NCBI RefSeq assembly: GCF_026410385.1 | Contig: NZ_JAPMLT010000017.1 | Location: 1-64,000 of the forward strand | Reading direction: 5' to 3' | Length of the DNA stretch: 64,000 nt | DNA from: Tumebacillus lacus | Lineage (GTDB): Bacteria > Bacillota > Bacilli > Tumebacillales > Tumebacillaceae | In this document: piece by piece, positions 1 through 64,000 of the stretch | Layout of the letters: each line of letters opens with the position of its first letter | How positions within the stretch are numbered: the stretch's first letter is position 1 | Made by a program: the position numbers and the translations under genes | The notes under the pieces: model-generated | What the model was told of the DNA's origin: nothing | What the model saw: only the letters and a program-made list of their open reading frames with translations | Databases searched by the model: none

Positions 1-165
<165 letters not shown>

Positions 166-379
166 AAAAATAGGCGTCAGCCTAACTCATATAACATTCG
201 CATCCAGTTTTCAGGGAACACCGAACTCCCAAATCAACCCGTCCAGCACCTGACACCCGCCCGAGCGGTTGGGGTGTCCCTTGGAGGAGCGAGTTGTTTT
301 GGCTGGTTTTGCCAAAACGTGTTTGAGCGGGGCAAGGGATACCCCAGCCGCTCGGACCACCATCACTACACCCAAACAT

Positions 380-454
380 GCGGAAGTGGCTCAGGGGTAG
401 AGCATCGCCTTGCCAAGGCGAGGGTCGCGGGTTCGAATCCCGTCTTCCGCTCCA
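380..454 (+). tRNA. tRNA-Gly (GCC)
   Basis: A complete cloverleaf with encoded CCA. The acceptor GCGGAAG pairs with CTTCCGC, the anticodon stem GCCTT/AAGGC encloses GCC, and the T arm has GGTTCGAATC. It lies between the 23S and 5S genes, and an identical copy is found at 3116-3190. Confidence 0.97.
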
Positions 455-463
455 TTTACAAAT

Positions 464-550
464 GCGGTCATGGCGGAATTGGCAGACGCGCAAGATTCAG
501 GTTCTTGTAGGGGCAACCCTGTGGAGGTTCAAGTCCTCTTGACCGCACCA
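464..550 (+). tRNA. tRNA-Leu (CAG)
   Basis: A class II tRNA with a long variable arm and encoded CCA. The anticodon stem CAAGA/TCTTG encloses TTCAGGT, giving anticodon CAG, which reads CTG. That codon is abundant in the neighbouring GC-rich genes. Only about 14 nt separate it from the 5S gene. Confidence 0.95.
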
Positions 551-564
551 TGATTTCTAGAAAA

Positions 565-684
<120 letters not shown>

Positions 685-696
685 TATTTCTTATCG

Positions 697-734
697 AAAA
701 AAGGCCAGATCCATTAGGATCTGGCCTTTTTTGT
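697..734 (+). terminator. Rho-independent terminator of the rRNA operon
   Basis: AAGGCCAGATCC and GGATCTGGCCTT form a perfect stem around an ATTA loop, followed by a T run. It closes the rRNA-tRNA-5S transcript. Confidence 0.95.
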
Positions 735-822
735 CAATCTAACGACAACCGTAAGGCAATCCCCCAGTTGTCTGTCTCTCCAGCCGCATAACACTCGAAT
801 CACCCAACCCAAAACGACGACT

Positions 823-2265
823 CAAGTAAATCTCCGTGACACCGCGTACGGCGCAGTCGGCGACGGCGTGACAGACGACACCCAAGCAATTCAAAATTCC
901 ATAAACGATTCTCCAAAGCGAGCAGCCTGCCCATCCAACTGACCATCAACGGTACCGGCACATTTAAAAAATCGGATGACTTCACCCAAGGCACCGTCAA
1001 CCCTGCCGGAATGATGCTCGACAGCCGTTGCAGCAAGACCACCAAGCTCCACATCAGCGGCACCACGATCGACGGGCAACAAAGTCAGCCAGCCGTCGTA
1101 TGCCGAATCCGGGATGTATTCGACAGGGAGTGTCGTCGATCACGCCAGCAATCTGCACGTTGAACGTGTCAAATTCACCAACACCGGCTATCGTGCGGTG
1201 GACGTTCGTTGGTCGAACAACATCACCTTCCACAACAACGTCTTCGAAGACTGAGGTGTCAACATCGCCGGCATAGGGTTGCAACAGGAGGGACCAACGC
1301 CAACGACACGAACGGCGGCAATGCACTGAGCTACGACCCCAGCACCAACATCCTCTTTGACCGTTGGGGGGGATGCGGCGACAGTCGGAGAGGAAGCGAC
1401 GGATGTCTTGATTGACAGGAATACATGTAAAGGCATGCCGTACTACGGCTGGACCTCCCAACCGGAAAAATCGGCGATCTCCATGTCGGGTGAGTCGCGA
1501 GTCACCGTCACCAACAACACCGTGTACTCTCTGCGCGGCATCACCGGATTTATCCCGACCAACGCATCAACAGCACAGAAAAAATCGCACTTCGTGACAT
1601 CACGATCAAAAACAACCAGATCACAGGTGCAGCACTGGTAGGCATCGATCTGTGGGGCCTTCATGCGGATTTGCCATCGGCCAACATCCTCACTGCGAGC
1701 AACACCACCGACCGCTACACAGGCGTCCAAAGCACGCTGAAACAAGCGACGGGAGCGATTACGTTCCATCAATACATGGACAACATCGACTTGATCGACA
1801 ACACCATTGATGCGAAGGGCCGCGAATTTCGGCCGGCGATTTGCAGGGCGTCATGTTCCATGGGGCGCGCAATGACACAATCATTCGGATGAACGACTTC
1901 TACAAGTACAACATCACGATTAAAAACGCCCGAAGTGCTGGAGTGTACGTGCGAAATGCAGAAATGATGCGCTTGACTGAAAACAATACCTACGACAAGG
2001 GATTGGCTTACACGGGCCAGACGTATCGCGGTGCTCAAATCTCCTGCGAGTGAACAACGCAACAGTCACCAACAAAGTGTTGCGTCCGGACAAGGCATAC
2101 CTGACGGTCGGGATCTGTTACAACCTGTCGCCGGGGGGACGCAATCGGGCGATGCAGCCTGCCACTTGGACACAGCAGAACTCTTGCACCGTCAGGATCT
2201 GGAGAACACCGTCAAACCGACAAACTGAAGAGCAGCATGGAGATCCAAACCTGGGAGGCTGACAC
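823..2265 (+). pseudogene. Decayed right-handed beta-helix / pectate-lyase-superfamily gene
   Basis: No single frame is open, but the three forward frames together spell a beta-helix protein. It begins near 826 with the diagnostic AYGAVGDGVTDDTQAIQ motif of the pectate lyase/tailspike superfamily. After a frameshift near 905-925 it continues with TINGTGTFKKSDDF and HISGTTIDG. It changes frame again near 1085 (SNLHVERVKFTNTGYRAV, NNITFHNNVFED) and meets an in-frame TGA near 1253. Later frames give RVTVTNNTVYSLRG, NIDLIDNTIDAKG and NITIKNARSAGVYV. The many shifts and stops make this a pseudogene unless the assembly is wrong here. Family members are secreted polysaccharide lyases or phage tailspikes; which of these this was cannot be told. 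It sits between an rRNA terminator and a tRNA array, a common landing place for foreign DNA. Confidence 0.85.
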
Positions 2266-2394
2266 GTTCAGCTTCCCCTTTTCCCGCGCGGAGTGAAGTA
2301 CTGTGAAATCGAATGAAAGAGCAAGAAAAAAGCACTGTGAATTCGTTATGTTACCTATGTCCGCAATTTTGTTCCGTTTTGCCACGGAAGAGAG

Positions 2395-2423
2395 TTGTGT
2401 TGGTGCCCTGAACATGATACTAT
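2395..2423 (+). promoter_or_regulatory. Sigma-A-type promoter for the tRNA array
   Basis: TTGTGT (2395-2400), a 17-nt spacer and TACTAT (2418-2423) lie 60 nt upstream of tRNA-Tyr, the first gene of the array. The preceding 130 nt hold no recognisable gene. Confidence 0.6.
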
Positions 2424-2482
2424 TACTCATGTCGCCGCGAGACACTGGCTGACACGAAAGAAAACACCACGCATCACAACAC

Positions 2483-2566
2483 GGAGAGATACCAAAGTGG
2501 CCAACTGGGGCGGACTGTAAATCCGTTGCGAAAGCTTCGAAGGTTCGAATCCTTCTCTCTCCACCA
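2483..2566 (+). tRNA. tRNA-Tyr (GTA)
   Basis: A class II cloverleaf with GGAGAGA acceptor, long variable arm, anticodon GTA within GGACTGTAAATCC, T arm AAGGTTCGAATCCTT and encoded CCA. First gene of the array. Confidence 0.97.
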
Positions 2567-2571
2567 TGCAC

Positions 2572-2647
2572 GAGTCATTAGCTCAGTTGGTAGAGCAGCT
2601 GACTTTTAATCAGCGGGTCGAAGGTTCGAGTCCTTCATGACTCACCA
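2572..2647 (+). tRNA. tRNA-Lys (TTT)
   Basis: Acceptor GAGTCAT pairs with ATGACTC. The anticodon loop CTTTTAA within CTGA/TCAG gives TTT. CCA is encoded, and the gene is 5 nt after tRNA-Tyr. Confidence 0.97.
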
Positions 2648-2721
2648 TTTTTTAAAGGAACGTCGGCTAAAACCGCGGCATCCTTGCCGCAACACCGACA
2701 CTCCGTCATCCATTACGTCGC

Positions 2722-2798
2722 GTGCCCATAGCTCAGCTGGATAGAGCGTTTGACTACGAATCAAAAGGCCGGGAGTTCGAATCTCTCTGGGCACGCCA
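2722..2798 (+). tRNA. tRNA-Arg (ACG), copy 1
   Basis: Acceptor GTGCCCA pairs with TGGGCAC. The anticodon loop CTACGAA gives ACG, normally edited to ICG to read CGN. CCA is encoded. A second copy lies at 3315-3391. Confidence 0.97.
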
Positions 2799-2820
2799 TT
2801 TTTTCTTCATTAAATAATAT

Positions 2821-2897
2821 CGGAATGTAGCGCAGCTTGGTAGCGCGCACGCTTCGGGAGCGTGAGGTCCAGGGTTCGAATCCCTGCATTCCGACCA
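2821..2897 (+). tRNA. tRNA-Pro (CGG)
   Basis: Acceptor CGGAATG pairs with CATTCCG. The stem CACGC/GCGTG encloses TTCGGGA, giving CGG, which reads CCG. CCA is encoded. It differs from the Pro(TGG) gene at 3407 mainly in the anticodon arm. Confidence 0.95.
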
Positions 2898-2905
2898 TTT
2901 TTTTC

Positions 2906-2979
2906 GGAGGTATAGCCAAGTGGTAAGGCATGGGACTGCAAATCCTTGACCCCCGGTTCAAATCCGGGTACCTCCTCCA
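2906..2979 (+). tRNA. tRNA-Cys (GCA)
   Basis: Acceptor GGAGGTA pairs with TACCTCC. The anticodon GCA sits in GGACTGCAAATCC. The discriminator base is U, as usual for Cys, followed by encoded CCA. Confidence 0.96.
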
Positions 2980-2982
2980 GAT

Positions 2983-3058
2983 GCGGTCATAGCTCAGTTG
3001 GTAGAGCACCACCTTGACATGGTGGGGGTCACAGGTTCGAGTCCTGTTGATCGCACCA
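2983..3058 (+). tRNA. tRNA-Val (GAC)
   Basis: Acceptor GCGGTCA pairs with TGATCGC with one G-T pair. The stem CCACC/GGTGG encloses TTGACAT, giving GAC. CCA is encoded. Confidence 0.96.
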
Positions 3059-3067
3059 AGTATAACC

Positions 3068-3098
3068 TTGCGCAATATTGGCTAGTATGATATACTAG
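3068..3098 (+). promoter_or_regulatory. Internal tRNA promoter overlapped by a perfect palindrome
   Basis: TTGCGC (3068-3073), a 17-nt spacer and TATACT (3091-3096) form a promoter-like pair in front of the second half of the tRNA array. CTAGTAT-GAT-ATACTAG (3082-3098) is a perfect 7+3+7 inverted repeat that covers the -10. This suggests an operator or a DNA-structure element; no regulator can be named. Confidence 0.5.
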
Positions 3099-3115
3099 AT
3101 TCTGTTGCTCTTCAT

Positions 3116-3190
3116 GCGGAAGTGGCTCAGGGGTAGAGCATCGCCTTGCCAAGGCGAGGGTCGCGGGTTCGAATCCCGTCTTCCGCTCCA
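3116..3190 (+). tRNA. tRNA-Gly (GCC), copy 2
   Basis: Identical over its whole length to the tRNA-Gly at 380-454, including the encoded CCA. First gene after the internal promoter. Confidence 0.97.
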
Positions 3191-3213
3191 TTTCAAAACT
3201 CGCACGTTTGCTG

Positions 3214-3291
<78 letters not shown>

Positions 3292-3314
3292 AACCCCACA
3301 CTGTATCACATCAT

Positions 3315-3391
3315 GTGCCCATAGCTCAGCTGGATAGAGCGTTTGACTACGAATCAAAAGGCCGGGAGTTCGAATCTCTCTGGGCACGCCA
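3315..3391 (+). tRNA. tRNA-Arg (ACG), copy 2
   Basis: Same sequence as the tRNA-Arg at 2722-2798 across the mature tRNA, with encoded CCA. The Arg-Pro order of the first half of the array is repeated here. Confidence 0.97.
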
Positions 3392-3406
3392 TTTTTACAC
3401 AAACAT

Positions 3407-3483
3407 CGGAATGTAGCGCAGCTTGGTAGCGCGCTCGCCTTGGGAGCGAGAGGTCCAGAGTTCGAATCTCTGCATTCCGACCA
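3407..3483 (+). tRNA. tRNA-Pro (TGG)
   Basis: Acceptor CGGAATG pairs with CATTCCG. The stem CTCGC/GCGAG encloses CTTGGGA, giving TGG. CCA is encoded. Last gene of the array. Confidence 0.96.
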
Positions 3484-3491
3484 TAAAAGAA

Positions 3492-3528
3492 GAAATGCGG
3501 TCAGGTTCTGTGAGCCTGATCGCATTTT
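3492..3528 (+). terminator. Terminator of the tRNA array
   Basis: AATGCGGTCAGG and CCTGATCGCATT pair around a short loop and are followed by TTTTT. It ends 10 nt after the last tRNA and just before the MFS gene. Confidence 0.85.
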
Positions 3529-3552
3529 TGTATGAAGGGGGCTGTTTCTTGC

Positions 3553-4740
3553 ATGAGGATGCGATTGCTGGCGATCCTCGTCTCGATCGGGATCGTCGGG
3601 ATGAGTCAAGGGTTGATCATTCCGCTGCTCGCCTTGTTGCTGGAGCGTGAAGGGGTCAGTGCCTTGTTCAACGGCGTATCCACGACGATGCTGTTTCTCG
3701 GTGTGATCGTGGCGTCTCCGTTTATCGAGCGGGTGGTGCGCAGGTATGGGGCCAGACGGACGATTCTTTATTCCACGATCCTGTGTATCCTGATGACAGT
3801 AGCGTTCCCTCTTTGGCAGAACCTCTATGCGTGGGTCGCGTTTCGGCTGGTGCTGGGCATCGGGCTGGCCGGGTTGTTTGTGGCCACTGAGATCTGGCTC
3901 AACCGCATCTTGACGGCCGACAATCGTGGGCGTGTCTTTGCTTTTTACGGACTGGCCATCGCCATCGGGATGATGGTCGGGCCGCAGGGGATCAACCTGG
4001 CGGAATATGCGCTGGCAGCGCCTTTTGCCGTCAGTGCGGTGTCGTATCTGATCCCGTTGGTGTTGACGTGGCGCGCCTCGGATGAAGGCAGTCAGCTCGA
4101 ACCGGTGCAGCCGGGGCAAGGTTCGGAAGTGCGGCGGTGGTGGCGGATCTTTTGGGTGGCTCCGTTCGCGATGCTGGCATCGTTTGTCTACGGGTATCTG
4201 GACGGCGCGCTGGTCGGCGACTTTCCGATCTATGGGTCGAGGCTTGGGATGAGCGATGCGTCGATCTCGTTGACGTTGTCTGTGTTTGTGGCAGGCTCGA
4301 TCGTGTTTCAGTTTCCGCTCGGCTGGCTCTCGGATCGCAGGGGCCGTCGGCCGGCGTTGATGTTGGCAGCGTCTGTCGGGCTTGCCGGCTTTTTGTTGGT
4401 GCCGCTGGCTGCTGACAGCGAGTGGATGCTGATGAGTGTGTTTTTTGGCATCGGCGGAGCGTTGGGATCGTTTTATTCGCTGGGGCTGGCCTACCTCGGA
4501 GATCTGATCGAAAGCGGAGACCTCGCCACCGGCAATGTGCTCTACACGATGATCTACGGCATCGGCTCGCTACTCGGCCCGTCGGTGACCGGGCTGTTGA
4601 TCTACAAGGTGAATGCTCATGCGTTCGCTTGGTCGATCGCCGGCATGTTGTTGCTTTATGTCGCGTTTGGCATCTGGCAGGGCAAGGCGGAACGGCGGTC
4701 GGGGCAGGGGGCGGATATGATATCCAGTGTTGGTAGCTGA
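3553..4740 (+). CDS. MFS transporter, probable drug/metabolite exporter
   Basis: A 395-residue membrane protein of the major facilitator superfamily. About twelve hydrophobic segments are visible. The loop between segments 2 and 3 carries the basic ERVVRRYGARR stretch, and the mirrored loop in the second half carries GWLSDRRGRR, the classical MFS motif A. This points to proton-driven transport, and the size and lack of a large loop fit the DHA1/YcaD-like groups. The substrate is unknown. Start: ATG 3553 has AAGGGGG 11 nt upstream; an in-frame ATG at 3532 would sit inside the terminator region and has no ribosome-binding site. It stands alone after the tRNA array. No regulator adjoins it. Confidence 0.85.
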   Translation: MRMRLLAILVSIGIVGMSQGLIIPLLALLLEREGVSALFNGVSTTMLFLGVIVASPFIERVVRRYGARRTILYSTILCILMTVAFPLWQNLYAWVAFRLVLGIGLAGLFVATEIWLNRILTADNRGRVFAFYGLAIAIGMMVGPQGINLAEYALAAPFAVSAVSYLIPLVLTWRASDEGSQLEPVQPGQGSEVRRWWRIFWVAPFAMLASFVYGYLDGALVGDFPIYGSRLGMSDASISLTLSVFVAGSIVFQFPLGWLSDRRGRRPALMLAASVGLAGFLLVPLAADSEWMLMSVFFGIGGALGSFYSLGLAYLGDLIESGDLATGNVLYTMIYGIGSLLGPSVTGLLIYKVNAHAFAWSIAGMLLLYVAFGIWQGKAERRSGQGADMISSVGS

Positions 4741-4907
4741 ATATCATCTGAATTTTTCCTCAAAGTGAGGACAAACCACGGGGTCATGTGGTAAGATACG
4801 TGTTAGGATGAAGGTAATGAATCATCTTGTTAGTTAAATAAAAAATAATCGGTGCCGATCTTTCTTTATATCGGCCCGGCTGGGATAACAGAAAGGGGCA
4901 CTGAATC

Positions 4908-5837
4908 ATGAAAAAAGCGATTGCAGGCGCAGTTGTTGGCGCAGTAGTAGTCGGCGGTATTTGGTTCTTCGCAAACACGGACAAGACGGTCGTTTCCGTA
5001 GGCGGCGAAAAGATCACGGAAAGCCAACTGCACTCCAAACTGGAGCAGATGCAAGGCAAAGAAGTTCTCAAGCGCATGATCGATGACCAAGTCATCCGCA
5101 ACCAAGCGAAAGAACTGAAGATCGAAGTGACCGATGCCGAGATCCAAGGTGAGATTGACAAGCTGGTCAAAGAGCGCTTCAACAACGACAAGAAACAATT
5201 TGAAGATGCACTGAAGCAATACAACACCACCATCGAAGATCTGAAAAACGACATCACCACCACCTTGCTCGCACAAAAGATCGCGACCAAGGACGTGACG
5301 ATCACCGATCAAGAGATCCAAGAGTACTACGACAAAAACAAAGAGTCCCTCGGCCAGCGTGAAGAAGTGCATGCGCGTCACATCCTGATCAAGGATGAAG
5401 CGAAGGCGAAAGAAACCTACGAGAAGCTGAAAGCGGACGCGAACCAATTCGAAACCCTCGCGAAAGAGCTGTCTGAAGATCCGGGCTCCAAAGAGAAAGG
5501 CGGCGACCTGGGCTTCTTCGGCAAAGGTCAAATGGTGCCGGAGTTTGAAAAAGTCGCGTTTGAAGGCAAGATCAACGAAGTCAACGCGCCGGTCAAGTCG
5601 GAGTTTGGTTTCCACATTATTCAGGTGCTCGAGAAGAAAGAAGCTAAGATCCCGACCCTCGATGAGTCGAAGGAGCAGATCACCAAGACCCTGAAAGAGC
5701 AAAAAGCGAAGCCGTACGAAGATCTGATCAACGAACTGCGCACCAAAGAGAAGATCAACATCAGCGATCAGCAATACAAAGACGTTCTGACTCCGGAAGC
5801 ACCGCCTGCAGGTGCAGAAGGTCAACCGGCTCAGTAA
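4908..5837 (+). CDS. Membrane-anchored parvulin-type peptidyl-prolyl isomerase (PrsA/SurA-like foldase)
   Basis: A 309-residue extracytoplasmic folding factor. Residues 5-22 form a single N-terminal membrane segment rich in Ala, Val and Gly. A SurA-N-like chaperone region follows (VGGEKITESQL, about 31-130), then a parvulin domain at about 132-230 with VHARHILIKDE, GGDLGFFGKGQMVPEF and SEFGFHIIQV. Parvulins isomerise prolyl bonds in exported proteins. Unlike Bacillus PrsA there is no lipobox cysteine, so it is probably held by an uncleaved anchor rather than by lipid. The C-terminus is Pro/Ala-rich. Ribosome-binding site GAAAGGGG precedes ATG 4908. Monocistronic, with a strong terminator just downstream. 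Confidence 0.9.
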   Translation: MKKAIAGAVVGAVVVGGIWFFANTDKTVVSVGGEKITESQLHSKLEQMQGKEVLKRMIDDQVIRNQAKELKIEVTDAEIQGEIDKLVKERFNNDKKQFEDALKQYNTTIEDLKNDITTTLLAQKIATKDVTITDQEIQEYYDKNKESLGQREEVHARHILIKDEAKAKETYEKLKADANQFETLAKELSEDPGSKEKGGDLGFFGKGQMVPEFEKVAFEGKINEVNAPVKSEFGFHIIQVLEKKEAKIPTLDESKEQITKTLKEQKAKPYEDLINELRTKEKINISDQQYKDVLTPEAPPAGAEGQPAQ

Positions 5838-5856
5838 TCGTCCATCGCACAACAAT

Positions 5857-5888
5857 CAAAAGCCCGGGTTATGATCCGGGCTTTTTTT
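5857..5888 (+). terminator. Terminator of the parvulin gene
   Basis: AAGCCCGG-GTTATGAT-CCGGGCTT hairpin followed by seven T residues, 20 nt after the stop codon. Confidence 0.93.
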
Positions 5889-5933
5889 GCATTACGTGTA
5901 TGCACTCCTTTCGTGCAAGCCATCAAAGAAAGC

Positions 5934-5971
5934 AAAAACCCACCGCGCCCTGTTGGATGCGGTGGGTTTTT
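5934..5971 (-). terminator. Terminator of the XRE regulator gene (usable from both strands)
   Basis: AAAAACCCACCGC and GCGGTGGGTTTTT flank a short loop just beyond the stop of the minus-strand regulator. A/T runs on both sides make it bidirectional. Confidence 0.9.
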
Positions 5972-5978
5972 GTGTGTA

Positions 5979-6455
5979 TTAGTCATCTGCCTGCGTGACT
6001 TCGGCCAGCGGGTGCAGATCAGGCGTGGCGCGAATCATGTCGAGGAATTCGTCCAGCGCTTTGATGATGCCGCGCTCATCTCGTCTCAACTCATAGATAC
6101 GCTTCGCAAACAAGATGTAGGGTACCGATTCTTCTTTCAGCAGAAACGCTTGCGTATCAGGGGCGAAACGGGACAAGATGCGGTCAGCCTCCGTGTACAG
6201 ATCGCGCTCGCCCACCCCGTCATCGTGCAGGTGATGCACCGGAATCTGCAGCGCATTCGCCAGTTTGCGCACGACCTCCATCGAGGGTTTGGTGCGAGTG
6301 CCGCGCTCAAGCGACGAGATGTGGCTGATCGAGAGCCCGGACCGCTGGGACAGTTCATTCAGCGTCCATTTCCGAGCCTGACGCAGCTCACGCAACTTCT
6401 CCCCTAGTGTATAGGCCGAGGATTGTTCCACTCTTGATCCCTCCTGTCCATTCAT
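5979..6455 (-). CDS. XRE-family transcriptional regulator
   Basis: A 158-residue DNA-binding protein. A Cro/C1-type helix-turn-helix occupies about residues 18-72 (GEKLRELRQARKWTLNEL, SGLSISHISSLERG), the pattern that binds operators as a dimer. The remaining 80 residues are helical and resemble no effector domain I can name. Two starts are plausible: ATG 6455 behind GGAG, or GTG 6431 behind a stronger AGGAGGG; the latter would remove eight residues before the HTH. The gene lies alone between terminators, and the target is unknown. A long AT-rich gap lies upstream. Confidence 0.85.
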   Translation of the reverse strand: MNGQEGSRVEQSSAYTLGEKLRELRQARKWTLNELSQRSGLSISHISSLERGTRTKPSMEVVRKLANALQIPVHHLHDDGVGERDLYTEADRILSRFAPDTQAFLLKEESVPYILFAKRIYELRRDERGIIKALDEFLDMIRATPDLHPLAEVTQADD

Positions 6456-6833
6456 AGAATCTCCAATATATTGCAGGATAACATAGGTGATGGATTTTTG
6501 TAAACAAAATTAAATCGAGCGCAGACTATCGAATAAATTCGGTTGCGCTTGAAATGTTAGCGGTTTTGGATGCTGCGCCTTGTAAATGAAAGATGCGAGT
6601 GGCAAGGAAATCATAAAGCCATATTGAAAACTAATTATCTCCAAAATTAACGCAAGGCGATGATAATAGTCCCTTAGTGTGAAAGTTTACTATTATTTTG
6701 CTAGGTCTTTTTCACCATTTTTTACTAAGGTGGTTGTACTACAAAGCAATTTTGTAGTATGGTGTTAATAGCATTATATCAACTAACTCGGACGATCGAA
6801 ACGAACGCGGTTTACAAACGGGTGTTCGCACAA
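6456..6833. other. AT-rich intergenic stretch with one perfect hairpin, no gene seen
   Basis: About 380 nt without a credible reading frame. The only clear structure is the inverted repeat TACTACAAA-GCAA-TTTGTAGTA (6737-6758), 9 bp around a four-base loop. TTGTAG overlapping its right arm, followed after 17 nt by TATATC, could serve as a weak plus-strand promoter, but nothing is encoded before the next terminator. The minus-strand XRE gene must be transcribed from the left end of this stretch. Confidence 0.6.
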
Positions 6834-6863
6834 AAAAATCACTCTATGTAAGAGTGATTTTCC
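6834..6863 (-). terminator. Terminator of the minus-strand HTH-TPR gene
   Basis: AAAATCACTCT and AGAGTGATTTT form a near-perfect stem, and on the minus strand the 3' side runs into seven T residues. It lies 3 nt beyond the stop codon of the 431-residue regulator. Confidence 0.9.
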
Positions 6864-6866
6864 AAA

Positions 6867-8162
6867 CTAGTGATCATGGCGGTGCCTGTCTTCGTACAAT
6901 TGGCGCAAGGTGCGTGTGGCCGACCGCATCAGGTTGAGGTCGTTCGTTTCGTCGGCGATTTCGCATTGGATCAAGGCGGCTGCCTGCCCATCGCCTGCGG
7001 CGAGCATCGCTTCGTGGGCGTGGGTCATGTGGTCGATATAGCCCTCGATGTCGCGGGACTGATAGTCGCACTGGGCGAGCAGTTTATACACGCGCGCGCG
7101 TCGATGCGGTTCCCGGAGCCTTCCGAGAGCGGAGCGGGCATAGCGGCGGGCCAGCGCGGTGTGGCCGAGCTTGAGTTCGAGATGCGAGATCCGCGTCTCG
7201 ACGAGAAAGACCAACTCGGGATCGACACCGCGTTGCAGTTCCAACGCTTGCAGGTACGTTTCTCGGGAGGCGGCATGCTCCTCGCGATGGCAGAGGATGT
7301 CACCGAGGACGCGCAGAGCCTCCGCGAGACGGGCGTTGTCCTGCCGGGCGGCAAAGTAGTCGTGCGCCTGCGTGGAAAGCTCGTACGCCTCGTCTGCGCG
7401 CTCCAGAGCGACCAGCACGACCGCTTGGCGAATGCGATTGCGGTTGAGGTTGTCCGCATCGTTCAACTGGCGAAAGAGCAGATCGGCGCGCTGGTGGAAG
7501 TACAGCGCTTCGTCAAGGTCTCCGTGCACAAAGTAGGCGTTTGCGAGGTTTATCAGGGTCTCGCCGGCTTGCTCGTCGGTGAGTTGATAGCGGTGCGCCA
7601 GTTCCACCGCTTGGCGGAAGGTCGAGATCGAGATGTTGATGTGCCGCTCGGCGAGGGAATAGTTGCCCAATTGGTTTAGGCAGCGGATCTGGCCTGCGAT
7701 GTCGCGGTGGATCAGGTAGTGCTTGTACGCTTCGTTCATGACGTTGCGGGCGCTCTCGAAGCGTCCGAGCCGGGCGAAGGCGATGCCGAGTTTGTACTGT
7801 ACTTTGGCGATCAGCTCATCGGGTGCGGATTGTTCGGTGGCGACCCAGTAGATGTCATACAGGAGCGCAATCGATTCGTCGATTTGGCCGACTTCCATCT
7901 TTTTCTCGACGATTTGCAGAAGAGCGGCCGCAGACTTGGTGATATCCGGGTAAAAGACCAGCCCTTGTTCGGGGGCGAGCTGTAAGGCTTCGCACAGGTA
8001 AAGCAAGGTGTCGACAGTCGGGTTGATCTTGCCTTTTTCAATATTGTTGACGGCGGTGGGCGAGAGAGTGGTCCCTGCCAACTCGCGCATGGTCATGCCG
8101 AGCGTCGTCCGGCGCTCGCGAATCATGTCGCCCAGTGTGGCGTCGCGGTAGAGTTCGTTCAT
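6867..8162 (-). CDS. HTH-TPR regulator (RRNPP-like), copy A
   Basis: A 431-residue protein with an XRE-type helix-turn-helix at about residues 8-65 (GDMIRERRTTLGMTMREL, SPTAVNNIEKGKINPT) followed by roughly 360 residues of tetratricopeptide-like helical repeats (for example YKLGIAFARLGRFESARNV and NLANAYFVHGDLDEAL). This build is typical of RRNPP cytoplasmic regulators, whose TPR domain often binds a secreted and re-imported peptide. No phr-like peptide gene is seen beside it, so peptide sensing is inference. It is divergent from copy B, and both have clear sigma-A promoters in the shared 267-nt gap. Start ATG 8162 follows TTTGGAGG. Confidence 0.85.
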   Translation of the reverse strand: MNELYRDATLGDMIRERRTTLGMTMRELAGTTLSPTAVNNIEKGKINPTVDTLLYLCEALQLAPEQGLVFYPDITKSAAALLQIVEKKMEVGQIDESIALLYDIYWVATEQSAPDELIAKVQYKLGIAFARLGRFESARNVMNEAYKHYLIHRDIAGQIRCLNQLGNYSLAERHINISISTFRQAVELAHRYQLTDEQAGETLINLANAYFVHGDLDEALYFHQRADLLFRQLNDADNLNRNRIRQAVVLVALERADEAYELSTQAHDYFAARQDNARLAEALRVLGDILCHREEHAASRETYLQALELQRGVDPELVFLVETRISHLELKLGHTALARRYARSALGRLREPHRRARVYKLLAQCDYQSRDIEGYIDHMTHAHEAMLAAGDGQAAALIQCEIADETNDLNLMRSATRTLRQLYEDRHRHDH

Positions 8163-8200
8163 GTCAGTACCTCCAAAGGTAGACGAATAGCTTTAGAATT

Positions 8201-8229
8201 AGTATAACAAGCCGTGGAGAGCCCTACAA
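8201..8229 (-). promoter_or_regulatory. Promoter of HTH-TPR copy A
   Basis: On the minus strand TTGTAG (8224-8229), 17 nt and TATACT (8201-8206) lie 39 nt before the start codon. Confidence 0.7.
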
Positions 8230-8308
8230 CCGCGATTGGCTGAGCGCTCACTAAGAGTGCAAGGTGATTCGGATCGACTTTAAAATGTAAAGTCGGTGGC
8301 GCAAAAGG

Positions 8309-8336
8309 TTGACAGTTCTATGACAAACATTATAAT
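8309..8336 (+). promoter_or_regulatory. Consensus promoter of HTH-TPR copy B
   Basis: A perfect TTGACA (8309-8314) and a perfect TATAAT (8331-8336) are separated by 16 nt, about 94 nt before the start codon. It is one of the strongest promoter matches in the window. Confidence 0.8.
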
Positions 8337-8429
8337 AAAACTAAGATTGAATAGACGCTTAAAACCAGTTGACTCAAAAATAAATGAAAATCACGCTATA
8401 AGTGCTTAGATAAGGGAGGAACTCACATC

Positions 8430-9722
8430 ATGAAAGCCACCTTGGGACAGAAGATCCGCGAATTGAGAATTCGAAAAGGTTTGACGCAGAGCGACCTGAG
8501 CGCCGGTCTCGTCACGCCGTCGATGATTTCGCAGATCGAATCGGACAAGGCAAACCCGTCGCACAGCCTGCTGTCTTCCATTGCGGAAAAATTGGACACG
8601 CCGATTGAATATTTCCTGACCGACACCGAGACGCAAATGGAAAAAGTGAGCGTGTACAGAATCGCGCGCGCGTTGATGGCGAACAAAGACTATGAAAAAG
8701 CGGTGCCGATGTTGCTCGACCTGGAGGAAAATCCGTCGCCGCACGTGTCGTCGATCGACGTCGCGTACGACATCGCGGAGTGCCACATGAACGTCGGTGA
8801 GTTTGCGAAGGCGACCGAGCGGTTTGAAAGCGTGCTCGACTCGGCGATGGCGCGCAATGATGTGGGCATCTCGCTGTTGGTGCTCAATCAACTCGGGGAG
8901 ATCTCGTTCCAAGAGAAGAACTATCCGATTGCGATCCACTACTGGAAGAAAGCGCATGAGATGATCAAAAAGGGGCAGACAGCCGAACTGTATCTGCACG
9001 CGAAGATCGTCAAGAACCTCGGCTCGGTGTATTACAAGCTGGGCGAATACGGGGAGGCGTTGACTTACTACAGAGAGGCGGACGGTCTGCTGGACGGTTC
9101 CAACCAGTTCAAGCAGATCGGGGACATCTACCTCCAACTCGGCTTTACCTACCGGGAGATGGGCGAGTTTGAGAAGGCGGCGGAGTACTCGCAGTATGCG
9201 CTGTCGATCTTTGAATCGCTGAACCATATGAAGTTGACCATCGATGTGAAGGCCAAGTACGGCATCGTGTCCGGCGAGACGGGCAACCTCGAAGAGGCGA
9301 GCCGCGTGCTGGCGACCTGCATGGAGGACTACCGCGAGATCGGTTGTCTGTATGAGATCGGCCAATTGCACAGCGATCTGGCGCGCCTGCTGATCCAAGA
9401 CAAGCAGTATGAGCAAGCGTTGAAGCATTGCGAAGACGCGCTGACTTATTTTGCAGAGGAAAACTCCGACCGCGCGCATGTGTACCGCATGAACGGTCAG
9501 ATCGAACAGGCTCGCGGCAATTTGGAACAGGCGATCGACTCGCTGAAGCGTGCCGTCGTGGTGTACCAAGATCAGCAGTCGTTTGGCGAATTGGTCAAGT
9601 CGTACTCGATCCTCGGCGATATCTACAAGGAAAAAGGCGACTTCAAAGAAGCGATGGAATGCCTGGAAAACATGAACGCGGCGATGGAAGAAAACCTTCG
9701 CGAGCGCAAGATCGTGATCTAA
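8430..9722 (+). CDS. HTH-TPR regulator (RRNPP-like), copy B
   Basis: A 430-residue relative of the divergent copy A. XRE-type helix-turn-helix at about residues 5-62 (GQKIRELRIRKGLTQSDL, TPSMISQIESDKANPS), then TPR repeats to the C-terminus (for example LGSVYYKLGEYGEALTYY, LGFTYREMGEFEKAAEY, GDIYKEKGDFKEAMECL), giving some nine to ten helical hairpins. It probably binds DNA and a protein or peptide ligand. The N-terminal domain differs enough from copy A to suggest a different operator. Ribosome-binding site AAGGGAGGA precedes ATG 8430. Transcription comes from a consensus promoter with a long leader, and the gene ends at a terminator shared with a convergent membrane-protein gene. Confidence 0.87.
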   Translation: MKATLGQKIRELRIRKGLTQSDLSAGLVTPSMISQIESDKANPSHSLLSSIAEKLDTPIEYFLTDTETQMEKVSVYRIARALMANKDYEKAVPMLLDLEENPSPHVSSIDVAYDIAECHMNVGEFAKATERFESVLDSAMARNDVGISLLVLNQLGEISFQEKNYPIAIHYWKKAHEMIKKGQTAELYLHAKIVKNLGSVYYKLGEYGEALTYYREADGLLDGSNQFKQIGDIYLQLGFTYREMGEFEKAAEYSQYALSIFESLNHMKLTIDVKAKYGIVSGETGNLEEASRVLATCMEDYREIGCLYEIGQLHSDLARLLIQDKQYEQALKHCEDALTYFAEENSDRAHVYRMNGQIEQARGNLEQAIDSLKRAVVVYQDQQSFGELVKSYSILGDIYKEKGDFKEAMECLENMNAAMEENLRERKIVI

Positions 9723-9826
9723 AGATCGCGAAGAGCGATATAAACGCAGGACGAGCGCGAAATCAGGGTGAACGTGAGATCAGGGTGAGCACGTACGATA
9801 TTCGCGTTTGGCTCGTGCAGGTACGG

Positions 9827-9868
9827 CAAAAAGACCGATTCCTTTACAGGGACTCGGTCTTTTTTTTC
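9827..9868. terminator. Bidirectional terminator between HTH-TPR copy B and a convergent gene
   Basis: AAAAAGACCGA and TCGGTCTTTTTTTT form the stem. The last codons of the minus-strand membrane-protein gene lie inside it. Confidence 0.85.
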
Positions 9869-10299
9869 ATTTCCAGTTTGGCAGCGCGGGCGTTGAAGGC
9901 GTTTTGCAGGCCGCGCAGGATGCTGTGGCCCAAACGCCCCGTCGCGTAGCCGGCGGAGACGGCGAGGACGCCGCCGGTGGCGAACATGGCGGAGGAGACG
10001 GTGCGGTAGCGGAACGACTCCACGTCGCCGACGTAGAGGTACATCGCCCAGAACAGGGCGGTAAACGCCCCGAGCGAGATCTCATGCCACCGCCAGCGCA
10101 GGGCAAAACAGATGCCAAAGCAGGCCAGCCACGTCGGCATCAACGCCAAAAAGAAGACGCCGAGCCAAAAGTTATAGACAAACTGGAACGCGATCAATCC
10201 GGCCAGCACGTTCAGCACCAGCACGATGGTGCACAAAAGTGCAGCCTGCGCAGACTCCAGCCAGACTCGCGCGGTCAAAAACCGGCGTACTCGGAGCAT
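9844..10299 (-). CDS. Small integral membrane protein of unknown function
   Basis: A 151-residue protein with four probable transmembrane segments (about residues 17-42, 45-65, 76-92 and 103-123). The N-terminus is basic (RVRRFLTAR) and the C-terminal tail is charged and Lys-rich (KLEMKKKTE). I do not recognise the family. Start ATG 10299 follows GAGGTGATTCGAC. The coding end overlaps the terminator, so the stop codon TAA at 9844-9846 lies in the hairpin loop. It is divergent from the paaX operon, with 155 nt between them. Confidence 0.7.
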   Translation of the reverse strand: MLRVRRFLTARVWLESAQAALLCTIVLVLNVLAGLIAFQFVYNFWLGVFFLALMPTWLACFGICFALRWRWHEISLGAFTALFWAMYLYVGDVESFRYRTVSSAMFATGGVLAVSAGYATGRLGHSILRGLQNAFNARAAKLEMKKKTESL

Positions 10300-10405
10300 G
10301 TCGAATCACCTCGTATTTTTAACACCTCGAACAGTCTATGAACGAGTTTTGATTCCGATACCAGTTTTCTCCAAACTCTTATTTTTTAGACATGACGAAA
10401 AAATC

Positions 10406-10435
10406 TTGAATGTACGCAAATTCGTAATATATAAT
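10406..10435 (+). promoter_or_regulatory. Promoter of the paaX-led operon
   Basis: TTGAAT (10406-10411), an 18-nt spacer and TATAAT (10430-10435) lie 19 nt before the PaaX start. No other promoter of this quality is seen until the end of the operon, so all fourteen genes may be read from here. PaaX-type repressors bind their own promoter region and are released by phenylacetyl-CoA (family knowledge). Confidence 0.7.
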
Positions 10436-10454
10436 GGAGACAGAGGTGTAGGAA

Positions 10455-11333
10455 ATGCGACCTTGGTCTTTGCTTTTTACGCTATACGGGGACCCGATCC
10501 GCTACTATGGCGGTGAGGTGCCGATCTCCGGGCTGATTCGGTTGATGGCCGAGTTTGGCTTTACCGAAGGCGCTGTCCGGGCCGCTGTGCACCGGATGAG
10601 CCAGCAGGGCTGGTTGACGTCCCGCCGTGAAGCGCGAGCGAGTTACTACTCGCTGTCCCCGAGAGGACAGGAGCGCATTGAGGAGGCGGCCGACCGCATC
10701 TATGCGGTGGAAGGCTCCGATTGGGACGGCAAGTGGCGGTTGTTTCACTACAGCATCCCGGAGTCGCACCGCAAGATCCGCGAGAAACTGCGCAAAGAGA
10801 TGGCGTGGCTCGGCTACGGCACGTTGAACGGCAACGCGTGGATCGCGCCGTTTGATCGGTTGCGGCAGGTGCGCCGCTTGCTCCAACAGTATGAGTTGGA
10901 GGAGCATGTGCAGATGTTTGTCGCCGACAACGTCGGTCCGTACAGCGACCGCGAACTGGTGCGCAAGTGCTGGCCTGTGGACGAGATGAAAGCGCTTTAT
11001 GAAGAATTTATCGATGATTTTGAAATACGTATGGCAGACGCGCGGAAGGGCACGCTCAGCGACGCGCAGGCGTTTGTGCTGAAGACGCTGCTCGTTCACG
11101 AATACCGCAAATTTTTATTTGTCGATCCAGGTCTCCCGGATGAACTCCTCGAAACGGAGTGGGCCGGGCGACGGGCATCGAAAATGTTTCGCGATTGGTA
11201 CCGCGAGCTGAACGCGCCGGCGCAACGCTTTTTCGAAGCGGTGTGCGGCGAGTCGCTGCCGAAGGTCGAAACGCCGCCTTTTTTGAGGGACTTTTTCGAC
11301 CGACCAGTCGACAGGGAGGGAGCGGGACGATGA
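10455..11333 (+). CDS. paaX: PaaX-family repressor of phenylacetate degradation
   Basis: A 292-residue regulator. It starts with the typical PaaX N-terminal winged helix (FTLYGDPIRYYGGEVPIS, EGAVRAAVHRMSQQGWL), then the central domain (WRLFHYSIPESHRKIREKLRK) and a C-terminal domain (FVLKTLLVHEYRKFLFVDPGLP) characteristic of PaaX. In Escherichia coli, PaaX represses the paa genes and responds to phenylacetyl-CoA. Its place at the head of this operon supports an aromatic-acid substrate rather than plain branched-chain keto acid breakdown. Start ATG 10455 follows GAGGTG. The stop overlaps the next start as ATGA, implying translational coupling. Confidence 0.9.
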   Translation: MRPWSLLFTLYGDPIRYYGGEVPISGLIRLMAEFGFTEGAVRAAVHRMSQQGWLTSRREARASYYSLSPRGQERIEEAADRIYAVEGSDWDGKWRLFHYSIPESHRKIREKLRKEMAWLGYGTLNGNAWIAPFDRLRQVRRLLQQYELEEHVQMFVADNVGPYSDRELVRKCWPVDEMKALYEEFIDDFEIRMADARKGTLSDAQAFVLKTLLVHEYRKFLFVDPGLPDELLETEWAGRRASKMFRDWYRELNAPAQRFFEAVCGESLPKVETPPFLRDFFDRPVDREGAGR

Positions 11334-11722
11334 AAGCCGGACTCGATGTCGGTTTGCAACAAGAGGTGACCGTTACGGTGACCTCGGAGATGCGACCGCA
11401 GTTTGACGGAGTCGTCGTGCACGATGTGTACTCGACAGCGGCGATGGTCCACCAGATGGAGCATGCCGCGCGGAAGATCCTCCTCCCGTACTTAGAAGAG
11501 CACGAAGAGGGCATGGGGGTCTCGGTGACGGTCCATCACCTCGCGCCGGCTCCGGTCGGAGCGGTGGTGCGGGCGGTGGCGACCGTCGAGGAGTTTTCCC
11601 CGCGCAAGATCGTGACCGCTGTGGAAGTCTATTCGGGAGATGTCAAAATCGGCAAAGGACTCGTCGTGCAGGCGGTGCTCCCGAAAGAGAAGATTCGCGA
11701 GCGGATTGCAGATTCAAACTGA
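11330..11722 (+). CDS. Hotdog-fold acyl-CoA thioesterase, FlK-like
   Basis: A 130-residue single hotdog domain resembling fluoroacetyl-CoA thioesterase FlK of Streptomyces. The FlK catalytic residues have counterparts here: Thr36 (YSTAAMV), Glu44 (QMEHAAR) and His70 (TVHHLAPAP). It probably hydrolyses a CoA thioester, which in this operon would be a housekeeping or overflow step that frees CoA from stalled pathway intermediates; the true substrate is unknown. Ribosome-binding site AGGGAGGG precedes ATG 11330, which overlaps the paaX stop. Confidence 0.78.
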   Translation: MKAGLDVGLQQEVTVTVTSEMRPQFDGVVVHDVYSTAAMVHQMEHAARKILLPYLEEHEEGMGVSVTVHHLAPAPVGAVVRAVATVEEFSPRKIVTAVEVYSGDVKIGKGLVVQAVLPKEKIRERIADSN

Positions 11723-11761
11723 GGTACCCCACAGATTTTCATTCCCAGGAGGTTTTTACAC

Positions 11762-12067
11762 ATGGTGAAAATGATCGCGCTGTACAAAAAGCCGGAAGAT
11801 ATCGAAGCGTTCAACGCTCACTACTTTGGCACGCACCTCGCGCTGAACGCGAAGACCCCGGGCCTCGTCAAGACGGAGGTTTCCAAGTTCTTCGATCTGC
11901 GCGGCGGCGAGACGGAGTACTACCTGATGGCCGAGATGTATTTTGAGAGCATGGACACGCTGAAAGCTTCCTTCAAAACGCCGGAAAGCAAAGCGGCGGG
12001 TGAAGATCTGCAATCGTTCGCAGGCGGTCTGGTCAAGTTCTGGTTTGCAGAAGTAACGGAAGCATAA
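11762..12067 (+). CDS. EthD-family small dimeric alpha/beta-barrel protein
   Basis: A 101-residue protein with the EthD pattern: an N-terminal strand (VKMIALYKKPEDIEAFNAHY), the HLALNAKTPGL turn and a C-terminal strand with YLMAEMYFES. EthD proteins are ferredoxin-like dimers found beside degradation oxygenases. Some act as isomerases or reductases; many have no proven activity. The position between a thioesterase and PaaG suggests a role with a reactive CoA intermediate, but this is inference. Strong ribosome-binding site AGGAGG before ATG 11762. Confidence 0.75.
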   Translation: MVKMIALYKKPEDIEAFNAHYFGTHLALNAKTPGLVKTEVSKFFDLRGGETEYYLMAEMYFESMDTLKASFKTPESKAAGEDLQSFAGGLVKFWFAEVTEA

Positions 12068-12082
12068 GAGGAGGTTCGACCG

Positions 12083-12865
12083 ATGTACGAAACGATTCTC
12101 TATCAACTGGAAGACGGTGTGCTGACGATCACGCTGAACCGTCCGGACGTGATGAACGCGTACAACCAACAGATGGGCGACGAACTGTATGACGCTTTGA
12201 AAAAAGCGGAACTGGACGACAACGTCCGCGCCGTCGTGCTGACCGGCACGGGCCGCGCGTTCTGCTCCGGGCAAGACTTGAACGACCGCGGCGACGTGAA
12301 CCTGACGACCAACCTGACCAACTCGGTTCGCGAGCGCTACAACCCGCTGATCATCCGCATGCAGACGATGCGCAAGCCGATCATCGCATCGGTCAACGGT
12401 GCGGCTGCAGGCGCGGGCTGCTCGTTCGCTCTGGCGGCCGACCTGCGCATCGTGTCCGACAAGTCCAAATTCACCCTCGCGTTCTGCAAGATCGGCCTCG
12501 TGCCGGACTCCGGTGCGAGCTACTTCCTGACCCGTCTGGTCGGCACCGGCAAGGCGATGGAACTGGCGCTGACCGGCGATGTGATCGACGCGAACGAAGC
12601 GCTGCGCATCGGCATGGTCAACAAAGTCGTTCCGGCAGACGAGCTGGAAGCTGCGACGAAAGAATTTGCCAAGCGTCTGGCGAACGGCCCGACCTACTCG
12701 CTGGGTCTGACCAAGCGCGCGATCTATCAAGGGGCGGAGAGCGACCTGCTCACCGCGCTGGAACTGGAAGCGCAGTACCAAGGCATGGCGGGCCGCTCCC
12801 ACGATTTCCTCGAGGGTGTCACCGCGTTTAAAGAAAAGCGCGCGCCGGAGTTCAAAGGCCGCTAA
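12083..12865 (+). CDS. paaG: Enoyl-CoA hydratase/isomerase, probable PaaG
   Basis: A 260-residue crotonase-fold enzyme. The CoA-binding and oxyanion elements are visible (GRAFCSGQDLNDRG, ASVNGAAAGAGCSFALAADL). The catalytic segment KIGLVPDSGASYFLTRLVG closely matches PaaG, which converts ring-1,2-epoxyphenylacetyl-CoA to the oxepin and later moves a double bond. A plain enoyl-CoA hydratase would normally carry a Glu in the segment holding Asp here. With PaaX, PaaA, PaaH and PaaJ in the same operon the PaaG assignment is well supported. Ribosome-binding site AGAGGAGG before ATG 12083. Confidence 0.88.
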   Translation: MYETILYQLEDGVLTITLNRPDVMNAYNQQMGDELYDALKKAELDDNVRAVVLTGTGRAFCSGQDLNDRGDVNLTTNLTNSVRERYNPLIIRMQTMRKPIIASVNGAAAGAGCSFALAADLRIVSDKSKFTLAFCKIGLVPDSGASYFLTRLVGTGKAMELALTGDVIDANEALRIGMVNKVVPADELEAATKEFAKRLANGPTYSLGLTKRAIYQGAESDLLTALELEAQYQGMAGRSHDFLEGVTAFKEKRAPEFKGR

Positions 12866-12927
12866 GCATAATCTCTGCATCGGCAGGGGAACGTTTTGAA
12901 AGTGATTTCCAAGGAGGCGTGTTGACA

Positions 12928-13755
12928 ATGGCAATGACCGAACAAGAAAAAGAACAACGCATGCTGGAGAAGATCGCAAACGGTGAGACGATTGAAACCG
13001 TTGAGGAAATGACCGAAGAATACCGCGAGAACCTGATCAACCTGATGTTGATGCAAGCTGACTCCGAAGTGGCAGGCGCGTTTGGCTATGTGCCGTGGAT
13101 CATGAAAGCTCCGACCACTGCGGAGATGCTGTCCGTTTCCACCATCGCAAAAGACGAAGTGCGTCACGGCCGCGTCATGTACAAACTGCTTCAAGACCTC
13201 GGCATTGACGTCGACGCTCGCGTGAAAGACTTTGACTTCAACCTGCGCGTCGGCGACGAAGTGGAACTCGGCATCACCCGTGCGGCGGAAGACAACCGCG
13301 TCAACATCTTCTACTACCCGATCAACACTTGGTACGACTTCATCATGTTCAACGTGCTGATGGACCGCGGTGCGGGTCACCAGCTCGAAGACTCCGAGAT
13401 GTCGTCCTACGGGCCGTGGAGACGCGTCATGGAAGGCATCATGAAGGAAGAGATGATGCACGTCGCGCACGGCGACTCTTGGCTCGTCAAGCTGGCGAAA
13501 GATCCGGAGCACAAAGAGAACGTGCAAGAGGCGCTCGACCGTTGGTTCCCGCGCGTCATGAACATCTTTGGCAAGCCGAACTCCCGCCGCAACGCGATCT
13601 ACATCAAGCTCGGCCTGAAAAAGCGCGACAACCACGAAGTGCGCCTCGCGTTTGAAGCGGACGTGCGCAAGGTCGTCGAGCGTGCAGGCCTGGAAATGCC
13701 GACTTGGGTACCGGACTGGGAGCGCATTCAGGAAGACGCGACGATCACCGGCTAA
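12928..13755 (+). CDS. paaA: PaaA-type diiron oxygenase subunit (phenylacetyl-CoA epoxidase family)
   Basis: A 275-residue ferritin-like protein. Metal-ligand candidates are Glu47, the pair Glu77-x-x-His80 (KDEVRHGRV) and Glu175-x-x-His178 (KEEMMHVAHGD), the expected two E-x-x-H motifs. The segments SSYGPWRRVM and DRWFPRVMNIFG align with E. coli PaaA rather than the structural subunit PaaC. In the known complex PaaA needs PaaC for stability, PaaB, PaaD, and the reductase PaaE; none is encoded in this operon. Start ATG 12928 is about 10 nt from AAGGAGG; GTG 12919 is too close. It may work with subunits coded elsewhere or with the CxxC protein that follows. Confidence 0.87.
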   Translation: MAMTEQEKEQRMLEKIANGETIETVEEMTEEYRENLINLMLMQADSEVAGAFGYVPWIMKAPTTAEMLSVSTIAKDEVRHGRVMYKLLQDLGIDVDARVKDFDFNLRVGDEVELGITRAAEDNRVNIFYYPINTWYDFIMFNVLMDRGAGHQLEDSEMSSYGPWRRVMEGIMKEEMMHVAHGDSWLVKLAKDPEHKENVQEALDRWFPRVMNIFGKPNSRRNAIYIKLGLKKRDNHEVRLAFEADVRKVVERAGLEMPTWVPDWERIQEDATITG

Positions 13756-13765
13756 TCGAAAAAGA

Positions 13766-13810
13766 AATGGCGGAGGAGATACTGTTTTGGGTATCTCCTT
13801 GTCCGCTATT
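13766..13810 (+). other. Long intercistronic hairpin in the paa operon
   Basis: Two stacked stems, 13766-13774 with 13802-13810 (9 bp) and 13775-13781 with 13792-13798 (7 bp), are separated only by a three-base bulge on one side, with a ten-base loop. There is no T run after it, so it is unlikely to be a standard terminator. It lies 10 nt after the paaA stop and 20 nt before the next start. It may stabilise or process the mRNA segment. Confidence 0.7.
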
Positions 13811-13830
13811 TACGGAGAGGGGATTTTTTC

Positions 13831-14055
13831 ATGAGCGAGATCACGAAAAACATGACCGTCGGCGAAGTGGTGCATCGCTTCCCGGAGACGATTGAAGTGT
13901 TTGAAAACCACGAGTTGACGTTCTGCTCCGGTTGCTACGTCACCTTGTTCTCGGAGATCGAGAAAGCGGCGGGCTATGCGGCGATCAAGGACGTGGATCA
14001 ACTGATCGACGATCTGAAGTCGCTGGTTGCCAAGCTGGAGACGGTTCGGGGATGA
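13831..14055 (+). CDS. DUF1858/ScdA-N-like mini-protein with a CxxC motif
   Basis: A 74-residue protein starting MSEITKNMTVGEVV, with two cysteines as Cys32-Ser-Gly-Cys35. The pattern (MTVGEVVHRFPE, then FCSGCYV) is that of DUF1858 domains, also found as the N-terminus of iron-centre repair proteins of the ScdA/YtfE group. A redox, iron or Fe-S role is likely but unproven. It follows a diiron oxygenase gene and is translationally coupled to PaaH by an ATGA overlap, so a role in loading or reducing the oxygenase is an attractive inference. Ribosome-binding site GGAGAGGGG. Confidence 0.75.
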   Translation: MSEITKNMTVGEVVHRFPETIEVFENHELTFCSGCYVTLFSEIEKAAGYAAIKDVDQLIDDLKSLVAKLETVRG

Positions 14056-14933
14056 GCGGGCTCGGCACAAAAGCGTTTGAAGGGGCGGTCGGCGTGATCG
14101 GCGCCGGCACGATGGGCATCGGGATCGCGCAGGTGTCCGCGCAGGCGGGCTATGACGTGATCGTGTATGACATCGCGGAGGACGTGCTGGCGAAGGCGAT
14201 GGCGGGCCTCAGCAAGAGCCTGCACAAGCTGGAGGAGAAAGGCAAGATCGCAGCCGGTGCGGCTCAGCAGATCTTGTCTCGCATCCGGACGTCGACCGAG
14301 TTGGAGGCGTTTGCCGGGGCGGCGATTGTTGTCGAGGCGGCTCCGGAAAAATTGGAATTGAAAAAGTCGATTTTTCAGAAGCTGGAGAGCATCGTGGCTC
14401 CGGAGGCGGTGCTCGCGTCGAATACGTCGTCGATTCCGATCACGGCGGTCGCGGGCGGCATGAAGTCGCCGGAGCGCGTGGTGGGGATGCATTTCTTCAA
14501 CCCGGTTCCGCTGATGAAGCTCGTCGAGGTGATCGCAGGCCAGCGGACGGAGGAAAAGGCGGTGGAGGTCACGAACGCCTTTGCCAAAAGCCTTGGCAAG
14601 ACGGCGGTGACCTGCATCGACACGCCCGGATTTATCGTCAATCGGGTGGCTCGCGGGTTTTACGGCGAGGGTCTGCGTCTCGTGCAGGAAGGCGTGGCCG
14701 ATCTGGAGACGATCGACAAGCTGGCGCGGCTGGAGGGGAACTTCCGGATGGGGCCGTTTGAGCTGATGGATCTGATCGGCATCGATGTCAATCTGGCGGT
14801 GTCGCAGTCGGTCTACCGGGCGACCTATGAGGAGCAGCGCTACCGTCCGAATCCGATCCAGGAGCGGATGGTGCAGTCGGGCGACTTTGGCCGCAAGACG
14901 GGAAGGGGGTTCTACCGCTATGACGACAAATAA
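14052..14933 (+). CDS. paaH: 3-hydroxyacyl-CoA dehydrogenase, probable PaaH
   Basis: A 293-residue NAD-dependent dehydrogenase. The Rossmann motif GxGxxG is at residues 17-22 (GVIGAGTMGIGIAQV). Catalytic His lies in VVGMHFFNPVP, with Glu in MKLVEVIAG and the conserved Asn in GFIVNRVAR. These are all the residues needed to oxidise 3-hydroxyacyl-CoA. In the phenylacetate pathway the substrate is 3-hydroxyadipyl-CoA. The start codon overlaps the preceding stop. The stop lies 14 nt inside the next gene, which is a diverged paralogue. Confidence 0.88.
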   Translation: MSGLGTKAFEGAVGVIGAGTMGIGIAQVSAQAGYDVIVYDIAEDVLAKAMAGLSKSLHKLEEKGKIAAGAAQQILSRIRTSTELEAFAGAAIVVEAAPEKLELKKSIFQKLESIVAPEAVLASNTSSIPITAVAGGMKSPERVVGMHFFNPVPLMKLVEVIAGQRTEEKAVEVTNAFAKSLGKTAVTCIDTPGFIVNRVARGFYGEGLRLVQEGVADLETIDKLARLEGNFRMGPFELMDLIGIDVNLAVSQSVYRATYEEQRYRPNPIQERMVQSGDFGRKTGRGFYRYDDK

Positions 14934-15735
14934 AGTGCTGGTGCTTGGAGACGGCGTCGTGGCGGCAGAGCTGGCCGACGCGTGGCGAAGCAAAGGCTTG
15001 ACGGTGGACGGCTATCTGTTTGACGGTCCGATTCCCGAGTGGAAGCAGGAGCCGTTTGAGCTGTTGAACGCGCAGTTGGCGGCTCTCGACTTGACCTCTT
15101 ATGAGGCGGTGGTGTTGGCGTTCTCTTCGGAGAAAGCGGTGGTGCGCCACATCGCGCGCGATCTGGAACATCAGGTCGGGGCCGATACGCTGTTTCTCGT
15201 GTCGGCGATGTCCTGCGCGGCGACGGAGACGGCGTCGTGGCTGGAACATCCGGAGCGGGTGATCGGATTTGGCTATGTGCCGCCGTTTGCCGGGGTGAAG
15301 TGCGCCGAACTGAGCAAGCCGCTGCAGGGATTGTCTCAGCACGCGGATCAGGCGGCCGGGCTGTTTGCGAGCCTTGGCGTCGAGACGGCGTTTGTCGGCG
15401 ACAGTGCGGGCCTTGTGATGCCGCGTCTGGTGTCGGCGATCATCAACGAGGCTGTGACTGCGCTGATGGAGGGCGTGGCGTCGGCAGCCGACCTCGACAC
15501 GGCGATGAAACTCGGCGTGAACTACCCGCACGGGCCGCTGGAATGGGCGGACAGAATCGGCCTGGACCAAGTCTATGCGACGCTGCGCGGCGTCTATGAG
15601 GAGCAGGGCGAGGATCGCTACCGTCCGGCTCCGCTGCTGCGCCGGATGGTGCTGGCCGGGCTGTACGGACGCCGAAGCGGGTATGGCGGATTTTACGAGT
15701 ATGAGACGGAGAACGAGGTGACAGAGCATGCGTGA
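14920..15735 (+). CDS. Degenerate 3-hydroxyacyl-CoA dehydrogenase paralogue
   Basis: A 271-residue protein of the same fold as its upstream neighbour. The dinucleotide motif is altered (GDGVVA at 10-15 in place of GxGxxG). The segment matching the catalytic MHFFNP reads FGYVPPF, so the His is lost, as is the Asn/Ser pair of SNTSSIP (here SAMSCAA). The C-terminal helical domain is intact, with IINEAV retaining the other conserved Asn and HGPLEWADRIGLD. It is therefore probably not a normal dehydrogenase; it may be a regulatory partner of PaaH or have a new activity. The frame is fully open and coupled on both sides (14-nt and 8-nt overlaps), so it is not a pseudogene. Ribosome-binding site GGAAGGGGG. 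Confidence 0.8.
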   Translation: MTTNKVLVLGDGVVAAELADAWRSKGLTVDGYLFDGPIPEWKQEPFELLNAQLAALDLTSYEAVVLAFSSEKAVVRHIARDLEHQVGADTLFLVSAMSCAATETASWLEHPERVIGFGYVPPFAGVKCAELSKPLQGLSQHADQAAGLFASLGVETAFVGDSAGLVMPRLVSAIINEAVTALMEGVASAADLDTAMKLGVNYPHGPLEWADRIGLDQVYATLRGVYEEQGEDRYRPAPLLRRMVLAGLYGRRSGYGGFYEYETENEVTEHA

Positions 15736-16930
15736 AGTGTGGATCATTGATGCGGTGCGCACGCCGATCGGGCGATACGGCGGCGCGTTTAAAGATGTGC
15801 GTCCGGACGACCTCGGGGCGCATGTGATCAAGTCGCTCGTCGAGCGCACGGGCATCGACCCGGTGTTGGTCGACGACGTGATCATGGGCTGCGCGAACCA
15901 AGCGGGCGAAGACAATCGCAACGTGGCGCGGATGTCACTGCTGCTGGCCGGTCTGCCGACTTCGGTGCCGGGCGTGACGGTCAACCGGCTGTGCGCGTCG
16001 GGTCTGGAAGCGGTGATTCAAGGGGCGCGTGCCGTGATGTGCGGCGAGGCGGACGTGATCATCGCGGGCGGCGTCGAGTCGATGACGCGCGCGCCGTTTG
16101 TCATGGCGAAACCGGAGCAGGCGTATCCGCGCGGCGACATGCGGATGTTTGACACGACGATCGGCTGGCGTTTCACCAACAAAAAACTGGCTGATATGTA
16201 CCACCCGTACTCGATGGGCGAGACGGCTGAAAACGTGGCGGAACAGTACAACATCTCCCGCGAAGATCAGGATGCGTACGCGCTCTCGTCGCAGGAGAAG
16301 GCGATTGCGGCGATTGAGGCGGGGAAATTTAAAAACGAGATCGTTCCGGTGACCGTTCCGATGAAAAAGGGCGATCCGGTCGTCGTCGAGACGGATGAGC
16401 ATCCGCGCTCCGACACGTCGAAGGAAAAGCTGGCCAAACTGCGCGCTGCGTTCCGCGAAGGCGGTTCGGTGACGGCGGGCAACGCGTCCGGCATCAACGA
16501 CGGGGCGGCGGCGATCCTTGTCATGTCCCGCGAAAAGGCGGAGTCGCTCGGTCTCAAGCCGATTGCCCGCTATCTCGCAGGGGCAGCGGCTGGCGTCGAC
16601 CCGAGCATCATGGGCGTCGGCCCGATCCCGGCTGTCAAAAAGGCGCTGCACCTCGCCAAGCTGTCGGTCGACGACATCGATCTGTTTGAGATCAACGAAG
16701 CGTTTGCGTCGCAGGTGTTGGCATCTGTCCGGGAACTGGGTGTGCCGCTGGAGAAGGTAAATCCGAACGGCGGCGGCATCGCGCTCGGTCATCCGCTGGG
16801 AGCGACCGGTGCTCGGATGGTGGCAACGCTTGTTCACGAGATGAAGCGTGAAGGCCACCGCTACGGGGTGACGACGATGTGCATCGGCGTCGGTCAAGGC
16901 CTGGCCGGTGTCTTTGAACGAGTAGAATAG
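15728..16930 (+). CDS. paaJ: Thiolase, probable 3-oxoadipyl-CoA/3-oxo-5,6-dehydrosuberyl-CoA thiolase
   Basis: A 400-residue thiolase. The acylated Cys89 is in VNRLCASGLEAV, the His in ALGHPLGATGARM, and the second Cys in TMCIGVGQG. Two signatures separate it from acetyl-CoA acetyltransferases and match PaaJ/PcaF: GCANQAGEDNRNVARM at about 54-69 and MFDTTIGWRF. It would cleave C6/C8 3-oxo-dicarboxylyl-CoA to acetyl-CoA and succinyl-CoA or a shorter acyl-CoA. This is the strongest single marker that the operon handles ring-derived dicarboxylic acids. It overlaps the preceding gene by 8 nt. Confidence 0.9.
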   Translation: MREVWIIDAVRTPIGRYGGAFKDVRPDDLGAHVIKSLVERTGIDPVLVDDVIMGCANQAGEDNRNVARMSLLLAGLPTSVPGVTVNRLCASGLEAVIQGARAVMCGEADVIIAGGVESMTRAPFVMAKPEQAYPRGDMRMFDTTIGWRFTNKKLADMYHPYSMGETAENVAEQYNISREDQDAYALSSQEKAIAAIEAGKFKNEIVPVTVPMKKGDPVVVETDEHPRSDTSKEKLAKLRAAFREGGSVTAGNASGINDGAAAILVMSREKAESLGLKPIARYLAGAAAGVDPSIMGVGPIPAVKKALHLAKLSVDDIDLFEINEAFASQVLASVRELGVPLEKVNPNGGGIALGHPLGATGARMVATLVHEMKREGHRYGVTTMCIGVGQGLAGVFERVE

Positions 16931-16957
16931 AACGATATAGACCTAGGGGTGAATGGT

Positions 16958-18046
16958 TTGGGTATCTTTGATGAAATGGCGAAATACGGCCATGAGCAAT
17001 TGCACTTTTTCCAACATCGCGGCACGAAACTGAAAGCGATTGTCGCGATCCATGACACGACGCTCGGACCGGCGCTCGGCGGTTGCCGGATGCGCCCGTA
17101 CGAGACGGAGGAGGACGCTCTCTTTGACGTGCTCCGCCTCTCGCGCGGCATGACGTATAAATGCGGCGTGGCCGACGTCGACAACGGCGGCGGCAAGTCG
17201 GTCATCATCGGCGACCCGAACACCGACAAATCGCCGGAGATGTTCCGTGCGTTCGGCCGTTTCGTCGGCTCGCTCGGCGGACGTTTCTACACGGGTACCG
17301 ACATGGGCACGACGCCGATGGACTTTGTACATGCGTCCCGCGAGGCGCAACACGGCGGCTTTGTCGGCCTGCCGGAAGAGTACGGCGGCTCCGGCAACAC
17401 GGCGATCCCGACTGCGCTCGGCGTCTACCAAGGCATCCGCGCCACGGCGAAGGTGCTGTGGGGCCATGAAGATCTGACCGGCAAGCGCTTTGCTGTGCAG
17501 GGCGTGGGCAAGGTCGGCGCACTGACGGTCGAGCGTCTGGTGGCGGCGGGTGCGCAGGTATACATCACCGACGTCTACCAACCGTTCGTCGACGCGCTGG
17601 TCGCCAAAGTGCCGCCGGTGCAGATGCTCGGCGTAGTCGCACCGGACGAGATCTACGGTTTGGACGTGGATATGTTTGTCCCGTGCGCGCTCGGTGCGAT
17701 CGTGAACGACGAGACGATTCCGCAGTTCAAGTGCAAAGCGATTGTCGGCTCGGCGAACAACCAACTGCTCGACATGGAGAAGCACGGCAAGATGCTCCAT
17801 GAAAAAGGCATCCTCTACGCGCCGGACTATCTCGTCAACGCAGGCGGCCTGATTCAAGTCGCCGACGAGCTGAAAGGCTACGTCGAAGCGCGCGTGATGG
17901 CCAAAACCAACTCGATCTACGAGATGCTGCTGCAGGTGTATGCGCTGTCCACCGAGCAAAACATCCCGACTTGGCTGGCGGCTGACCGTCTGGTCGAAGA
18001 GCGGATCGCTCGCGTCGAGGATCTGAAGAGCATGTTTTCTCTGTGA
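16958..18046 (+). CDS. Amino-acid dehydrogenase of the Leu/Phe/Val family, phenylalanine type
   Basis: A 362-residue NAD-dependent oxidative deaminase. Catalytic lysines are Lys68 and Lys80 (MTYKCGVADVDNGGGKS) and Asp115; the nucleotide loop is QGVGKVG. Two positions known to set specificity read as in phenylalanine dehydrogenase: Gly113 in FYTGTDMGTT (Ala in leucine dehydrogenase) and Leu298 in NAGGLIQVADE (Val in leucine dehydrogenase). The GSANNQL and DFVHA segments also follow the Phe type. It would turn Phe into phenylpyruvate for the keto-acid complex encoded next. Start TTG 16958 is chosen: AGGGGTGA lies 6 nt upstream, and GIFDEM aligns with family N-termini; GTG 16949 is too near. Confidence 0.85.
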   Translation: MGIFDEMAKYGHEQLHFFQHRGTKLKAIVAIHDTTLGPALGGCRMRPYETEEDALFDVLRLSRGMTYKCGVADVDNGGGKSVIIGDPNTDKSPEMFRAFGRFVGSLGGRFYTGTDMGTTPMDFVHASREAQHGGFVGLPEEYGGSGNTAIPTALGVYQGIRATAKVLWGHEDLTGKRFAVQGVGKVGALTVERLVAAGAQVYITDVYQPFVDALVAKVPPVQMLGVVAPDEIYGLDVDMFVPCALGAIVNDETIPQFKCKAIVGSANNQLLDMEKHGKMLHEKGILYAPDYLVNAGGLIQVADELKGYVEARVMAKTNSIYEMLLQVYALSTEQNIPTWLAADRLVEERIARVEDLKSMFSL

Positions 18047-18048
18047 TT

Positions 18049-18084
18049 GAACCCCCGCACGAACGCTCTATTTCGTGCGGGTTC
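18049..18084 (+). other. Intercistronic hairpin after the dehydrogenase gene
   Basis: GAAC-CCC-GCACGAA-type left arm (18049-18063) pairs with 18072-18084, 13 bp with a two-base bulge. No T run follows, so it may slow or process the transcript between the degradation genes and the keto-acid dehydrogenase genes rather than end it. Confidence 0.6.
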
Positions 18085-18123
18085 CTCATATCCTGCGGGC
18101 CTTTTTGAAGGGGGAGACAAGAG

Positions 18124-19164
18124 ATGAATCACACGGATCAACAAGAGCGGGCGGAAGGCACGATGCTGACCGGCGAGCAAATGATCGAGATGTACAAATG
18201 GATGGTCACGGTGCGTCACTTCGACCGCCGGGCTGTCAATTTGCAACGCTCCGGGCGGATCGGCACGTACGCGGCGCTGGAAGGGCAAGAAGCGGCGCAG
18301 GTCGGCTGCGGCTATGCGCTGGAAAAGCAAGACTGGCTGTTCCCGACCTATCGTGAGCATGGCGTTTCGATGGTGCACGGGGTGCCGATGACGACCGTAT
18401 TTCTCTACTGGAACGGGCGTCCGGAGGGCTGCATGGCACCGGAGGGCGTGAACGTATTTCCCATCTCGGTGCCGATTGCCACCCAGTTGCCGCATGCGGT
18501 GGGTGCGGCGTGGGCTTCGAAGCTCAAAGGCGAGAACTCGATTGCGGTGGGTTTCGTCGGCGACGGGGGAACGTCGGAGGGCGATTTCCACGAGGCGATG
18601 AACTTTGCCGGCGTGATGAAACTGCCGGTGATCATCTTCTGCCAAAACAACGGCTATGCGATCTCCGTGCCGCTGTCCAAGCAGACGGCGACCGAGACGC
18701 TGGCGGAGAAAGCGGCCGCCTATGGGGTCGAAGGCATACGCGTCGACGGGCAAGACGCCGTCGCGGTGCATGATGCGGTCAAATACGCGGCCGACAAAGC
18801 CCGTCGCGGCGAAGGTCCGACCTTTATCGAAGCGGTCACCTACCGCTACGGGTCGCACACGACGGCCGATGATCACACCCGCTACCGGGATGTGAACGAG
18901 GCGGAGATGTGGCGCACCGAGCGCGACCCGATCGATCGTCTGAAGGCGCGGATCCTCGAACTGGGCATCTGGAGCGAAGAGCAAGATCAGGCGCTGTGGG
19001 AAGAGGCGGACAAAGTCGTGCAGAAGTCGATTGAGGAGATGCAGGCGATGCCGCCGGTCGATCACAACCGCATTTTCGACTATTCGTATGCAGAACTGCC
19101 GTGGCATCTGAAGGAGCAGCGCGAGGAGATGCGCTCGCTGTACGGAAACGGAGGGGCGAAGTAA
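18124..19164 (+). CDS. 2-oxo acid dehydrogenase E1 component, alpha subunit
   Basis: A 346-residue thiamine-diphosphate enzyme subunit. The TPP motif runs from GDGGTSEGDFHEAMNF to CQNNGYAISVP, and the phosphorylation-loop region reads YRYGSHTTADD. Together with the beta subunit it decarboxylates a 2-oxo acid and acylates the lipoyl group of E2. It could belong to a branched-chain keto acid or pyruvate complex by sequence. The preceding phenylalanine-type dehydrogenase argues for phenylpyruvate, giving phenylacetyl-CoA, as a main substrate (inference). Start ATG 18124 follows AAGGGGG. Confidence 0.85.
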   Translation: MNHTDQQERAEGTMLTGEQMIEMYKWMVTVRHFDRRAVNLQRSGRIGTYAALEGQEAAQVGCGYALEKQDWLFPTYREHGVSMVHGVPMTTVFLYWNGRPEGCMAPEGVNVFPISVPIATQLPHAVGAAWASKLKGENSIAVGFVGDGGTSEGDFHEAMNFAGVMKLPVIIFCQNNGYAISVPLSKQTATETLAEKAAAYGVEGIRVDGQDAVAVHDAVKYAADKARRGEGPTFIEAVTYRYGSHTTADDHTRYRDVNEAEMWRTERDPIDRLKARILELGIWSEEQDQALWEEADKVVQKSIEEMQAMPPVDHNRIFDYSYAELPWHLKEQREEMRSLYGNGGAK

Positions 19165-19165
19165 G

Positions 19166-20146
19166 ATGGCGAAAATGAACATCATCCAAGCGATCACCGA
19201 CGGTCTGCGCGTCGCCCTCCGCGACGATCCGCGCGTCATCGTGCTCGGCGAAGACGTCGGCGTCAACGGCGGCGTGTTCCGGGCGACGGAAGGGCTGCAG
19301 GCGGAGTTCGGTTCGGATCGCGTGGTCGACACGCCGCTGGCGGAGGCCGGGATCATCGGCGCGTCGGTCGGCATGGCGGTCAATGGCATGCGTCCGGTGC
19401 CGGAATTGCAATTTTTCGGATTTATCTATCCGGCGGTCGAGCAGATCGTCGCGCACGTCGCACGCGTGCGGATGCGCTCTCAGGGCCGGTTCACCTGCCC
19501 GATGGTGATCCGCGCACCGTACGGCGGCGGCATCCGCGCCCCCGAACTGCACGGCGACTCCCCGGAGGCGATGTTTGTGCACCAGCCGGGGATCAAAGTG
19601 GTCTGCCCGTCCAATCCGTATGATGCAAAGGGGCTGCTCTTGGCGGCGATTGACTCGCCCGACCCGGTGCTGTTCCTGGAGCCGATGCGCATCTACCGCG
19701 CCTTCCGCGACGAAGTGCCGGAGGAGCGCTACACGGTGGAGATTGGCAAGGCGAACGTGGTGAAGGAAGGCACCGATATCTCCCTGTATGCGTGGGGCAC
19801 GATGCTGCGCGTCTCGCTCGAAGCGGCGAAGATGGCGAAAGAGCAACATGGCTGGGATGTGGAAGTCGTCGACCTGCGCACCCTGTCACCGCTCGACCGT
19901 GAGACGATCATCGGTTCGGTGCAAAAGACCGGCCGGGCTGTCGTCGTCCACGAAGCGCCGAAGACGGCGGGCCTTGGGGCGGAGATCGTGGCGTTGATCA
20001 ATGACGAAGCGCTTCTCTCGCTGGAAGCGCCGGTCGGTCGCGTCGGCGGATATGATGCGCCGCAGCCGCTGTTCTCGCTGGAGGACATCTATGCGCCGGA
20101 TGCGAAGCGCATTTTGCACGGCATTGAGAAAGTGATGAATTTCTAA
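19166..20146 (+). CDS. 2-oxo acid dehydrogenase E1 component, beta subunit
   Basis: A 326-residue subunit starting one base after the alpha stop. The transketolase-like region carries GEDVGVNGGVFRATEGL and the DTPLAEAGIIGASVGMA signature common to PDH/BCKDH beta chains. The C-terminal half shows VVDLRTLSPLDRETI and VVHEAPKTAGLGAE. It forms the alpha2-beta2 heterotetramer with its neighbour and shapes the substrate pocket. Ribosome-binding site GAGGGG within the end of the alpha gene. Confidence 0.9.
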   Translation: MAKMNIIQAITDGLRVALRDDPRVIVLGEDVGVNGGVFRATEGLQAEFGSDRVVDTPLAEAGIIGASVGMAVNGMRPVPELQFFGFIYPAVEQIVAHVARVRMRSQGRFTCPMVIRAPYGGGIRAPELHGDSPEAMFVHQPGIKVVCPSNPYDAKGLLLAAIDSPDPVLFLEPMRIYRAFRDEVPEERYTVEIGKANVVKEGTDISLYAWGTMLRVSLEAAKMAKEQHGWDVEVVDLRTLSPLDRETIIGSVQKTGRAVVVHEAPKTAGLGAEIVALINDEALLSLEAPVGRVGGYDAPQPLFSLEDIYAPDAKRILHGIEKVMNF

Positions 20147-20161
20147 GGGGTGACCGATCCG

Positions 20162-21499
20162 ATGACGGTAGCTTTTAAACTGCCCGATGTGGGCGAAGGC
20201 ATCCACGAGGCGGAGATCGTCCGCTGGCTGGTGAACGTCGGGGATGCGGTGCGCGAGTTTGACCCGATCGTCGAAGTCCAGACGGACAAGGCGCTGGTTG
20301 AACTGCCCGCCCCGGCGAGTGGTCAAGTGTTGGAAATCAAGGCAAATGCGGGTGATCTCGCGCACGTGGGCGATGTGATCATCGTGATTGGCGAAGCGGG
20401 GACGGCGACGGCTGGCGATGGCGTTGCTGTTGCGGCGCCGGTCGCGGCTTCCCCGGCGGCAGGCTCGGCTGCGACCGAGATTCCGCAAGGCAACGCGGCT
20501 CTGGCCGTGCAACGTTTCGGTCGTGCGCTGGCGACCCCGGCGACGCGTAAACGGGCGCGGGAACTGGGCATCGACATCAATCTGGTGCCAGGCTCCGGCA
20601 AGGCGGGCCGCGTGGAGAAGCACGACGTGGAGCGGTTCGCAGCGGGTGCTGTGCATCCGCACTCCACGGAAGAGCAAGCGCTGGCAAGTGCGGCGGTCGC
20701 GACCGATGGGGACGCCGGCACCGATCTGCCGGCCGCTCCGGCCGCTCCTGCAAAACCGTTGACTCCGGCTCCGACTCTGTCGATCAGCGCGTCGGCCGCC
20801 GACGAGCGGGTGCCGCTGCGCGGTCTGCGCCGCACCATCGCGCAACGCATGGTGCATTCCGCTTTCACGGCGCCGCATGTGACGGCGTTTGACGATGTGG
20901 ACATGACCGAACTGATCCAATATCGCAAAAACGCCAACGAGTTGCTCAAAGACCGCGGCGTCAAGCTGACCTATTTGCCGTTCATTTTGAAGGCGTTGGT
21001 CTCCGCTTTGAAACAGCATCCGTTCCTCAACGCGCACATGGATGATGAGCGCGGCGAGATCGTGCTGAAAAAGGAATACAACGTCGGCATCGCGGTCGAC
21101 ACCCCGGACGGCCTGATGGTGCCGGTGGTGAAAAACGTGGACAAAAAGTCGATCCTCGACATCGCCGCGGACATCAACGCGCTGATCGAAAAAACGAAAT
21201 CGCGCACCCTGACCGTGGAAGAGATGAAAGGCGGCACCTTCACGATCTCGAACATGGGGCCGCTGGGCGGACTGTTTGCCACGCCGATTCTCAACTACCC
21301 GGAGGTCGGCATCCTCGGTGTGCACAAGATCGAGGAAAAGCCGGTCGTACGTCGTGGCGAGATCGTCATCCGCTCGATGATGAATCTGTCGCTGTCGTTT
21401 GACCACCGCGTCATCGACGGGGCGGAGTCGGTCCGCTTTACGAATCACATGAAGAAACTGCTGGAAAACCCGAACTTGCTGTTTTTGGAGATGAGCTAA
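20162..21499 (+). CDS. Dihydrolipoyl acyltransferase (E2) of the 2-oxo acid dehydrogenase complex
   Basis: A 445-residue E2 with one lipoyl domain (lipoyl-lysine Lys43 in VQTDKALVELP), an Ala/Pro-rich linker, a peripheral subunit-binding domain at about 120-160 (TPATRKRARELGIDI, GKAGRVEKHDV), a second linker, and a catalytic domain. The HxxxDG active site is at His415-Asp419 (FDHRVIDGAES). It transfers the acyl group from E1 to CoA. Start ATG 20162 is 11 nt from AAGGGG; GTG 20150 overlaps that site. Its beta-neighbour and E3 abut closely. Confidence 0.9.
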   Translation: MTVAFKLPDVGEGIHEAEIVRWLVNVGDAVREFDPIVEVQTDKALVELPAPASGQVLEIKANAGDLAHVGDVIIVIGEAGTATAGDGVAVAAPVAASPAAGSAATEIPQGNAALAVQRFGRALATPATRKRARELGIDINLVPGSGKAGRVEKHDVERFAAGAVHPHSTEEQALASAAVATDGDAGTDLPAAPAAPAKPLTPAPTLSISASAADERVPLRGLRRTIAQRMVHSAFTAPHVTAFDDVDMTELIQYRKNANELLKDRGVKLTYLPFILKALVSALKQHPFLNAHMDDERGEIVLKKEYNVGIAVDTPDGLMVPVVKNVDKKSILDIAADINALIEKTKSRTLTVEEMKGGTFTISNMGPLGGLFATPILNYPEVGILGVHKIEEKPVVRRGEIVIRSMMNLSLSFDHRVIDGAESVRFTNHMKKLLENPNLLFLEMS

Positions 21500-21500
21500 C

Positions 21501-22922
21501 ATGGTAGTCGGAGATATCGCACAAGAAGTCGAAGTCGTCGTCATCGGCGGCGGTCCCGGCGGCTATGTGGCTGCCATCCGTGCCGCGCAGCTCGGCAAGG
21601 AAGTCGTCCTGATCGACAAGGATGAACTGGGCGGCGTCTGCCTCAACCGGGGCTGCATCCCGTCGAAAGCGTTGATCCATGCGGCGAAGATGGCGGAGCA
21701 TGCCCGTCACGCGGGCGAGATCGGCATCAAGGTCGGCAGCGTCGAAGTCGACATGGGCGAGGTGCAGGGCTGGAAAGAAGGCGTCGTCAGAAAGCTGACC
21801 GGCGGCGTGTCGTCGCTGCTCAAGGCAAACGGCGTCACGGTCGTCAACGGCAATGCGGTGCTGATGGCCGACAACCGCGTGGCGGTGGAGAAGGAAAACG
21901 GGATGGAGTATTTCAAATTTGAACACTGCATCCTCGCGACCGGCTCCCGTCCGGTGCAGATCCCGAGCTTCCCGTTTGACGGGGAGTATATCCTGTCCTC
22001 GACGGAGGCGTTGGCACTGACCGACGTGCCGCCGACGATGTTGGTGATCGGCGGCGGGTATATCGGCCTTGAGCTCGGCACGGCGTTTGCCAAGCTGGGC
22101 AGTCAGGTGACCGTCGTGGAGATGGCGGATTATCTGTTGCCAGGATTTGAGCCGTCGTTGACGCAGACCGTCAAGAAAAATCTGCGCAAGCTCGGCGTCG
22201 AGACTTTGACGCAGACGGGCGCGAAAAGCTACGAGATCCGCGACGGCAAGATCCACGTCACCGTCGACGTGAAAGGCGAGGCGCGAACGATCACCGCCGA
22301 TAAAGTGTTGGTGACGGTCGGACGCCGTCCGAACACGGAGGAATTGGGTCTGGAGCAGGCGGGTCTCTCGGTGAACGAGCGCGGCTACATTGAGACCGAC
22401 TCGAAGTGCCGGACGAAGAACGCAAAGATCTTTGCGATCGGCGATATCGCGACCGGCCCGATGTTGGCGCACAAAGCCAGCAAGGAGGGCGTCGTGGCGG
22501 CGGAAGTGATCGCAGGCCATGCGGCGGAGATGGACGTGGTGGCGATCCCGTCTGTCGTGTTCACCGACCCGGAGATCGCGTCGGTCGGGCTGTCGGAGTC
22601 CGAAGCGAAGGAAAAGGGCTACGAGGTCACCGTCGGCAAATTCCCGTTTGCGGCGAACGGTCGGGCTTTGACGACCAATGAAGGCGATGGATTCTGCCAA
22701 GTGATCGCGGATGCCGAGACGGGCGTGCTGCTCGGCGTGCATATCGTCGGACCGGAGGCGTCCGCGTTGATCGGTGAGGCGGCGCTGGCGCTGGAGATGG
22801 GCGCGACGGCTGACGACGTGCATCTGACGGTGCATCCGCATCCCACGTTGACGGAGTCGTTTATGGAAGCGGCTGCGGACGTGATGGGTGTGGCGGTGCA
22901 CATGGCGAAACGGAAGCGGTAA
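21501..22922 (+). CDS. lpdA: Dihydrolipoyl dehydrogenase (E3)
   Basis: A 473-residue FAD/NAD enzyme that reoxidises the lipoyl arm of E2. FAD motif GGGPGGYVAA at 16-25, redox pair Cys47 and Cys52 (GGVCLNRGCIPSK), NAD motif GGGYIGLELGT, and the C-terminal catalytic HPHPTLTESF. It starts one base after the E2 stop and is the last gene of the paaX-led operon, just before a strong terminator. Confidence 0.94.
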   Translation: MVVGDIAQEVEVVVIGGGPGGYVAAIRAAQLGKEVVLIDKDELGGVCLNRGCIPSKALIHAAKMAEHARHAGEIGIKVGSVEVDMGEVQGWKEGVVRKLTGGVSSLLKANGVTVVNGNAVLMADNRVAVEKENGMEYFKFEHCILATGSRPVQIPSFPFDGEYILSSTEALALTDVPPTMLVIGGGYIGLELGTAFAKLGSQVTVVEMADYLLPGFEPSLTQTVKKNLRKLGVETLTQTGAKSYEIRDGKIHVTVDVKGEARTITADKVLVTVGRRPNTEELGLEQAGLSVNERGYIETDSKCRTKNAKIFAIGDIATGPMLAHKASKEGVVAAEVIAGHAAEMDVVAIPSVVFTDPEIASVGLSESEAKEKGYEVTVGKFPFAANGRALTTNEGDGFCQVIADAETGVLLGVHIVGPEASALIGEAALALEMGATADDVHLTVHPHPTLTESFMEAAADVMGVAVHMAKRKR

Positions 22923-22928
22923 TCGAAA

Positions 22929-22982
22929 ACAGCAAACACCCTGCCACGGCACCCGAAGTGTTGTGGCAGGGTGTTTTTTTTA
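22929..22982 (+). terminator. Terminator of the paa/2-oxo acid dehydrogenase operon
   Basis: AACACCCTGCCAC and GTGGCAGGGTGTT form a long stem followed by seven T residues, 12 nt after the E3 stop. Confidence 0.93.
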
Positions 22983-23099
22983 GAATGGGAAATAGAAAAT
23001 TAGGCAATTGGGGAATTGGTAGGAATGGACGACGGGGAGAGCCCGTGTCATTCAGGAATGAAATTGGGTCAGGCGATGGTGATGCGTGATTTCGGTGCG

Positions 23100-23777
23100 T
23101 TATTTCTTGGGTTTCTTTGGTTGACCGGGATGACGGAACGGGATGACGACACTTCGAAAGGTTTTTGGGATGGACAGTCTGGTTTTGATCACGGTCACGT
23201 CCTCGTGCAGGAGCGCGATCTGTTCTTGGTGCGAGTCCAACTTTTTGTCATGCCGCTTCAGGATCTCCGTGTGTTCCGCCAGCGTGTTCGACATCTCTTT
23301 CAACACAATGCGTTGCTCACGTTGTTCCTCCAACACCTCGTTTAACACGATGCGTTGCTCACGTTGTTCCTCCAACACTTCGTTTAACACGATGCGTTGC
23401 TCGCGTTGCTCTTCCAACACGCCGTCCAACACAGCACGTTGCGCGCGTTGTTCCTCCCACAGGTTGTGCATGGATGCACGTTGCGCGCGTTGTTCTTCCC
23501 ACAGGTTGTGCATGGATGCACGTTGCGCGTGTTGTTCTTCCCACAGATTGTGCATGGATGCGCGTTGCTCGCGTTGCTCCTCAAAAAGACTGCCTAACAA
23601 GGTGCGATGTTCTCTTTGTTCGTTCAGCAACTCGTGGATCAGTGAACCGTGTTCGGTCGTTGTCTGTCGTTGCAGACGTTGCTCTTTCAACAACTCGTGG
23701 ATCAGAGTTCCATGTTCGGTCGTGATCTGTCGTTGCAGACGTTGTTCCTCCAATATTTCTTGCAGGATGCTCACCAT
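23100..23777 (-). CDS. Coiled-coil protein made of 14-residue repeats
   Basis: A 225-residue protein that is almost one continuous helix. Units of 14 residues of the type ASMHNLWEEQRAQR (three copies) and IVLNEVLEEQREQR (three to four copies) sit between more diverged units (TLIHELLKEQRLQR type). At DNA level these are 42-bp tandem repeats. The C-terminus carries a heptad coil (LAEHTEILKRHDKKLDSH) and a basic, Pro-rich tail ending GQPKKPKK. There is no signal peptide or membrane segment. The function is unknown; the basic tail might bind nucleic acid or membrane. Start ATG 23777 follows AGGAGGTGAG; ATG rather than the upstream GTG fits the spacing. Confidence 0.75.
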   Translation of the reverse strand: MVSILQEILEEQRLQRQITTEHGTLIHELLKEQRLQRQTTTEHGSLIHELLNEQREHRTLLGSLFEEQREQRASMHNLWEEQHAQRASMHNLWEEQRAQRASMHNLWEEQRAQRAVLDGVLEEQREQRIVLNEVLEEQREQRIVLNEVLEEQREQRIVLKEMSNTLAEHTEILKRHDKKLDSHQEQIALLHEDVTVIKTRLSIPKTFRSVVIPFRHPGQPKKPKK

Positions 23778-23863
23778 CACTCACCTCCTCACCCCTCATG
23801 CTAGCAGGGGGCGGCGGAGGCAAGCAACGATTAATTCATTGTATCCGGCAGGCCGCCAAACGC

Positions 23864-24607
23864 TTAACAGACCTTGCACCCGGAGAGGAAGAGGAACAGC
23901 GGGATGCGCATCCGGCGCTGATATTCTTCCTCCGTTTCAAACCGCTCCCGCTCCGGCCGGGACTCGCGCAGCATTTCAACCGCAAATCCCGCCTCCTGCA
24001 ACAGCCGGAAATAGTCGGCCACCGTCCGATGGTGCTTTCTCACCGTGCCGCCCATCCAGCGCACCTCCCGCTCCCCGGTGACAAAGTAGCCGTCGACGAT
24101 CCAACTCCCGCGCCGCCCCGACTGCTCCAAACTCGCGTTGCACGACGTCAGCACCGGGTGCTCCACCGACACCACCAACCGCCCGCCGGGCGTCAACCCT
24201 GCGTGCACCCGCCGCAACAGAGTCAACAGGTCGTCCTCCGCCAGATAGTGCAGCACCAGCCTGGATACGACGAGCTCGTAACTCTCAGCCGCCGCCTCCC
24301 ACTCCTCGAGAATTCCAAGCGACGCCGTGCCGACCGTTCCTGCCAGTGACTCCCGCGCCTTTGCCACCATCCGCTCCGACCCGTCGACTCCCGCATACTC
24401 GGCCGCCCCGGATGCGAGCAGTTCCACCCCGAATCCTCCGTCACCGCAGCCGAGGTCGGCGATGCGCAGCCCGTCGACCGCGCCGATCATCTCCTTAATC
24501 ACAGGCTCCTCCAACAGTCGGTTTGCATTCGTACGATGTTGCCGTCTCGCGTGATACTCCTCAAAGATCGCTTCGTCATCGTAAAACGCCGGACCTGTGT
24601 ATGCCAT
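23864..24607 (-). CDS. SAM-dependent methyltransferase (class I)
   Basis: A 247-residue Rossmann methyltransferase. Motif I is IADLGCGDGGFG with the acidic end of strand 2 in YAGVDGSERM. Motif post-II reads ELVVSRLVLHYLAEDD, and LTPGGRLVVSVEHP is the usual motif III region. The C-terminal part (RTVADYFRLLQEAGF) is typical of UbiE/Methyltransf_11-type small-molecule methyltransferases. The substrate cannot be inferred. Start ATG 24607 (MAYTGPAFYDDE) follows GAGAGGAGA; an upstream in-frame ATG lacks a site. Confidence 0.85.
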   Translation of the reverse strand: MAYTGPAFYDDEAIFEEYHARRQHRTNANRLLEEPVIKEMIGAVDGLRIADLGCGDGGFGVELLASGAAEYAGVDGSERMVAKARESLAGTVGTASLGILEEWEAAAESYELVVSRLVLHYLAEDDLLTLLRRVHAGLTPGGRLVVSVEHPVLTSCNASLEQSGRRGSWIVDGYFVTGEREVRWMGGTVRKHHRTVADYFRLLQEAGFAVEMLRESRPERERFETEEEYQRRMRIPLFLFLSGCKVC

Positions 24608-24711
24608 GATTCTGTCTCCTCTCGCGACGCGCAAATTACCGATACTATACCAGTACTAACAAAAAATTGAAACCCCCGATTTTGCGTTGTGACCAAGGTT
24701 CATTCCTACAC

Positions 24712-24750
24712 GAAAAAAGAGACAGACCGCATCGGACGGCCTGTCTCTTT
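24712..24750 (-). terminator. Terminator of the minus-strand acetyltransferase gene
   Basis: AAAAGAGACAGACCG and CGGCCTGTCTCTTTT form the stem just past the acetyltransferase stop, and the minus-strand 3' side ends in a T run. Confidence 0.85.
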
Positions 24751-24753
24751 TGG

Positions 24754-25305
24754 TTATCTCCAGTCTTCCCGCAACAAACTCAGAACCAACGCATCGGTCG
24801 GCTTGCCGTGGATGACATAGTTTTGGCGCAAGATGCCTTCTTCCTGAAAACCGGCTTTCTCCAAAATGCGCTTCGACGGGATATTTTCCGGCACGGTCAG
24901 CCCGGCGATTCGATTCAACCCCATCTCTTCAAATCCGTACCGCACCACCGACGGCAGTACTTCGCCGATCACGCCGTGCCCCCACAGATCGCGCTCCACA
25001 TCGTAGCCGACCTCGGCGCGCAGGTGCTCCTTTTCCCAGCGGTGAAAGCCGATCGTGCCGATCAACCGGTCTTCGCCGCGTCGCGTGATCGCCCAACGGA
25101 TCAAGAAATTGTCCTCGAAAAACTGTTGCTTTTTCGCGATCTCTTCCCGTGCCTGATCGAGGGAGGTGAGCGGTGTCAAATTGTAATAGCGCAGCACCTC
25201 CGGATCGGAAAAGATCGCCAGGTACGACTCCGCATCCTGGGCGAGCAACGAGCGCAACACAAAACGTTCCGTTTCTAAAACAGGGAAACCTTTCAAAGCA
25301 AGCAT
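24754..25305 (-). CDS. GNAT acetyltransferase, RimJ/RimL type
   Basis: A 183-residue acetyltransferase of the group that includes ribosomal-protein N-acetyltransferases (ETERFVLRSLLAQDAESY at the N-terminus). The acetyl-CoA loop region is EVGYDVERDLWGHGVIGEV, and the C-terminal signature is PSKRILEKAGFQEEGILRQ. It probably acetylates an N-terminal or small-molecule amine. A truncated copy of the same gene lies 80 nt upstream at 25388-25563, suggesting a tandem duplication followed by loss. Confidence 0.87.
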   Translation of the reverse strand: MLALKGFPVLETERFVLRSLLAQDAESYLAIFSDPEVLRYYNLTPLTSLDQAREEIAKKQQFFEDNFLIRWAITRRGEDRLIGTIGFHRWEKEHLRAEVGYDVERDLWGHGVIGEVLPSVVRYGFEEMGLNRIAGLTVPENIPSKRILEKAGFQEEGILRQNYVIHGKPTDALVLSLLREDWR

Positions 25306-25387
25306 CTGGCACGCCTCCGTTTTCTATGTTATGACGATTTAAATTATAACAAGAAAACTGATCTTCTTACCAGACATTTGCTTCCAT

Positions 25388-25563
25388 TTATAAATGTCGA
25401 ATTGGCTCCCACTCCCGCTTCAACAACCCGAGAATCAGGGCGTCAGACGGCCGCCCGTGGATCACATACTTCTCGCGCAACAGCCCTTCCAGTTGAAATC
25501 CCGCCTTTTCCATCACGCGCCGCGACCCGTGATTCTGCGGATCGCACAGTCCGGCAATACTTT
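25388..25563 (-). pseudogene. C-terminal fragment of a duplicated GNAT acetyltransferase
   Basis: Only the last 55 or so residues of a GNAT enzyme remain (SRRVMEKAGFQLEGLLREK, YVIHGRPSDALILGLL). They match the neighbouring intact gene closely (KRILEKAGFQEEGILRQ, YVIHGKPTDALVLSLL). The frame is open further upstream, but the residues there show no GNAT similarity and are AT-rich, so the N-terminal two thirds have been deleted or replaced. No ribosome-binding site supports a functional short product. Confidence 0.75.
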
Positions 25564-25692
25564 GCTGTGCATTCCGAAAAGTTTGAGAGTTAGCTGCATC
25601 TAATAATTTTGCATGTGCAACAAACTCTTTCCTTAAGGAATTAATTGTGGTTATAGACAACAATGTTTCCGTAGACCCACTCAAAATGCGGT

Positions 25693-25701
25693 TGCTATAA
25701 T
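25693..25701 (+). promoter_or_regulatory. Extended -10 promoter of the CDF transporter gene
   Basis: TGC directly before TATAAT (25696-25701) forms an extended -10, with no good -35. It lies 42 nt before the GTG start. Confidence 0.55.
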
Positions 25702-25743
25702 AGGAATACTTTTCACTTGGATGATAAGTAGGGAGGGTTTCCT

Positions 25744-26610
25744 GTGGAAGTCTACCAAGACATAAAACGAGGGGAAAAAGGGGCATGGGTCAGCATCGGG
25801 GCCTACGTATTCCTCTCTTTGCTTAAAATCAGCGTCGGCTACGAAGCGAGTTCTGAAGCATTGATCGCCGATGGATTCAACAATGGGACAGACATTTTGG
25901 TGTCGATCGCTGTGCTCGTCGGCTTGTTTATCTCGAGAAAACCGCCGGACAGCGATCATCGCTACGGTCATTTTCGGGCACAAACAATCGCTCAATTGAT
26001 CGCGTCTTTTATCATGATCTTTGTCGGGGTCGAGGTATTGATTCAGGCCGTTCAGTCGATGATCACCCCAAAAACCTCCAGTCCGGATCTGATGGCCGGT
26101 TGGACGGCTCTCTTCTGCGCCGCTTTTATGTACGGGATCTACAGGTATAATCTCTCCTTGGCCAAACGAATCAACAACCAAGCTCTCATGGCGGCGGCCA
26201 AGGACAATCGTTCTGACGCTTTTGTCTCTCTGGGGGCTTTTGTCGGCATTCTCGGTGCGCAGTTGCAACTGCCCTGGCTGGATACGGTCGCAGCGTTTGG
26301 CGTCGGGGTGATCATCTGCAAAACGGGGTGGGAGATATCGTACGAGGCCACGCATCATCTAACAGACGGGTTCGATGAGAAAGAGCTGACGGAATACGAA
26401 CGGACGATCTCGCGGGTGGGCGGCGTACACGAAGTCAAAGAGGTACGGGCGAGAAAACACGGCAACGTGGTCTTGCTCGATGTCACCATCGCTGTCGATT
26501 CGAAGTTGAATGTGGTGGAGAGTCATACGATCACAGAAGAAATTGAATCGGTCATGAATGATCACTACGGCATTCCGCATGTGTTCGTGCATATCGAGCC
26601 TCATCATTGA
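25744..26610 (+). CDS. Cation diffusion facilitator (CDF) transporter, probably Mn2+ (or Fe2+/Zn2+) efflux
   Basis: A 288-residue metal/proton antiporter with six membrane segments and a cytosolic ferredoxin-like C-terminal domain (VHEVKEVRARKHGNVVLLDV). Metal-site residues are Asn46-x-x-x-Asp50 in helix 2 (FNNGTD) and Asp154-x-x-x-Asp158 in helix 5 (DNRSD). The all-oxygen second site is typical of Mn-type CDFs such as MntE/MneP, whereas zinc exporters have His there. Two other manganese-handling genes (mntP, and TerC under an Mn riboswitch) lie within 7 kb. Start GTG 25744 follows AGGGAGGG. Confidence 0.87.
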   Translation: MEVYQDIKRGEKGAWVSIGAYVFLSLLKISVGYEASSEALIADGFNNGTDILVSIAVLVGLFISRKPPDSDHRYGHFRAQTIAQLIASFIMIFVGVEVLIQAVQSMITPKTSSPDLMAGWTALFCAAFMYGIYRYNLSLAKRINNQALMAAAKDNRSDAFVSLGAFVGILGAQLQLPWLDTVAAFGVGVIICKTGWEISYEATHHLTDGFDEKELTEYERTISRVGGVHEVKEVRARKHGNVVLLDVTIAVDSKLNVVESHTITEEIESVMNDHYGIPHVFVHIEPHH

Positions 26611-26640
26611 CCCTCGCGGAGATCGAGGGTCATTTTATTT
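26608..26640 (+). terminator. Terminator of the CDF gene
   Basis: TGACCCTCG and CGAGGGTCA pair around GGAGAT and lead into TTTTATTTTT. A near-copy of this terminator occurs at 29628-29662 after the SseB-like gene. Confidence 0.85.
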
Positions 26641-26730
26641 TTGCATTTCCTTTAAAAGTATGGTCATGAATATACACGCAGTCTATAATATGGGAAAAAG
26701 AGATAGAAACGAGGAAGGGTGCATATCGCG

Positions 26731-28401
26731 ATGGGTGCAAAGGCGGAACCGCAAGTTCTGCAACAGGGCGCAAACCGTTTCCGGGCGGGGGCGTCCGAAC
26801 TTCAGGTCAAGGCGAGCAAGTTGCGATCTGTCTCGGACGGCCTGTCCGGTGCATGGACGGGCAAAGGGGGAGCGGCGTTTCGCGTCGTGGCGCATTATCT
26901 CTCGGACGATCTGCGCAAAGCGAGCGACGCGATGCAGCAGGCGGCGGGTGAACTGACGACGCTCGCTCGACGGATGGAGCGGGTGAAACAGCTCGAAGCG
27001 GATGCGGATCGGATCTCTCATCAGATCTGGCATCTGGGCAACAGCGACGAAGACAGAGACCGGGAGCGCCATCTGCGGTACCGGATGAATGAACTGAATA
27101 TGCTGGCCGATCAAGAAGCGCGTGCGGCAGACCGAGCGGCTGCGGCGGCGTTTGACCGGATCGCGGCTTTGGATCACAGCCTGCACACGTACATGATGAT
27201 CGCCAAAGCGGAGCCGGGATTTTGGGACAAGATCGGCAAAGGGCTCCAGTCGGCGGGCGAGGCGGTCGGCTCCTTTTTCAAAGGCGTGTACGACGCCGGC
27301 AAAGACGCGGTCGTCGGGATCTGGGATGCGATCGTCAATTTTGAAGAGACGTTCGAAAACATCATGTTCGCGATCCAGCATCCGATCCAAACGTTCGAAG
27401 CGACGTGGAAAGCGGTCTCCGAATCCTGGGAGCGCGACGTGATCAACGGCGACGCCAACTCCCGCGCCCACTGGTTCGGCTACGCAGTCGGCACCATCGC
27501 CACCTCGATCATCGGCACCAAAGGGGCGGACAAAGCGGTCAAGCTCGTGAAAGCCGCCTCGAAGGCGGACGGGGTGAAGACGCCGATCAAGCGAAACCCG
27601 GACGGTGCGGGGGAGAATGGGAATCTGGAGCATGATATTTATGCGGCTCCTAAATGGGAGAACGACTATTCGAAGTCCGCTCTTAGAGAGACAATAGGAT
27701 CATCGTTTGATTCTGACCTTGATAACATGTTGGCGAGGATGGATATGGGTATGACGAGAGAAGAGTTTCAGGCGAAGCGATTGGAGAGGCTCACTGAACC
27801 GGATGGTCCGTATCTTCCGGTGGATTCGCGTATATCAGCAGTTCGGGGAGCAGTACAACTGAGCCCTGACACGATCATGCAGCGGGTGATCCCTTATTCG
27901 CAGGTCAAACAGTACCTTGATGGGAAGAAAACGGATGTCAGCGGGTTTGTGGCTCGCGCACAGGATGTGATCGATATTCCCAACACAATGGAAATGAAGC
28001 AACAGCTTCGCCTCGACTACAACTCGATCAAAAATCCGCATCTGGACAAGATCAAAGAATTGGACCCTGACTTTAAACTTGGGACCAATGATTATCTCAA
28101 TCCGGATGGTACGTTTAAAAAAGAGCCGATGTATTTGATCCGATTCTCTGCAAGGAATCCGGAGAAATACGGGGTTCCATTGCAAGATGACCCATTAACT
28201 TTGATGAAGTCGTGGCCGATGACCGGGAATGGGTTTTTAGGCGGCGAAAAGGCGATTCCTGAGTTTGTAATCGGTTGGAGAGAATCGGTGCAATTGTCAC
28301 GCGGTGCGGAAATCTATATACAGCATCCTGACGGTACAGAAGTCTTGGTTGGAAAATATCGCGGTGGGAACAGTTGGGAAACCCACACGCCCATCAGATA
28401 A
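26731..28401 (+). CDS. WXG100-type polymorphic toxin, probably type VII-secreted
   Basis: A 556-residue protein. Residues 1-95 form a WXG100-like helical hairpin with Trp42-Thr-Gly44 (LSGAWTGKGGAAF). A second helical region follows at 100-160. Residues 163-275 form a Gly-rich middle with HWFGYAVGTIATSIIGTKGADKAVK, resembling the pre-toxin TG segment. A charged linker at 276-305 leads to a C-terminal domain (about 306-556) I cannot assign, with RFSARNPEKYGVPL and GGEKAIPEFVIGWRE. Base use shifts to AT-rich codons at about 27640, exactly where the C-terminal domain begins, as in exchangeable toxin tips. Related small genes follow at once, as expected for immunity proteins. Start ATG 26731; GTG 26719 is too near the GAGGAAGG site. 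Confidence 0.8.
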   Translation: MGAKAEPQVLQQGANRFRAGASELQVKASKLRSVSDGLSGAWTGKGGAAFRVVAHYLSDDLRKASDAMQQAAGELTTLARRMERVKQLEADADRISHQIWHLGNSDEDRDRERHLRYRMNELNMLADQEARAADRAAAAAFDRIAALDHSLHTYMMIAKAEPGFWDKIGKGLQSAGEAVGSFFKGVYDAGKDAVVGIWDAIVNFEETFENIMFAIQHPIQTFEATWKAVSESWERDVINGDANSRAHWFGYAVGTIATSIIGTKGADKAVKLVKAASKADGVKTPIKRNPDGAGENGNLEHDIYAAPKWENDYSKSALRETIGSSFDSDLDNMLARMDMGMTREEFQAKRLERLTEPDGPYLPVDSRISAVRGAVQLSPDTIMQRVIPYSQVKQYLDGKKTDVSGFVARAQDVIDIPNTMEMKQQLRLDYNSIKNPHLDKIKELDPDFKLGTNDYLNPDGTFKKEPMYLIRFSARNPEKYGVPLQDDPLTLMKSWPMTGNGFLGGEKAIPEFVIGWRESVQLSRGAEIYIQHPDGTEVLVGKYRGGNSWETHTPIR

Positions 28402-28414
28402 GTGAGGGACACAC

Positions 28415-28840
28415 ATGACAGAATATAAAAAAGGTGTTTTTGCGCTTTATAAAGGGAAGGAATATGTGGCTGCTACAGAAGAGGGGACAGATCGGGTGTT
28501 TTTGTTTAGCAAAGACGCGTCAGATGTCGCGAATGGTTTTGTTCGCACTTCCTTTGGAGATTTTGAGAAAGCGGTTGGGCCAACGGAGATCAACTCAATC
28601 TATCAATGCGCTCCGTTTGCTATCTATCAGGGAGTGCGCGTACACGTAGAGAGTATTGAGAATGGAAAAGCGGAACTTAGCTACCACGGGACTGATCAGG
28701 CTGACCAACTGGTGAAGGCCGGATTCGAGCAATTTGACAGATACTCCTACATGAAAGTCGTGCCAGTCGGGGAGATCCAAGGGTTCGTAGTTGAAAAGAT
28801 TCCGCTGTTGGGCACAAAACTCCCGGAGGACCTCGCATAA
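28415..28840 (+). CDS. Immunity-like protein, copy 1
   Basis: A 141-residue soluble protein starting 13 nt after the toxin stop. It belongs to a family with four copies here, sharing an N-terminal KKGVFALYKGKEY motif, a central DVANGF...YEKAVGP segment, and a C-terminal DQADQLVKAGFEQFDRYSYMK followed by LP at the end. Position and multiplicity suggest it neutralises the C-terminal domain of the upstream toxin; no named family is recognised. The stop overlaps the next start by one base (TAATG). Confidence 0.72.
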   Translation: MTEYKKGVFALYKGKEYVAATEEGTDRVFLFSKDASDVANGFVRTSFGDFEKAVGPTEINSIYQCAPFAIYQGVRVHVESIENGKAELSYHGTDQADQLVKAGFEQFDRYSYMKVVPVGEIQGFVVEKIPLLGTKLPEDLA

Positions 28841-29586
28841 TGCTCGACGCACTCGCTGAAAAATGCGCCTCTGCTCGCCGTGATCCGGCACTGCGGCCGG
28901 AGTTTTATCGGGCGTTGTGGGAGGCGGAGTTGTATGCGGTCGGGACGACGGAAGGGAGTGGCGAGACGGGGGAGTACCATTTCTCATTCTTTGAAGTCGA
29001 GGGGCGGGAAGTGCTTCCGTTTTTCTCGTCGTTGGAGTTGTTCAAGGAAGTGATCCCCGAGGGGCAGCGGCATTTGCTCGTTCCGGCACAACAACTTCTG
29101 ACCGGGATGCCGGAGGACGTTGTGTTGATGCTCAATCCTTGCACGGAGGCCGGGAAGGAGCTCACCTCGACGGAACTGAAAGCGTTGGCCGCAGGGCTGT
29201 TGTTTGAGGCGTATGAACCGTTGGAGGCAGAGGACGTAGAAGAGGAGCAGATCGTCCTCGGGGAGCCGAAAGAGGTTCCGGCCTTGCTGCTCGCCGGTTT
29301 AAAGCGGCACCTGCCCTCCCTGCCGTTTGTGAAAAAAGCGTCCGTCATCCTCACGTTCATCCCGTCACGCGGACGCATGCCGTTCCTGGTGGTTGGTCTA
29401 GAATTGGATGAAAATGCGGAGGTACACTTCCTCAACCTCATGCTCGACCTTCATGTCTACGTGCGCGACAAAATCGACAAAGAAATCTACGTCGAATTCC
29501 ACGAGATCCGCCACGACCACGACGGCGAGATCGACCTCTATTTCCGCAAAGAGACGAAGCCGTTTTATGAGCGGGCAGAGGTGTAG
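28840..29586 (+). CDS. SseB-like protein
   Basis: A 248-residue protein. The first half resembles the SseB N-terminal domain (GEYHFSFFEVEGREVLPFF, SSLELFKEVIP, VVLMLNPCTEAGKELTSTE), and the second half resembles the SseB C-terminal domain (SVILTFIPSRGRMPFLVVGLEL). SseB was named from serine sensitivity; in polymorphic-toxin loci such domains occur as accessory or immunity proteins. It is coupled to immunity copy 1. An internally deleted second copy is found at 30629-30718, showing that the immunity-SseB unit was duplicated. Confidence 0.72.
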   Translation: MLDALAEKCASARRDPALRPEFYRALWEAELYAVGTTEGSGETGEYHFSFFEVEGREVLPFFSSLELFKEVIPEGQRHLLVPAQQLLTGMPEDVVLMLNPCTEAGKELTSTELKALAAGLLFEAYEPLEAEDVEEEQIVLGEPKEVPALLLAGLKRHLPSLPFVKKASVILTFIPSRGRMPFLVVGLELDENAEVHFLNLMLDLHVYVRDKIDKEIYVEFHEIRHDHDGEIDLYFRKETKPFYERAEV

Positions 29587-29627
29587 AGCGTCGATCAGTA
29601 CGTGACTTGCAATGGCGGCTATGACAA

Positions 29628-29662
29628 TGACCCTCGATGGAGAACGGGGGTCATTTTATTTC
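29628..29662 (+). terminator. Terminator after the SseB-like gene
   Basis: TGACCCTCG and CGGGGGTCA flank ATGGAGAA and are followed by TTTTATTT. It is nearly the same as the terminator after the CDF gene, so it may be a duplicated segment. Confidence 0.75.
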
Positions 29663-29695
29663 ACTGGGCTTCGAATTAAGAAGGGGTTCGAGATC

Positions 29696-30115
29696 ATGAC
29701 ATTGAAAAGTGGTGTCTATGCCTTATATAAAGGCAAAGAGTACAGTGCAACGATTGATGGATTCACCAAAAACGTAGTTCTGTTTTCGGAAGATCAGTCA
29801 TCGGTCGCGGTGGGGTTTGAGCAGCGACATGATCGATATGAAAAAGAGGTGGCTCCGGCCGAAGTCGAGTCTCTTTGCGACTACACGCCTTATGCGATGG
29901 TTGGAGAAGCGCGTGTCGAGGTGCTTTCGATCAAAGAGAACGGGATCGAATTGATCTACAACGGCACCCAATATGCCAGTACGCTTCGGAAGTTGGGCTT
30001 TGAAAAGATTGATCGTTACTCCTATCTCAAGTTCTTTCCAGAGTCCGAACTGCCTGAAATCCTCATGGAAGTGATCCCGATGCCGGGATATAAACTCCCG
30101 GTGGAGCCTGCCTGA
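29696..30115 (+). CDS. Immunity-like protein, copy 2
   Basis: A 139-residue paralogue of copy 1: LKSGVYALYKGKEYSATI at the N-terminus, RYEKEVAPAEVESL in the middle and LRKLGFEKIDRYSYLKF near the end, finishing PGYKLPVEPA. Start ATG 29696 follows AGAAGGGG. It has diverged enough from the other copies to recognise another toxin tip. Just after its stop lies an 11-base match to the start of the SseB-like gene (CGACGCACTCG). Confidence 0.7.
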   Translation: MTLKSGVYALYKGKEYSATIDGFTKNVVLFSEDQSSVAVGFEQRHDRYEKEVAPAEVESLCDYTPYAMVGEARVEVLSIKENGIELIYNGTQYASTLRKLGFEKIDRYSYLKFFPESELPEILMEVIPMPGYKLPVEPA

Positions 30116-30197
30116 TTCGACGCACTCGTTCGTGATCTACGGCGAAAAGGAATGGGAAGTCTATATCCCGCGGACTAAAGAGCAAGAGGTGACAGAT

Positions 30198-30629
30198 ATG
30201 CAGGAAAATCGAATCAAATCTGGCGTGCATGCTTTGTACCAAGGAAAAGAATATTCAGCATCGTATGACCCCATCCATAAAGAGGTGGAACTGTTAACCT
30301 GTGATCAAAATGAGGCAGCCAATGGATTTCTTCCTGCATGGAAAGGCAGGTTGGAAAAAACAGTCGGCTTGGACCAGATCGAGTCTCTGTATCATTATGT
30401 TGTTTATGCCGTATACGGCGGAGTGGGCGTTCTCGCTCATATAGCTGATAACGGTAAAGTGATCTTGCGGGATACGGGTATGGGGAATTCCGATGACCTT
30501 CTAATGCTTGGGTTTGTTCAGGTAGACCGTGATGAGTTTCGAAAAGAAGTGGCGATGGAGGAGTTAGACCAAATCGGATCGACGAAACTGCCCATGCTCC
30601 ATTTCAAACTCCCGGAAGACCTCGCCTGA
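30198..30629 (+). CDS. Immunity-like protein, copy 3
   Basis: A 143-residue, most diverged paralogue: IKSGVHALYQGKEYSASY, NEAANGFLPAWKGRLEK, LMLGFVQVDRDEFRKEV, and the same ending MLHFKLPEDLA as copy 1 (LGTKLPEDLA). Start ATG 30198 follows AAGAGGTGACAG. The stop TGA overlaps the ATG of the SseB remnant, keeping the junction of the original unit. Confidence 0.68.
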   Translation: MQENRIKSGVHALYQGKEYSASYDPIHKEVELLTCDQNEAANGFLPAWKGRLEKTVGLDQIESLYHYVVYAVYGGVGVLAHIADNGKVILRDTGMGNSDDLLMLGFVQVDRDEFRKEVAMEELDQIGSTKLPMLHFKLPEDLA

Positions 30630-30718
30630 TGCTCGTCGCAATCGATGGAAAATGCGCGTTCGCACGCCGTGACCCGGCTGTGCGGCAGGAATTTTATCGG
30701 GTGTTGTGGGAGGCGTAG
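30629..30718 (+). pseudogene. Internally deleted SseB-like gene remnant
   Basis: The frame reads MLVAIDGKCAFARRDPAVRQ and continues to LWEA, then stops at TAG. This matches the first 30 codons of the SseB-like gene (MLDALAEKCASARRDPALRP). The stop is followed by AGCG exactly as after the intact SseB-like gene (GTAGAGCG at 29582-29590), so a deletion has joined the start of the gene to its end. The leftover GGGAGG now serves as ribosome-binding site of immunity copy 4. Confidence 0.75.
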
Positions 30719-30721
30719 AGC

Positions 30722-31171
30722 GTGGAGTTGAAAAAGGGCGTTTTTGCGATCTATAGAGGAAAAGAGTATAGAGCCTCTCAAGTTGTCGGGAGTCGCCGGG
30801 TTTACCTGTATACAGACGATGCTTCCGAAGTTGCAAACGGTTTTGTCCGCGGGCCCAGAGAACGATATGAGAAAGTGGTAGGACCGAATGGGGTGACAAC
30901 CGTATATAAATGCTCGCTGTATACGATTTATCAGGGGATACGCGTTCAGGTACTGCCTGTTAGAAATGGAAAGGCGGATCTGATCTACAATGGCACCGAT
31001 CAAGCGGATCAGGTGAGGAAAGCGGGCTTTGAACAAATCGATAAGTACTCCTATATGAAAGTAGTGCCTTTGGAGGAACTGGAGGAGGTTCTGATCGAGA
31101 CCAGTCCTGTGCCAAGCTATCAATTGCCCGAAAATACATCAGGTAGAACCCCTCCCTCCCGCGTATACTAA
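30722..31171 (+). CDS. Immunity-like protein, copy 4
   Basis: A 149-residue protein very close to copy 1: LKKGVFAIYRGKEYRAS, ASEVANGFVRGPRERYEK, TDQADQVRKAGFEQIDKYSYMK. It differs at the C-terminus, which runs on to TSGRTPPSRVY instead of ending LPEDLA. GTG start 30722 uses GGGAGG from the SseB remnant. Its stop lies in the loop of a hairpin that covers the next gene's ribosome-binding site. Confidence 0.7.
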   Translation: MELKKGVFAIYRGKEYRASQVVGSRRVYLYTDDASEVANGFVRGPRERYEKVVGPNGVTTVYKCSLYTIYQGIRVQVLPVRNGKADLIYNGTDQADQVRKAGFEQIDKYSYMKVVPLEELEEVLIETSPVPSYQLPENTSGRTPPSRVY

Positions 31172-31191
31172 CGGAAATGCGAGGAGGGAGG
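31151..31191 (+). promoter_or_regulatory. Hairpin hiding a ribosome-binding site
   Basis: CCTCCCTCC (31151-31159) pairs perfectly with GGAGGGAGG (31183-31191), extended by three more pairs after a one-base bulge. The right arm contains the ribosome-binding site of the gene at 31200. Because the stop of immunity copy 4 is in the loop, translating ribosomes would open the hairpin. Confidence 0.6.
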
Positions 31192-31199
31192 CTTTACAC

Positions 31200-31397
31200 A
31201 TGGCGAAAAAGCTGACGGATCAGCAGCAGCAAGAAGAGCAGCTCTACCACCGCAAAAAACCGGCGACGGTCGCACCGGGGCTGGAAGACGATGAGTTGCA
31301 GGCTCCGGCGACGAAGGCGGAGGTCGAGAGCGGGGACAGCACGGAGGTGACGGTGCTGTCTTGGGATGAGAATGACAATGGGACAGGGAGGGACTGA
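31200..31397 (+). CDS. Small hydrophilic protein of unknown function
   Basis: A 65-residue, highly charged protein (MAKKLTDQQQQEEQLYHRKK at the start, acidic and Asp/Asn-rich at the end). It has no membrane segment or cysteine. GAGGAGGGAGG before the ATG is among the strongest sites in the window but lies in a hairpin arm. I cannot assign it. It resembles small disordered proteins common in spore formers. Confidence 0.6.
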   Translation: MAKKLTDQQQQEEQLYHRKKPATVAPGLEDDELQAPATKAEVESGDSTEVTVLSWDENDNGTGRD

Positions 31398-31408
31398 GGC
31401 GGGGGCAA

Positions 31409-31963
31409 TCACGATCCCTGCCAAAGTTCCCAGCCGAGGTACAGGCCGAGCAGGGTCAGGATGATCCCGCCGGCCTTTTCTGCTGCTTCGCCGAGAAAGG
31501 GCTTGAGGCGGCGGGCGAAGGTGAGGCCGAGCCAGGTGAAGAGAAAGGCTTGCACAGCCATCGCGAGCATCGTCCAGCCGACCGGCACGGCCAGCAGGCG
31601 GCCAAGGCCGATGGAGAAGCCGACGGCGAGCTCGTCTAGCGAGATGGTAAGGGCGGTCAGAAATAACACCCAGCCTGCCGCTCCCTTGTGGAAGAGGCCA
31701 TCCTCGTCGTCATTTTCGAAGAGCAGCCACACGCCGACGCCGAGCACCGCAACCACACCGATCCATGGTCCATACGTGCCGAGCCAAAGGCTGACCGTAT
31801 GGCCGAGGAGGTAGCCGACGGTGGGCATCAACGCTTCGGCGAGGGCAAAGGTCAACGCAATCCGCCAGCGCTGCGGTACGTTGGCAAGGCCGAGGGCGAT
31901 GGAGAGTGCAAGGGTATCGAGGCCTAGTGTGAAGAGCAGAGCCAGCCATTTCATAAAGGTCAT
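31409..31963 (-). CDS. mntP: Putative manganese efflux pump MntP
   Basis: A 184-residue, six-segment membrane protein of the MntP (UPF0059) family. It contains the two repeated acidic motifs expected in the transport path, GLDTLALSIALG in the first segment and SLDELAVGFSIG in the fourth. MntP exports Mn2+ in E. coli. Start ATG 31963 is preferred because the upstream TTG 31975 abuts the AAGGAG site. It diverges from the riboswitch-controlled TerC gene. Confidence 0.88.
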   Translation of the reverse strand: MTFMKWLALLFTLGLDTLALSIALGLANVPQRWRIALTFALAEALMPTVGYLLGHTVSLWLGTYGPWIGVVAVLGVGVWLLFENDDEDGLFHKGAAGWVLFLTALTISLDELAVGFSIGLGRLLAVPVGWTMLAMAVQAFLFTWLGLTFARRLKPFLGEAAEKAGGIILTLLGLYLGWELWQGS

Positions 31964-32058
31964 GTCAGAAGGCAACTCCTTTTTTAAAAAAATTCATGTC
32001 TTGACTTCCACCTGCTTCTGGTTCATTTCCTCCTCTTCCTATCATCTGGGCGTTCGCC

Positions 32059-32087
32059 TTGACGGTCAAGCGGCGAAGGGGTAAAAT
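32059..32087 (+). promoter_or_regulatory. Promoter of the Mn riboswitch/TerC transcript
   Basis: TTGACG (32059-32064), exactly 17 nt, then TAAAAT (32082-32087), ending 9 nt before the riboswitch aptamer. Confidence 0.8.
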
Positions 32088-32095
32088 GGAGGGAA

Positions 32096-32240
32096 CAAAG
32101 GGGAGTAGCTGGCAGGGTTGTCCTTTTTTGACATCCCTGTGGCAAAGTCGTCATCGCGAGGGTGTTTCCGCATTCCTCCGGCTTTGCTCAACCGCGCGTT
32201 TAGCGAGACCTTTGCCGTAACAGGCAGAGGTCTCTTTTAT
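32096..32240 (+). ncRNA. yybP-ykoY (Mn2+) riboswitch with terminator
   Basis: The 5' conserved segment AAAGGGGAGTAGC (32098 on) and the 3' segment GCGAGACCTTTGCC (32203-32216) are the two sides of the yybP-ykoY Mn2+ site, with two hairpins between. The 3' segment can pair instead with GGCAGAGGTCTC (32223-32234), followed by TTTTATTTT, forming a terminator. Mn2+ binding should hold the aptamer and allow read-through into the TerC gene, the usual partner of this class. Confidence 0.9.
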
Positions 32241-32310
32241 TTTGCCTGTTATCGGGACATTCCTAAACGGATAGCAAGTGAATCGAAAACACGGAAGGGG
32301 AGAAGTATGG

Positions 32311-32988
32311 GTGTGGGATTATCTGCTTGCACTGCTTAGTATCATCATTATCGACCTCGTCGTCAGCGGCGACAACGCGATGGTCATCGCGTTGGCATCC
32401 CGACGTCTGCCGCCGGAGCAGAAGAAAAAGGCGATCCTCTGGGGCACGGTCGGCGCAGTCGGCCTGCGTGTCGCGCTGACGGTCGTCGCCGTCTATCTGT
32501 TGAAAGTGCCGCTGCTCCAAGCGATCGGCGGTCTGTTCCTGATCTGGGTCGCAGTCAAACTGCTCGTCGACAACGCCGAAGAGGAAGCGAACATCAAGGA
32601 AGGCGCCTCGTTTGGCGAAGCGATCCGCACGATCATCCTCGCCGACCTCGTGCTGTCGATGGATAACATCTTTGCGGTCGCCGCAGCGGGCAAGGAACAC
32701 GTCTCGCTGGTGCTGATCGGCCTCGCGATCTCGATTCCGATCATCGTCTGGGGCTCGCAAGTGATCCTCAAGCTGATCAACCGCTTCCCGATCCTCGTCT
32801 ACATCGGGGCGGGTGTCCTCGGCTGGACGGCCGGTTCGATGTTGATCGAAGACCGCCTGATCGTCGAACTGATCCACAACGAAGTGCTCAACTGGCTCGT
32901 GCCGGCACTCACCACCATCGGCGTCATCGCCGTCGGCAAATGGCTGGCCGACCGCCGTGGCAAGCAAGACGTGCAAACGCAAGAGTAG
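32311..32988 (+). CDS. TerC-family membrane protein (YkoY/YjbE-like), Mn-responsive
   Basis: A 225-residue, seven-segment membrane protein. The TerC signature is present in both halves: IDLVVSGDNAMVIALA and ADLVLSMDNIFAVAAA, with acidic residues proposed to carry metal. YkoY/YjbE-type TerC proteins supply or remove Mn2+ across the membrane, including for exoenzyme metallation. Start GTG 32311 is 8 nt from GGAAGGGGAG; an ATG at 32308 is out of frame. Controlled by the riboswitch directly upstream. Confidence 0.88.
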   Translation: MWDYLLALLSIIIIDLVVSGDNAMVIALASRRLPPEQKKKAILWGTVGAVGLRVALTVVAVYLLKVPLLQAIGGLFLIWVAVKLLVDNAEEEANIKEGASFGEAIRTIILADLVLSMDNIFAVAAAGKEHVSLVLIGLAISIPIIVWGSQVILKLINRFPILVYIGAGVLGWTAGSMLIEDRLIVELIHNEVLNWLVPALTTIGVIAVGKWLADRRGKQDVQTQE

Positions 32989-33001
32989 TCAACGCCGTGT
33001 A

Positions 33002-33039
33002 AAAAGACCCGGACTCCCGCAGAGTGCCGGGTCTTTTTG
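33002..33039 (+). terminator. Terminator of the TerC gene
   Basis: AAAAAGACCCGG and CCGGGTCTTTTT stem with a short loop, 14 nt after the stop. Confidence 0.92.
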
Positions 33040-33127
33040 CTGTGTCTTTGGGCGTGGGCGAGGCTCACGGGCGATGACACGTCCGCATAAGATACAGCAA
33101 CAGAACGAGAGCAGAGGGGGTCACGCG

Positions 33128-33376
33128 GTGGCACCGGACGGTCGCAAACAGGAAAACGCTCTCTCCCGCGTCCCCGCCGGACACAAGCGGGACCGGGAAC
33201 GCCAACTCATTCTCATGTGGATCGACCTGCGCACGACCCGTCGGGAGAGCAGCCAGTTATTGCGCGAATCGTACGCGGCGTATTTTTCGCATCGATTGCA
33301 GGCGGCGCCGCATGGAATCGCCGGAAACGGCGCACACTGTTCAATACCCCAAGGGACGGCACGAAGGTGGAGGTGA
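33128..33376 (+). CDS. Small basic protein of unknown function
   Basis: An 82-residue, Arg-rich protein (KRDRERQLILMWIDLRTTRR) without a known motif. GTG 33128 has AGAGGGGG 8 nt upstream; an in-frame ATG at 33074 would give a longer form with a poorer site. It is followed after 5 nt by a 40-residue gene whose ribosome-binding site lies in its last codons, so the two may form a unit. The coding nature is moderately supported. Confidence 0.45.
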   Translation: MAPDGRKQENALSRVPAGHKRDRERQLILMWIDLRTTRRESSQLLRESYAAYFSHRLQAAPHGIAGNGAHCSIPQGTARRWR

Positions 33377-33381
33377 GTGGT

Positions 33382-33504
33382 GTGAACAAATCCGATTTTC
33401 AACTTTCGCAGGAAGAGATCGATTCGATTTTGGCTCAGGCCGGGTTGGAATCACTGCGCGACGGGCAGGTGGAGCCGCTTGATGATCTTGTTTCGGAGCG
33501 GTAA
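33382..33504 (+). CDS. 40-residue protein with a FliM/FliY-like LSQEEIDSIL motif
   Basis: A GTG-started 40-residue protein with GGAGGTGA 6 nt upstream. Residues 8-17 read LSQEEIDSIL, almost the same as the N-terminal LSQ(E/D)EIDALL segment by which FliM and FliN/FliY bind phosphorylated CheY. The rest (AGLESLRDGQVEPLDDL) is acidic and probably disordered. No C-ring domain follows. It could be a stand-alone decoy or adaptor for CheY-like receivers; the short length also allows chance resemblance. Confidence 0.6.
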   Translation: MNKSDFQLSQEEIDSILAQAGLESLRDGQVEPLDDLVSER

Positions 33505-33529
33505 AGCCCCCTTGCGTACGTATCAACGC

Positions 33530-33572
33530 AAAAATCACCGTCGAACTCCATTCTAGGAGTCGGCGGTGCTTT
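33530..33572. terminator. Bidirectional terminator between small ORF and hydrolase gene
   Basis: AAAATCACCGTCGAACTCC and GGAGTCGGCGGTGCTTTT pair around ATTCTA. The last codons of the minus-strand hydrolase fall in its right arm. Confidence 0.8.
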
Positions 33573-34383
33573 TGTCTGTGCGGGCGTCTGCGGCGAAAAA
33601 GTTCAGGATCTCGCCGTTCAGCCACTCCGGGTGTTCTTCCATCGGCATGTGGCCGCACTGCGCACGCGTCCGGTAGCGGGCGTTTGGCAACACGTCTTTG
33701 TAGCGGTCGCCGATGCGCCTTGGCACGATAAAATCGCGTTCGCCCCACAGGAGCAGGGTCGGCAGCGCGATCGCCCGGCACTCGTCCGGCGACAGGCCGC
33801 CTTCGCGGTCATGGGCAAGCCGGCGCATCGCCTCCGGGAACTCGGGTCGTTTGTACGGTTCGCAGTAGGCGGCGACCATCTCCGGCGTGTAGATACGGTG
33901 GTCGTGGACGACGGTGCGGATCGAGTGGCGGAAATGCTTTTCGTCGAAGGTGCGGCGCACGAACCAGCCCATATACGGGTGGCTGAGCAGATGCCGCGTC
34001 CACGGACGAAACGGCCGTCGAAACCCGTCCGCCGCCACGAGCACGAGCTGCCGGAACGGGCGCGGGTCTTGCAGCACCGCTCGCACGGCGATCTCGCCGC
34101 CCATCGAGTGCCCGACCAGCCGAACGCCCTCAAGACCCAACCCCGAAACGGCCTGCAGGACGCGGCGTGCCTGCGCGGACTGCGAATAGTCGGCGTCGGG
34201 CGGCATGTCGCTCCGGCCAAATCCGAGCAGGTCGAGGTTGTACACGCGATAGGACTCGGCCAGCCGGGCCGCCGTGTGCCGCCAGCAATAGCCGGATGCA
34301 AAGAGGCCGTGCACCAGCAGGACCGGCTCACCTGCGCCCTGCACCTCGACGTGGAGGTTTCCGCCTTCGACAGCTAGGTTCAT
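33553..34383 (-). CDS. Alpha/beta-fold hydrolase
   Basis: A 276-residue hydrolase with the full triad: nucleophile Ser in VGHSMGGEIAV, Asp in WGERDFIVP and His in CGHMPMEEHPE. The oxyanion motif is LVHGLFASGYCW. A lid region of about 60 residues (FRPWTRHLLSHPYMGW) precedes the Asp. The build is that of esterases, haloperoxidase-like enzymes or meta-cleavage hydrolases; the substrate is unknown. Start ATG 34383 follows GGAGGAACACGAAC. Confidence 0.87.
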   Translation of the reverse strand: MNLAVEGGNLHVEVQGAGEPVLLVHGLFASGYCWRHTAARLAESYRVYNLDLLGFGRSDMPPDADYSQSAQARRVLQAVSGLGLEGVRLVGHSMGGEIAVRAVLQDPRPFRQLVLVAADGFRRPFRPWTRHLLSHPYMGWFVRRTFDEKHFRHSIRTVVHDHRIYTPEMVAAYCEPYKRPEFPEAMRRLAHDREGGLSPDECRAIALPTLLLWGERDFIVPRRIGDRYKDVLPNARYRTRAQCGHMPMEEHPEWLNGEILNFFAADARTDKSTADS

Positions 34384-34409
34384 GTTCGTGTTCCTCCGTG
34401 AATGGGTGA

Positions 34410-34442
34410 AAAGAGAAAAAGACCGGCCGCAGCCTGTCTTAT
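34410..34442 (-). terminator. Terminator of the HesB-like gene
   Basis: On the minus strand AAGACAGGC and GCCGGTCTT pair around TGCG and are followed by TTTTC. It lies about 25 nt past the HesB-like stop. Confidence 0.65.
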
Positions 34443-34465
34443 TCTTCTCCTCGCATGACCGGCGC

Positions 34466-34771
34466 TTAGTGGTCGCCGTGGTTGTTTTTCGCCGGGTTGG
34501 TGATCTTGAAACCTTCTTGCGGGTAGAGCAGGAATTTGATCGACAGGCCGTCGAGCATCTCTTTGTGCTCCGGACCGACGAGCACCTCCAGCCCTTGGAC
34601 GGTGACGACTTCGTCTTCCGGCTTTTGGGTGTCGAGGTTCATGCCGTAGTGAGCATGGTCACCGTGCATATGGTCGACCGATACGCGCAGTTTGAGCTCT
34701 TTGTTTTCTTGTTGTTCCATCGCCTCGCGGATCTTCTTCGCAGCGAGGGAGTTCATTTCGATCTTCGTCAA
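34466..34771 (-). CDS. HesB/IscA-like protein lacking all cysteines
   Basis: A 101-residue protein with the HesB/IscA fold pattern: MNSLAAKKIREAMEQQ, KLRVSVDHMHGDHAHYGMNL, GLEVLVGPEHKEMLDGLSIKFL and EGFKITNP. True A-type carriers hold Fe-S clusters with one Cys after the second strand and a C-terminal CxC. Here the first position lies in a His-rich stretch (DHMHGDHAH), and the C-terminus ends NHGDH; there is no Cys at all. It may bind another metal, or be a stress protein of the HesB-like group. Start TTG 34771 has GAGGTG at good distance; the upstream ATG 34786 lies inside that site. Confidence 0.75.
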   Translation of the reverse strand: MTKIEMNSLAAKKIREAMEQQENKELKLRVSVDHMHGDHAHYGMNLDTQKPEDEVVTVQGLEVLVGPEHKEMLDGLSIKFLLYPQEGFKITNPAKNNHGDH

Positions 34772-34850
34772 AGGAAAGCACCTCATTTTTACATGATCAG
34801 GAATCTAAATCTAAAAACCAGTATAATCCATCGGGCGGTGCAATGCCAGT

Positions 34851-35618
34851 TTAAACGGGCCAGACCTTGTCACAGGCATCGAAAAAGTCGCGCATCAGGC
34901 GATGCTGGAGCCAGGTGATCACCGGGATGTAGAGCAACTGCATGACGAAGACACCGGGGAGGGAGAACAGCGCGTTTGCGAAATAGGCGAGCACGGCGTT
35001 GACCAGCAGCGAGAGGATGAAATAGGTCATCGCGCCGCCGTCCGTTGCGCGGCGCAGACGGGCCGACATCTCCCACGCCTCGCCAAAGCCTAGGCGCAGC
35101 ACGACGCAGGCATACTCGAAGAACAGAAAATAATAGCGGAACCACAGCAAAGCGACGACCGCAAAGATCCCGCCGAGCATAGGGAGACCGATGGCGGCAA
35201 AAAGGAAGAACAGCACAGCCGTCATCGCGAACTGGAACAGAAGCCACAAAAACATCGTGACAAACGCCCGCCGGGCATCTTCGCCGACCGTCGTGTCGCG
35301 CGATTCGACGCTTCGGGCGAGCAGGCCGATGAAGGAGGAGGTCGCGAGGGTCGTCACGAGAAAGAGCACCAGGGCGAACAGGATGCCGGGAATGATCGCC
35401 ACCGAGCCGGAGGTCAGGCTGCCCGTCTGGTGTTTGGCGTCGAGCAGTTGGTTGATCGCGGGCAATCCGATGGTGACGGTCGTTTTAAAGGAATGAAACG
35501 GCTCCATCGACCGCGGCGGTCCGGTCAGCAACCAGCCGCCCCAAAAGGCGACCAAGTCAAAGACGAGCGCAAATCCAGCGGCGGCGATCCAAGAGCGGCG
35601 GTGTTCCGAGGCTGTCAT
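34851..35618 (-). CDS. Polytopic membrane protein of unknown function
   Basis: A 255-residue protein with about six membrane segments, starting with a short cytosolic N-terminus (MTASEHRRSW) and a first segment at about 12-32. A long polar loop (about 33-75) precedes two further pairs of helices. The amphipathic LRLGFGEAWEMSARLRRATDGG loop is cytosolic and resembles the DUF975/YIP1-like glycerophosphoryl-diester membrane domain groups, but I cannot assign it firmly. Ribosome-binding site AAAGGAGATC. Promoter elements for the divergent ABC operon lie upstream. Confidence 0.7.
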   Translation of the reverse strand: MTASEHRRSWIAAAGFALVFDLVAFWGGWLLTGPPRSMEPFHSFKTTVTIGLPAINQLLDAKHQTGSLTSGSVAIIPGILFALVLFLVTTLATSSFIGLLARSVESRDTTVGEDARRAFVTMFLWLLFQFAMTAVLFFLFAAIGLPMLGGIFAVVALLWFRYYFLFFEYACVVLRLGFGEAWEMSARLRRATDGGAMTYFILSLLVNAVLAYFANALFSLPGVFVMQLLYIPVITWLQHRLMRDFFDACDKVWPV

Positions 35619-35728
35619 GTCAGATCTCCTTTCGATGCCGGAAGTTTCCTGAAATCAGGCTTTCCCCCATTATAACGGATGAATGGCACACATCTTTGAA
35701 AAAATGTATATTTTTATAAAAATGTCTC

Positions 35729-35758
35729 TTGTCATTGGACAACGGGGCGTGCTACTAT
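35729..35758 (+). promoter_or_regulatory. Promoter of the ykkC-ABC transporter transcript
   Basis: TTGTCA (35729-35734), an 18-nt spacer and TACTAT (35753-35758) with TGC directly before it (extended -10). The transcript would start just ahead of the riboswitch. Confidence 0.7.
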
Positions 35759-35773
35759 AAATCTCAATAAGCA

Positions 35774-35940
35774 GCTGGAAGGGCGTCTAGGGAGCCGAAG
35801 AAAGTCCTGTGCACACAGGGTTTCCGTCGAACCGAGCGATGCCGGGCGCATGGGAAATGCGCTACACCGTAGGGATAAAAGCCCTCCGAGAAGTTCCAGA
35901 CCCAAAGGGTCTGAAACGGTCTCGGAGGGCTTTCTTTATT
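35774..35940 (+). ncRNA. ykkC-class riboswitch (guanidine-I most likely) with terminator
   Basis: Three conserved blocks of the ykkC aptamer appear in order: GTCTAGGGAGCCG (35785-35797), AACCGAGCG (35830-35838) and ACACCGTAGGGATAAAAGCCC (35864-35884). The CCCTCCGAGA at the aptamer's 3' side can pair with TCTCGGAGGG (35919-35929), followed by CTTTCTTTATT, making a terminator. Ligand binding should free the downstream genes. ykkC RNAs include guanidine, ppGpp and PRPP sensors. Guanidine-I is favoured because the partner is a transporter and not a purine or amino-acid gene. Confidence 0.82.
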
Positions 35941-35962
35941 TCGCTGAAGGGGGAGCAGACAA

Positions 35963-36973
35963 ATGTCCGCTATACGTGTACAAGGACTGACCAAGTCGTT
36001 CACGATGAAACACAAACAGCCGGGGCTTTCGGGCAGCATCAAGGGGTTGTTCAAGCCGGTCGTGTCGGAAAAGGTGGCCGTGCAGCCGATCGACTTTACG
36101 GTGGAACAGGGCGAGGTGCTGGCGTTTCTCGGGCCGAACGGGGCGGGCAAGTCGACGACGATCAAGATGCTGACCGGCATTTTGCACCCGAGCGGCGGGG
36201 AGGCGGATGTGCTGGGATATACGCCGTGGCGGGACCGGCAACGATTGGCGTTTCACGTCGGGTCGGTGTTTGGGCAAAAGTCGCAGCTGTGGTATCACTT
36301 GCCGCCGGTCGACACGTTTGAGTTGATGGGGCGCATCTATGAGGTGCCGATGAACGATTTTCGCAAGCGGCGGGATGATCTGGTCGAGCGATTTGAATTG
36401 GGAAACTATCTGCATACGCCGGTGCGCAAACTGTCGCTCGGGGAGCGGATGCGTTGCGAGATCGCAGCGGCGCTCTTGCATCGGCCGCAGATCGTGTTTT
36501 TGGATGAGCCGACGATCGGGCTCGATGTGGTGGTGAAGGCGATGATCCGCGACCTGATCCGGGAGATGAACCGGGAAGAGGGGACGACGCTGTTTCTCAC
36601 GTCGCACGATGCGGGGGATGTCGAGCAACTGTGCAAGCGGGTGATCGTGATCAACCACGGGCAGGTGATCCTCGACGACTCGGTCACCAACATGAAGCGG
36701 GAGTATCTGACGCACAAGACGATCCACTTGAAACTGGCGGTCATCCCGGAGCAACCGTTGCTCCTGCCGGGCGTCGAGGTGGTCAAACAGAAAGGAGCCG
36801 GGCTGAAGCTGTCGGTGAACACGGTGGAGACTTCGATTGAGACGGTACTGGCGTATATCGTCCAAAACTACCGGCTGGAGGACGTGACCATCGAAGACCC
36901 CTCGATGGAGGAGGTCATTACGCATATCTACGCAAAGGCGGGAAAGGAGCAGGGGCATGAGAGCTCGGGATGA
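35963..36973 (+). CDS. ABC-2 exporter ATP-binding protein
   Basis: A 336-residue ATPase with Walker A GPNGAGKST, Q-loop region VFGQKSQLW, signature LSLGERMRCE, Walker B IVFLDEPTIGLD and switch His in TSHDAGD. The insert before the Walker A segment and the C-terminal 90-residue extension are typical of the NatA/DUF990-associated exporters. It drives the two permeases that follow. Ribosome-binding site AAGGGGGAG. It is the first gene after the ykkC riboswitch. The stop overlaps the first permease start by 17 nt. Confidence 0.9.
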   Translation: MSAIRVQGLTKSFTMKHKQPGLSGSIKGLFKPVVSEKVAVQPIDFTVEQGEVLAFLGPNGAGKSTTIKMLTGILHPSGGEADVLGYTPWRDRQRLAFHVGSVFGQKSQLWYHLPPVDTFELMGRIYEVPMNDFRKRRDDLVERFELGNYLHTPVRKLSLGERMRCEIAAALLHRPQIVFLDEPTIGLDVVVKAMIRDLIREMNREEGTTLFLTSHDAGDVEQLCKRVIVINHGQVILDDSVTNMKREYLTHKTIHLKLAVIPEQPLLLPGVEVVKQKGAGLKLSVNTVETSIETVLAYIVQNYRLEDVTIEDPSMEEVITHIYAKAGKEQGHESSG

Positions 36974-37907
36974 AGAACACAAACGACGGCAAGACGGAAG
37001 CAACGGACCCATCATGGCGGGGCTTGAGGCTGCGTCTGTCAACGAACGCACCGGGAGATCGGCCAGTCATACTCCGTGGCAAGACGGTGAAAGGCGCGGA
37101 GTCTCGTCGTTGGCGGTGAAGTTGGCGAAATACACGGCGGTCGGCGGGATCACGGTGCGAAATCATGTGGCATACATCTACGATTTTCTGCTGAGATCGC
37201 TGTTTTTGTTGGTCATCCTCTATGTGTTTTTGCAACTGTGGACGGTGACGTTCGAAGGGGAAGGGACGTCGCGGATCGCAGGGTATCGGTTTGACCAGAT
37301 CATCTGGTATCTGATCTTTGCCGAGGCGATCATCATGGCGTCGCCGAGGCTCTCTTTGAAGGTGGAGGAAGAGGTCAAAAAAGGCGACATCGGCTACCAA
37401 CTCACCCGCCCGATGAGCTATCTCCTTTTCCACTACTCCGCCTACATGGGCGAAGCGGCCGTTCGCCTCGTCGTCAATCTGGCTGTCGGCGGTGCGCTCG
37501 GGCTGTTCGTGTTCGGGGTGCCGGACTGGGGCTTTGGCTGGGTCGGCTATCTGGTGATGGCGGCCGGGGCATTTACGGTGAATTTCTTGATCACGATGAT
37601 GATCGCGCTCTGCTCGTTCTGGATCGAGGAGACGTGGGGCATCGAGTTTGTCTACAACAAACTGCTGTTCACCGTCGGCGGGATGATGCTGCCGCTCGAA
37701 ACGTTTCCCGAGACGCTGCAAAAGGTCTGCGCGTGGTTGCCGTTTCAGACGGTGGTCTATTTTCCCTCGAAGATGGCGGTGCAGTTTGACGCCCTGCTGA
37801 TCGGAAAATTTTTCGTCATTCAGTGGATCTGGATCGCGCTGCTGAGTCTCCTGCTCGCGCTCCTCTATCGGAAAGGAGTGAAAAAACTCAATGTCAACGG
37901 CGGCTAA
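36957..37907 (+). CDS. ABC-2 family permease, subunit 1
   Basis: A 316-residue membrane protein with six predicted segments from about residue 78 onward (FLLRSLFLLVILYVFLQLW and so on). The first 52 residues form an unusually long hydrophilic N-terminus (RARDEEHKRRQDGSNG). The start at ATG 36957 is supported by AAAGGAG 7 nt upstream, so the extension is real unless an internal start near Val50 is used. RLSLKVEEEVKKGDIGYQLTRP resembles the coupling helix of DUF990-type permeases. The stop overlaps subunit 2 by 17 nt. Confidence 0.85.
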   Translation: MRARDEEHKRRQDGSNGPIMAGLEAASVNERTGRSASHTPWQDGERRGVSSLAVKLAKYTAVGGITVRNHVAYIYDFLLRSLFLLVILYVFLQLWTVTFEGEGTSRIAGYRFDQIIWYLIFAEAIIMASPRLSLKVEEEVKKGDIGYQLTRPMSYLLFHYSAYMGEAAVRLVVNLAVGGALGLFVFGVPDWGFGWVGYLVMAAGAFTVNFLITMMIALCSFWIEETWGIEFVYNKLLFTVGGMMLPLETFPETLQKVCAWLPFQTVVYFPSKMAVQFDALLIGKFFVIQWIWIALLSLLLALLYRKGVKKLNVNGG

Positions 37908-38685
37908 ACACCTGAGTTTTGTTTTCGCCTGCTGGAAGATGAACCTCGCCGGGGCGATGGAGTTTCGGATGAGCTTTTGGCTGCAGGTCGTCACGATGAT
38001 GGTGAACAACGCGGTCTGGATCTTCTTTTGGGGCGTGTATTTCAACCGCTTCCCGCTGGTCAACGGCTGGCAGATGCAAGACGTGATGATGATGTGGGCC
38101 GTCTCGGCGGCAGGCTTTGGGTTTTCGGCGGTGCTGTTTGGCAACGCCTACTCCCTCGCCAACATCGTCGCCACCGGCCAACTCGATACGTATCTCGCGC
38201 AGCCGAAGCCCGTTTTGCTCCACGTGCTCGTCTCGCGGATGTCGGTGTCGGCGATCGGTGATATTTTGTTCGGGTTGATCCTGTTCGTGCTGTTCGGGGA
38301 TCTCTCATGGCTTGGAATCGTTAAGTTTGCAGTGGCGCTGTGCTTGGCGACGATGATCTTTACGTACTTTACGGTGCTGACCCAGTCGCTGGCGTTTTAC
38401 ATCGGCAACGCGGAAGGACTCGGGCATCAGTTTTTCATCACGTTTCTCACGTTTGCCACCTATCCGACCGATATTTTTCGGGGAATCGGGCGGATGGTGT
38501 TGTTCACGGTGATCCCGGCGGGGTTTATCTCGTATCTGCCGCTCGGACTGCTGCGTGAGATGCAGACGCCGTTCCTGCTGGCGACGGTGGTGGCGGTCAC
38601 GGTGCTGGCCGTATGCGCGACGTGGAGTTTTTCTCGAGGGCTCAAACGATACGGTTCGGGCAATATGATGACGGTCAGGATGTAA
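37891..38685 (+). CDS. ABC-2 family permease, subunit 2
   Basis: A 264-residue, six-segment permease related to subunit 1. The loop IVATGQLDTYLAQPKPVLLHVL corresponds to the GDIGYQLTRP loop of its partner and probably contacts the ATPase. The ATPase and the two permeases form an exporter whose substrate may be guanidine or a related cation if the riboswitch is guanidine-I; this is inference. The start lies in the last codons of subunit 1 behind GAAAGGAG. Confidence 0.85.
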   Translation: MSTAAKHLSFVFACWKMNLAGAMEFRMSFWLQVVTMMVNNAVWIFFWGVYFNRFPLVNGWQMQDVMMMWAVSAAGFGFSAVLFGNAYSLANIVATGQLDTYLAQPKPVLLHVLVSRMSVSAIGDILFGLILFVLFGDLSWLGIVKFAVALCLATMIFTYFTVLTQSLAFYIGNAEGLGHQFFITFLTFATYPTDIFRGIGRMVLFTVIPAGFISYLPLGLLREMQTPFLLATVVAVTVLAVCATWSFSRGLKRYGSGNMMTVRM

Positions 38686-38774
38686 CAGGGGAAGGATGCG
38701 GCATTTGTCGAGAAATATAATGATCGGACCGTATACTAAGCGTTCATTATCTATGTTATTATGGGCGTATACTA

Positions 38775-38801
38775 ATTCTAAGATTGTATTCGATTTAGAA
38801 T
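38775..38801 (+). promoter_or_regulatory. Inverted repeat before a membrane-protein gene
   Basis: ATTCTAA (38775-38781) and TTAGAAT (38795-38801) are perfect inverted arms 13 nt apart. They lie directly after one of two CGTATACTAA direct repeats (38732 and 38766), each containing a TATACT -10-like hexamer. Together they look like a regulated promoter; no regulator is known. Confidence 0.4.
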
Positions 38802-38831
38802 AGAGTGGAGACGGACACCGGGGTGAGACAG

Positions 38832-39653
38832 ATGTTGCAACGGATTGTAAAAGATCAAATGGTTCATATGGTGCGACTGCGCGCGACGGGGTTTGTCCTG
38901 ATGTTGCTGGCCGGAACGCTGCTCTATGCGTTCTTTTGCCGTCTGACCGGCTCCAATGTCGGGAACGGCTGGCATTTTTTTGAGGGGATCACGGCAGCGA
39001 TGCCGGCAGTGGCGGCGTTTGCGGTGCTGATCGCCGATTTGAATCTCCCGGAGCAGCGGGCGGGCAACGTGGTGTGGCTGCGGCCGCGGGCAAAGACCGG
39101 GACGATGTTGGTAAAATACATCACCGCGCTGATCGGCGGACTGCTGCTGTATCTGGCGTTTGGCGGCGGCTCGCTTTTGATCGGCGGGCTGATGTTTGGC
39201 TTTGGCGGGTACGGGGAGATGTTCACGTATTTTGACGGAGCGGGCGTCCGGCACGAGATGGGGATGGCACAGCACGCGTTGCTCGGATACGGACTCCAGG
39301 CGGTGACGTTGTTGATGATGGTCACGATGGCGTTTATGCTGGCGACGTGGATGCGCTCTTGGCTGGCGAAAGGATTGGCGATCACGGTGATGTTGGCCGG
39401 GCATGTGGCGGTGTGGTCGCTGCCGTCGGCGTGGGTGCGCTATACGCTGTTCGCCAACGACCTGACGCAGTATTTCGAAGGTCCGCCCCCGGCGGCGGGG
39501 ATGACGATCACATTTTCGCTCGGGGTGATGGCGGTGTATTTTCTCGCCTTCCAGTTGATCGCCTGGCTGGTGCTGGAGCGCAAGCGGGTGAAGCGGATCT
39601 TGCTGACTCCTTGGCCCTATGGGGTTGATGAGGAGGAGCGAGTGTCTTCTTGA
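38832..39653 (+). CDS. Membrane protein, ABC-2 permease-like, function unknown
   Basis: A 273-residue protein with six probable membrane segments (first at about 18-38). The overall shape resembles an ABC-2 permease without an adjoining ATPase; it could be an additional subunit of the upstream exporter or a stand-alone protein. The basic C-terminal ERKRVKRILL follows the last segment. Start ATG 38832 has GGGGTGA 5 nt upstream. An AT-rich gap with its own promoter-like repeats separates it from the ABC genes. Confidence 0.7.
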   Translation: MLQRIVKDQMVHMVRLRATGFVLMLLAGTLLYAFFCRLTGSNVGNGWHFFEGITAAMPAVAAFAVLIADLNLPEQRAGNVVWLRPRAKTGTMLVKYITALIGGLLLYLAFGGGSLLIGGLMFGFGGYGEMFTYFDGAGVRHEMGMAQHALLGYGLQAVTLLMMVTMAFMLATWMRSWLAKGLAITVMLAGHVAVWSLPSAWVRYTLFANDLTQYFEGPPPAAGMTITFSLGVMAVYFLAFQLIAWLVLERKRVKRILLTPWPYGVDEEERVSS

Positions 39654-39663
39654 ATGAACAGAC

Positions 39664-39700
39664 GAAAAAAACCTCCGACGGGTGTCGGGGGTTTTTTGTT
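39664..39700. terminator. Bidirectional terminator
   Basis: AAAAAACCTCCGAC and GTCGGGGGTTTTTT pair around GGGT, serving the membrane-protein gene and, on the other strand, the small Gly-tail protein gene. Confidence 0.9.
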
Positions 39701-39717
39701 CGTTTTTTGTATGGGGA

Positions 39718-39906
39718 TCAATCTCCGCCACCACCGCCGCCTCCGCCTCCGCCTCCATCGCCGCCGGAGTCGCCCGAGTCGGAAGAAAAGTCGAAGTCGA
39801 AAAAGCCGCCGTCGCCGTCTTTTCGTTTTTTGCCGGAGTGGCGTTTGGGAGAGAGCAGGCCGACGATGCTGGTGATGATGACGAGCAGGATCAAGAAGAA
39901 TTCCAC
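39718..39906 (-). CDS. Small membrane protein with acidic linker and poly-Gly tail
   Basis: A 62-residue protein: one membrane segment (EFFLILLVIITSIVGLL), a basic stretch (KRHSGKKRKDGDGG), a Phe/Asp/Ser-rich run and a final tail of eleven Gly ending in Asp. Start GTG 39906 is 9 nt from AGAAGGGGG. Similar tails occur on small membrane proteins of spore formers, but I know no function. It is divergent from the DUF2339 gene. Confidence 0.65.
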   Translation of the reverse strand: MEFFLILLVIITSIVGLLSPKRHSGKKRKDGDGGFFDFDFSSDSGDSGGDGGGGGGGGGGGD

Positions 39907-39956
39907 GGGAGTATCCCCCTTCTGAAATGTCTCTGTTCTTTATTTCCAGTATACAA

Positions 39957-39962
39957 TATAAT
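39957..39962 (+). promoter_or_regulatory. -10 element before the DUF2339 gene
   Basis: A perfect TATAAT 31 nt before ATG 39993. The -35 is not convincing. It rules out a start further upstream in the same open frame. Confidence 0.45.
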
Positions 39963-39992
39963 GAAGTTACATTTCCTAAATTTTTGCAATTG

Positions 39993-41780
39993 ATGATAGA
40001 GGGTGTCGAATGGAAGGGGGCGGGGGACATCGAGAAGGAGCAAGAACTTCGCATCAAGCGGCTGGAAGAGCGTGTCGAACAGCAAGATGCGGAACTGGCG
40101 CGCTTGCGGGCTGCCGTGCAGGAACTGAGCGGCCGGTTGCAGGGGGCGACCGGGCCGGAGGTGACCCCGGACGGGGTCGAGCAGTCGGGGGCGGCACATG
40201 CGAGCTCAGCGGCTGGCACAACTGGTGCGGGGCATGGTCCGCTGAAGGAAGAGGGAAAAAAGCCGCCCAAAGAGCCGGTCGATTGGGAGCATCTGATCGG
40301 GCGGGTCTGGCTGCCGCGGGTATTTTTGCTCGTGCTGCTGCTCGGGGTCTTGTGGGGCTTCAAGGCGGCGGTGGAGAGCGGGATTTTAACCGAGCCGGTG
40401 CGCTGTTTGATCGGGGTGCTGACGACGGCTGCGTTTGTCTGGCTCGGCGAGCGTCAGGTCCGCCACGATCGTCACGCGCTCGGGCAGGTGTTGCTCGGCG
40501 GCGCGGTGGCGGTGGCGATCCTGACGACGTTTGCCGCGCATATGTGGTACGGACTGATCGGGTCGGCCGAGGCGTTTGCCCTGCATCTCGGCATCTTGTC
40601 AGGCGGCGTGTACTTGTCTTTGCGGCATCGGTCGCAGGCGTTGGCGGTGCTCACGCTCATCGGCGGGTGCATGGTGCCGTTCCTGATCAAGAGCGATGAG
40701 CCGAACACGCTCTTTTTCATGGGCTATCAAACGGCGCTCACCACCGTGTTTCTGCTGATCGCGCTGCGCAAAGGGCACCATATCCTATTCGTAACGGCCC
40801 AGGTGCTGTTCCATCTGGCCGTGGGGATTTTCGCGATCATGGTGCAAGAGGAGAGCGCGTATGTCGTCTACGGCGTGTTCTTGCAACATCTCTTGCAAAT
40901 CGCGCTGCTGCTCCTGACTCGGGAAGGAAATACGGTGCGGCTGCTCTCGATTTTCAGTTCGGCGATGCTTGTCCTTTTCTGGATGACGGCGTTGATCGAG
41001 GACGACGGGGGCGCGCTGTACGACCGCTTCCTGCTGGCCTTGGTCGCGGTGCACGCGTTGCTCGCGGCGGTGTCGTGGAAACAGCGGCTGCTGTCGTCGG
41101 TGTTCTTGTCGGCGGGGTCGGTCGCGCTCGCCGTGTGGTTGTTCCGCACGCTGGACAGCGACGTGCTGCCGTTCACGATGTTGCTGGAAGGCGCGGTGTT
41201 GATCTGGCTGTCCTTGCGGGTGCGGGTCGGGCTCACGTCGCTGGTCGGCAGTGCGGTGTACGTGCTGGGGCTGATGTTGACGGTGAGCGAGCCGATCCGG
41301 GAGTTTGCGTCTGCACAGACGTTGCAATGGGGCGTGATGCTCGCGTCGATGATCGCGCTGGTGTTCCTGATCCAGCGGGAAAATGAGCAAGCGGCTGCGG
41401 CGGACGATGATGAATTCAACGTGCCGTCTGGGGGCCTGACATTGCTTGCGATCCTTTGGGCCGCGCTCCTGCTGGTGTTCCTCACGCAGGTCGCGATGGT
41501 GTTGGCTGAGCCGCTCAGCAGCAGCGTGGAGCACATGGTCGTCTCGTTCGTCTGGGCGCTGTACGCCATCGCAGCCATTGTGTTCGGCACGGTGCGGCAG
41601 TCGCGGCTGGCGAGGATCGTCGGGGTCGTGCTGCTGTTTATCACGCTGTTTAAGCTCGTGTTGTTTGACCTGCCCATCGTGTCTGTCGCGGTGCGCGCGA
41701 TTCTCTTTATCGTCGTCGGCGGCATCGGCGTCGCAGTATCGCGGCTGTTTTACGGGCAGGGTAAGAAGAAAGGAGAATGA
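39993..41780 (+). CDS. DUF2339-type large polytopic membrane protein
   Basis: A 595-residue protein. An N-terminal cytosolic coiled coil (KEQELRIKRLEERVEQQDAE, about 15-50) and a Pro/Gly-rich linker precede about sixteen to eighteen membrane segments; the first carries IGRVWLPRVFLLVLLLGVLWG, typical of DUF2339. The function of the family is unknown; links to envelope stress or polysaccharide are only suggestions. The start is uncertain: ATG 39993 is the first after the -10 but lacks a good site, while AAGGGGG lies a few codons inside. Followed after 6 nt by a small membrane-protein gene, probably in one transcript. Confidence 0.78.
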   Translation: MIEGVEWKGAGDIEKEQELRIKRLEERVEQQDAELARLRAAVQELSGRLQGATGPEVTPDGVEQSGAAHASSAAGTTGAGHGPLKEEGKKPPKEPVDWEHLIGRVWLPRVFLLVLLLGVLWGFKAAVESGILTEPVRCLIGVLTTAAFVWLGERQVRHDRHALGQVLLGGAVAVAILTTFAAHMWYGLIGSAEAFALHLGILSGGVYLSLRHRSQALAVLTLIGGCMVPFLIKSDEPNTLFFMGYQTALTTVFLLIALRKGHHILFVTAQVLFHLAVGIFAIMVQEESAYVVYGVFLQHLLQIALLLLTREGNTVRLLSIFSSAMLVLFWMTALIEDDGGALYDRFLLALVAVHALLAAVSWKQRLLSSVFLSAGSVALAVWLFRTLDSDVLPFTMLLEGAVLIWLSLRVRVGLTSLVGSAVYVLGLMLTVSEPIREFASAQTLQWGVMLASMIALVFLIQRENEQAAAADDDEFNVPSGGLTLLAILWAALLLVFLTQVAMVLAEPLSSSVEHMVVSFVWALYAIAAIVFGTVRQSRLARIVGVVLLFITLFKLVLFDLPIVSVAVRAILFIVVGGIGVAVSRLFYGQGKKKGE

Positions 41781-41786
41781 CGGAAA

Positions 41787-42071
41787 ATGGCATCGTGGAT
41801 GCTCTATGGCGGGCTGGTCGTGGCCTTGATCGGCGCAGTGGCGGCGTATAAGCAAGGGTCTTGGAAATGGATGCTGATCAGTCTGATCGGCTCGCTGCCG
41901 TCGGTGCTCTATCTGAGTGCGACGCCGAGATTTACCGGCTATTTTCTCATGCTGGCCTTCCCGTTGCTGGCGATCTGGGGCATCAGGCAAAAGCGCGGCC
42001 GCGTGGTGTCTGTCGCCGTAGCGGCGTCGGTGATCGGTTGGGTGGTACCGTATGTGGTGATGTTTGTGTAA
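41787..42071 (+). CDS. Small three- to four-segment membrane protein
   Basis: A 94-residue hydrophobic protein, nearly all in membrane segments (ASWMLYGGLVVALIGAVAA, WMLISLIGSLPSVLYL, YFLMLAFPLLAIWGI, VSVAVAASVIGWVVPYVV). GAAAGGAG precedes the ATG. It is the second gene of the DUF2339 unit and may be its partner. Family not recognised. Confidence 0.68.
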   Translation: MASWMLYGGLVVALIGAVAAYKQGSWKWMLISLIGSLPSVLYLSATPRFTGYFLMLAFPLLAIWGIRQKRGRVVSVAVAASVIGWVVPYVVMFV

Positions 42072-42084
42072 GGCAGGTAAAACG

Positions 42085-42122
42085 GGAAACAGCCTCTCCA
42101 TCACGGAGAGGCTGTTTCTGTA
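42085..42122. terminator. Bidirectional terminator
   Basis: GAAACAGCCTCTCC and GGAGAGGCTGTTTC form a perfect stem around ATCAC, between two convergent genes. Confidence 0.85.
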
Positions 42123-42129
42123 TGCGCGA

Positions 42130-42678
42130 TCACCGCGCTTCCCATTCCCGTCTCAACATCCCGTACAAATACAGATCGTGCCGCTTCCCGTCGCGGTGCA
42201 GGTACTCGCGGCGAACGCCTTCTTTGGTAAATCCGAGCTTTTCATACAGCCGGATCGCCGGTTCATTATAGGAAAACACCGTCAGCGACACCGCGTGCAG
42301 GTTGAGCTCTTGAAAGGCGAAGTCGAGAACGAGTTCCATCGCCTCGCGACCGTAGCCTCGGCTGCGGTGGGACGGCTCGCCGATCTCGATAGAGACGTGG
42401 CAGGTCCCGTTGTTCCAGAGGATGCCGTCGAGGATCGTCAGCCCGACGAGCTCGTCGGTGTCTTTTTTGCGAATCGCAAATCCATAGTCGCGGGTCGGCC
42501 GCTTCATCAGCCCTTCGATCATCTCGCGGACGCTGCTTTCCGAGCGCAGACCGACGGGGATGGCATCGAGGTTGCGCAGGAAGTTTTGGTCTTGGTACCA
42601 GGCGGTGATGAGCGGGATGTCGGCGTCGCGCAGGGCGTTGAGTCTGAGGCGGTCGCCGATGAGGAGAGATTGCAACAT
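42130..42678 (-). CDS. GNAT acetyltransferase
   Basis: A 182-residue enzyme of the RimJ/RimL/SpeG type: RLRLNALRDADIPLITAWY at the start, EIGEPSHRSRGYGREAM as the acetyl-CoA-binding motif A and YNEPAIRLYEKLGFTKEGV as the C-terminal signature. The target amine is unknown; spermidine and antibiotic acetyltransferases share this build. The same frame stays open upstream, but ATG 42678 behind GGAGG gives a family-sized protein. It is divergent from acpS. Confidence 0.86.
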   Translation of the reverse strand: MLQSLLIGDRLRLNALRDADIPLITAWYQDQNFLRNLDAIPVGLRSESSVREMIEGLMKRPTRDYGFAIRKKDTDELVGLTILDGILWNNGTCHVSIEIGEPSHRSRGYGREAMELVLDFAFQELNLHAVSLTVFSYNEPAIRLYEKLGFTKEGVRREYLHRDGKRHDLYLYGMLRREWEAR

Positions 42679-42792
42679 CTGAAGAAAACCTCCGATTCGA
42701 TCTGTGATATCCCTATTTTCTCGGTCGGCGAGCATTTCCCTTTTTTGGTATGCTGTAGCTAAAGAAAAGAGGACGAGAGGAGCCACCCGTTC

Positions 42793-43167
42793 ATGATTAT
42801 CGGCATCGGCACGGACATCATCGAAATCAAACGCATCGCTGCCTCGCTCGAACGGCAAGGCGATGCGTTCTGGGAGCGCATCCTCGCCCCGGAGGAGCGG
42901 CGCGAAATCAAATCGGCGAAGCGCAGGCTGGAATACCTGGCCGGCCGTTTCGCCGCCAAGGAAGCGGCCTCCAAAGCGCTCGGCACCGGCATCGGCGAGG
43001 TCGGACTGCACGACCTCGTGATCTGGAACAACGAGCGGGGCGCACCGCAGATGTACCTGCAAGGCGGGGCTGCGAAGGTCGCGGAACAGCTCGGCGTGCG
43101 CAAAATCCACGTCTCGATCTCCCACAGCGAGCACTACGCGACGGCGACTGTTGTCGCAGAGGGATAA
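42793..43167 (+). CDS. acpS: Holo-[acyl-carrier-protein] synthase
   Basis: A 124-residue AcpS-type phosphopantetheinyl transferase. The Mg-binding Asp8 is in IGTDIIEIKRI and the Glu in RFAAKEAASKALG; the C-terminus has HVSISHSEHYATA. It transfers the 4'-phosphopantetheine arm from CoA to apo-ACP in fatty-acid synthesis. The following order ydcC-alr-ndoAI-ndoA is the same as in Bacillus subtilis. Start ATG 42793; GAGAGGAG lies upstream. Confidence 0.95.
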   Translation: MIIGIGTDIIEIKRIAASLERQGDAFWERILAPEERREIKSAKRRLEYLAGRFAAKEAASKALGTGIGEVGLHDLVIWNNERGAPQMYLQGGAAKVAEQLGVRKIHVSISHSEHYATATVVAEG

Positions 43168-43343
43168 GCAGGTTCTTGTACATAATCCCGCTGAGACAAG
43201 AATAGACATGTACCAAGCAGGATCGAGAGACAAGGAAAAACATGCCCTTCGCATGAATTTTCAAAAATCTCTCGACATATTTCCTGGGAAATCCGCGACA
43301 GGTCTACAAACCCTGTCGAATAAGAAGAGGGAGGGGTCCCGCT

Positions 43344-44360
43344 ATGTTCAAGAAGAGCATGCTGCGACAAAAGCTGTACCTCGTCTTCGTCTGCTGCTTG
43401 GTACTGTCTCTGACGCTCGTCGGTTGCGGATCGCGCGATCAAGAAACGGTGCTGAAAGACTTGGGCGAGATGAAGCAAGACCTGAAGACGTACGAATCGA
43501 AAGCGATGATGACGGTCTCCGCCAACAATCAAGTGCAAAAATACTCCATCGAGACGTGGTATCAGTCCCCGCACTACTACCGCATCGCGCTGGGCAACGA
43601 GAACAAAGAGGTCACCCAGGTGATCATCCGCAACGATGACGGCGTGTTTGTCGTGTCGCCGCAGTTGAAGAAAAGCTTCCGTTTCCGCGGCGATTGGGCG
43701 GAAAATCAAGGCTATGTCTACCTCTACCATGCGGTGATCGACCGCGTGTTGAACGCCAAAGAGCGCGGCTTTGACGCAAAGGACGGCCAACTGTCCTTCA
43801 CGATGAAGATGGAGCCGGAAAACCCGCTCGTCACCGAGCAAAAAGTCACGCTCAAAGACAGCAATCTGCATCCGATCCAAGTGGCGCTGCTCGACAAGGA
43901 CAAAAAATCGGTCGTATCGGTCGATTATGAGAGCTTCAAGACCGGCGTCGAGTTCAAAAAAGAGCAGTTCTCGCCGGAAGCGGCGATGGCGATGGCGCCG
44001 ACGGACGCAAAACCGGTGATGGCCGGCGCGAAAGATTTCGGCATCATCGAACCGCGCTATCTGCCGAACGGCGCGAAGATGGTCGACCAGCAGGAGACCA
44101 AATCGACGGTCATGCTGCGCTTCGACGGCCAAAACGCGTTTACGATCACCGAGCACCGTCCGGCGGCGAAAGACACGTCGCTCTATGCAGGCGAGATCGT
44201 CGACCTGTGGGGCGTGCCGGCTGTCGTCGCAGGTGCAGAGTCGGGCAACCGCTCGATGTACTGGTTCCACAACGGCGTCGAGTTCTCGCTGACCGGCAAC
44301 ATGGCGGTCGATGAGATGATCCGTGTGGCGCAGTCCATGACCAATCACGCGGGCAAGTAA
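43344..44360 (+). CDS. ydcC: YdcC/LolA-like sporulation lipoprotein
   Basis: A 338-residue secreted lipoprotein. Signal segment LYLVFVCCLVLSLTLVGC ends in a lipobox, with the lipid-bearing Cys at about 28. The rest has the beta-rich LolA/LppX pattern (MKQDLKTYESKAMMTVSANN, YRIALGNENKEVTQVII, FVVSPQLKKSFRFRG). The B. subtilis counterpart YdcC is expressed in the mother cell under sporulation sigma factors; related GerS proteins act in spore cortex breakdown. Position between acpS and alr supports orthology. Ribosome-binding site GAGGGAGGGG. Confidence 0.87.
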   Translation: MFKKSMLRQKLYLVFVCCLVLSLTLVGCGSRDQETVLKDLGEMKQDLKTYESKAMMTVSANNQVQKYSIETWYQSPHYYRIALGNENKEVTQVIIRNDDGVFVVSPQLKKSFRFRGDWAENQGYVYLYHAVIDRVLNAKERGFDAKDGQLSFTMKMEPENPLVTEQKVTLKDSNLHPIQVALLDKDKKSVVSVDYESFKTGVEFKKEQFSPEAAMAMAPTDAKPVMAGAKDFGIIEPRYLPNGAKMVDQQETKSTVMLRFDGQNAFTITEHRPAAKDTSLYAGEIVDLWGVPAVVAGAESGNRSMYWFHNGVEFSLTGNMAVDEMIRVAQSMTNHAGK

Positions 44361-44368
44361 CAAATTTA

Positions 44369-44410
44369 TCAGGAAAAAGGGACGGTCGAGACCCTTTTTC
44401 CTTTTTTGTT
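44369..44410 (+). terminator. Terminator after ydcC
   Basis: GGAAAAAGGGAC and GACCCTTTTTCC stem followed by TTTTTTG, 10 nt after the stop. Confidence 0.85.
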
Positions 44411-44468
44411 TTCATGTTACATTTACTTGGTAAGCAACTTTAATGGAACGGAAAGCGAGGCGAGCGGG

Positions 44469-45635
44469 ATGTTTGGCAGACCGACATGGGCGGAGATCGA
44501 TCTGGACGCGATCGAACACAATGTGCGCGAGATGAAACGACTGCTGCCGGAGGGGACGGAACTGATGGCGGTGGTCAAGGCGAACGGCTACGGCCACGGC
44601 GCAGGCCCGGTGGCCAAAGCGGCCCTTGCGTCCGGTGCGACGCGGCTGGCGGTGGCATCCGTCGAGGAGGGCATCGAGCTGCGGGAGGAAGGCATCGACG
44701 CGCCGATCCTCGTGATGGGTTACACCGACCCGGCCTGTGCGGGAGACGTCGTGGCGTGGAACCTGACGCAGACCGTCTACGAGCCGCAATTCCTCGCCGC
44801 CCTGCAGACGGCCGCTGCCGCTGCGCACGCGGTCGTCAAGGTGCACATCAAGGTCGACACCGGAATGGGACGCATCGGGGTCAGCTCCGCAGAGGAACTG
44901 CTCGCTCTCGTAAAACAGGTGCAGGATTCTCAGGCTCTTTTATTGGAAGGAATATTCACTCATTTCGCCACGTCAGATGAAGCGGACACGTCGTACGCGG
45001 ACGAACAGACGGCCAAATGGCAAGAAATTTGTGCGATGTTAGATCGGGCGGACATAAATGTGTCCTTGCGGCATATATCAAATAGTGCGGCGATCTTGCA
45101 TCATCCGCGCTGTTCTGACAAACCGCTTGGCAACATGGTGCGGCTCGGGATCTCGATGTACGGATACTACCCGTCCGACGAGGTGCAAAAAGCGGCGCCG
45201 CTGCGGCCGGCATTGCGGCTCGTCTCTCGGATCGTGCACGTGAAGGCGGTGCCTGCGGGGACTTCCATCTCCTACGGGGCTACGCATACGACGGAGCAGG
45301 ACGGCACCTTGATCGCGACGGTGCCGGTGGGCTATGCGGACGGATACAGCCGGTCGCTTTCCGGAAAAGGACACGCTCTGGTGCGCGGGGTGCGCGTGCC
45401 GGTGATCGGACGTGTCTGCATGGATCAGCTGATGCTCGATGTGTCGGCCGTGCCGGATGCGCAAATGGGCGATGAGGTCGTGCTGTACGGCGCGCAAGGG
45501 GAGGCTGTGATCGACCTCGAAGAAGTGGCCGCTCAGATCGGCACGATCTCCTATGAAGTCTGCTGCGATCTGGGACGACGGGTGCCGCGGGTCTATAAGC
45601 AACAGGGTGAGACGGTGCTGGTTCGGAAATTGTAA
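44469..45635 (+). CDS. alr: Alanine racemase
   Basis: A 388-residue PLP enzyme making D-Ala for the cell wall. Lys37 in VVKANGYGHG forms the Schiff base. The catalytic Tyr is in SYGATHTT, the substrate-binding Arg region is VDTGMGRIGV, and the C-terminal beta domain has VCMDQLMLDVS. Start ATG 44469 opens the family-typical FGRPTWAEIDLDAI. An in-frame ATG 63 nt upstream would add residues not seen in the family. The middle of the gene (44930-45120) is slightly AT-richer than the ends, but nothing is missing. Confidence 0.95.
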   Translation: MFGRPTWAEIDLDAIEHNVREMKRLLPEGTELMAVVKANGYGHGAGPVAKAALASGATRLAVASVEEGIELREEGIDAPILVMGYTDPACAGDVVAWNLTQTVYEPQFLAALQTAAAAAHAVVKVHIKVDTGMGRIGVSSAEELLALVKQVQDSQALLLEGIFTHFATSDEADTSYADEQTAKWQEICAMLDRADINVSLRHISNSAAILHHPRCSDKPLGNMVRLGISMYGYYPSDEVQKAAPLRPALRLVSRIVHVKAVPAGTSISYGATHTTEQDGTLIATVPVGYADGYSRSLSGKGHALVRGVRVPVIGRVCMDQLMLDVSAVPDAQMGDEVVLYGAQGEAVIDLEEVAAQIGTISYEVCCDLGRRVPRVYKQQGETVLVRKL

Positions 45636-45780
45636 TCGTGGTGCAATCAAACGATTGTGGTAGAACGAGGCGCATATGGTACAATAGAAGATGTGATCTT
45701 TGGAGGCAAGCCTATCAGACCTGTCCTTTTTTCCGAAAGTCGGCATTCCCGGCAGGAAACGGTATGAAAGCGATCCTGCT

Positions 45781-45810
45781 TTGACATACTGATGCAAGGA
45801 TGGGTATAAT
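45781..45810 (+). promoter_or_regulatory. Promoter of the ndoAI-ndoA pair
   Basis: A perfect TTGACA (45781-45786), an 18-nt spacer and a perfect TATAAT (45805-45810), 50 nt before the antitoxin start. Confidence 0.82.
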
Positions 45811-45860
45811 AACGTTTGAATGTCCGGAGATTAGGTATTGTTGCTTGGAGGTGCCGCGTG

Positions 45861-46133
45861 TTGTCCAAAACCAAACGCATAATGGTCAGTGTACCGAATC
45901 ATCTGTTGCAGGAAGTCGATGGCATTGTGGAAAAGGAAAACCTGAATCGCAGTGAATTGATCCGGGATGCGATGAATCTGTACCTGCTGGAAAGAAAGAA
46001 GCGATACATCAGGGAGTCGTTGCAACAGGGCTACCTGGAGATGGCGAAGATCAACCTGAACATCGCATCAGAAGCGTTTTTGGCGGAGGAAGAGGCGGAG
46101 ACAACTCTAGACCGTTTAGTTAGCGGGGTGTAG
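45861..46133 (+). CDS. ndoAI: Antitoxin EndoAI (MazE-type, ribbon-helix-helix)
   Basis: A 90-residue antitoxin. The N-terminal ribbon-helix-helix (RIMVSVPNHLLQEVDGIVEK, NRSELIRDAM) binds DNA, and the C-terminal tail (GYLEMAKINLNIASEAFLAE, EAETTLDRLVSG) matches the B. subtilis EndoAI segment that wraps EndoA. TTG 45861 is preferred, 7 nt after GGAGGTG; GTG 45858 is one codon earlier and too near. Ends 3 nt before the toxin start. Confidence 0.93.
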   Translation: MSKTKRIMVSVPNHLLQEVDGIVEKENLNRSELIRDAMNLYLLERKKRYIRESLQQGYLEMAKINLNIASEAFLAEEEAETTLDRLVSGV

Positions 46134-46136
46134 TCG

Positions 46137-46487
46137 GTGAATGTGAAGCGCGGCGACATCTATTTTGCAGATTTATCGCCCGTGGTAGGTTCGGAGCAGG
46201 GCGGTTTTCGCCCCGTGCTGGTGATCCAGAACGACATCGGCAATCGATTTAGCCCGACCGTGATAGTCGCGGCGATTACCGCGCAGATCCAGAAAGCAAA
46301 ATTGCCCACCCACGTGGAAATAGACGCAAAAACTTACGGTTTGGACCGCGACTCCGTGATTCTGCTCGAACAGATTCGTACGATCGATAAGCAGCGGTTG
46401 ACCGATAAAATCACACATCTGGACGATGAATTGATGTCCAAGGTGAATGAGTCGTTACAGATCAGCATCGGGCTGATTGAGTTTTAG
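46137..46487 (+). CDS. ndoA: Endoribonuclease EndoA (MazF-type toxin)
   Basis: A 116-residue mRNA interferase, the same length as B. subtilis EndoA and nearly identical over long stretches ([56 protein letters not shown]). MazF enzymes of this group cut at UACAU. The catalytic Arg and Thr of the family are present. GTG start 46137. Unlike in Bacillus, the sigB regulator genes do not follow. Confidence 0.95.
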
Positions 46488-46488
46488 A

Positions 46489-46546
46489 AAAAAGAGCTGG
46501 ACCTGTTTGCTTGGGCTAGAAGTAAAACAGATTCGGCTCTTTTTGT
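46489..46546 (+). terminator. Terminator after ndoA
   Basis: AAAAAAGAGC and GGCTCTTTTT form the outer stem, with CCTGTTT/AAAACAG pairing inside. T run at the 3' side. Confidence 0.65.
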
Positions 46547-46612
46547 ATGCTCTTTTGGGACCGTTTGGGGCAGACTAACTTCCGAGAACGTGAGAAGGAG
46601 GGGTCTTCTGTC

Positions 46613-46867
46613 ATGACGTATATGAAACCGCACCTGCAACGCCGTTCCGACTTTATCGGCACGAACCCGATCGCCGAACACAACGAAGCCGGCATCCTCG
46701 TCACCCGCGTCGGCAACGAGTATCGCTTTGCCGTGGAACTCGACGTCGACACGGTGGTCGAGGTGGAGAAGACGACCGACAAGATGGCCGTCGACAGCAT
46801 CATCAACCGGATGCTCCCGGAGTTGGACAGCATCCGCGAGCGCTTTGACGGGTGCTTCCCCGACTAA
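46613..46867 (+). CDS. Small protein of unknown function
   Basis: An 84-residue soluble protein: YMKPHLQRRSDFIGTNPIAE, then a strand-rich middle (GILVTRVGNEYRFAVELDVD) and a helical end (SIINRMLPELDSIRERFDG). Excellent ribosome-binding site GAAGGAGGGG 8 nt before the ATG, and a terminator follows. No family recognised. Confidence 0.65.
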   Translation: MTYMKPHLQRRSDFIGTNPIAEHNEAGILVTRVGNEYRFAVELDVDTVVEVEKTTDKMAVDSIINRMLPELDSIRERFDGCFPD

Positions 46868-46869
46868 AA

Positions 46870-46907
46870 ACGAAAAACCACCTGAAGCGATCTTCAGGTG
46901 GTTTTTG
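46870..46907. terminator. Bidirectional terminator
   Basis: AAAAACCACCTGAAG and CTTCAGGTGGTTTTT form a perfect stem around CGAT, between the 84-residue gene and the VIIRG peptide gene. Confidence 0.93.
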
Positions 46908-46925
46908 TGTTGATGGTGAGTCCGA

Positions 46926-47006
46926 CTAGCCGCGGATGATCACGTCACCGCGAATGATAACACCGCGGATGATGACATCTCGGTCAGGAGCTTTTTTGAA
47001 TTCCAT
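46926..47006 (-). CDS. 26-residue peptide with three VIIRG repeats
   Basis: The minus strand reads ATG (47006-47004) to TAG (46928-46926) and encodes MEFKKAPDRD, VIIRG, VIIRG, D, VIIRG. The three repeats are at residues 11-15, 16-20 and 22-26, and the protein ends on the last Gly. AAGGAGG stands 8 nt before the ATG, a good promoter lies 65 nt upstream, and the bidirectional terminator lies 18 nt downstream, so all parts of a gene are present. There is no signal peptide. It may be a precursor or a strand-forming peptide; no family is known to me. Confidence 0.72.
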   Translation of the reverse strand: MEFKKAPDRDVIIRGVIIRGDVIIRG

Positions 47007-47070
47007 GAGAGAAACGCCTCCTTGTATGCCAATGGCTAGATTCAGAAAGGCTTAAGTTGATTAGCATCGA

Positions 47071-47099
47071 ATACTAACCAAACCTCACCTCGGGTTCAA
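47071..47099 (-). promoter_or_regulatory. Promoter of the VIIRG peptide gene
   Basis: On the minus strand TTGAAC (47094-47099), 17 nt and TAGTAT (47071-47076). Confidence 0.65.
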
Positions 47100-47334
47100 T
47101 ATATCATAAACATCAGGGACCAGCAAGGGTGTTATTCGCGAATTATTTAGAAGTTACAGATAATTTCAAGTATAAGTTGACGAAGTCGTAGTAAAATCGG
47201 ACTAAAACTACAGGTTTCGACATAGTTTGACTGAAGTGAATTGTGACGATCCGCTTATTTACTTGTTGGTTTGTCTTTGTATAACCTGTGCGGGGGTGGG
47301 GGAAGATAGACCTGAAGTCCTGAAAAATGAACGC
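47100..47334. other. Intergenic stretch, no gene seen
   Basis: Between the VIIRG promoter and the alaS leader promoter I see no credible reading frame or strong hairpin. TTGACG at about 47178 lacks a fitting -10. Confidence 0.5.
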
Positions 47335-47364
47335 TTTACGAAATTCAGGAAGTTCTACTATAAT
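47335..47364 (+). promoter_or_regulatory. Promoter of the alaS T-box transcript
   Basis: TTTACG (47335-47340), an 18-nt spacer and a perfect TATAAT (47359-47364). Confidence 0.65.
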
Positions 47365-47370
47365 AGAGTA

Positions 47371-47637
47371 CAACGCGATGAGAAAGACGAGTACGGGATG
47401 ATCCGCCGTCAGAGAGAGAGCCTCGTGGCTGAGAAGGCTCTTCGGTATTGGGATCTCGGAACGCTCCTTTCGAGCGCAGGTGACTAAAGCCTGCCGGGTG
47501 GCCCGTTACAGCCGCAACTGAGGTGACCTGAGTCGATCTTTTTAAGGAAGAGACTTGGGTAATCAGGGTGGTACCGCGAGAGTGTGAGCAACGCCTTTCG
47601 TCCCTGTTTTGACGGGGATGGAGGGCTTTTTTTATTG
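47371..47637 (+). ncRNA. T-box leader of alaS
   Basis: The T-box core AGGGTGGTACCGCG is at 47565-47578. Stem I elements are visible upstream (GAGTACG, AGAGAG, a GGCTGAGA apical motif). A candidate Ala specifier GCT lies at 47463-47465 in GGAACGCTCC. The terminator follows at about 47592-47637 (GTCCCTG and CGGGGAT arms, then seven T residues). Uncharged tRNA-Ala pairing should form the antiterminator and switch alaS on. The specifier assignment is tentative; the class is certain. Confidence 0.92.
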
Positions 47638-47677
47638 CTTTTTTGCTGTTTTTAACGAGACCCAGGAGGGATTCCAG

Positions 47678-50311
47678 ATGAAATCCAATGAGATTCGCAA
47701 TCGCTGGCTGAAGTTTTTCGAAGGGAAAGGCCATGACATCGTGCCGTCCGCATCGCTGGTGCCGCACAACGACCCGTCGCTGCTGTGGATCAACGCCGGG
47801 ATGGCGCCGCTGAAAAAGTATTTCGACGGCTCGGAACTGCCGCGCAACCCGCGCATGACCAACTCGCAAAAGTGCATCCGCACCAACGACATCGAGAACG
47901 TCGGCAAAACGGCGCGCCACCATACGATGTTTGAGATGCTCGGCAACTTCTCCATCGGCGATTACTTCAAAAAAGAAGCGATCACGTGGGCGTGGGAGTT
48001 TCTGACCGAAGAGCTGAAGTTTGACAAGGACCGTCTGTACGTGACGATCCACACCGAGGACGACGAAGCGTTCGGCTACTGGACGGAGTTGATCGGCCTC
48101 GACCCGGAGCGCATCTGCCGCACTGAAAAAGACAACTTCTGGGACATCGGTGAAGGTCCGTGCGGCCCGTGCTCGGAGATCTTCTATGACCGCAAACCGG
48201 AGCTTGGCAAAGATGAGACGTTCCACCCGGACAACCACAACGAGACCCGCTATCTGGAAGTGTGGAACCTCGTCTTCACCCAGTTCAACCACAACGCGGA
48301 CGGCTCCTACAACGAGCTGCCGAAGAAAAACATCGATACCGGCGCGGGTCTGGAGCGTCTGTGCTCGCTGCTGCAGGACGTCGAGACCAACTTTGACACC
48401 GACCTGTTCCAACCGATCATCCAAGAGACCGCACGTCTGGCAGGCAAAAAGTACCACGAGACACCGGAGATGGACATTGCGTTCAAAGTCATCGCCGACC
48501 ACATCCGCACGGTCGCCTTCTCCGTCGGTGACGGCGCGCTGCCTTCCAACGAAGGTCGCGGCTACGTCATCCGCCGTCTGCTCCGTCGTGCCGTCCGCTA
48601 CGGAAAAGTGCTCGGCATCGAGAAGCCGTTCATGTACACGCTGGTCTCTGTCGTCGGTGACATCATGGGCGAGCACTACCCGGAGATCGTGGAAAAGCGC
48701 GAGTTCATCGAGAAAGTCGTCAAGGCGGAGGAAGAGCGCTTCCACGTCACGCTGGCGGCCGGTGAGCAACTGCTCGGCGACGTGATCGCGCAAACGAAAG
48801 CGGCCGGTGCCGACACGCTGCCGGGCGACAAGGCGTTCACGCTGTATGACACCTATGGCTTCCCGATCGACCTCACCGAGGACATCGCGGCGGAGCAAGG
48901 TCTTGGCATCGACCGCGAAGGCTTTGAAAAAGCGCTGAATGAGCAGCGTCAACGTGCGCGTGCCGCTCGCAAAGACGTGGCGTCGATGAACGTGCAGACC
49001 GAAGTGTTCGACCAGCTCAAGATCGAGTCTTCTGATTTTGTCGGCTACAGCGAAACCGCTTCGGCAGCGCAGATCCTCGCGATGATCTCGGGCGGCATGA
49101 TCGTGGAAGAGGCGGAGGAAGGCGACGATGTGGAGTTGTTCCTCGACCGCACCCCGTTCTACGCGGAGTCGGGCGGTCAGGTGGCAGACATCGGCCTGAT
49201 CTCCGTTGGCGAGTCGGCGATCCTGCAAGTGCTGGACGTGCAAAAAGCTCCGAACGGCTATCACCTGCACCGTGCGAAGGTGCTCTCCGGCACGGTGAAA
49301 GTGTTTGACACCGTCGAGGCGTCCATCGACCATGAGCGCCGCGTCAACATCACGCGCAACCACACCGCGACCCACTTGCTGCACAAAGCTCTGCGCGAAG
49401 TGCTCGGCACGCACGTCGCACAGGCGGGCTCGCTCGTGTCGTCGGATCGTCTGCGCTTTGACTTCTCGCATCTGTCCGGTCTGACCGCAGAAGAGCTGGA
49501 CGTGATCGAGCGCAAAGTCAACGAAGTGATCTGGGCAAACGAAGGCGTCGAGATCCAGGAGATGGGCATCGAAGACGCAAAGAAAGTCGGCGCGATGGCG
49601 CTGTTTGGCGAGAAATACGGCGATGTCGTGCGCGTCGTCAAAGCGGGCGACTACTCCACCGAGCTGTGCGGCGGTTGTCATGTGCGCACCACCGGTGAGA
49701 TCGGCCTGTTCAAGATCGTGTCGGAAGCGTCGATCGCATCCGGCGTGCGCCGCATCGAGGCGGTCACCGGCAAAGGCGCGTATGAGTACGTCGTCGCTCG
49801 CGAACGCCTGCTGGCGGAGTCGGCCGGCAAGCTGAAAGCAAACGTCAACGACCTGCCGATGCGTCTGGACATCCTGCAAGGCAACATCAAGGATCTCAAC
49901 AAAGAGATCGAAGCGTTGAAAGGCAAGCTGGCAGCGGGCGAAGTGAAAAACCTCCTCGACCAACTGGCAGAAGTCGGCGGCGTGCCGTTCCTCGCGAAGC
50001 AGATCGACGGCGTGGACATGGACGGTCTGCGCACCATCGCGGAAGACCTGAAGAACCGTCTCGAATCCGGCGTGATCGTGCTCGGTTCGGCGGGGGATGA
50101 CAAAGTCAACTTTGTCGTCGCCGTCACCAAAGACCTCGTCGGCCGCGGCCTGCAAGCGGGCAAGATCGTCAAAGAAGTCGCAGCGATCACCGGCGGTGGC
50201 GGCGGCGGTCGCCCGGAACTCGCCCAAGCAGGCGGCAAAGACGTCAGCAAGCTCGGCGAAGCGATTGAAAAATCGCAAGAGATCCTTCTCGGCATGCTGG
50301 CAAAGGCGTAA
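47678..50311 (+). CDS. alaS: Alanyl-tRNA synthetase
   Basis: An 877-residue full-length class II synthetase. The catalytic core starts [20 protein letters not shown]; the editing domain carries [11 protein letters not shown] and [10 protein letters not shown], the four zinc-type ligands HxxxH and CxxxH. The C-terminal C-Ala domain ends in a Gly-rich [14 protein letters not shown]. It charges tRNA-Ala with alanine and clears Ser-tRNA-Ala. Start ATG 47678 follows AGGAGGG, just after the T-box terminator. Monocistronic. Confidence 0.97.
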
Positions 50312-50315
50312 ATTG

Positions 50316-50345
50316 TAAACACCACCCATTGGGTGGTGTTTTTTG
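50316..50345 (+). terminator. Terminator of alaS
   Basis: AACACCACCCA and TGGGTGGTGTT stem followed by a T run. Composition becomes clearly AT-rich immediately after it. Confidence 0.93.
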
Positions 50346-50473
50346 AGTAATTGCAAGTTCATTTGCCCTAAAGAATACAACTATATATAAAATCCTCCCT
50401 TTGGTGATTTCTAAAGTCGAATTCTCTGATAGAATATGTAATAGAAGTCGATCTACCCGGAGGAGGTCCCCTA

Positions 50474-50890
50474 GTGGCTTTGCATGTAACTAGGAAACAA
50501 CTAATAGATTCATTCCATAGGCACTTGGCGGTTTATAAGTCGGCGTCTATAGGTAAAAGTATGTCTCATAGTTTGATTTTGTTTTATGCAGTTGAATGTG
50601 GTTTGAAAGCACTAATACTTGGGAAGATTGGGAAGAATTCTACCGAAGTATTATCTAACCACTCTGATGCTGAGTTGCAATATATATCAAGTGGTAAAAA
50701 TGGGCATGACTTAAATAGAATGATAAAATACCTCAATGTTTCTAGGCTTAGGATACCTGAAATCCAGGGAATTGCAGTCGTCGATCTTCATACTGCTTGG
50801 AGGTATGGTTTCCCAGTCGGATTCGAGGAACAGGCACAAGCAGTTGCGAAATTATATAATATTGCTAACTGGATAGAGGAGGAAATTTAA
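50474..50890 (+). CDS. HEPN-like small protein, first gene of an AT-rich two-gene island
   Basis: A 138-residue helical protein. ILFYAVECGLKALILGK resembles the first long helix of HEPN domains, and GHDLNRMIKYL and TAWRYGFP resemble the HDL and R-Y segments that follow in HEPN proteins of unknown class. The catalytic R-x4-6-H motif of HEPN ribonucleases is not evident, so RNase activity is doubtful. GTG 50474 is 8 nt from GGAGGAGG. Its stop abuts the next ATG (TTTAAATG), so the two proteins are coupled and probably act together. Codons are AT-rich (TTA, AGA, ATA), unlike alaS. Confidence 0.7.
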   Translation: MALHVTRKQLIDSFHRHLAVYKSASIGKSMSHSLILFYAVECGLKALILGKIGKNSTEVLSNHSDAELQYISSGKNGHDLNRMIKYLNVSRLRIPEIQGIAVVDLHTAWRYGFPVGFEEQAQAVAKLYNIANWIEEEI

Positions 50891-53575
50891 ATGAATAGAT
50901 TTTATACATGGCACGACGTTGACTTAGCCTTGAAAATCAAGAGAAAATCTGAAGAATGGCCTAATGATTGGATAAAGTATTATGTGTTTGATGATGAATT
51001 GGAACTGCATATCTCAAATGAGAAAAGTTCCGATGTGGACGCACAGGTTCTTAATGTATTGGGAGGGTGGTTTGGTAATCGATTTGACCCGGTTCGAAAG
51101 GAAATTCTATTAGAGTCTTATTCGGAAAAGAGCCTAAAAGTAAATACTGTATACAGTGCATTTGGCTCAACGTCTTATCGAATTAGGCCGCTTTTTGAAT
51201 CTGAATACTCAAAAAATAACAGCGGGACGCCACCCATCTTCAGTGATGGTCCACAAATATTTGCCTTCCATTCTTATAAAGGCGGAGTCGGTAGAACTTT
51301 ATCTGCGTTGTCTTTCTGTCGTTCTCTTAGCAAACGGAAAAACATGGGTGAACCTTTTAAAGTGTTGATAGTTGATGCGGACTTTGAGGCCCCTGGTTTG
51401 ACTTGGCTAGCTAGACAACAAGGAGGATTTAGGGATTTTAGTTTGCTTGATGCAATGACACTTATCCATGAGGAAGAACATTGGGAAACCGAAGCGCTTG
51501 ATTTTATTACTGAACGTATACGCGAAGAAAGACTGAGACTTCCGGTAAACAAACAATATACGGAGCATTACTTTTTACCGGCTTACCGAGAAGAGGAGCA
51601 ATTATTATCCATGCCGGTTACACCTAGGGATTTAATTAAGTTTTCTGGCAGGGAGTGGCTTTTGGTTGATTTCTTGCATAAACTTGGTAAAAAGTTATTG
51701 GTAGATGCCGTAATTATTGATTTGAGAGCTGGGATAAGTGAGTTTTCTGCCCCCTTCTTATTTGATCCGAGGGTGCAGCGAGTAATTTTATCTACAACTT
51801 CACTCCAATCAGTTGAAGGGAATAAACTTATTTTAAAACAAGTTTTGGATCGTATGCCTCAGGAGCAAGAAGGGTATCAATACCCGCTATTTTTCTTCTC
51901 AATGGTAACGGAAGAAGCAGAGGAATCCGTCAGAGAAAGTGCAGAAGAAATTTTAGCTCTTTATCCATTTGAAAATGAAACTGAGTGGCTTTCTACTCCA
52001 GACTTTGTTAAGACGTTACCTTTCGCTGAAGAGTTGGTACATTTAGGTAAACTCGAGAGTATTGACAGGAAGCTTTCTGGAAAGGAATTCGAAAAAATTA
52101 TTGATGAAGCACTATCTAAGATCATTGATAAGTCTTTAGATAGCCATCATCAGGATGGATATATCTACAAGGAACATTTCTTAAGGGACTTGATGATAGT
52201 TTGTAAGAATATGGAGTATGCAGAGTCGGATAAAAATGATAATTTTTTAAAGACGGTTCCTATTAGAAACCTCACTCAAAAATTCTCTTCCTCAATGCCT
52301 ACTGCAGTCGTAATGGGAGCAAAAGGTGCTGGGAAAACCTTCATTTACCTGCAAATAGTCAAGAAAAAACTCTGGAAGAGTTTTGTTGATGAGATTTTAG
52401 GTAAAAATGAATCCGACTCAAATTCCTTTATTTTACCATTGCTATCTTCGCGAAACTTAGAGATGCATAACTCACAGTTGATCAATGAATGTTTAAATGC
52501 GAACAGAGGTATATTAGGAGCGAAAAACACATTTAATATACGGGATGTTTTTAAGAAGATAGATAACCTTGTAATTACCGGGGAAATGTCAGAGGAGAGT
52601 TGGGAGAGATTCTGGTTAACGACAGTTGCTGAGTGTATTGGATTTAACGGAGAACAAATTTCCGTGCGAAGCATAAATGATTTCTTGAAAGATAGAGGTA
52701 AAAGAGTCACTCTAGTTCTTGATGGTTTAGAGGATGTATTTAATAAAATCACGGAAGTTGAAGCTCAACAAGTAGCAGTTCGCGCGTTATGTCAGGGGAT
52801 AGTGCCTCAAATTAGAGAGCTCCCTAACGCTCATGTTGGCATTATCGTGTTTGCTAGGAAAGATATACTACAACATTCTATTTTACAGAATTTTGGTCAG
52901 TTCTCTAGATTATATGACCAATTTGAAATGAGATGGAATCAGGAGGAGGCACTTCGACTAGTTCTTTGGATGTGTAAAACAGTAGATCCTGTATGGAATA
53001 TTGAGGGGGATATCGGCGCGATTGAGTTCTTGCAACGTGAATTAATTGAGAAGAGTTTGCCGCCTTTGTGGGGAGTAAAATTAGGAAAGGATGATTCAAG
53101 AGAGGCGTACTCTGCAAATTGGGTAGTATCAGCATTATCGGATTTTCGTGGACAGTTACAGGCACGTGATATAGTTCGCTTTTTAGGAGAGTCTGCAAGA
53201 CTGACCACACAATCTACAGTTAGATATTACGAAAATAGATATTTGCAGCCGGCTGCAATGAGGGATGCAATAGACTATTGTTCTACTGAGAAGGTTAAAG
53301 AGATTGAGCAAGAAATTCCTACCTTGGTGAATATATTTAACAAAATTCGAAGTACGCCCGAGGAAAATCGTGAACTACCGTTTGATAGAGAGTCATTGGG
53401 ATTAACTGTGGATGAGATCAGGTTGTTAGAATCCTTAGGAGTTGCATTTAAACAGGCAGAAGGTTACTACATGCCGGAGATTTTCCGTCGTGATCTAAAC
53501 ATGAAGTTCAAGAAGGGAGCTCGACCAAAGGTAATAAACCTATTAAAAAGTGCTCTCGAAAAAGGAGGGAAATGA
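50891..53575 (+). CDS. Double P-loop protein: ParA-like KGGVGRT domain fused to a STAND/AAA-like NTPase
   Basis: An 894-residue protein. Residues 1-115 are unassigned. A ParA/MinD-like domain spans about 120-400, with the deviant Walker A Lys130-Gly-Gly-Val-Gly-Arg-Thr136, VLIVDADFEAPGL (158-170) and AVIIDLRAGISEFS (273-286). The Arg in place of Lys in the usual KGGxGKT is the known KGGVGR variant. A second NTPase at about 460-760 has Walker A GAKGAGKT (476-483) and Walker B LVLDGLED (608-615). A helical and basic C-terminus (about 770-894) may be a winged helix. GAGGAGG lies before ATG 50891 within the previous gene. Such two-module ATPases occur in phage-defence loci, but I know no described system with this exact pair. 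Confidence 0.8.
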   Translation: MNRFYTWHDVDLALKIKRKSEEWPNDWIKYYVFDDELELHISNEKSSDVDAQVLNVLGGWFGNRFDPVRKEILLESYSEKSLKVNTVYSAFGSTSYRIRPLFESEYSKNNSGTPPIFSDGPQIFAFHSYKGGVGRTLSALSFCRSLSKRKNMGEPFKVLIVDADFEAPGLTWLARQQGGFRDFSLLDAMTLIHEEEHWETEALDFITERIREERLRLPVNKQYTEHYFLPAYREEEQLLSMPVTPRDLIKFSGREWLLVDFLHKLGKKLLVDAVIIDLRAGISEFSAPFLFDPRVQRVILSTTSLQSVEGNKLILKQVLDRMPQEQEGYQYPLFFFSMVTEEAEESVRESAEEILALYPFENETEWLSTPDFVKTLPFAEELVHLGKLESIDRKLSGKEFEKIIDEALSKIIDKSLDSHHQDGYIYKEHFLRDLMIVCKNMEYAESDKNDNFLKTVPIRNLTQKFSSSMPTAVVMGAKGAGKTFIYLQIVKKKLWKSFVDEILGKNESDSNSFILPLLSSRNLEMHNSQLINECLNANRGILGAKNTFNIRDVFKKIDNLVITGEMSEESWERFWLTTVAECIGFNGEQISVRSINDFLKDRGKRVTLVLDGLEDVFNKITEVEAQQVAVRALCQGIVPQIRELPNAHVGIIVFARKDILQHSILQNFGQFSRLYDQFEMRWNQEEALRLVLWMCKTVDPVWNIEGDIGAIEFLQRELIEKSLPPLWGVKLGKDDSREAYSANWVVSALSDFRGQLQARDIVRFLGESARLTTQSTVRYYENRYLQPAAMRDAIDYCSTEKVKEIEQEIPTLVNIFNKIRSTPEENRELPFDRESLGLTVDEIRLLESLGVAFKQAEGYYMPEIFRRDLNMKFKKGARPKVINLLKSALEKGGK

Positions 53576-53617
53576 CTCCTGAGTTACTTTGTTCAACTAG
53601 TTGGTATAAATCTTAAG

Positions 53618-53655
53618 AAAGAGGCTGTCGGATCTCCGGCAGTCTCTTTTTCTTT
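53618..53655 (+). terminator. Terminator of the AT-rich island
   Basis: AGAGGCTGTCGG and CCGGCAGTCTCT form a 12-bp stem with one G-T pair, followed by TTTTTC. GC-rich composition resumes after it. Confidence 0.85.
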
Positions 53656-53714
53656 TCACGTCTGTGAAAGCGGGGTATACTCATTTCATAAAAATGGAAC
53701 GGAGGCTGACCCTG

Positions 53715-54176
53715 ATGCAACTGACCATTCGAATCGCAGACGACCGAGATCGTCAGGTGTTGATCCGAGAGTACATCCAGCACTACAGTCCCGATTTGGA
53801 GGAAGCACAGAAGTACGCGGCTCTGCATCTCATGGTCGACCGGGCACTGATCGCAGAAAGGAACGGCTCTTTTGCCGGCATCCTGACGTGGGGTGTGCGC
53901 GAGGGAGTTCGGCACGGTCTGGCACAGGTGACGGGGGTCCGCACGGAGCTGCTTTTTCGACAGAAGGGCATAGGGAGCCGACTGTTTGAGGCAGCCAAGC
54001 GGGATATGGAGGCGTATTTTGCGGGCAGAGGCTCGGCTTTGCGAAACGTGTACGGGATCGCGCCAGAGTCGGTGGCCACGGCAGCTTTTTGGGAGAGACA
54101 AGGGTTGCGAAAAGTCGCAGAGGTGCCGGACTATCGGGAGGACGGGGCAGTCGGCTTGGTGTACGTGGGGGAATAG
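53715..54176 (+). CDS. GNAT acetyltransferase
   Basis: A 153-residue single-domain acetyltransferase. GVRTELLFRQKGIGSRLFEA holds the acetyl-CoA pyrophosphate loop (RQKGIGS), and FWERQGLRKVAEVPDY is the C-terminal beta-bulge region. Substrate unknown. Start ATG 53715 follows GGAGG by 9 nt; in-frame ATGs upstream lack sites. First gene to the right of the AT-rich island. Confidence 0.84.
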   Translation: MQLTIRIADDRDRQVLIREYIQHYSPDLEEAQKYAALHLMVDRALIAERNGSFAGILTWGVREGVRHGLAQVTGVRTELLFRQKGIGSRLFEAAKRDMEAYFAGRGSALRNVYGIAPESVATAAFWERQGLRKVAEVPDYREDGAVGLVYVGE

Positions 54177-54225
54177 CAGGGAAGAGTGTCGGAGCCGTTT
54201 TTGAGGCTCATCTAAAAGGAGGAAG

Positions 54226-55002
54226 ATGGGCGTGGTTGAGAAGTTTCTGATGGAGATGAAAGAGTTTCAGCAAGAGCGAATGATTCGCGTGTATGTGCCG
54301 AAAGGATATGAGCAGTCGGGTGAGAGGTACCCGGTTTTGTATATGCACGACGGGCAGAACGTTTTTGATGACGGAGAGGCTTTTGGTGGTGTTTCGTTGG
54401 GTTTGGAAGCGCATCTGGACGAAACAGACAGGAACGTGATCGTGGTTGCGATTGACCGCCATGCTGATGAGGAAGAACGAAAACACGAGTACTGCCCGTG
54501 GGTGACGGGGGAGTATGGGGTCAAGATATTGGGCCAGCCGAGTACGGTAGGCGGTAAAGGGGAGGCGTATGCGGACTTTGTTGTGAAGGAGCTCAAGCCT
54601 TTTATTGACAGCAAGTATCGGACTTTGGAGCAAGAAACTTATATGGCCGGAGCTTCGCTGGGTGGATTGATGGCGGTCTATGCGGCTGCTCGTTATCCGG
54701 GTGTGTTCAAACGGATCGCGGGTATCTCTTCCGGTTTCTATCGCAATCAGGAGGAGATCGAGCGCCTGCTCAAGGTGAGCGATCTCTCTCATGTGGAGAG
54801 ATGCTATCTGGACTGCGGAACGAATGAAGCAGGCGAGGAAGAAGAGGTCAATGAGGAGGTACTGGCGTCGATCCGATCTGTGTATGACATTGTGCAAAGT
54901 AAAGTCGGGGATTCAAAGTTTGTCGTGATGGTGAACGGGCGCCACCGGTATGTTGATTTCCGAGAGAGAGTGCCGGGGATGGTTGGTTATTTGCTTGGGT
55001 AG
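54226..55002 (+). CDS. Alpha/beta hydrolase, esterase-D/enterochelin-esterase type
   Basis: A 258-residue hydrolase. The N-terminus (RVYVPKGYEQSGERYPVLYMHDGQ) is typical of the esterase-D group; the nucleophile Ser is in AGASLGGLMAVY and the Asp probably in YLDCGTNE. The expected His is in GRHRYVDFRERVP. It probably hydrolyses small esters or thioesters such as S-formylglutathione-like or siderophore esters; which is not known. AAAGGAGGA lies before the ATG. Confidence 0.83.
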   Translation: MGVVEKFLMEMKEFQQERMIRVYVPKGYEQSGERYPVLYMHDGQNVFDDGEAFGGVSLGLEAHLDETDRNVIVVAIDRHADEEERKHEYCPWVTGEYGVKILGQPSTVGGKGEAYADFVVKELKPFIDSKYRTLEQETYMAGASLGGLMAVYAAARYPGVFKRIAGISSGFYRNQEEIERLLKVSDLSHVERCYLDCGTNEAGEEEEVNEEVLASIRSVYDIVQSKVGDSKFVVMVNGRHRYVDFRERVPGMVGYLLG

Positions 55003-55157
55003 TGGAGAGGTGATATAGGATCGGGAAAGGATCCGTATGTCCGGTATTAACTGGAGGTGGGGGGCTTTTTCTTTCAGTTCTTTAATGTTGTTACACGTTG
55101 CTTTGGTTGTTTATTCTAGTGCTAGACAGGATCACTACGAAACAGGGGTTCTAGCAC

Positions 55158-56306
55158 ATGACGTTAAAACTGAGGGCAGAGCGATACTGGGATGAGAAAA
55201 TTGAGGAAGTCGAGCTCGACACAAACAGTCTTGTAGATCTGGAATTTGAACGGGAGAAGTTCAGTAATCTGCGGGAAACGGACGCGATTTTGTGGAACAT
55301 CATCGACAAAGAGACAGTGGTATGGGTCCCAGAGGTAGTGCGGGCGAAGTATGAGGTGCGAAATGGAGTTAAGATCGCGATGGAGAGAGGGGCGAATTTG
55401 GACGAGGTAGAGGTTTTCAATCAGTTGTTTCGCTTCCGGCGACGCTCGGAGAGTGAAGCCGTGGCTTTGATGCGCCTTGGACCAAGAGGGGAAGAGTGGA
55501 TCTTGCTGTGTGCAGACAATACGCAAGTTCGAATTCAGGATGAATGGAATACGTATCATGAGATCGCACAGGATCTACATAGGAAGGGCAAGATCTCGGC
55601 TGCTTTTCATAATCAGCTATTATTTAACCTCCAACAGCTTGATGTGGGGAAAAGGTGTGCGAACTCTTTACAGCATGAATTTGGACACGTGTTACAGTAT
55701 CGAATCTGGAGCTCCGAAGGTCTGAATCCACGTAATGCGGAGGACTTGTATGAGTGGTTCTATGAGATTGGATATGTGGATTGTGTAGGTTTGCGAGATC
55801 CGGAGTTTTTACAGAACCCTATTTTGAATCTAAAGGAATCATTTGTTGAAGATTATCGGATCGGTTTGAACTTGAAGAGCCAAAGAGGTATATTTGAATT
55901 ACCTAATGTTATTTGTTATCGTGGCGATTTTGAACATCCGGAATTGATGTATGAGGGGGTTGAGATCGTGACCAACGTGATAGACAACGTGAAATATGGA
56001 GCAGACGTAAAGAAAAAACAAGCCGTGTTTTTTGAACAAGAACCGGACACGATTCCTCTGATTCGAAAAGCGATGGAAGTTGACCATTGGGATTTCGATC
56101 CCAAAAAGGGACGGCTGACTGAGGATGACCATCGTGTGATCAGAGAACGGGTGAGAGCTAGCAAGCAAGGGATAGCATGGGAGACCTCTGCAGGGATGCG
56201 GAGGTCTTATTTTCTGAAAGGTAGGATGAGTCGATGCCTTGGAGTGCAATTGGGAAGCCGTTACTGGATCTCATCGGAGATCCGAGTGTTTTTATCGCGG
56301 TTGTGA
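55158..56306 (+). CDS. Putative gluzincin-type metalloprotease domain protein
   Basis: A 382-residue protein without signal peptide. The zinc motif His173-Glu-Phe-Gly-His177 (NSLQHEFGHVLQ) is followed about 50 residues later by Glu227-x-x-x-Glu231 (KESFVEDYRIG), the usual third ligand of gluzincins with an ExxxE/FAE context. The first 120 residues (VELDTNSLVDLEFEREKFS, WVPEVVRAKYEVR) are not recognised. It has slightly AT-richer codons than its neighbours. The C-terminal 24 residues overlap the next gene, whose start lies inside. A protease with a dedicated membrane partner is a plausible reading. Confidence 0.65.
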   Translation: MTLKLRAERYWDEKIEEVELDTNSLVDLEFEREKFSNLRETDAILWNIIDKETVVWVPEVVRAKYEVRNGVKIAMERGANLDEVEVFNQLFRFRRRSESEAVALMRLGPRGEEWILLCADNTQVRIQDEWNTYHEIAQDLHRKGKISAAFHNQLLFNLQQLDVGKRCANSLQHEFGHVLQYRIWSSEGLNPRNAEDLYEWFYEIGYVDCVGLRDPEFLQNPILNLKESFVEDYRIGLNLKSQRGIFELPNVICYRGDFEHPELMYEGVEIVTNVIDNVKYGADVKKKQAVFFEQEPDTIPLIRKAMEVDHWDFDPKKGRLTEDDHRVIRERVRASKQGIAWETSAGMRRSYFLKGRMSRCLGVQLGSRYWISSEIRVFLSRL

Positions 56307-57052
56307 TAGGGTTGTGGGTAGTGACTTGGTGGTTTCGTGAGATTAAGACAAGCATCACGGCCCATAGGGATCAAACTGTATCTCGATTGGACAAAACATT
56401 GGAAGTGTACGGTGAACTTGAGACGAGAATGTTGATACATCTGCGTAGCAAGAATTCTGAGTCTGAAAATGAACTGTTTAAACTGGTCGGGAAGTCTTAT
56501 CCGTATTTATCGCCTTATTTGTACGAACAGATCAGTTTCTATATCAGATATCGTGACATAGACCTCTTGGAGAGATGCTTGGGGATCATTCAGGAGGAGG
56601 TTCCAGAATTAAGAGTGCAGTATCAAGGAAATATTCCTGAGTTGCACGACACGTTGGAAAAGAACCCTGTTTACCTGGTCGTAATAGGAAAGATCATGAC
56701 GCCAATTGGCGTTACGTTTCTTTCCGTTGTGGCAGTACTTTCATTGTTTTTGACTATGATGTATACAGGCAGTCTGCCATCATGGGGGGAAAAGACAGGA
56801 GTCATTTTCAACATGATAGGGACTATTCTGTTTCTGCTGCTGGGGTACTTGTTTATCAGCGACAAAAAATTCTGGGCCAGATCGAGGAGCACAGGTGTAC
56901 TGATTACGTTCTCGTTTTTGCTTGTGTATATCTCGCATGATTGGTTTGTGAAGTTGATTATTTTGAGTGGCATCGTTTCAACTATTTTTTATCTGGCAAA
57001 GCGTAGAGAGAAAAAGGTGCAGGTGCCGCCTCAAAAGGGAACCTATATGTAA
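56234..57052 (+). CDS. Membrane protein partner of the putative gluzincin
   Basis: A 272-residue protein: one N-terminal membrane segment (VFIAVVIGLWVVTWWF), a soluble helical region of about 110 residues (HRDQTVSRLDKTLEVYGELE) and four C-terminal segments (YLVVIGKIMTPIGVTFLSV, IFNMIGTILFLLLGYLF, GVLITFSFLLVYI, IILSGIVSTIFYL). It overlaps the preceding gene by 73 nt and has AAAGGTAGG upstream of its ATG. Family not recognised. Confidence 0.68.
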   Translation: MPWSAIGKPLLDLIGDPSVFIAVVIGLWVVTWWFREIKTSITAHRDQTVSRLDKTLEVYGELETRMLIHLRSKNSESENELFKLVGKSYPYLSPYLYEQISFYIRYRDIDLLERCLGIIQEEVPELRVQYQGNIPELHDTLEKNPVYLVVIGKIMTPIGVTFLSVVAVLSLFLTMMYTGSLPSWGEKTGVIFNMIGTILFLLLGYLFISDKKFWARSRSTGVLITFSFLLVYISHDWFVKLIILSGIVSTIFYLAKRREKKVQVPPQKGTYM

Positions 57053-57403
57053 GACAGCAGAGACATCCTGTTGATAAATTTACGACTGATAAGCGAGTCA
57101 TCGGATAAGTGGAAGAGCCGATTAGGGATCTGTCAGGCTCTATTTCATTGTAGAAGTATAGAAATTTTGAAACAGCGGCAGCCCCCTGTGGTGCAAAAGT
57201 TTCTAGAGTTGACGTCGGAGTCCGGACAGACCTCAACTGAGGGAGAGGGAAGATCGGACGCAGGCAGCTCTGCTGGCCGTGAAAAACGGCTGGGTCGACG
57301 ATCGGGGGAAAAAGGGGTAAGATTAAGGGAATTGATAGTCTGGCGATGAAGTGCAGCAAGCAAGGAGTTGAGCAGGAGTGAGGACAGGCAGGAGGCTGAG
57401 CGG
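57053..57403. other. Intergenic stretch, no gene recognised
   Basis: About 350 nt between the membrane-protein gene and cbiX. One frame stays open for 92 codons but has no start with a ribosome-binding site and an implausible composition. I looked for a cobalamin or SAM leader because of cbiX and did not find the conserved boxes. Confidence 0.5.
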
Positions 57404-57784
57404 ATGCAGGAGGCTATGCGAGCTTTGCTCGTGATCGCGCATGGGAGTGTCGTGCCGGGGGCGGAGCGGGAGGTGTGGGCTTTGGCGGGCCGGATGCAGG
57501 AGCGGTCGGGGCTGGATGTGGTCGAGGTCGGGTATCTCGATTATACGGAGCCTAGCATCCCGGAGGCTTTGGCGGCTTGTGTGGAGAGGGGGGCGACGGA
57601 GATCGTTGTCCTGCCTTATTTTTTAGCAGAGGGATATCTCGTGCGCAAGGTGCGGCGGGCGATGACGGCGGCGATGGCGAATCATCCGGGGGTTCGGCTG
57701 CGCGAGGCGCGTGCGCTCGGGCCTGATCCCCGGTTCGCTGATATCGTGATGGATCGCATCCGCGAGGCTGCGAAAGACGATTAA
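57404..57784 (+). CDS. cbiX: Sirohydrochlorin chelatase of the short CbiX/SirB type
   Basis: A 126-residue single-domain chelatase. The metal-binding His is in LLVIAHGSVVPGAERE; the second conserved region is VEVGYLDYTEPSIPEAL, and VVLPYFLAEGYLVRKV follows. Short CbiX proteins act as dimers and insert Co2+ or Fe2+ into sirohydrochlorin for B12 or siroheme; short family members often have a second His in the FL-GxH region, which here reads FLAEGYL, so that residue is lost. Start ATG 57404, 8 nt from CAGGAGG. Its stop overlaps the stop of the convergent fur-type gene by 3 nt. Confidence 0.85.
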   Translation: MQEAMRALLVIAHGSVVPGAEREVWALAGRMQERSGLDVVEVGYLDYTEPSIPEALAACVERGATEIVVLPYFLAEGYLVRKVRRAMTAAMANHPGVRLREARALGPDPRFADIVMDRIREAAKDD

Positions 57785-58230
57785 GAGCAGTCGGAGCAGG
57801 CACCGAAGATCTCGAAGCGATGCGTCTCCACGTGAAAGCCCTTCGGCACTGTCAGGCCGAGATCGTCCATCGGGCAGCCTTCGACCAGTTCTGTTTTTCC
57901 GCAGCGGGTACAGATATAATGGTGATGGTGGTCGTGCGTATCGCAGGTGATGCGGAACTTGCTGCCGCCGTCGCCAAAGACAGACTCTTCGATGAGCCGC
58001 TCTTCTTTGAGCAGGTGCAAGTTGCGGTAGACGGTGTCAAAGGAGATGCGCGGATAATATTCTTTCATCCGTTCCAGCAGCTCTTTGGCTGAGATGTATC
58101 GATCTTCCGCCAGCAAGATCTCGACGATGTTTTGGCGTTTGCCGGTCAGTTTAAAGCCTTGTTCTTTTATGCGATCAAAGAATCTCTCTTTGGCCTGATC
58201 GTGATTGTGATCGTGTGCATGTTCGGGCAT
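57781..58230 (-). CDS. Fur-family metalloregulator, probably Zur
   Basis: A 149-residue regulator. The His-rich N-terminus (PEHAHDHNHDQ) precedes a winged helix (FKLTGKRQNIVEILLAE, SFDTVYRNLHLL). The dimer domain has Cys107-x-x-Cys110 (CTRCG) and Cys145-x-x-Cys148 (CSDCS), the structural Zn site, and a His-rich CDTHDHHHHYIC sensing strand. The features fit Zur or Fur; PerR would need its oxidisable His/Asp pattern. The neighbouring MFS gene is divergent with only 55 nt between, so autoregulation from there is likely. Start ATG 58230 follows AAAGGGGTG. Confidence 0.88.
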   Translation of the reverse strand: MPEHAHDHNHDQAKERFFDRIKEQGFKLTGKRQNIVEILLAEDRYISAKELLERMKEYYPRISFDTVYRNLHLLKEERLIEESVFGDGGSKFRITCDTHDHHHHYICTRCGKTELVEGCPMDDLGLTVPKGFHVETHRFEIFGACSDCS

Positions 58231-58285
58231 AGGCACACCCCTTTCCCAAAACTTCATCCATCATTATAACACAGAAAGGGTGTTG

Positions 58286-59482
58286 TTGATTTTGGAACAC
58301 ATCGACCGCGCGGTTCCGTCCGCCGGAAACCGTGGGCGCGCGCTCGGCGGTTTTTATTTTTTCTTCTTCATGGCGCTCGGGGCGGTCTACCCGATGTTGC
58401 CGCTGTTTCTGACGGAGCAGGGGCTTTCCGGGAAGGAGTTTTCGTTGATCATCACGCTCGGCATGCTGGTGATGGTCGTGTTTCAGCCGATCTGGGGGAT
58501 GATCTGTGATCGCTTCAAAGCGGAGCGGCTGATCCTGGTCCTGACGCTGCTCTTGGCAGGCGGGATCTCGGTGATCTATCCGTTTGCCGGATCGTTTGCG
58601 CTGTTTCTCGCGCTGTTTCTCGGGATGGCAATGTTTGAGTCATCGGGCATTCCCATCGTCGATTCGATGGCGCTCGGGCATGTGCAGAGCCACGGCGGAG
58701 ACTACGGCTCGCTGCGTCTGTGGGGGGCGATCGGGTTTGCGGTCGCGTCTTGGATCGCGGGACTGATCGCGGAAAAGGCCGGGCTGCAGGTGATCTTTTG
58801 GATCTACGGCCTGTCGTTTGCGGTCTGCGTGCTGCTGGTGCGCGGCCTGCCCAAAGCGTCGGTGAGCACAGTCAAAGTCGATCTGCGCTCGGGGCTTCGG
58901 ACATTGGTCCGGCTGCCGAAGTTTTTGCTGTTTTGTTTTGCGACTTTTATCGTGTTTGGCGTGATCCAGGCCAACAACAGTTTTTACGGGATCTTGTACA
59001 CGAGCATCGGCGGCAGCGTGGCCGGGGTCGGGCTGTCGTTTCTGATCGCGGCGGGCAGTGAAGCGCCGGTGATGCGCGTGGCCCAGCGGTTCATCAATCG
59101 GTTCGGACTGGTGACGATCCTCGTCTTTACAGCGTTGATCTCGGCCCTGCGCTGGATCTGGTACGGGGTCGATCCGTCGATGGAACTGATCTGGGCGTTG
59201 CTGCTGGTGCAAGGCGTGTCGGTGGGGCTGTATCTGCCCGCCGCCGCACAGTATGTGCGCGAGATCGCTCCGGAAGAAGTACAGGTGACGGCGATGGGCA
59301 TCTATTCGGCGGTCGGCAACGGGCTCGGCTCGATGGCGGGCACGTTGGCCGGCGGCATCGTGCTGGATCTGTACGGGATCTATACGACGTACCTGTTCTT
59401 TGGTATCGTGTCGATGGTTGGAGTCGGCCTGATGGCGTTGCTGCGGTTGATGCCGGATCGACTGGCAGAGAGGAGGGTGTGA
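58286..59482 (+). CDS. MFS transporter of the MFS_1/HcaT-NupG-like group
   Basis: A protein of about 398 residues and twelve membrane segments. The region GFYFFFFMALGAVYPMLPLFLTEQ and GSLRLWGAIGFAVAS resembles the nucleoside/3-phenylpropionate permease group. This is the second MFS protein in the window and is unrelated in detail to the first. Because it diverges from a metalloregulator gene, metal-linked expression is possible. Starts are uncertain: TTG 58286 lies 6 nt from GAAAGGG, with GTG 58280 and TTG 58292 as alternatives. A small gene follows after 3 nt. Confidence 0.8.
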   Translation: MILEHIDRAVPSAGNRGRALGGFYFFFFMALGAVYPMLPLFLTEQGLSGKEFSLIITLGMLVMVVFQPIWGMICDRFKAERLILVLTLLLAGGISVIYPFAGSFALFLALFLGMAMFESSGIPIVDSMALGHVQSHGGDYGSLRLWGAIGFAVASWIAGLIAEKAGLQVIFWIYGLSFAVCVLLVRGLPKASVSTVKVDLRSGLRTLVRLPKFLLFCFATFIVFGVIQANNSFYGILYTSIGGSVAGVGLSFLIAAGSEAPVMRVAQRFINRFGLVTILVFTALISALRWIWYGVDPSMELIWALLLVQGVSVGLYLPAAAQYVREIAPEEVQVTAMGIYSAVGNGLGSMAGTLAGGIVLDLYGIYTTYLFFGIVSMVGVGLMALLRLMPDRLAERRV

Positions 59483-59485
59483 GAG

Positions 59486-59788
59486 ATGCAGGAAGCGTTT
59501 GCGGAGATGGTGCAAAACTGGAACCGGATGGGTTCGACGCACGACATGGACGAAGCGGGCGATGCGGCCGACCGGTTTGAACGGTCGTTTTACGCGTTTA
59601 TCGACGAGGTGAAAGTGTGGGTGGACGCGCTGGAAAAACAGCCGAAGTCACTGGAGGAAGCGCTGGCACTTCCGGAGATCGAGGCGTTTTCGGAGCAACT
59701 GCCAGGTCCGCTCTTGCTGAACTTTGAGACGGAGTTGGAGCTGATCGTCGAAGGGCTGTCCAGAGAGACGGATGAAAAGGTGGAGTGA
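59486..59788 (+). CDS. Small acidic protein, function unknown
   Basis: A 100-residue helical protein (AFAEMVQNWNRMGSTHDMDE, FERSFYAFIDEVKVWVDAL) with many acidic residues and no cysteine. GAGAGGAGGGTG before the ATG. It forms one transcript with the MFS gene. Family not recognised. Confidence 0.68.
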   Translation: MQEAFAEMVQNWNRMGSTHDMDEAGDAADRFERSFYAFIDEVKVWVDALEKQPKSLEEALALPEIEAFSEQLPGPLLLNFETELELIVEGLSRETDEKVE

Positions 59789-59818
59789 GGGTCCCTGAGA
59801 GGGGCCCTTTTTTTGTTG
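59784..59818 (+). terminator. Terminator of the MFS unit
   Basis: GAGGGTCCCT and AGGGGCCCTT pair around GAG and lead into seven T residues. Confidence 0.8.
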
Positions 59819-59897
59819 ACAATGGGTGAGTACCTCTTGCGGTCGTTGCGGAATCGACATATGGTATCGTATCTCACCGACAAGGAGTGACTTGATA

Positions 59898-60017
59898 ATG
59901 GCAGCGTTCGGTTATTACACCCAGTGGGCAGTGGTCTTTCTGATCATCTTCGTGCTCTTCTTCCTGCTGGTCCCGGTTTGCTATCCGGTTACGACCACCC
60001 AAATTCAATGCAACTAA
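59898..60017 (+). CDS. 39-residue hydrophobic peptide, YjcZ-like
   Basis: A small protein with one membrane segment (WAVVFLIIFVLFFLLVPVC) after AAFGYYTQ and a polar tail (TTTQIQCN). AAGGAGTGA lies 8 nt before the ATG. Length and composition resemble the YjcZ/YhaL-type small proteins made in sporulating Bacilli, but the match is only general. It precedes Gly-rich coat-like and M23 genes. Confidence 0.65.
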   Translation: MAAFGYYTQWAVVFLIIFVLFFLLVPVCYPVTTTQIQCN

Positions 60018-60056
60018 GGGGGGAAATCTAGAAGGAGATCGAGGAGTGTTCAGTCA

Positions 60057-60527
60057 GTGGCGAAACGTGTAAAACACAACAAGAAGAAAACGAAACAGGC
60101 GGTACGCGTCAAAGGGCAACTGGTCTTCGCACCGGGTGCGGGCGGCAGTTCCTTTGGTGTGGGCGCGACCCAAGGCCCTGGGATCGCAGGCGGATTTGGT
60201 CAGACCGGACCGTTTGGCACCTCGGCAGCGTTGGGCTTTTCCGCGACGGGTCCCGGCGGTTCCGGGATCGGCATCGGCGGTGCGCAGACTCCGGGCGTCG
60301 CACCGGGCGCACCGGGCGGCGGCGCATTTGGCGTCGGGGCATCGCAAGGGCTCGGCTTTGGCGTGGGCGGCGGTGTGTCCACTCCGTTTGGGACGCAAGG
60401 CTTTGGCATCGCAGCATCGGGCCCCGGAGGTGCGGCGTTTGGCGCAGGCGGGGCATTCCGCGGCGGCGGCTTTGGTCCGAATCCGTATGGGCGTCTCGTT
60501 CGGCGCACGATGTGGGTCTGGATGTAA
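60057..60527 (+). CDS. Gly-rich low-complexity protein, coat- or exosporium-like
   Basis: A 156-residue protein. A basic N-terminus (AKRVKHNKKKTKQAVRVKG) is followed by about 115 residues built from Gly, Ala, Ser, Phe, Pro and Thr in imperfect repeats such as FGVGATQGPG, FGVGASQGLG and ATGPGGSG. The end returns to basic residues (RLVRRTMWVWM). There is no signal peptide. Such composition is seen in spore-coat and adhesive matrix proteins, but I assign no function. GTG start behind GAGGAG. It overlaps the M23 gene by 16 nt. Confidence 0.68.
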   Translation: MAKRVKHNKKKTKQAVRVKGQLVFAPGAGGSSFGVGATQGPGIAGGFGQTGPFGTSAALGFSATGPGGSGIGIGGAQTPGVAPGAPGGGAFGVGASQGLGFGVGGGVSTPFGTQGFGIAASGPGGAAFGAGGAFRGGGFGPNPYGRLVRRTMWVWM

Positions 60528-61060
60528 GGAAAAGCAGGTTCGGGAACAGCGCGTCGGTGCTGTTCCTGATCTTGTTTTGGCTCGTGTTTGCGGCGGCCGT
60601 TCCCGAGCATCACGGACCGCCGGGGATGAAAGCGCCGTGGCCGGCCGGGATCTCGTATCTGTGCATCAAAGGTCGGTACGGCGACACGCACCGCGATGAG
60701 CACACGTACCACGCGTTCGATTTTGAAATGCCGGTCGGCTCGCCGGTGGTGGCTGCGGCAGACGGGGTTGTGAGTCTGACCGGGTATACCGGGGCGGACG
60801 GGTACGGCGATCAGGTGCGCATCCGGCATCGGAACGGGAGTTATACGTTATATGCGCATCTGTCCATCCATTGTGTGCGTGTCGGTCAGCGGGTCAGGCA
60901 AGGGCAGGTGATCGGCTATTCCGGGGTGACAGGCTATACGTTTTCCCCGCATTTGCATTTTTGCGTGATTACGCGAGACAACATCAGCCTGCCGTCTGTG
61001 TTTGCTGACATCGGAGTGCCGGTGGAGGACAGGTGGTATCGGTCAAAAAATGGAGGCTAG
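60512..61060 (+). CDS. M23-family peptidoglycan endopeptidase (LytM-like)
   Basis: A 182-residue exported protein. The N-terminus has a membrane segment or signal (SASVLFLILFWLVFAAAV). The LytM domain shows HTYHAFDFEMPVGSPVVAA, with the metal-binding His/Asp of the Y-x-x-DF-x-MP subgroup, then TLYAHLSIHCV and the HLHF motif (FSPHLHFCV). It should cut peptide cross-links of the wall. The start is uncertain: GTG 60512 overlaps the previous gene and lacks a site; GTG 60557 is a shorter alternative that keeps the signal. The placement suggests coupled translation with the Gly-rich protein. Confidence 0.82.
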   Translation: MGLDVRKSRFGNSASVLFLILFWLVFAAAVPEHHGPPGMKAPWPAGISYLCIKGRYGDTHRDEHTYHAFDFEMPVGSPVVAAADGVVSLTGYTGADGYGDQVRIRHRNGSYTLYAHLSIHCVRVGQRVRQGQVIGYSGVTGYTFSPHLHFCVITRDNISLPSVFADIGVPVEDRWYRSKNGG

Positions 61061-61101
61061 TCTTCGATGAGGAGGCTGGCTTTTTTTTCGGGGCGGACGT
61101 G

Positions 61102-61133
61102 AAAAACGCCAGTCAGGGACGACTGGCGTTTTT
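61102..61133. terminator. Bidirectional terminator
   Basis: AAAAACGCCAGTC and GACTGGCGTTTTT form a perfect stem around AGGGAC, between the M23 and kinase genes. Confidence 0.93.
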
Positions 61134-61154
61134 GCGCGGAATACGGTATGGGTC

Positions 61155-63368
61155 CTATGATTCCTCTTCCCCGCCCTCACACGGCTCCGGCAGCCGCACC
61201 GTAAACGTCGTGCCTTCGCCCGCCGTACTCTCGCAAGTAAGAGAGCCGCCGTGGGATTCGACGATCTTTTTGCAGACGGGGAGGCCGAGGCCGGTGCCCA
61301 TCGCTTTGGTGGTGAAGAAGGGGTCGAAGATCTTCGCCAGCTGCTCCTGCGTGATGCCGCAGCCGTTGTCGGCGACGTCGATCCGGTATTCGTGCGCTTC
61401 GGCTCGCAGCGAGATTCGGACGCGGCCGTCGCTGCTGTTGTCGATGGCGTCGAACGCGTTGCGTACGAGGTTGATCAGCACCTGTTTCAGCTCGCGGCTG
61501 AGGCCGTGCACTTCGCAGCCGGGCGTGTTGATCAGTTCGAGGTGGATGCCGCGGTAGTTGGCCTCGCCTTCGAGCAGCATGAACGTCTCGCTGACGAGAT
61601 CGGACAGGGAGATCCGCTCCCATTTCATCTGCGGGGCGCGGGCCATGCTCAGGTATTCGCTGAGGATCGAGTTCATCCGGTCGATCTCGGTCTGCATGAC
61701 TTCGAGGTACATCTGCTGGGTCTCGCCGGTGATCTGTCCGGCCAAGAGCTGCAGGAAGCCGCGCACGGAGGTCATCGGGTTGCGCACTTCATGGGCGATG
61801 GTCGCCGCCATCTGGACGTAGTGCGAATGCGCATCGACGCGCTGGGAGAGCTCTTCCCACTCGCGGTAGACGGTGTTGTCTTTGATCAAGAGCATGCAGC
61901 CGTCCGCTTCGCCGGTGTACGGGTTGAGCATCGGGAACAGGTCAAATTCAAAGTCATACTCCCGCTCGTCGAGCAGGCATTTCGCCGCTGGCAGGTGCGA
62001 GCGGATGCCGGTCGCCATCGCGCGCTCGATGTGTTGCCAGAGGCTCGGGCCGTCGCCGATCAGTTCGTACCCCCACGTTTGGTCGAGCGTCTTTTCGATC
62101 AGATCGTGTTCCGATTTGCCAAACAGGCGGCAGACGGCGGGGTTGACGTATTTGATCTGCCGGTCGCGGTTGACGAGGATCATGCACAGGGGGATGGAGT
62201 TGAAGATGTAGTGCGTTTTTTGTGTCAATCGATCCAGTTCCAGTTCGTCGGACAGGTCGTGAATCATGCAGAGGTAGCCGAGTGATTCTCCGTCTTCGCC
62301 GCTTAACGGGCGAATGGTGATCGAGATCGGGATCTCCTGACCTTTTTTATTGATCAGCGTGCCGAGGACGTTTTCCATCGAGCGGTTGAAAGCAAAGAGG
62401 TCGCTGATGGTGCCGCCGTCCATCAACCGGTAGTGAGCGTGCCACTCTTGATGGGTCCAACCTTGCATCTCTTCGGGATCAAACCCGCTGAGTTTTTGGA
62501 AATACGGGTTCATGTAGCGAACCATTCGATTCGCATCGAGCGTGATGATGCCAAACGGCAGTTGGTTGAGCACTTCGCGTTTACGACGGCGCGTGTACTG
62601 GACCATGTTGATCGTCTTGGCGAACGCATCCGGCAGTTCTTTGAGCAAGGTGAACTCGTTTGGATCGGTCGTCAGGTCTTGTTCGCCGGCGTCGTATTTG
62701 TGCAGCCAACTCATCAGGCGGTTCAACTCGCCGTCCAGCCGTTGGTTGCGACGCCATTCGTTCATGGCGAGCACGGTGATCACGAGCAGAGACAGCAGGC
62801 AGACGATCCCGCCGGTCAGCCAGATGGATCGGATCTGCTGGGAAAGCGAATGGATCGATTGGGTGATCGAGATCAGCACCTGCCGCTCCCCGATCTGCAA
62901 CGGCAGCGAGTATACGTAGACAGGCGTGCTGCGAATGTCGGGCGACGACTTGTAGTAAAGGGGCATGCCCGTCTCGTAGGCGGTCTGTGCTCCCTGCGTC
63001 ATCGGGGTCGGGCGGGTCAGGTCGAGCGGTGCGTCATCGCGCGGTGAAATGGCGACCACGATCCCTGTTTCGGGGAAATAGACCGACCCGCCGAGGCTGT
63101 CCCACCCGTCCAAGTATGCGAGCGTGACTTCGTCGAGGATCGGTTGCACGAGCTGTTCGGCTGCGTCGCGGTCACCGGAAGACAGGGCGTTGAGCAGGGA
63201 CGGGCTGTTTTTGATCCGCTCAGTTAATTGCGTGTTGAGGGTGCGCAGTTTGTGTTCGTTTTCCTCTTGCAAGGAACTGACGGCGATCTGAACCAGCGTG
63301 TAGGTCGTCAATAAGATGAGGAGCGCTGGCACTATATATTTCATTGCGTACCGGAATTTCTGGTTCAT
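61155..63368 (-). CDS. PAS-containing sensor histidine kinase, sporulation (KinA-E) type
   Basis: A 737-residue membrane kinase. TM1 (about 10-30), an extracytoplasmic sensor of about 150 residues, and TM2 (about 183-203) are followed by two PAS domains (about 266-376, 386-500) and the kinase core. The phospho-acceptor is His526 in ATIAHEVRNPMTSVRGFLQLL-type context. The ATPase region has NLVRNAFDAID, DNGCGITQEQLAKIF and TTKAMGTGLGLPVC. No response regulator adjoins it, as usual for Spo0A phosphorelay kinases. The M1 choice is ATG 63368; ATG 63380 touches its GAGG site. Confidence 0.88.
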   Translation of the reverse strand: MNQKFRYAMKYIVPALLILLTTYTLVQIAVSSLQEENEHKLRTLNTQLTERIKNSPSLLNALSSGDRDAAEQLVQPILDEVTLAYLDGWDSLGGSVYFPETGIVVAISPRDDAPLDLTRPTPMTQGAQTAYETGMPLYYKSSPDIRSTPVYVYSLPLQIGERQVLISITQSIHSLSQQIRSIWLTGGIVCLLSLLVITVLAMNEWRRNQRLDGELNRLMSWLHKYDAGEQDLTTDPNEFTLLKELPDAFAKTINMVQYTRRRKREVLNQLPFGIITLDANRMVRYMNPYFQKLSGFDPEEMQGWTHQEWHAHYRLMDGGTISDLFAFNRSMENVLGTLINKKGQEIPISITIRPLSGEDGESLGYLCMIHDLSDELELDRLTQKTHYIFNSIPLCMILVNRDRQIKYVNPAVCRLFGKSEHDLIEKTLDQTWGYELIGDGPSLWQHIERAMATGIRSHLPAAKCLLDEREYDFEFDLFPMLNPYTGEADGCMLLIKDNTVYREWEELSQRVDAHSHYVQMAATIAHEVRNPMTSVRGFLQLLAGQITGETQQMYLEVMQTEIDRMNSILSEYLSMARAPQMKWERISLSDLVSETFMLLEGEANYRGIHLELINTPGCEVHGLSRELKQVLINLVRNAFDAIDNSSDGRVRISLRAEAHEYRIDVADNGCGITQEQLAKIFDPFFTTKAMGTGLGLPVCKKIVESHGGSLTCESTAGEGTTFTVRLPEPCEGGEEES

Positions 63369-63638
63369 GGAGAGATCCATCCTCTGTCTCTGTAGTTTAT
63401 CGATGAATCATACCGTTCTTTGCCATTGCATGAATGTACATGTTGTATGATATCTGTAATTATCTATTACGACAATCTCTTTTTTATGAGTCATTGCTAC
63501 TTGCAACCTGACAGGATTTGTTTAATAGGAAAGAGATCCCGGAAATTACCTGCGTGACAGACAAGGATTCTGATCTTCCGGTCACGAATAAAAAGAGTTT
63601 GGAGAGAACGTTCGTTCCCATGAGAAGAGGGGGAGAGT

Positions 63639-64000
63639 ATGAATCTCGATCTGTTGCTCGATGAATGGAAGCGCACTGATTCATTTTTGCAAAATGTCAC
63701 ACATTGGCGCGTCTACCCAGGGCAGGAAGCGGTGTACGCCGATTTCCCTGCCACGCTGGATGAGCGTCTGCAAGATAGCTTGAGAAAAAAGGGCATCCGT
63801 CAACTGTATTCGCACCAAGCAGAGTCGTTTGACACGGTCCGCTCCGGCAGACACAGCGTGGTCGTGACGCCGACGGCGTCCGGCAAGACGCTGTGCTACA
63901 ACCTGCCTGTGCTCGACACGATGCTGAACGACAGCACGGCGCGGGCTTTGTACCTGTTCCCGACCAAGGCGCTGGCACAGGATCAGATGAAGGAACTGCA
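63639..64000 (+). CDS. mrfA: DEAD/DEAH-box helicase, MrfA (YprA)-like, 5' part
   Basis: Open from ATG 63639 to the end of the window (about 120 codons). The N-terminus (NLDLLLDEWKRTDSFLQNVT) and the Q-motif region GIRQLYSHQAESFD precede Walker A PTASGKT and motif Ia FPTKALAQDQ. This matches the large MrfA/YprA helicases, which in Bacillus repair mitomycin-type damage together with the exonuclease MrfB. Ribosome-binding site GAAGAGGGGGAG. The rest lies beyond the window. Confidence 0.88.
   Translation, partial: MNLDLLLDEWKRTDSFLQNVTHWRVYPGQEAVYADFPATLDERLQDSLRKKGIRQLYSHQAESFDTVRSGRHSVVVTPTASGKTLCYNLPVLDTMLNDSTARALYLFPTKALAQDQMKEL

Follow-up and report, generated by a model that had tools for sequence, protein, structure and literature searches.

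The closest described systems are the multi-copy propeptides of RRNPPA quorum sensing, which carry up to six copies per propeptide according to one paper (PMC9765709) and up to eight according to another (PMC11343458). In two phage Rap-Phr systems, extracellular proteases cut duplicated propeptides into active pheromones (PMC11343458). RRNPPA propeptide genes adjoin their receptor gene, PrgX excepted (PMC9765709). The SHP pheromones of Rgg systems are exported by PptAB, and a table of the same source records repeated units in 0 of 658 Rgg propeptides (PMC9765709). Extracellular death factors are peptides reported to act on MazF (PMC5930309, PMC7616896).

The gene considered here lies in a 64 kb stretch of DNA, called the window throughout, with the following features in and around it.

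46137 to 46487, plus strand: ndoA, MazF-like toxin gene (PF02452 PemK_toxin, E 6.5e-39).
46613 to 46867, plus strand: convergent gene of 84 codons for an 84-aa product, used as synteny anchor (no Pfam or NCBIfam match).
46873 to 46906, minus strand: intrinsic terminator stem of 15 pairs, which also faces the convergent 84-codon gene.
46926 to 47006, minus strand: open reading frame (ORF) of 26 codons with three VIIRG units, ATG to TAG (ORF list and translation).
46930 to 46943, minus strand: third VIIRG unit, GTGATCATCCGCGG (pattern match; codons as in the last unit of genomes G004, G005 and G006).
46948 to 46961, minus strand: second VIIRG unit, GTTATCATTCGCGG (pattern match).
46963 to 46976, minus strand: first VIIRG unit, GTCATCATCCGCGG (pattern match).
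47017 to 47023, minus strand: Shine-Dalgarno sequence AAGGAGG, 10 nt from the ATG of the 26-codon ORF.
47098 to 47126, minus strand: putative sigma-A-like promoter TTGCTG-17-TATATT with TG before TATATT (consensus and comparison).
47678 to 50311, plus strand: alaS (first 300 residues against PF01411 tRNA-synt_2c, E 1.6e-133).

The product, MEFKKAPDRDVIIRGVIIRGDVIIRG, has 26 residues, and the TAG stands right behind the third VIIRG unit. The original prediction of a complete tiny gene, with three VIIRG units and a peptide ending at the last of them, is thus borne out, as are the AAGGAGG and the terminator that it placed on the minus strand. Its "good promoter" was right as to the extended -10 element and too generous as to the -35, which is weak (3 of 6 positions); a consensus scan omits 47098-47126 and reports another site at 47142-47169. 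The distance from promoter end to ATG is 91 nt. Scan totals over 1.3 kb were about those of chance (3 promoter-like sites versus 1.4 in shuffles, 2 terminator-like versus 1.5). The promoter is nevertheless credible because the layout TTGnnn-17-TGnTATATT precedes the gene in all seven genomes of the family that we compared. The location between ndoA and alaS is supported by the PemK_toxin and tRNA-synt_2c matches, with the correction that the convergent 84-codon gene separates the ORF from ndoA. No Rfam family matched at gathering score between 45500 and 48500. The tiny 26-residue gene looks real. On the plus strand, the alaS leader (47380-47640) has GGTGGTACCGCG and a terminator stem, which are features of T-box leaders; it likewise had no Rfam match at gathering score.

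The pattern coding for VIIRG, GTNATHATHMGNGG, occurs three times in the 64 kb window, always inside this ORF. The mean expected from shuffling was 0.08, and three matches were reached in 0 of 100 shuffles, for a motif picked after it had been seen. A repeat alone is no proof of a gene, since 18 of the 719 small ORFs of the window contain a repeated 5-mer; the ORF at 23359-23544 likewise has one 5-mer three times. The DNA at 23359-23823 is itself repeated, with repeated segments in several frames and on both strands, and a glycine-rich ORF of 156 aa at 60057-60527 (plus strand) contains FGVGA twice.

The comparison covered seven genomes: the window species (G000), three of the same genus (G001; G002, Tumebacillus flagellatus; G003, T. 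permanentifrigoris) and three of a second genus (G004-G006); all six relatives are soil bacteria. The relatives' genes were located by position, through the 84-aa neighbour in the same genus and through alaS in the second. A minus-strand gene lies between ndoA and alaS in all seven, the window species included, with GGAGG 7-10 nt before its ATG. The terminator AAACCACCTGA...TCAGGT follows 12-73 nt past the stop in six genomes, again including the window; the seventh contig ends inside the gene. The relatives' genes are longer than the window ORF, with 90-141 aa where complete. Those of the same genus (138 aa in G001, 141 aa in G003) begin MKKAFAFVGLALAAALLVPA... and have YIVR units; in G002 a contig break divides the gene, with the ndoA side on one contig and the alaS side on another, and the 127-codon piece ends at a contig edge. 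Those of the second genus (90-93 aa) begin with a hydrophobic stretch and contain VIIRG units, as in ...FQDVIIRGDIQEEAVIIRGDAMDNGDQLAVIIRGGS..., so that three relatives carry VIIRG and three YIVR. Units of the form [VYA]I[IV]R number three in the window ORF and four to six in the relatives (four in the incomplete G002 piece). They are scattered along these proteins at steps of 11 to 29 residues, with 14 residues in three of five steps in G003, and a short non-unit tail follows the last. By hydropathy, all six relatives have a signal-peptide-like start (best 12-residue value 2.44-2.88, after K/R residues). Such multi-unit proteins with signal-peptide-like starts agree with the original suggestion that the repeats resemble those of precursor peptides. 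Against its own refuting condition, a lack of conservation of repeat number and frame, the result is mixed: 6 of 6 relatives have one open frame with similar units, but the number of units (3 versus 4 to 6) and the size differ.

The 84-aa product is 65-67% identical in the three same-genus genomes and 71% in the metagenome-assembled genome (MAG) L033, and was not found in any of the second-genus genomes (G004-G006). A contig search with it gave four loci: two in named species of the comparison above, L033, which has the neighbour and alaS with nothing like the repeat-peptide gene between them, and an alphaproteobacterial MAG (E 2e-5, 39%) judged unrelated from its flank. An NdoA protein is also encoded upstream at L034, L037, L038 and L039. 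In other families of the same taxonomic order, no such gene was present upstream of alaS at the two loci read (G041, G101).

From the shared position, the promoter, ribosome-binding and terminator signals and the resemblance of the units (AVIIRG, SAIVRG and AYIVRG align as one by eye), we infer that the window ORF and the YIVR and VIIRG genes form one orthologous family; sequence search does not join the groups. A tblastn search of 398 genomes of the class with the 26 residues gave matches at E<=1 in 18 genomes, the own one included, and a [VYA]I[IV]R unit occurred on the matched strand in 0 of 17 frames at the other loci. The best of these was at L008 (E 0.08), a different locus; its 21-codon frame, VIRGVILRGDVFCRG, lacks an in-frame ATG, GTG or TTG start and was judged a chance match. 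With the G001 protein as query nothing was found in G000 and only chance-level matches in G004-G006, and the G005 protein missed the YIVR group and the window ORF. Three-row profiles of each group, run against the 398 genomes, each recovered the group they were built from plus weak outsiders (best E 0.017 and 6.6e-4), and neither the window ORF nor the opposite group. The stronger outsider, L067 (E 6.6e-4), spans 288 codons, has VIIR once and was rejected; of the next two, L068 has none and L069 one. The G001 protein had no match in a plasmid search, and a scan of viral contigs with two patterns drawn from the signal-peptide region of VIIRG proteins, which may overlook relatives of another kind, gave 85 stretches, none of them confirmed. 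Because the queries are short and consist mostly of spacer, the misses between the groups are no strong evidence against kinship. Across the seven genomes the VIIRG pattern clusters only at this gene (3, 4, 4 and 4 matches in G000, G004, G005 and G006), all other matches being single, and protein and pattern searches, with queries of limited reach, found no paralog in the window species' own genome. No Pfam or NCBIfam family matched over cut-off for the six products other than the G002 piece; the best sub-threshold matches were BON_like (14.5 bits, cut-off 24.1) and Phr_nterm at the N-terminus of the G005 protein (13.2 bits, cut-off 25, hence no match), the latter without a similar hit in the other longer proteins compared. 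Four of the seven products were compared with PHROGs (best E 0.21). Judged by title, the open-licence PMC literature contained nothing on peptides with VIIRG- or YIVR-type units among the matches listed, and nothing relevant on small peptides or quorum sensing in Tumebacillus among the matches listed.

The units are better conserved than the spacers. With G004 defining the unit columns, 20 of 20 are invariant among G004-G006, versus 12 of the 57 remaining columns beyond column 20. When G005 or G006 defines them, AIVRG included, the figures are 21 of 25 and 11 of 52. The one (fifth) unit concerned is AIVRG in G005 and G006, where G004 has ESARR. Between G004 and G005, differing codons are synonymous or not in a ratio of 9 to 3 within units and 11 to 33 elsewhere (Fisher p 0.0024), and between G004 and G006 the ratios are 9 to 3 and 12 to 34 (p 0.0049). 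G005 and G006 are too alike for a significant contrast (1 to 0 and 11 to 21, p 0.36). Within single genes, all differences between units are synonymous in the window ORF (4 sites), G001 (3), G002 (3), G003 (6) and G004 (7), a count that is partly built in because units were picked by residue pattern. This bias is smaller for the window ORF, in which three units and one D make up the final 16 residues; a simple neutral model gives its four synonymous differences a P of about 0.007-0.009. In G005 and G006 four changes fall in non-synonymous columns, owing to the AIVRG unit.

The window copy stands apart from its relatives. It alone among the seven genomes has no signal-peptide-like start, and it is nearly without spacer; no hydrophobic stretch precedes the units, and the best 12-residue value (1.47) lies inside them. 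Its first unit differs from that of G004, G005 and G006 by one synonymous base in each case, and the GAT ahead of it is shared with G004 and G005, not with G006. It looks as if the signal peptide and the spacers had been lost in frame. AlaS of the window species is 83% identical to that of G003 and 84-85% to those of G004-G006 over 430 residues, and 91% (G001) and 89% (G002) over 100 residues only, which places the window species at about equal AlaS distance from both unit groups. VIIRG may be the older unit, since the window species sits in the YIVR genus yet has the unit of the second genus. The 26-aa peptide is a leaderless, compacted form, possibly a remnant. It is the smallest form found and not the typical one, because neither its size nor its number of units is conserved in relatives. 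Either continued use or recent decay would fit an in-frame loss that spared the units, start, promoter and terminator.

We consider it possible, at a probability of about 0.4, that the window ORF is the ortholog of a gene for an exported multi-copy precursor, which would be cut outside the cell to release peptides of 5-7 residues as a signal or other bioactive peptide. In the relatives, the precursor would consist of a signal peptide followed by several A[VY]I[IV]R(G) units on variable spacers. It would leave the cell by the Sec route, extracellular proteases would cut it, and several copies of a linear peptide would be freed. In the window species, where the signal peptide and nearly all spacer are missing, the product would be at most a bare string of units inside the cell, or would be exported by another route. 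This reading starts from the ORF, the shared position and signals and the conservation of the units, and supposes in addition the orthology of the groups, export (from hydropathy only), processing, release, activity and a continued function in the window species. It is weakened a little by the failure of the cross-group searches and by the partly built-in synonymous count.

A serious competitor, to which we give an only slightly smaller chance, is that the window copy is a decaying remnant in which deletions removed the signal peptide and spacers, leaving a 26-codon frame that has persisted by chance or because little time has passed. The lack of a signal-peptide-like start in this species alone would fit, as would the KKA near the window start, found also at the start of the three YIVR genes, the D ahead of the first unit as in G004 and G005, and the ease with which repeats may promote deletions. 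Yet frame, start, ribosome-binding site, promoter, terminator and three units are intact in a species whose AlaS is only 83-85% identical to four relatives over the 430 residues, and the four differences between its units are synonymous, though these may predate the loss. The relatives might instead encode exported structural or surface repeat proteins, for example strand-forming or amyloid-like ones, in which the unit is a strand and not a released peptide. The units are rich in V, I and Y, the 14-residue step recurs in G003, and several units are drawn as strands in a single-sequence model of the T. permanentifrigoris protein; that model carries no weight because of its mean pLDDT of 40.8 and pTM of 0.20, and speaks neither for nor against the amyloid comparison made originally. 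With unit steps of 11 to 29 residues and a unit number that varies over the six relatives, we regard the structural alternative as unlikely. A leader-peptide attenuator, or a chance ORF, is hardly credible. Val/Ile-rich codons followed by a terminator would suit an attenuator, but the minus strand has no downstream gene ahead of the convergent one, the terminator faces the 3' side of that convergent gene, and we rejected attenuation for want of a downstream gene; the relatives' 90-141 aa and the conserved units speak against both.

A true RRNPPA pheromone gene of the Phr, PapR or AimP type, with its receptor elsewhere in the genome, is improbable in our view, and more so than a structural role. 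The architecture does resemble the multi-copy propeptides of Rap, NprR, PlcR and AimR systems, as portrayed in PMC9765709 and PMC11343458, and the start of the G005 protein has its sub-threshold likeness to Phr_nterm. RNPP_C matches in six of the seven genomes at E<=0.001 and over cut-off in five; among 14 control genomes only Bacteroides ihuae matched, below cut-off. The match is, however, missing from G006 (a genome with the peptide gene), below cut-off in G005 and near cut-off in G000 and G003, and RapH_N occurs in 0 of 7 family genomes (its control matched B. subtilis and Methanocaldococcus jannaschii, over cut-off in one). The neighbours of the repeat-peptide gene are ndoA, the 84-aa gene (among the seven genomes, only in the window's genus) and alaS, with no TPR receptor adjoining, and the original remark that no processing gene stands beside the ORF extends to receptors. 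At the ten RNPP_C loci, a crude scan by ribosome-binding site and hydropathy, which flags unlikely ORFs too, found propeptide-like small ORFs of other sequence near six, with unrelated ends such as DLPPCH and LPPQH, and a frame with two VIIR/YIVR-like motifs at none.

Three of these loci, L072, L073 and L074 (in G002, G001 and G004), have small signal-peptide-like ORFs that end in LPPCH or contain LPPQH twice; from their sequence, PapR-like pheromones in Tumebacillus relatives are possible. In the own genome of the window species, L077 (contig C21, near 202345) is an RNPP_C-like match with a nearby signal-peptide-like ORF of 45 aa that ends in NPPDPLIYYSGEQL.

The exported multi-copy precursor reading has partial likenesses to several known systems. 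With the Phr/RRNPPA propeptides it shares Bacillota origin and a small precursor, here of predicted export, that carries several copies of a short peptide and spacers; it differs in the lack of an adjoining receptor gene, and in the relatives' units, which are spread over the protein and followed by a non-unit tail. By analogy, the precursor perhaps works like a pheromone precursor; as to RRNPPA membership, the missing receptor neighbour speaks against it. SHPs are short, with a charged start, a hydrophobic end and no classical signal peptide. The window copy is similar in all four respects, but has repeated units and no adjoining Rgg-type gene. With the extracellular death factors it has in common the pentapeptide scale and the nearness to ndoA/mazF, found in seven of seven genomes, which may be mere synteny. 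The E. coli extracellular death factor is not known to derive from a precursor with repeats.

What began as a one-off ORF has become a small gene family with named relatives and a conserved short unit. As a rather doubtful proposition, these genes could represent a new, receptor-orphan class of multi-copy extracellular peptides outside RRNPPA, in which the unit is what is mainly selected, which one species has stripped to bare units, and which, given the constant position near ndoA/mazF, could act on that toxin. If released, the unit would be a peptide signal encoded in several copies, with no receptor beside its gene. RRNPP_detector looks for a propeptide beside its receptor (PMC10075063), and searches that rely on receptor adjacency would then overlook this family because no receptor adjoins the gene. 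The window copy would show, as a naturally minimal example, which part of the precursor is retained.
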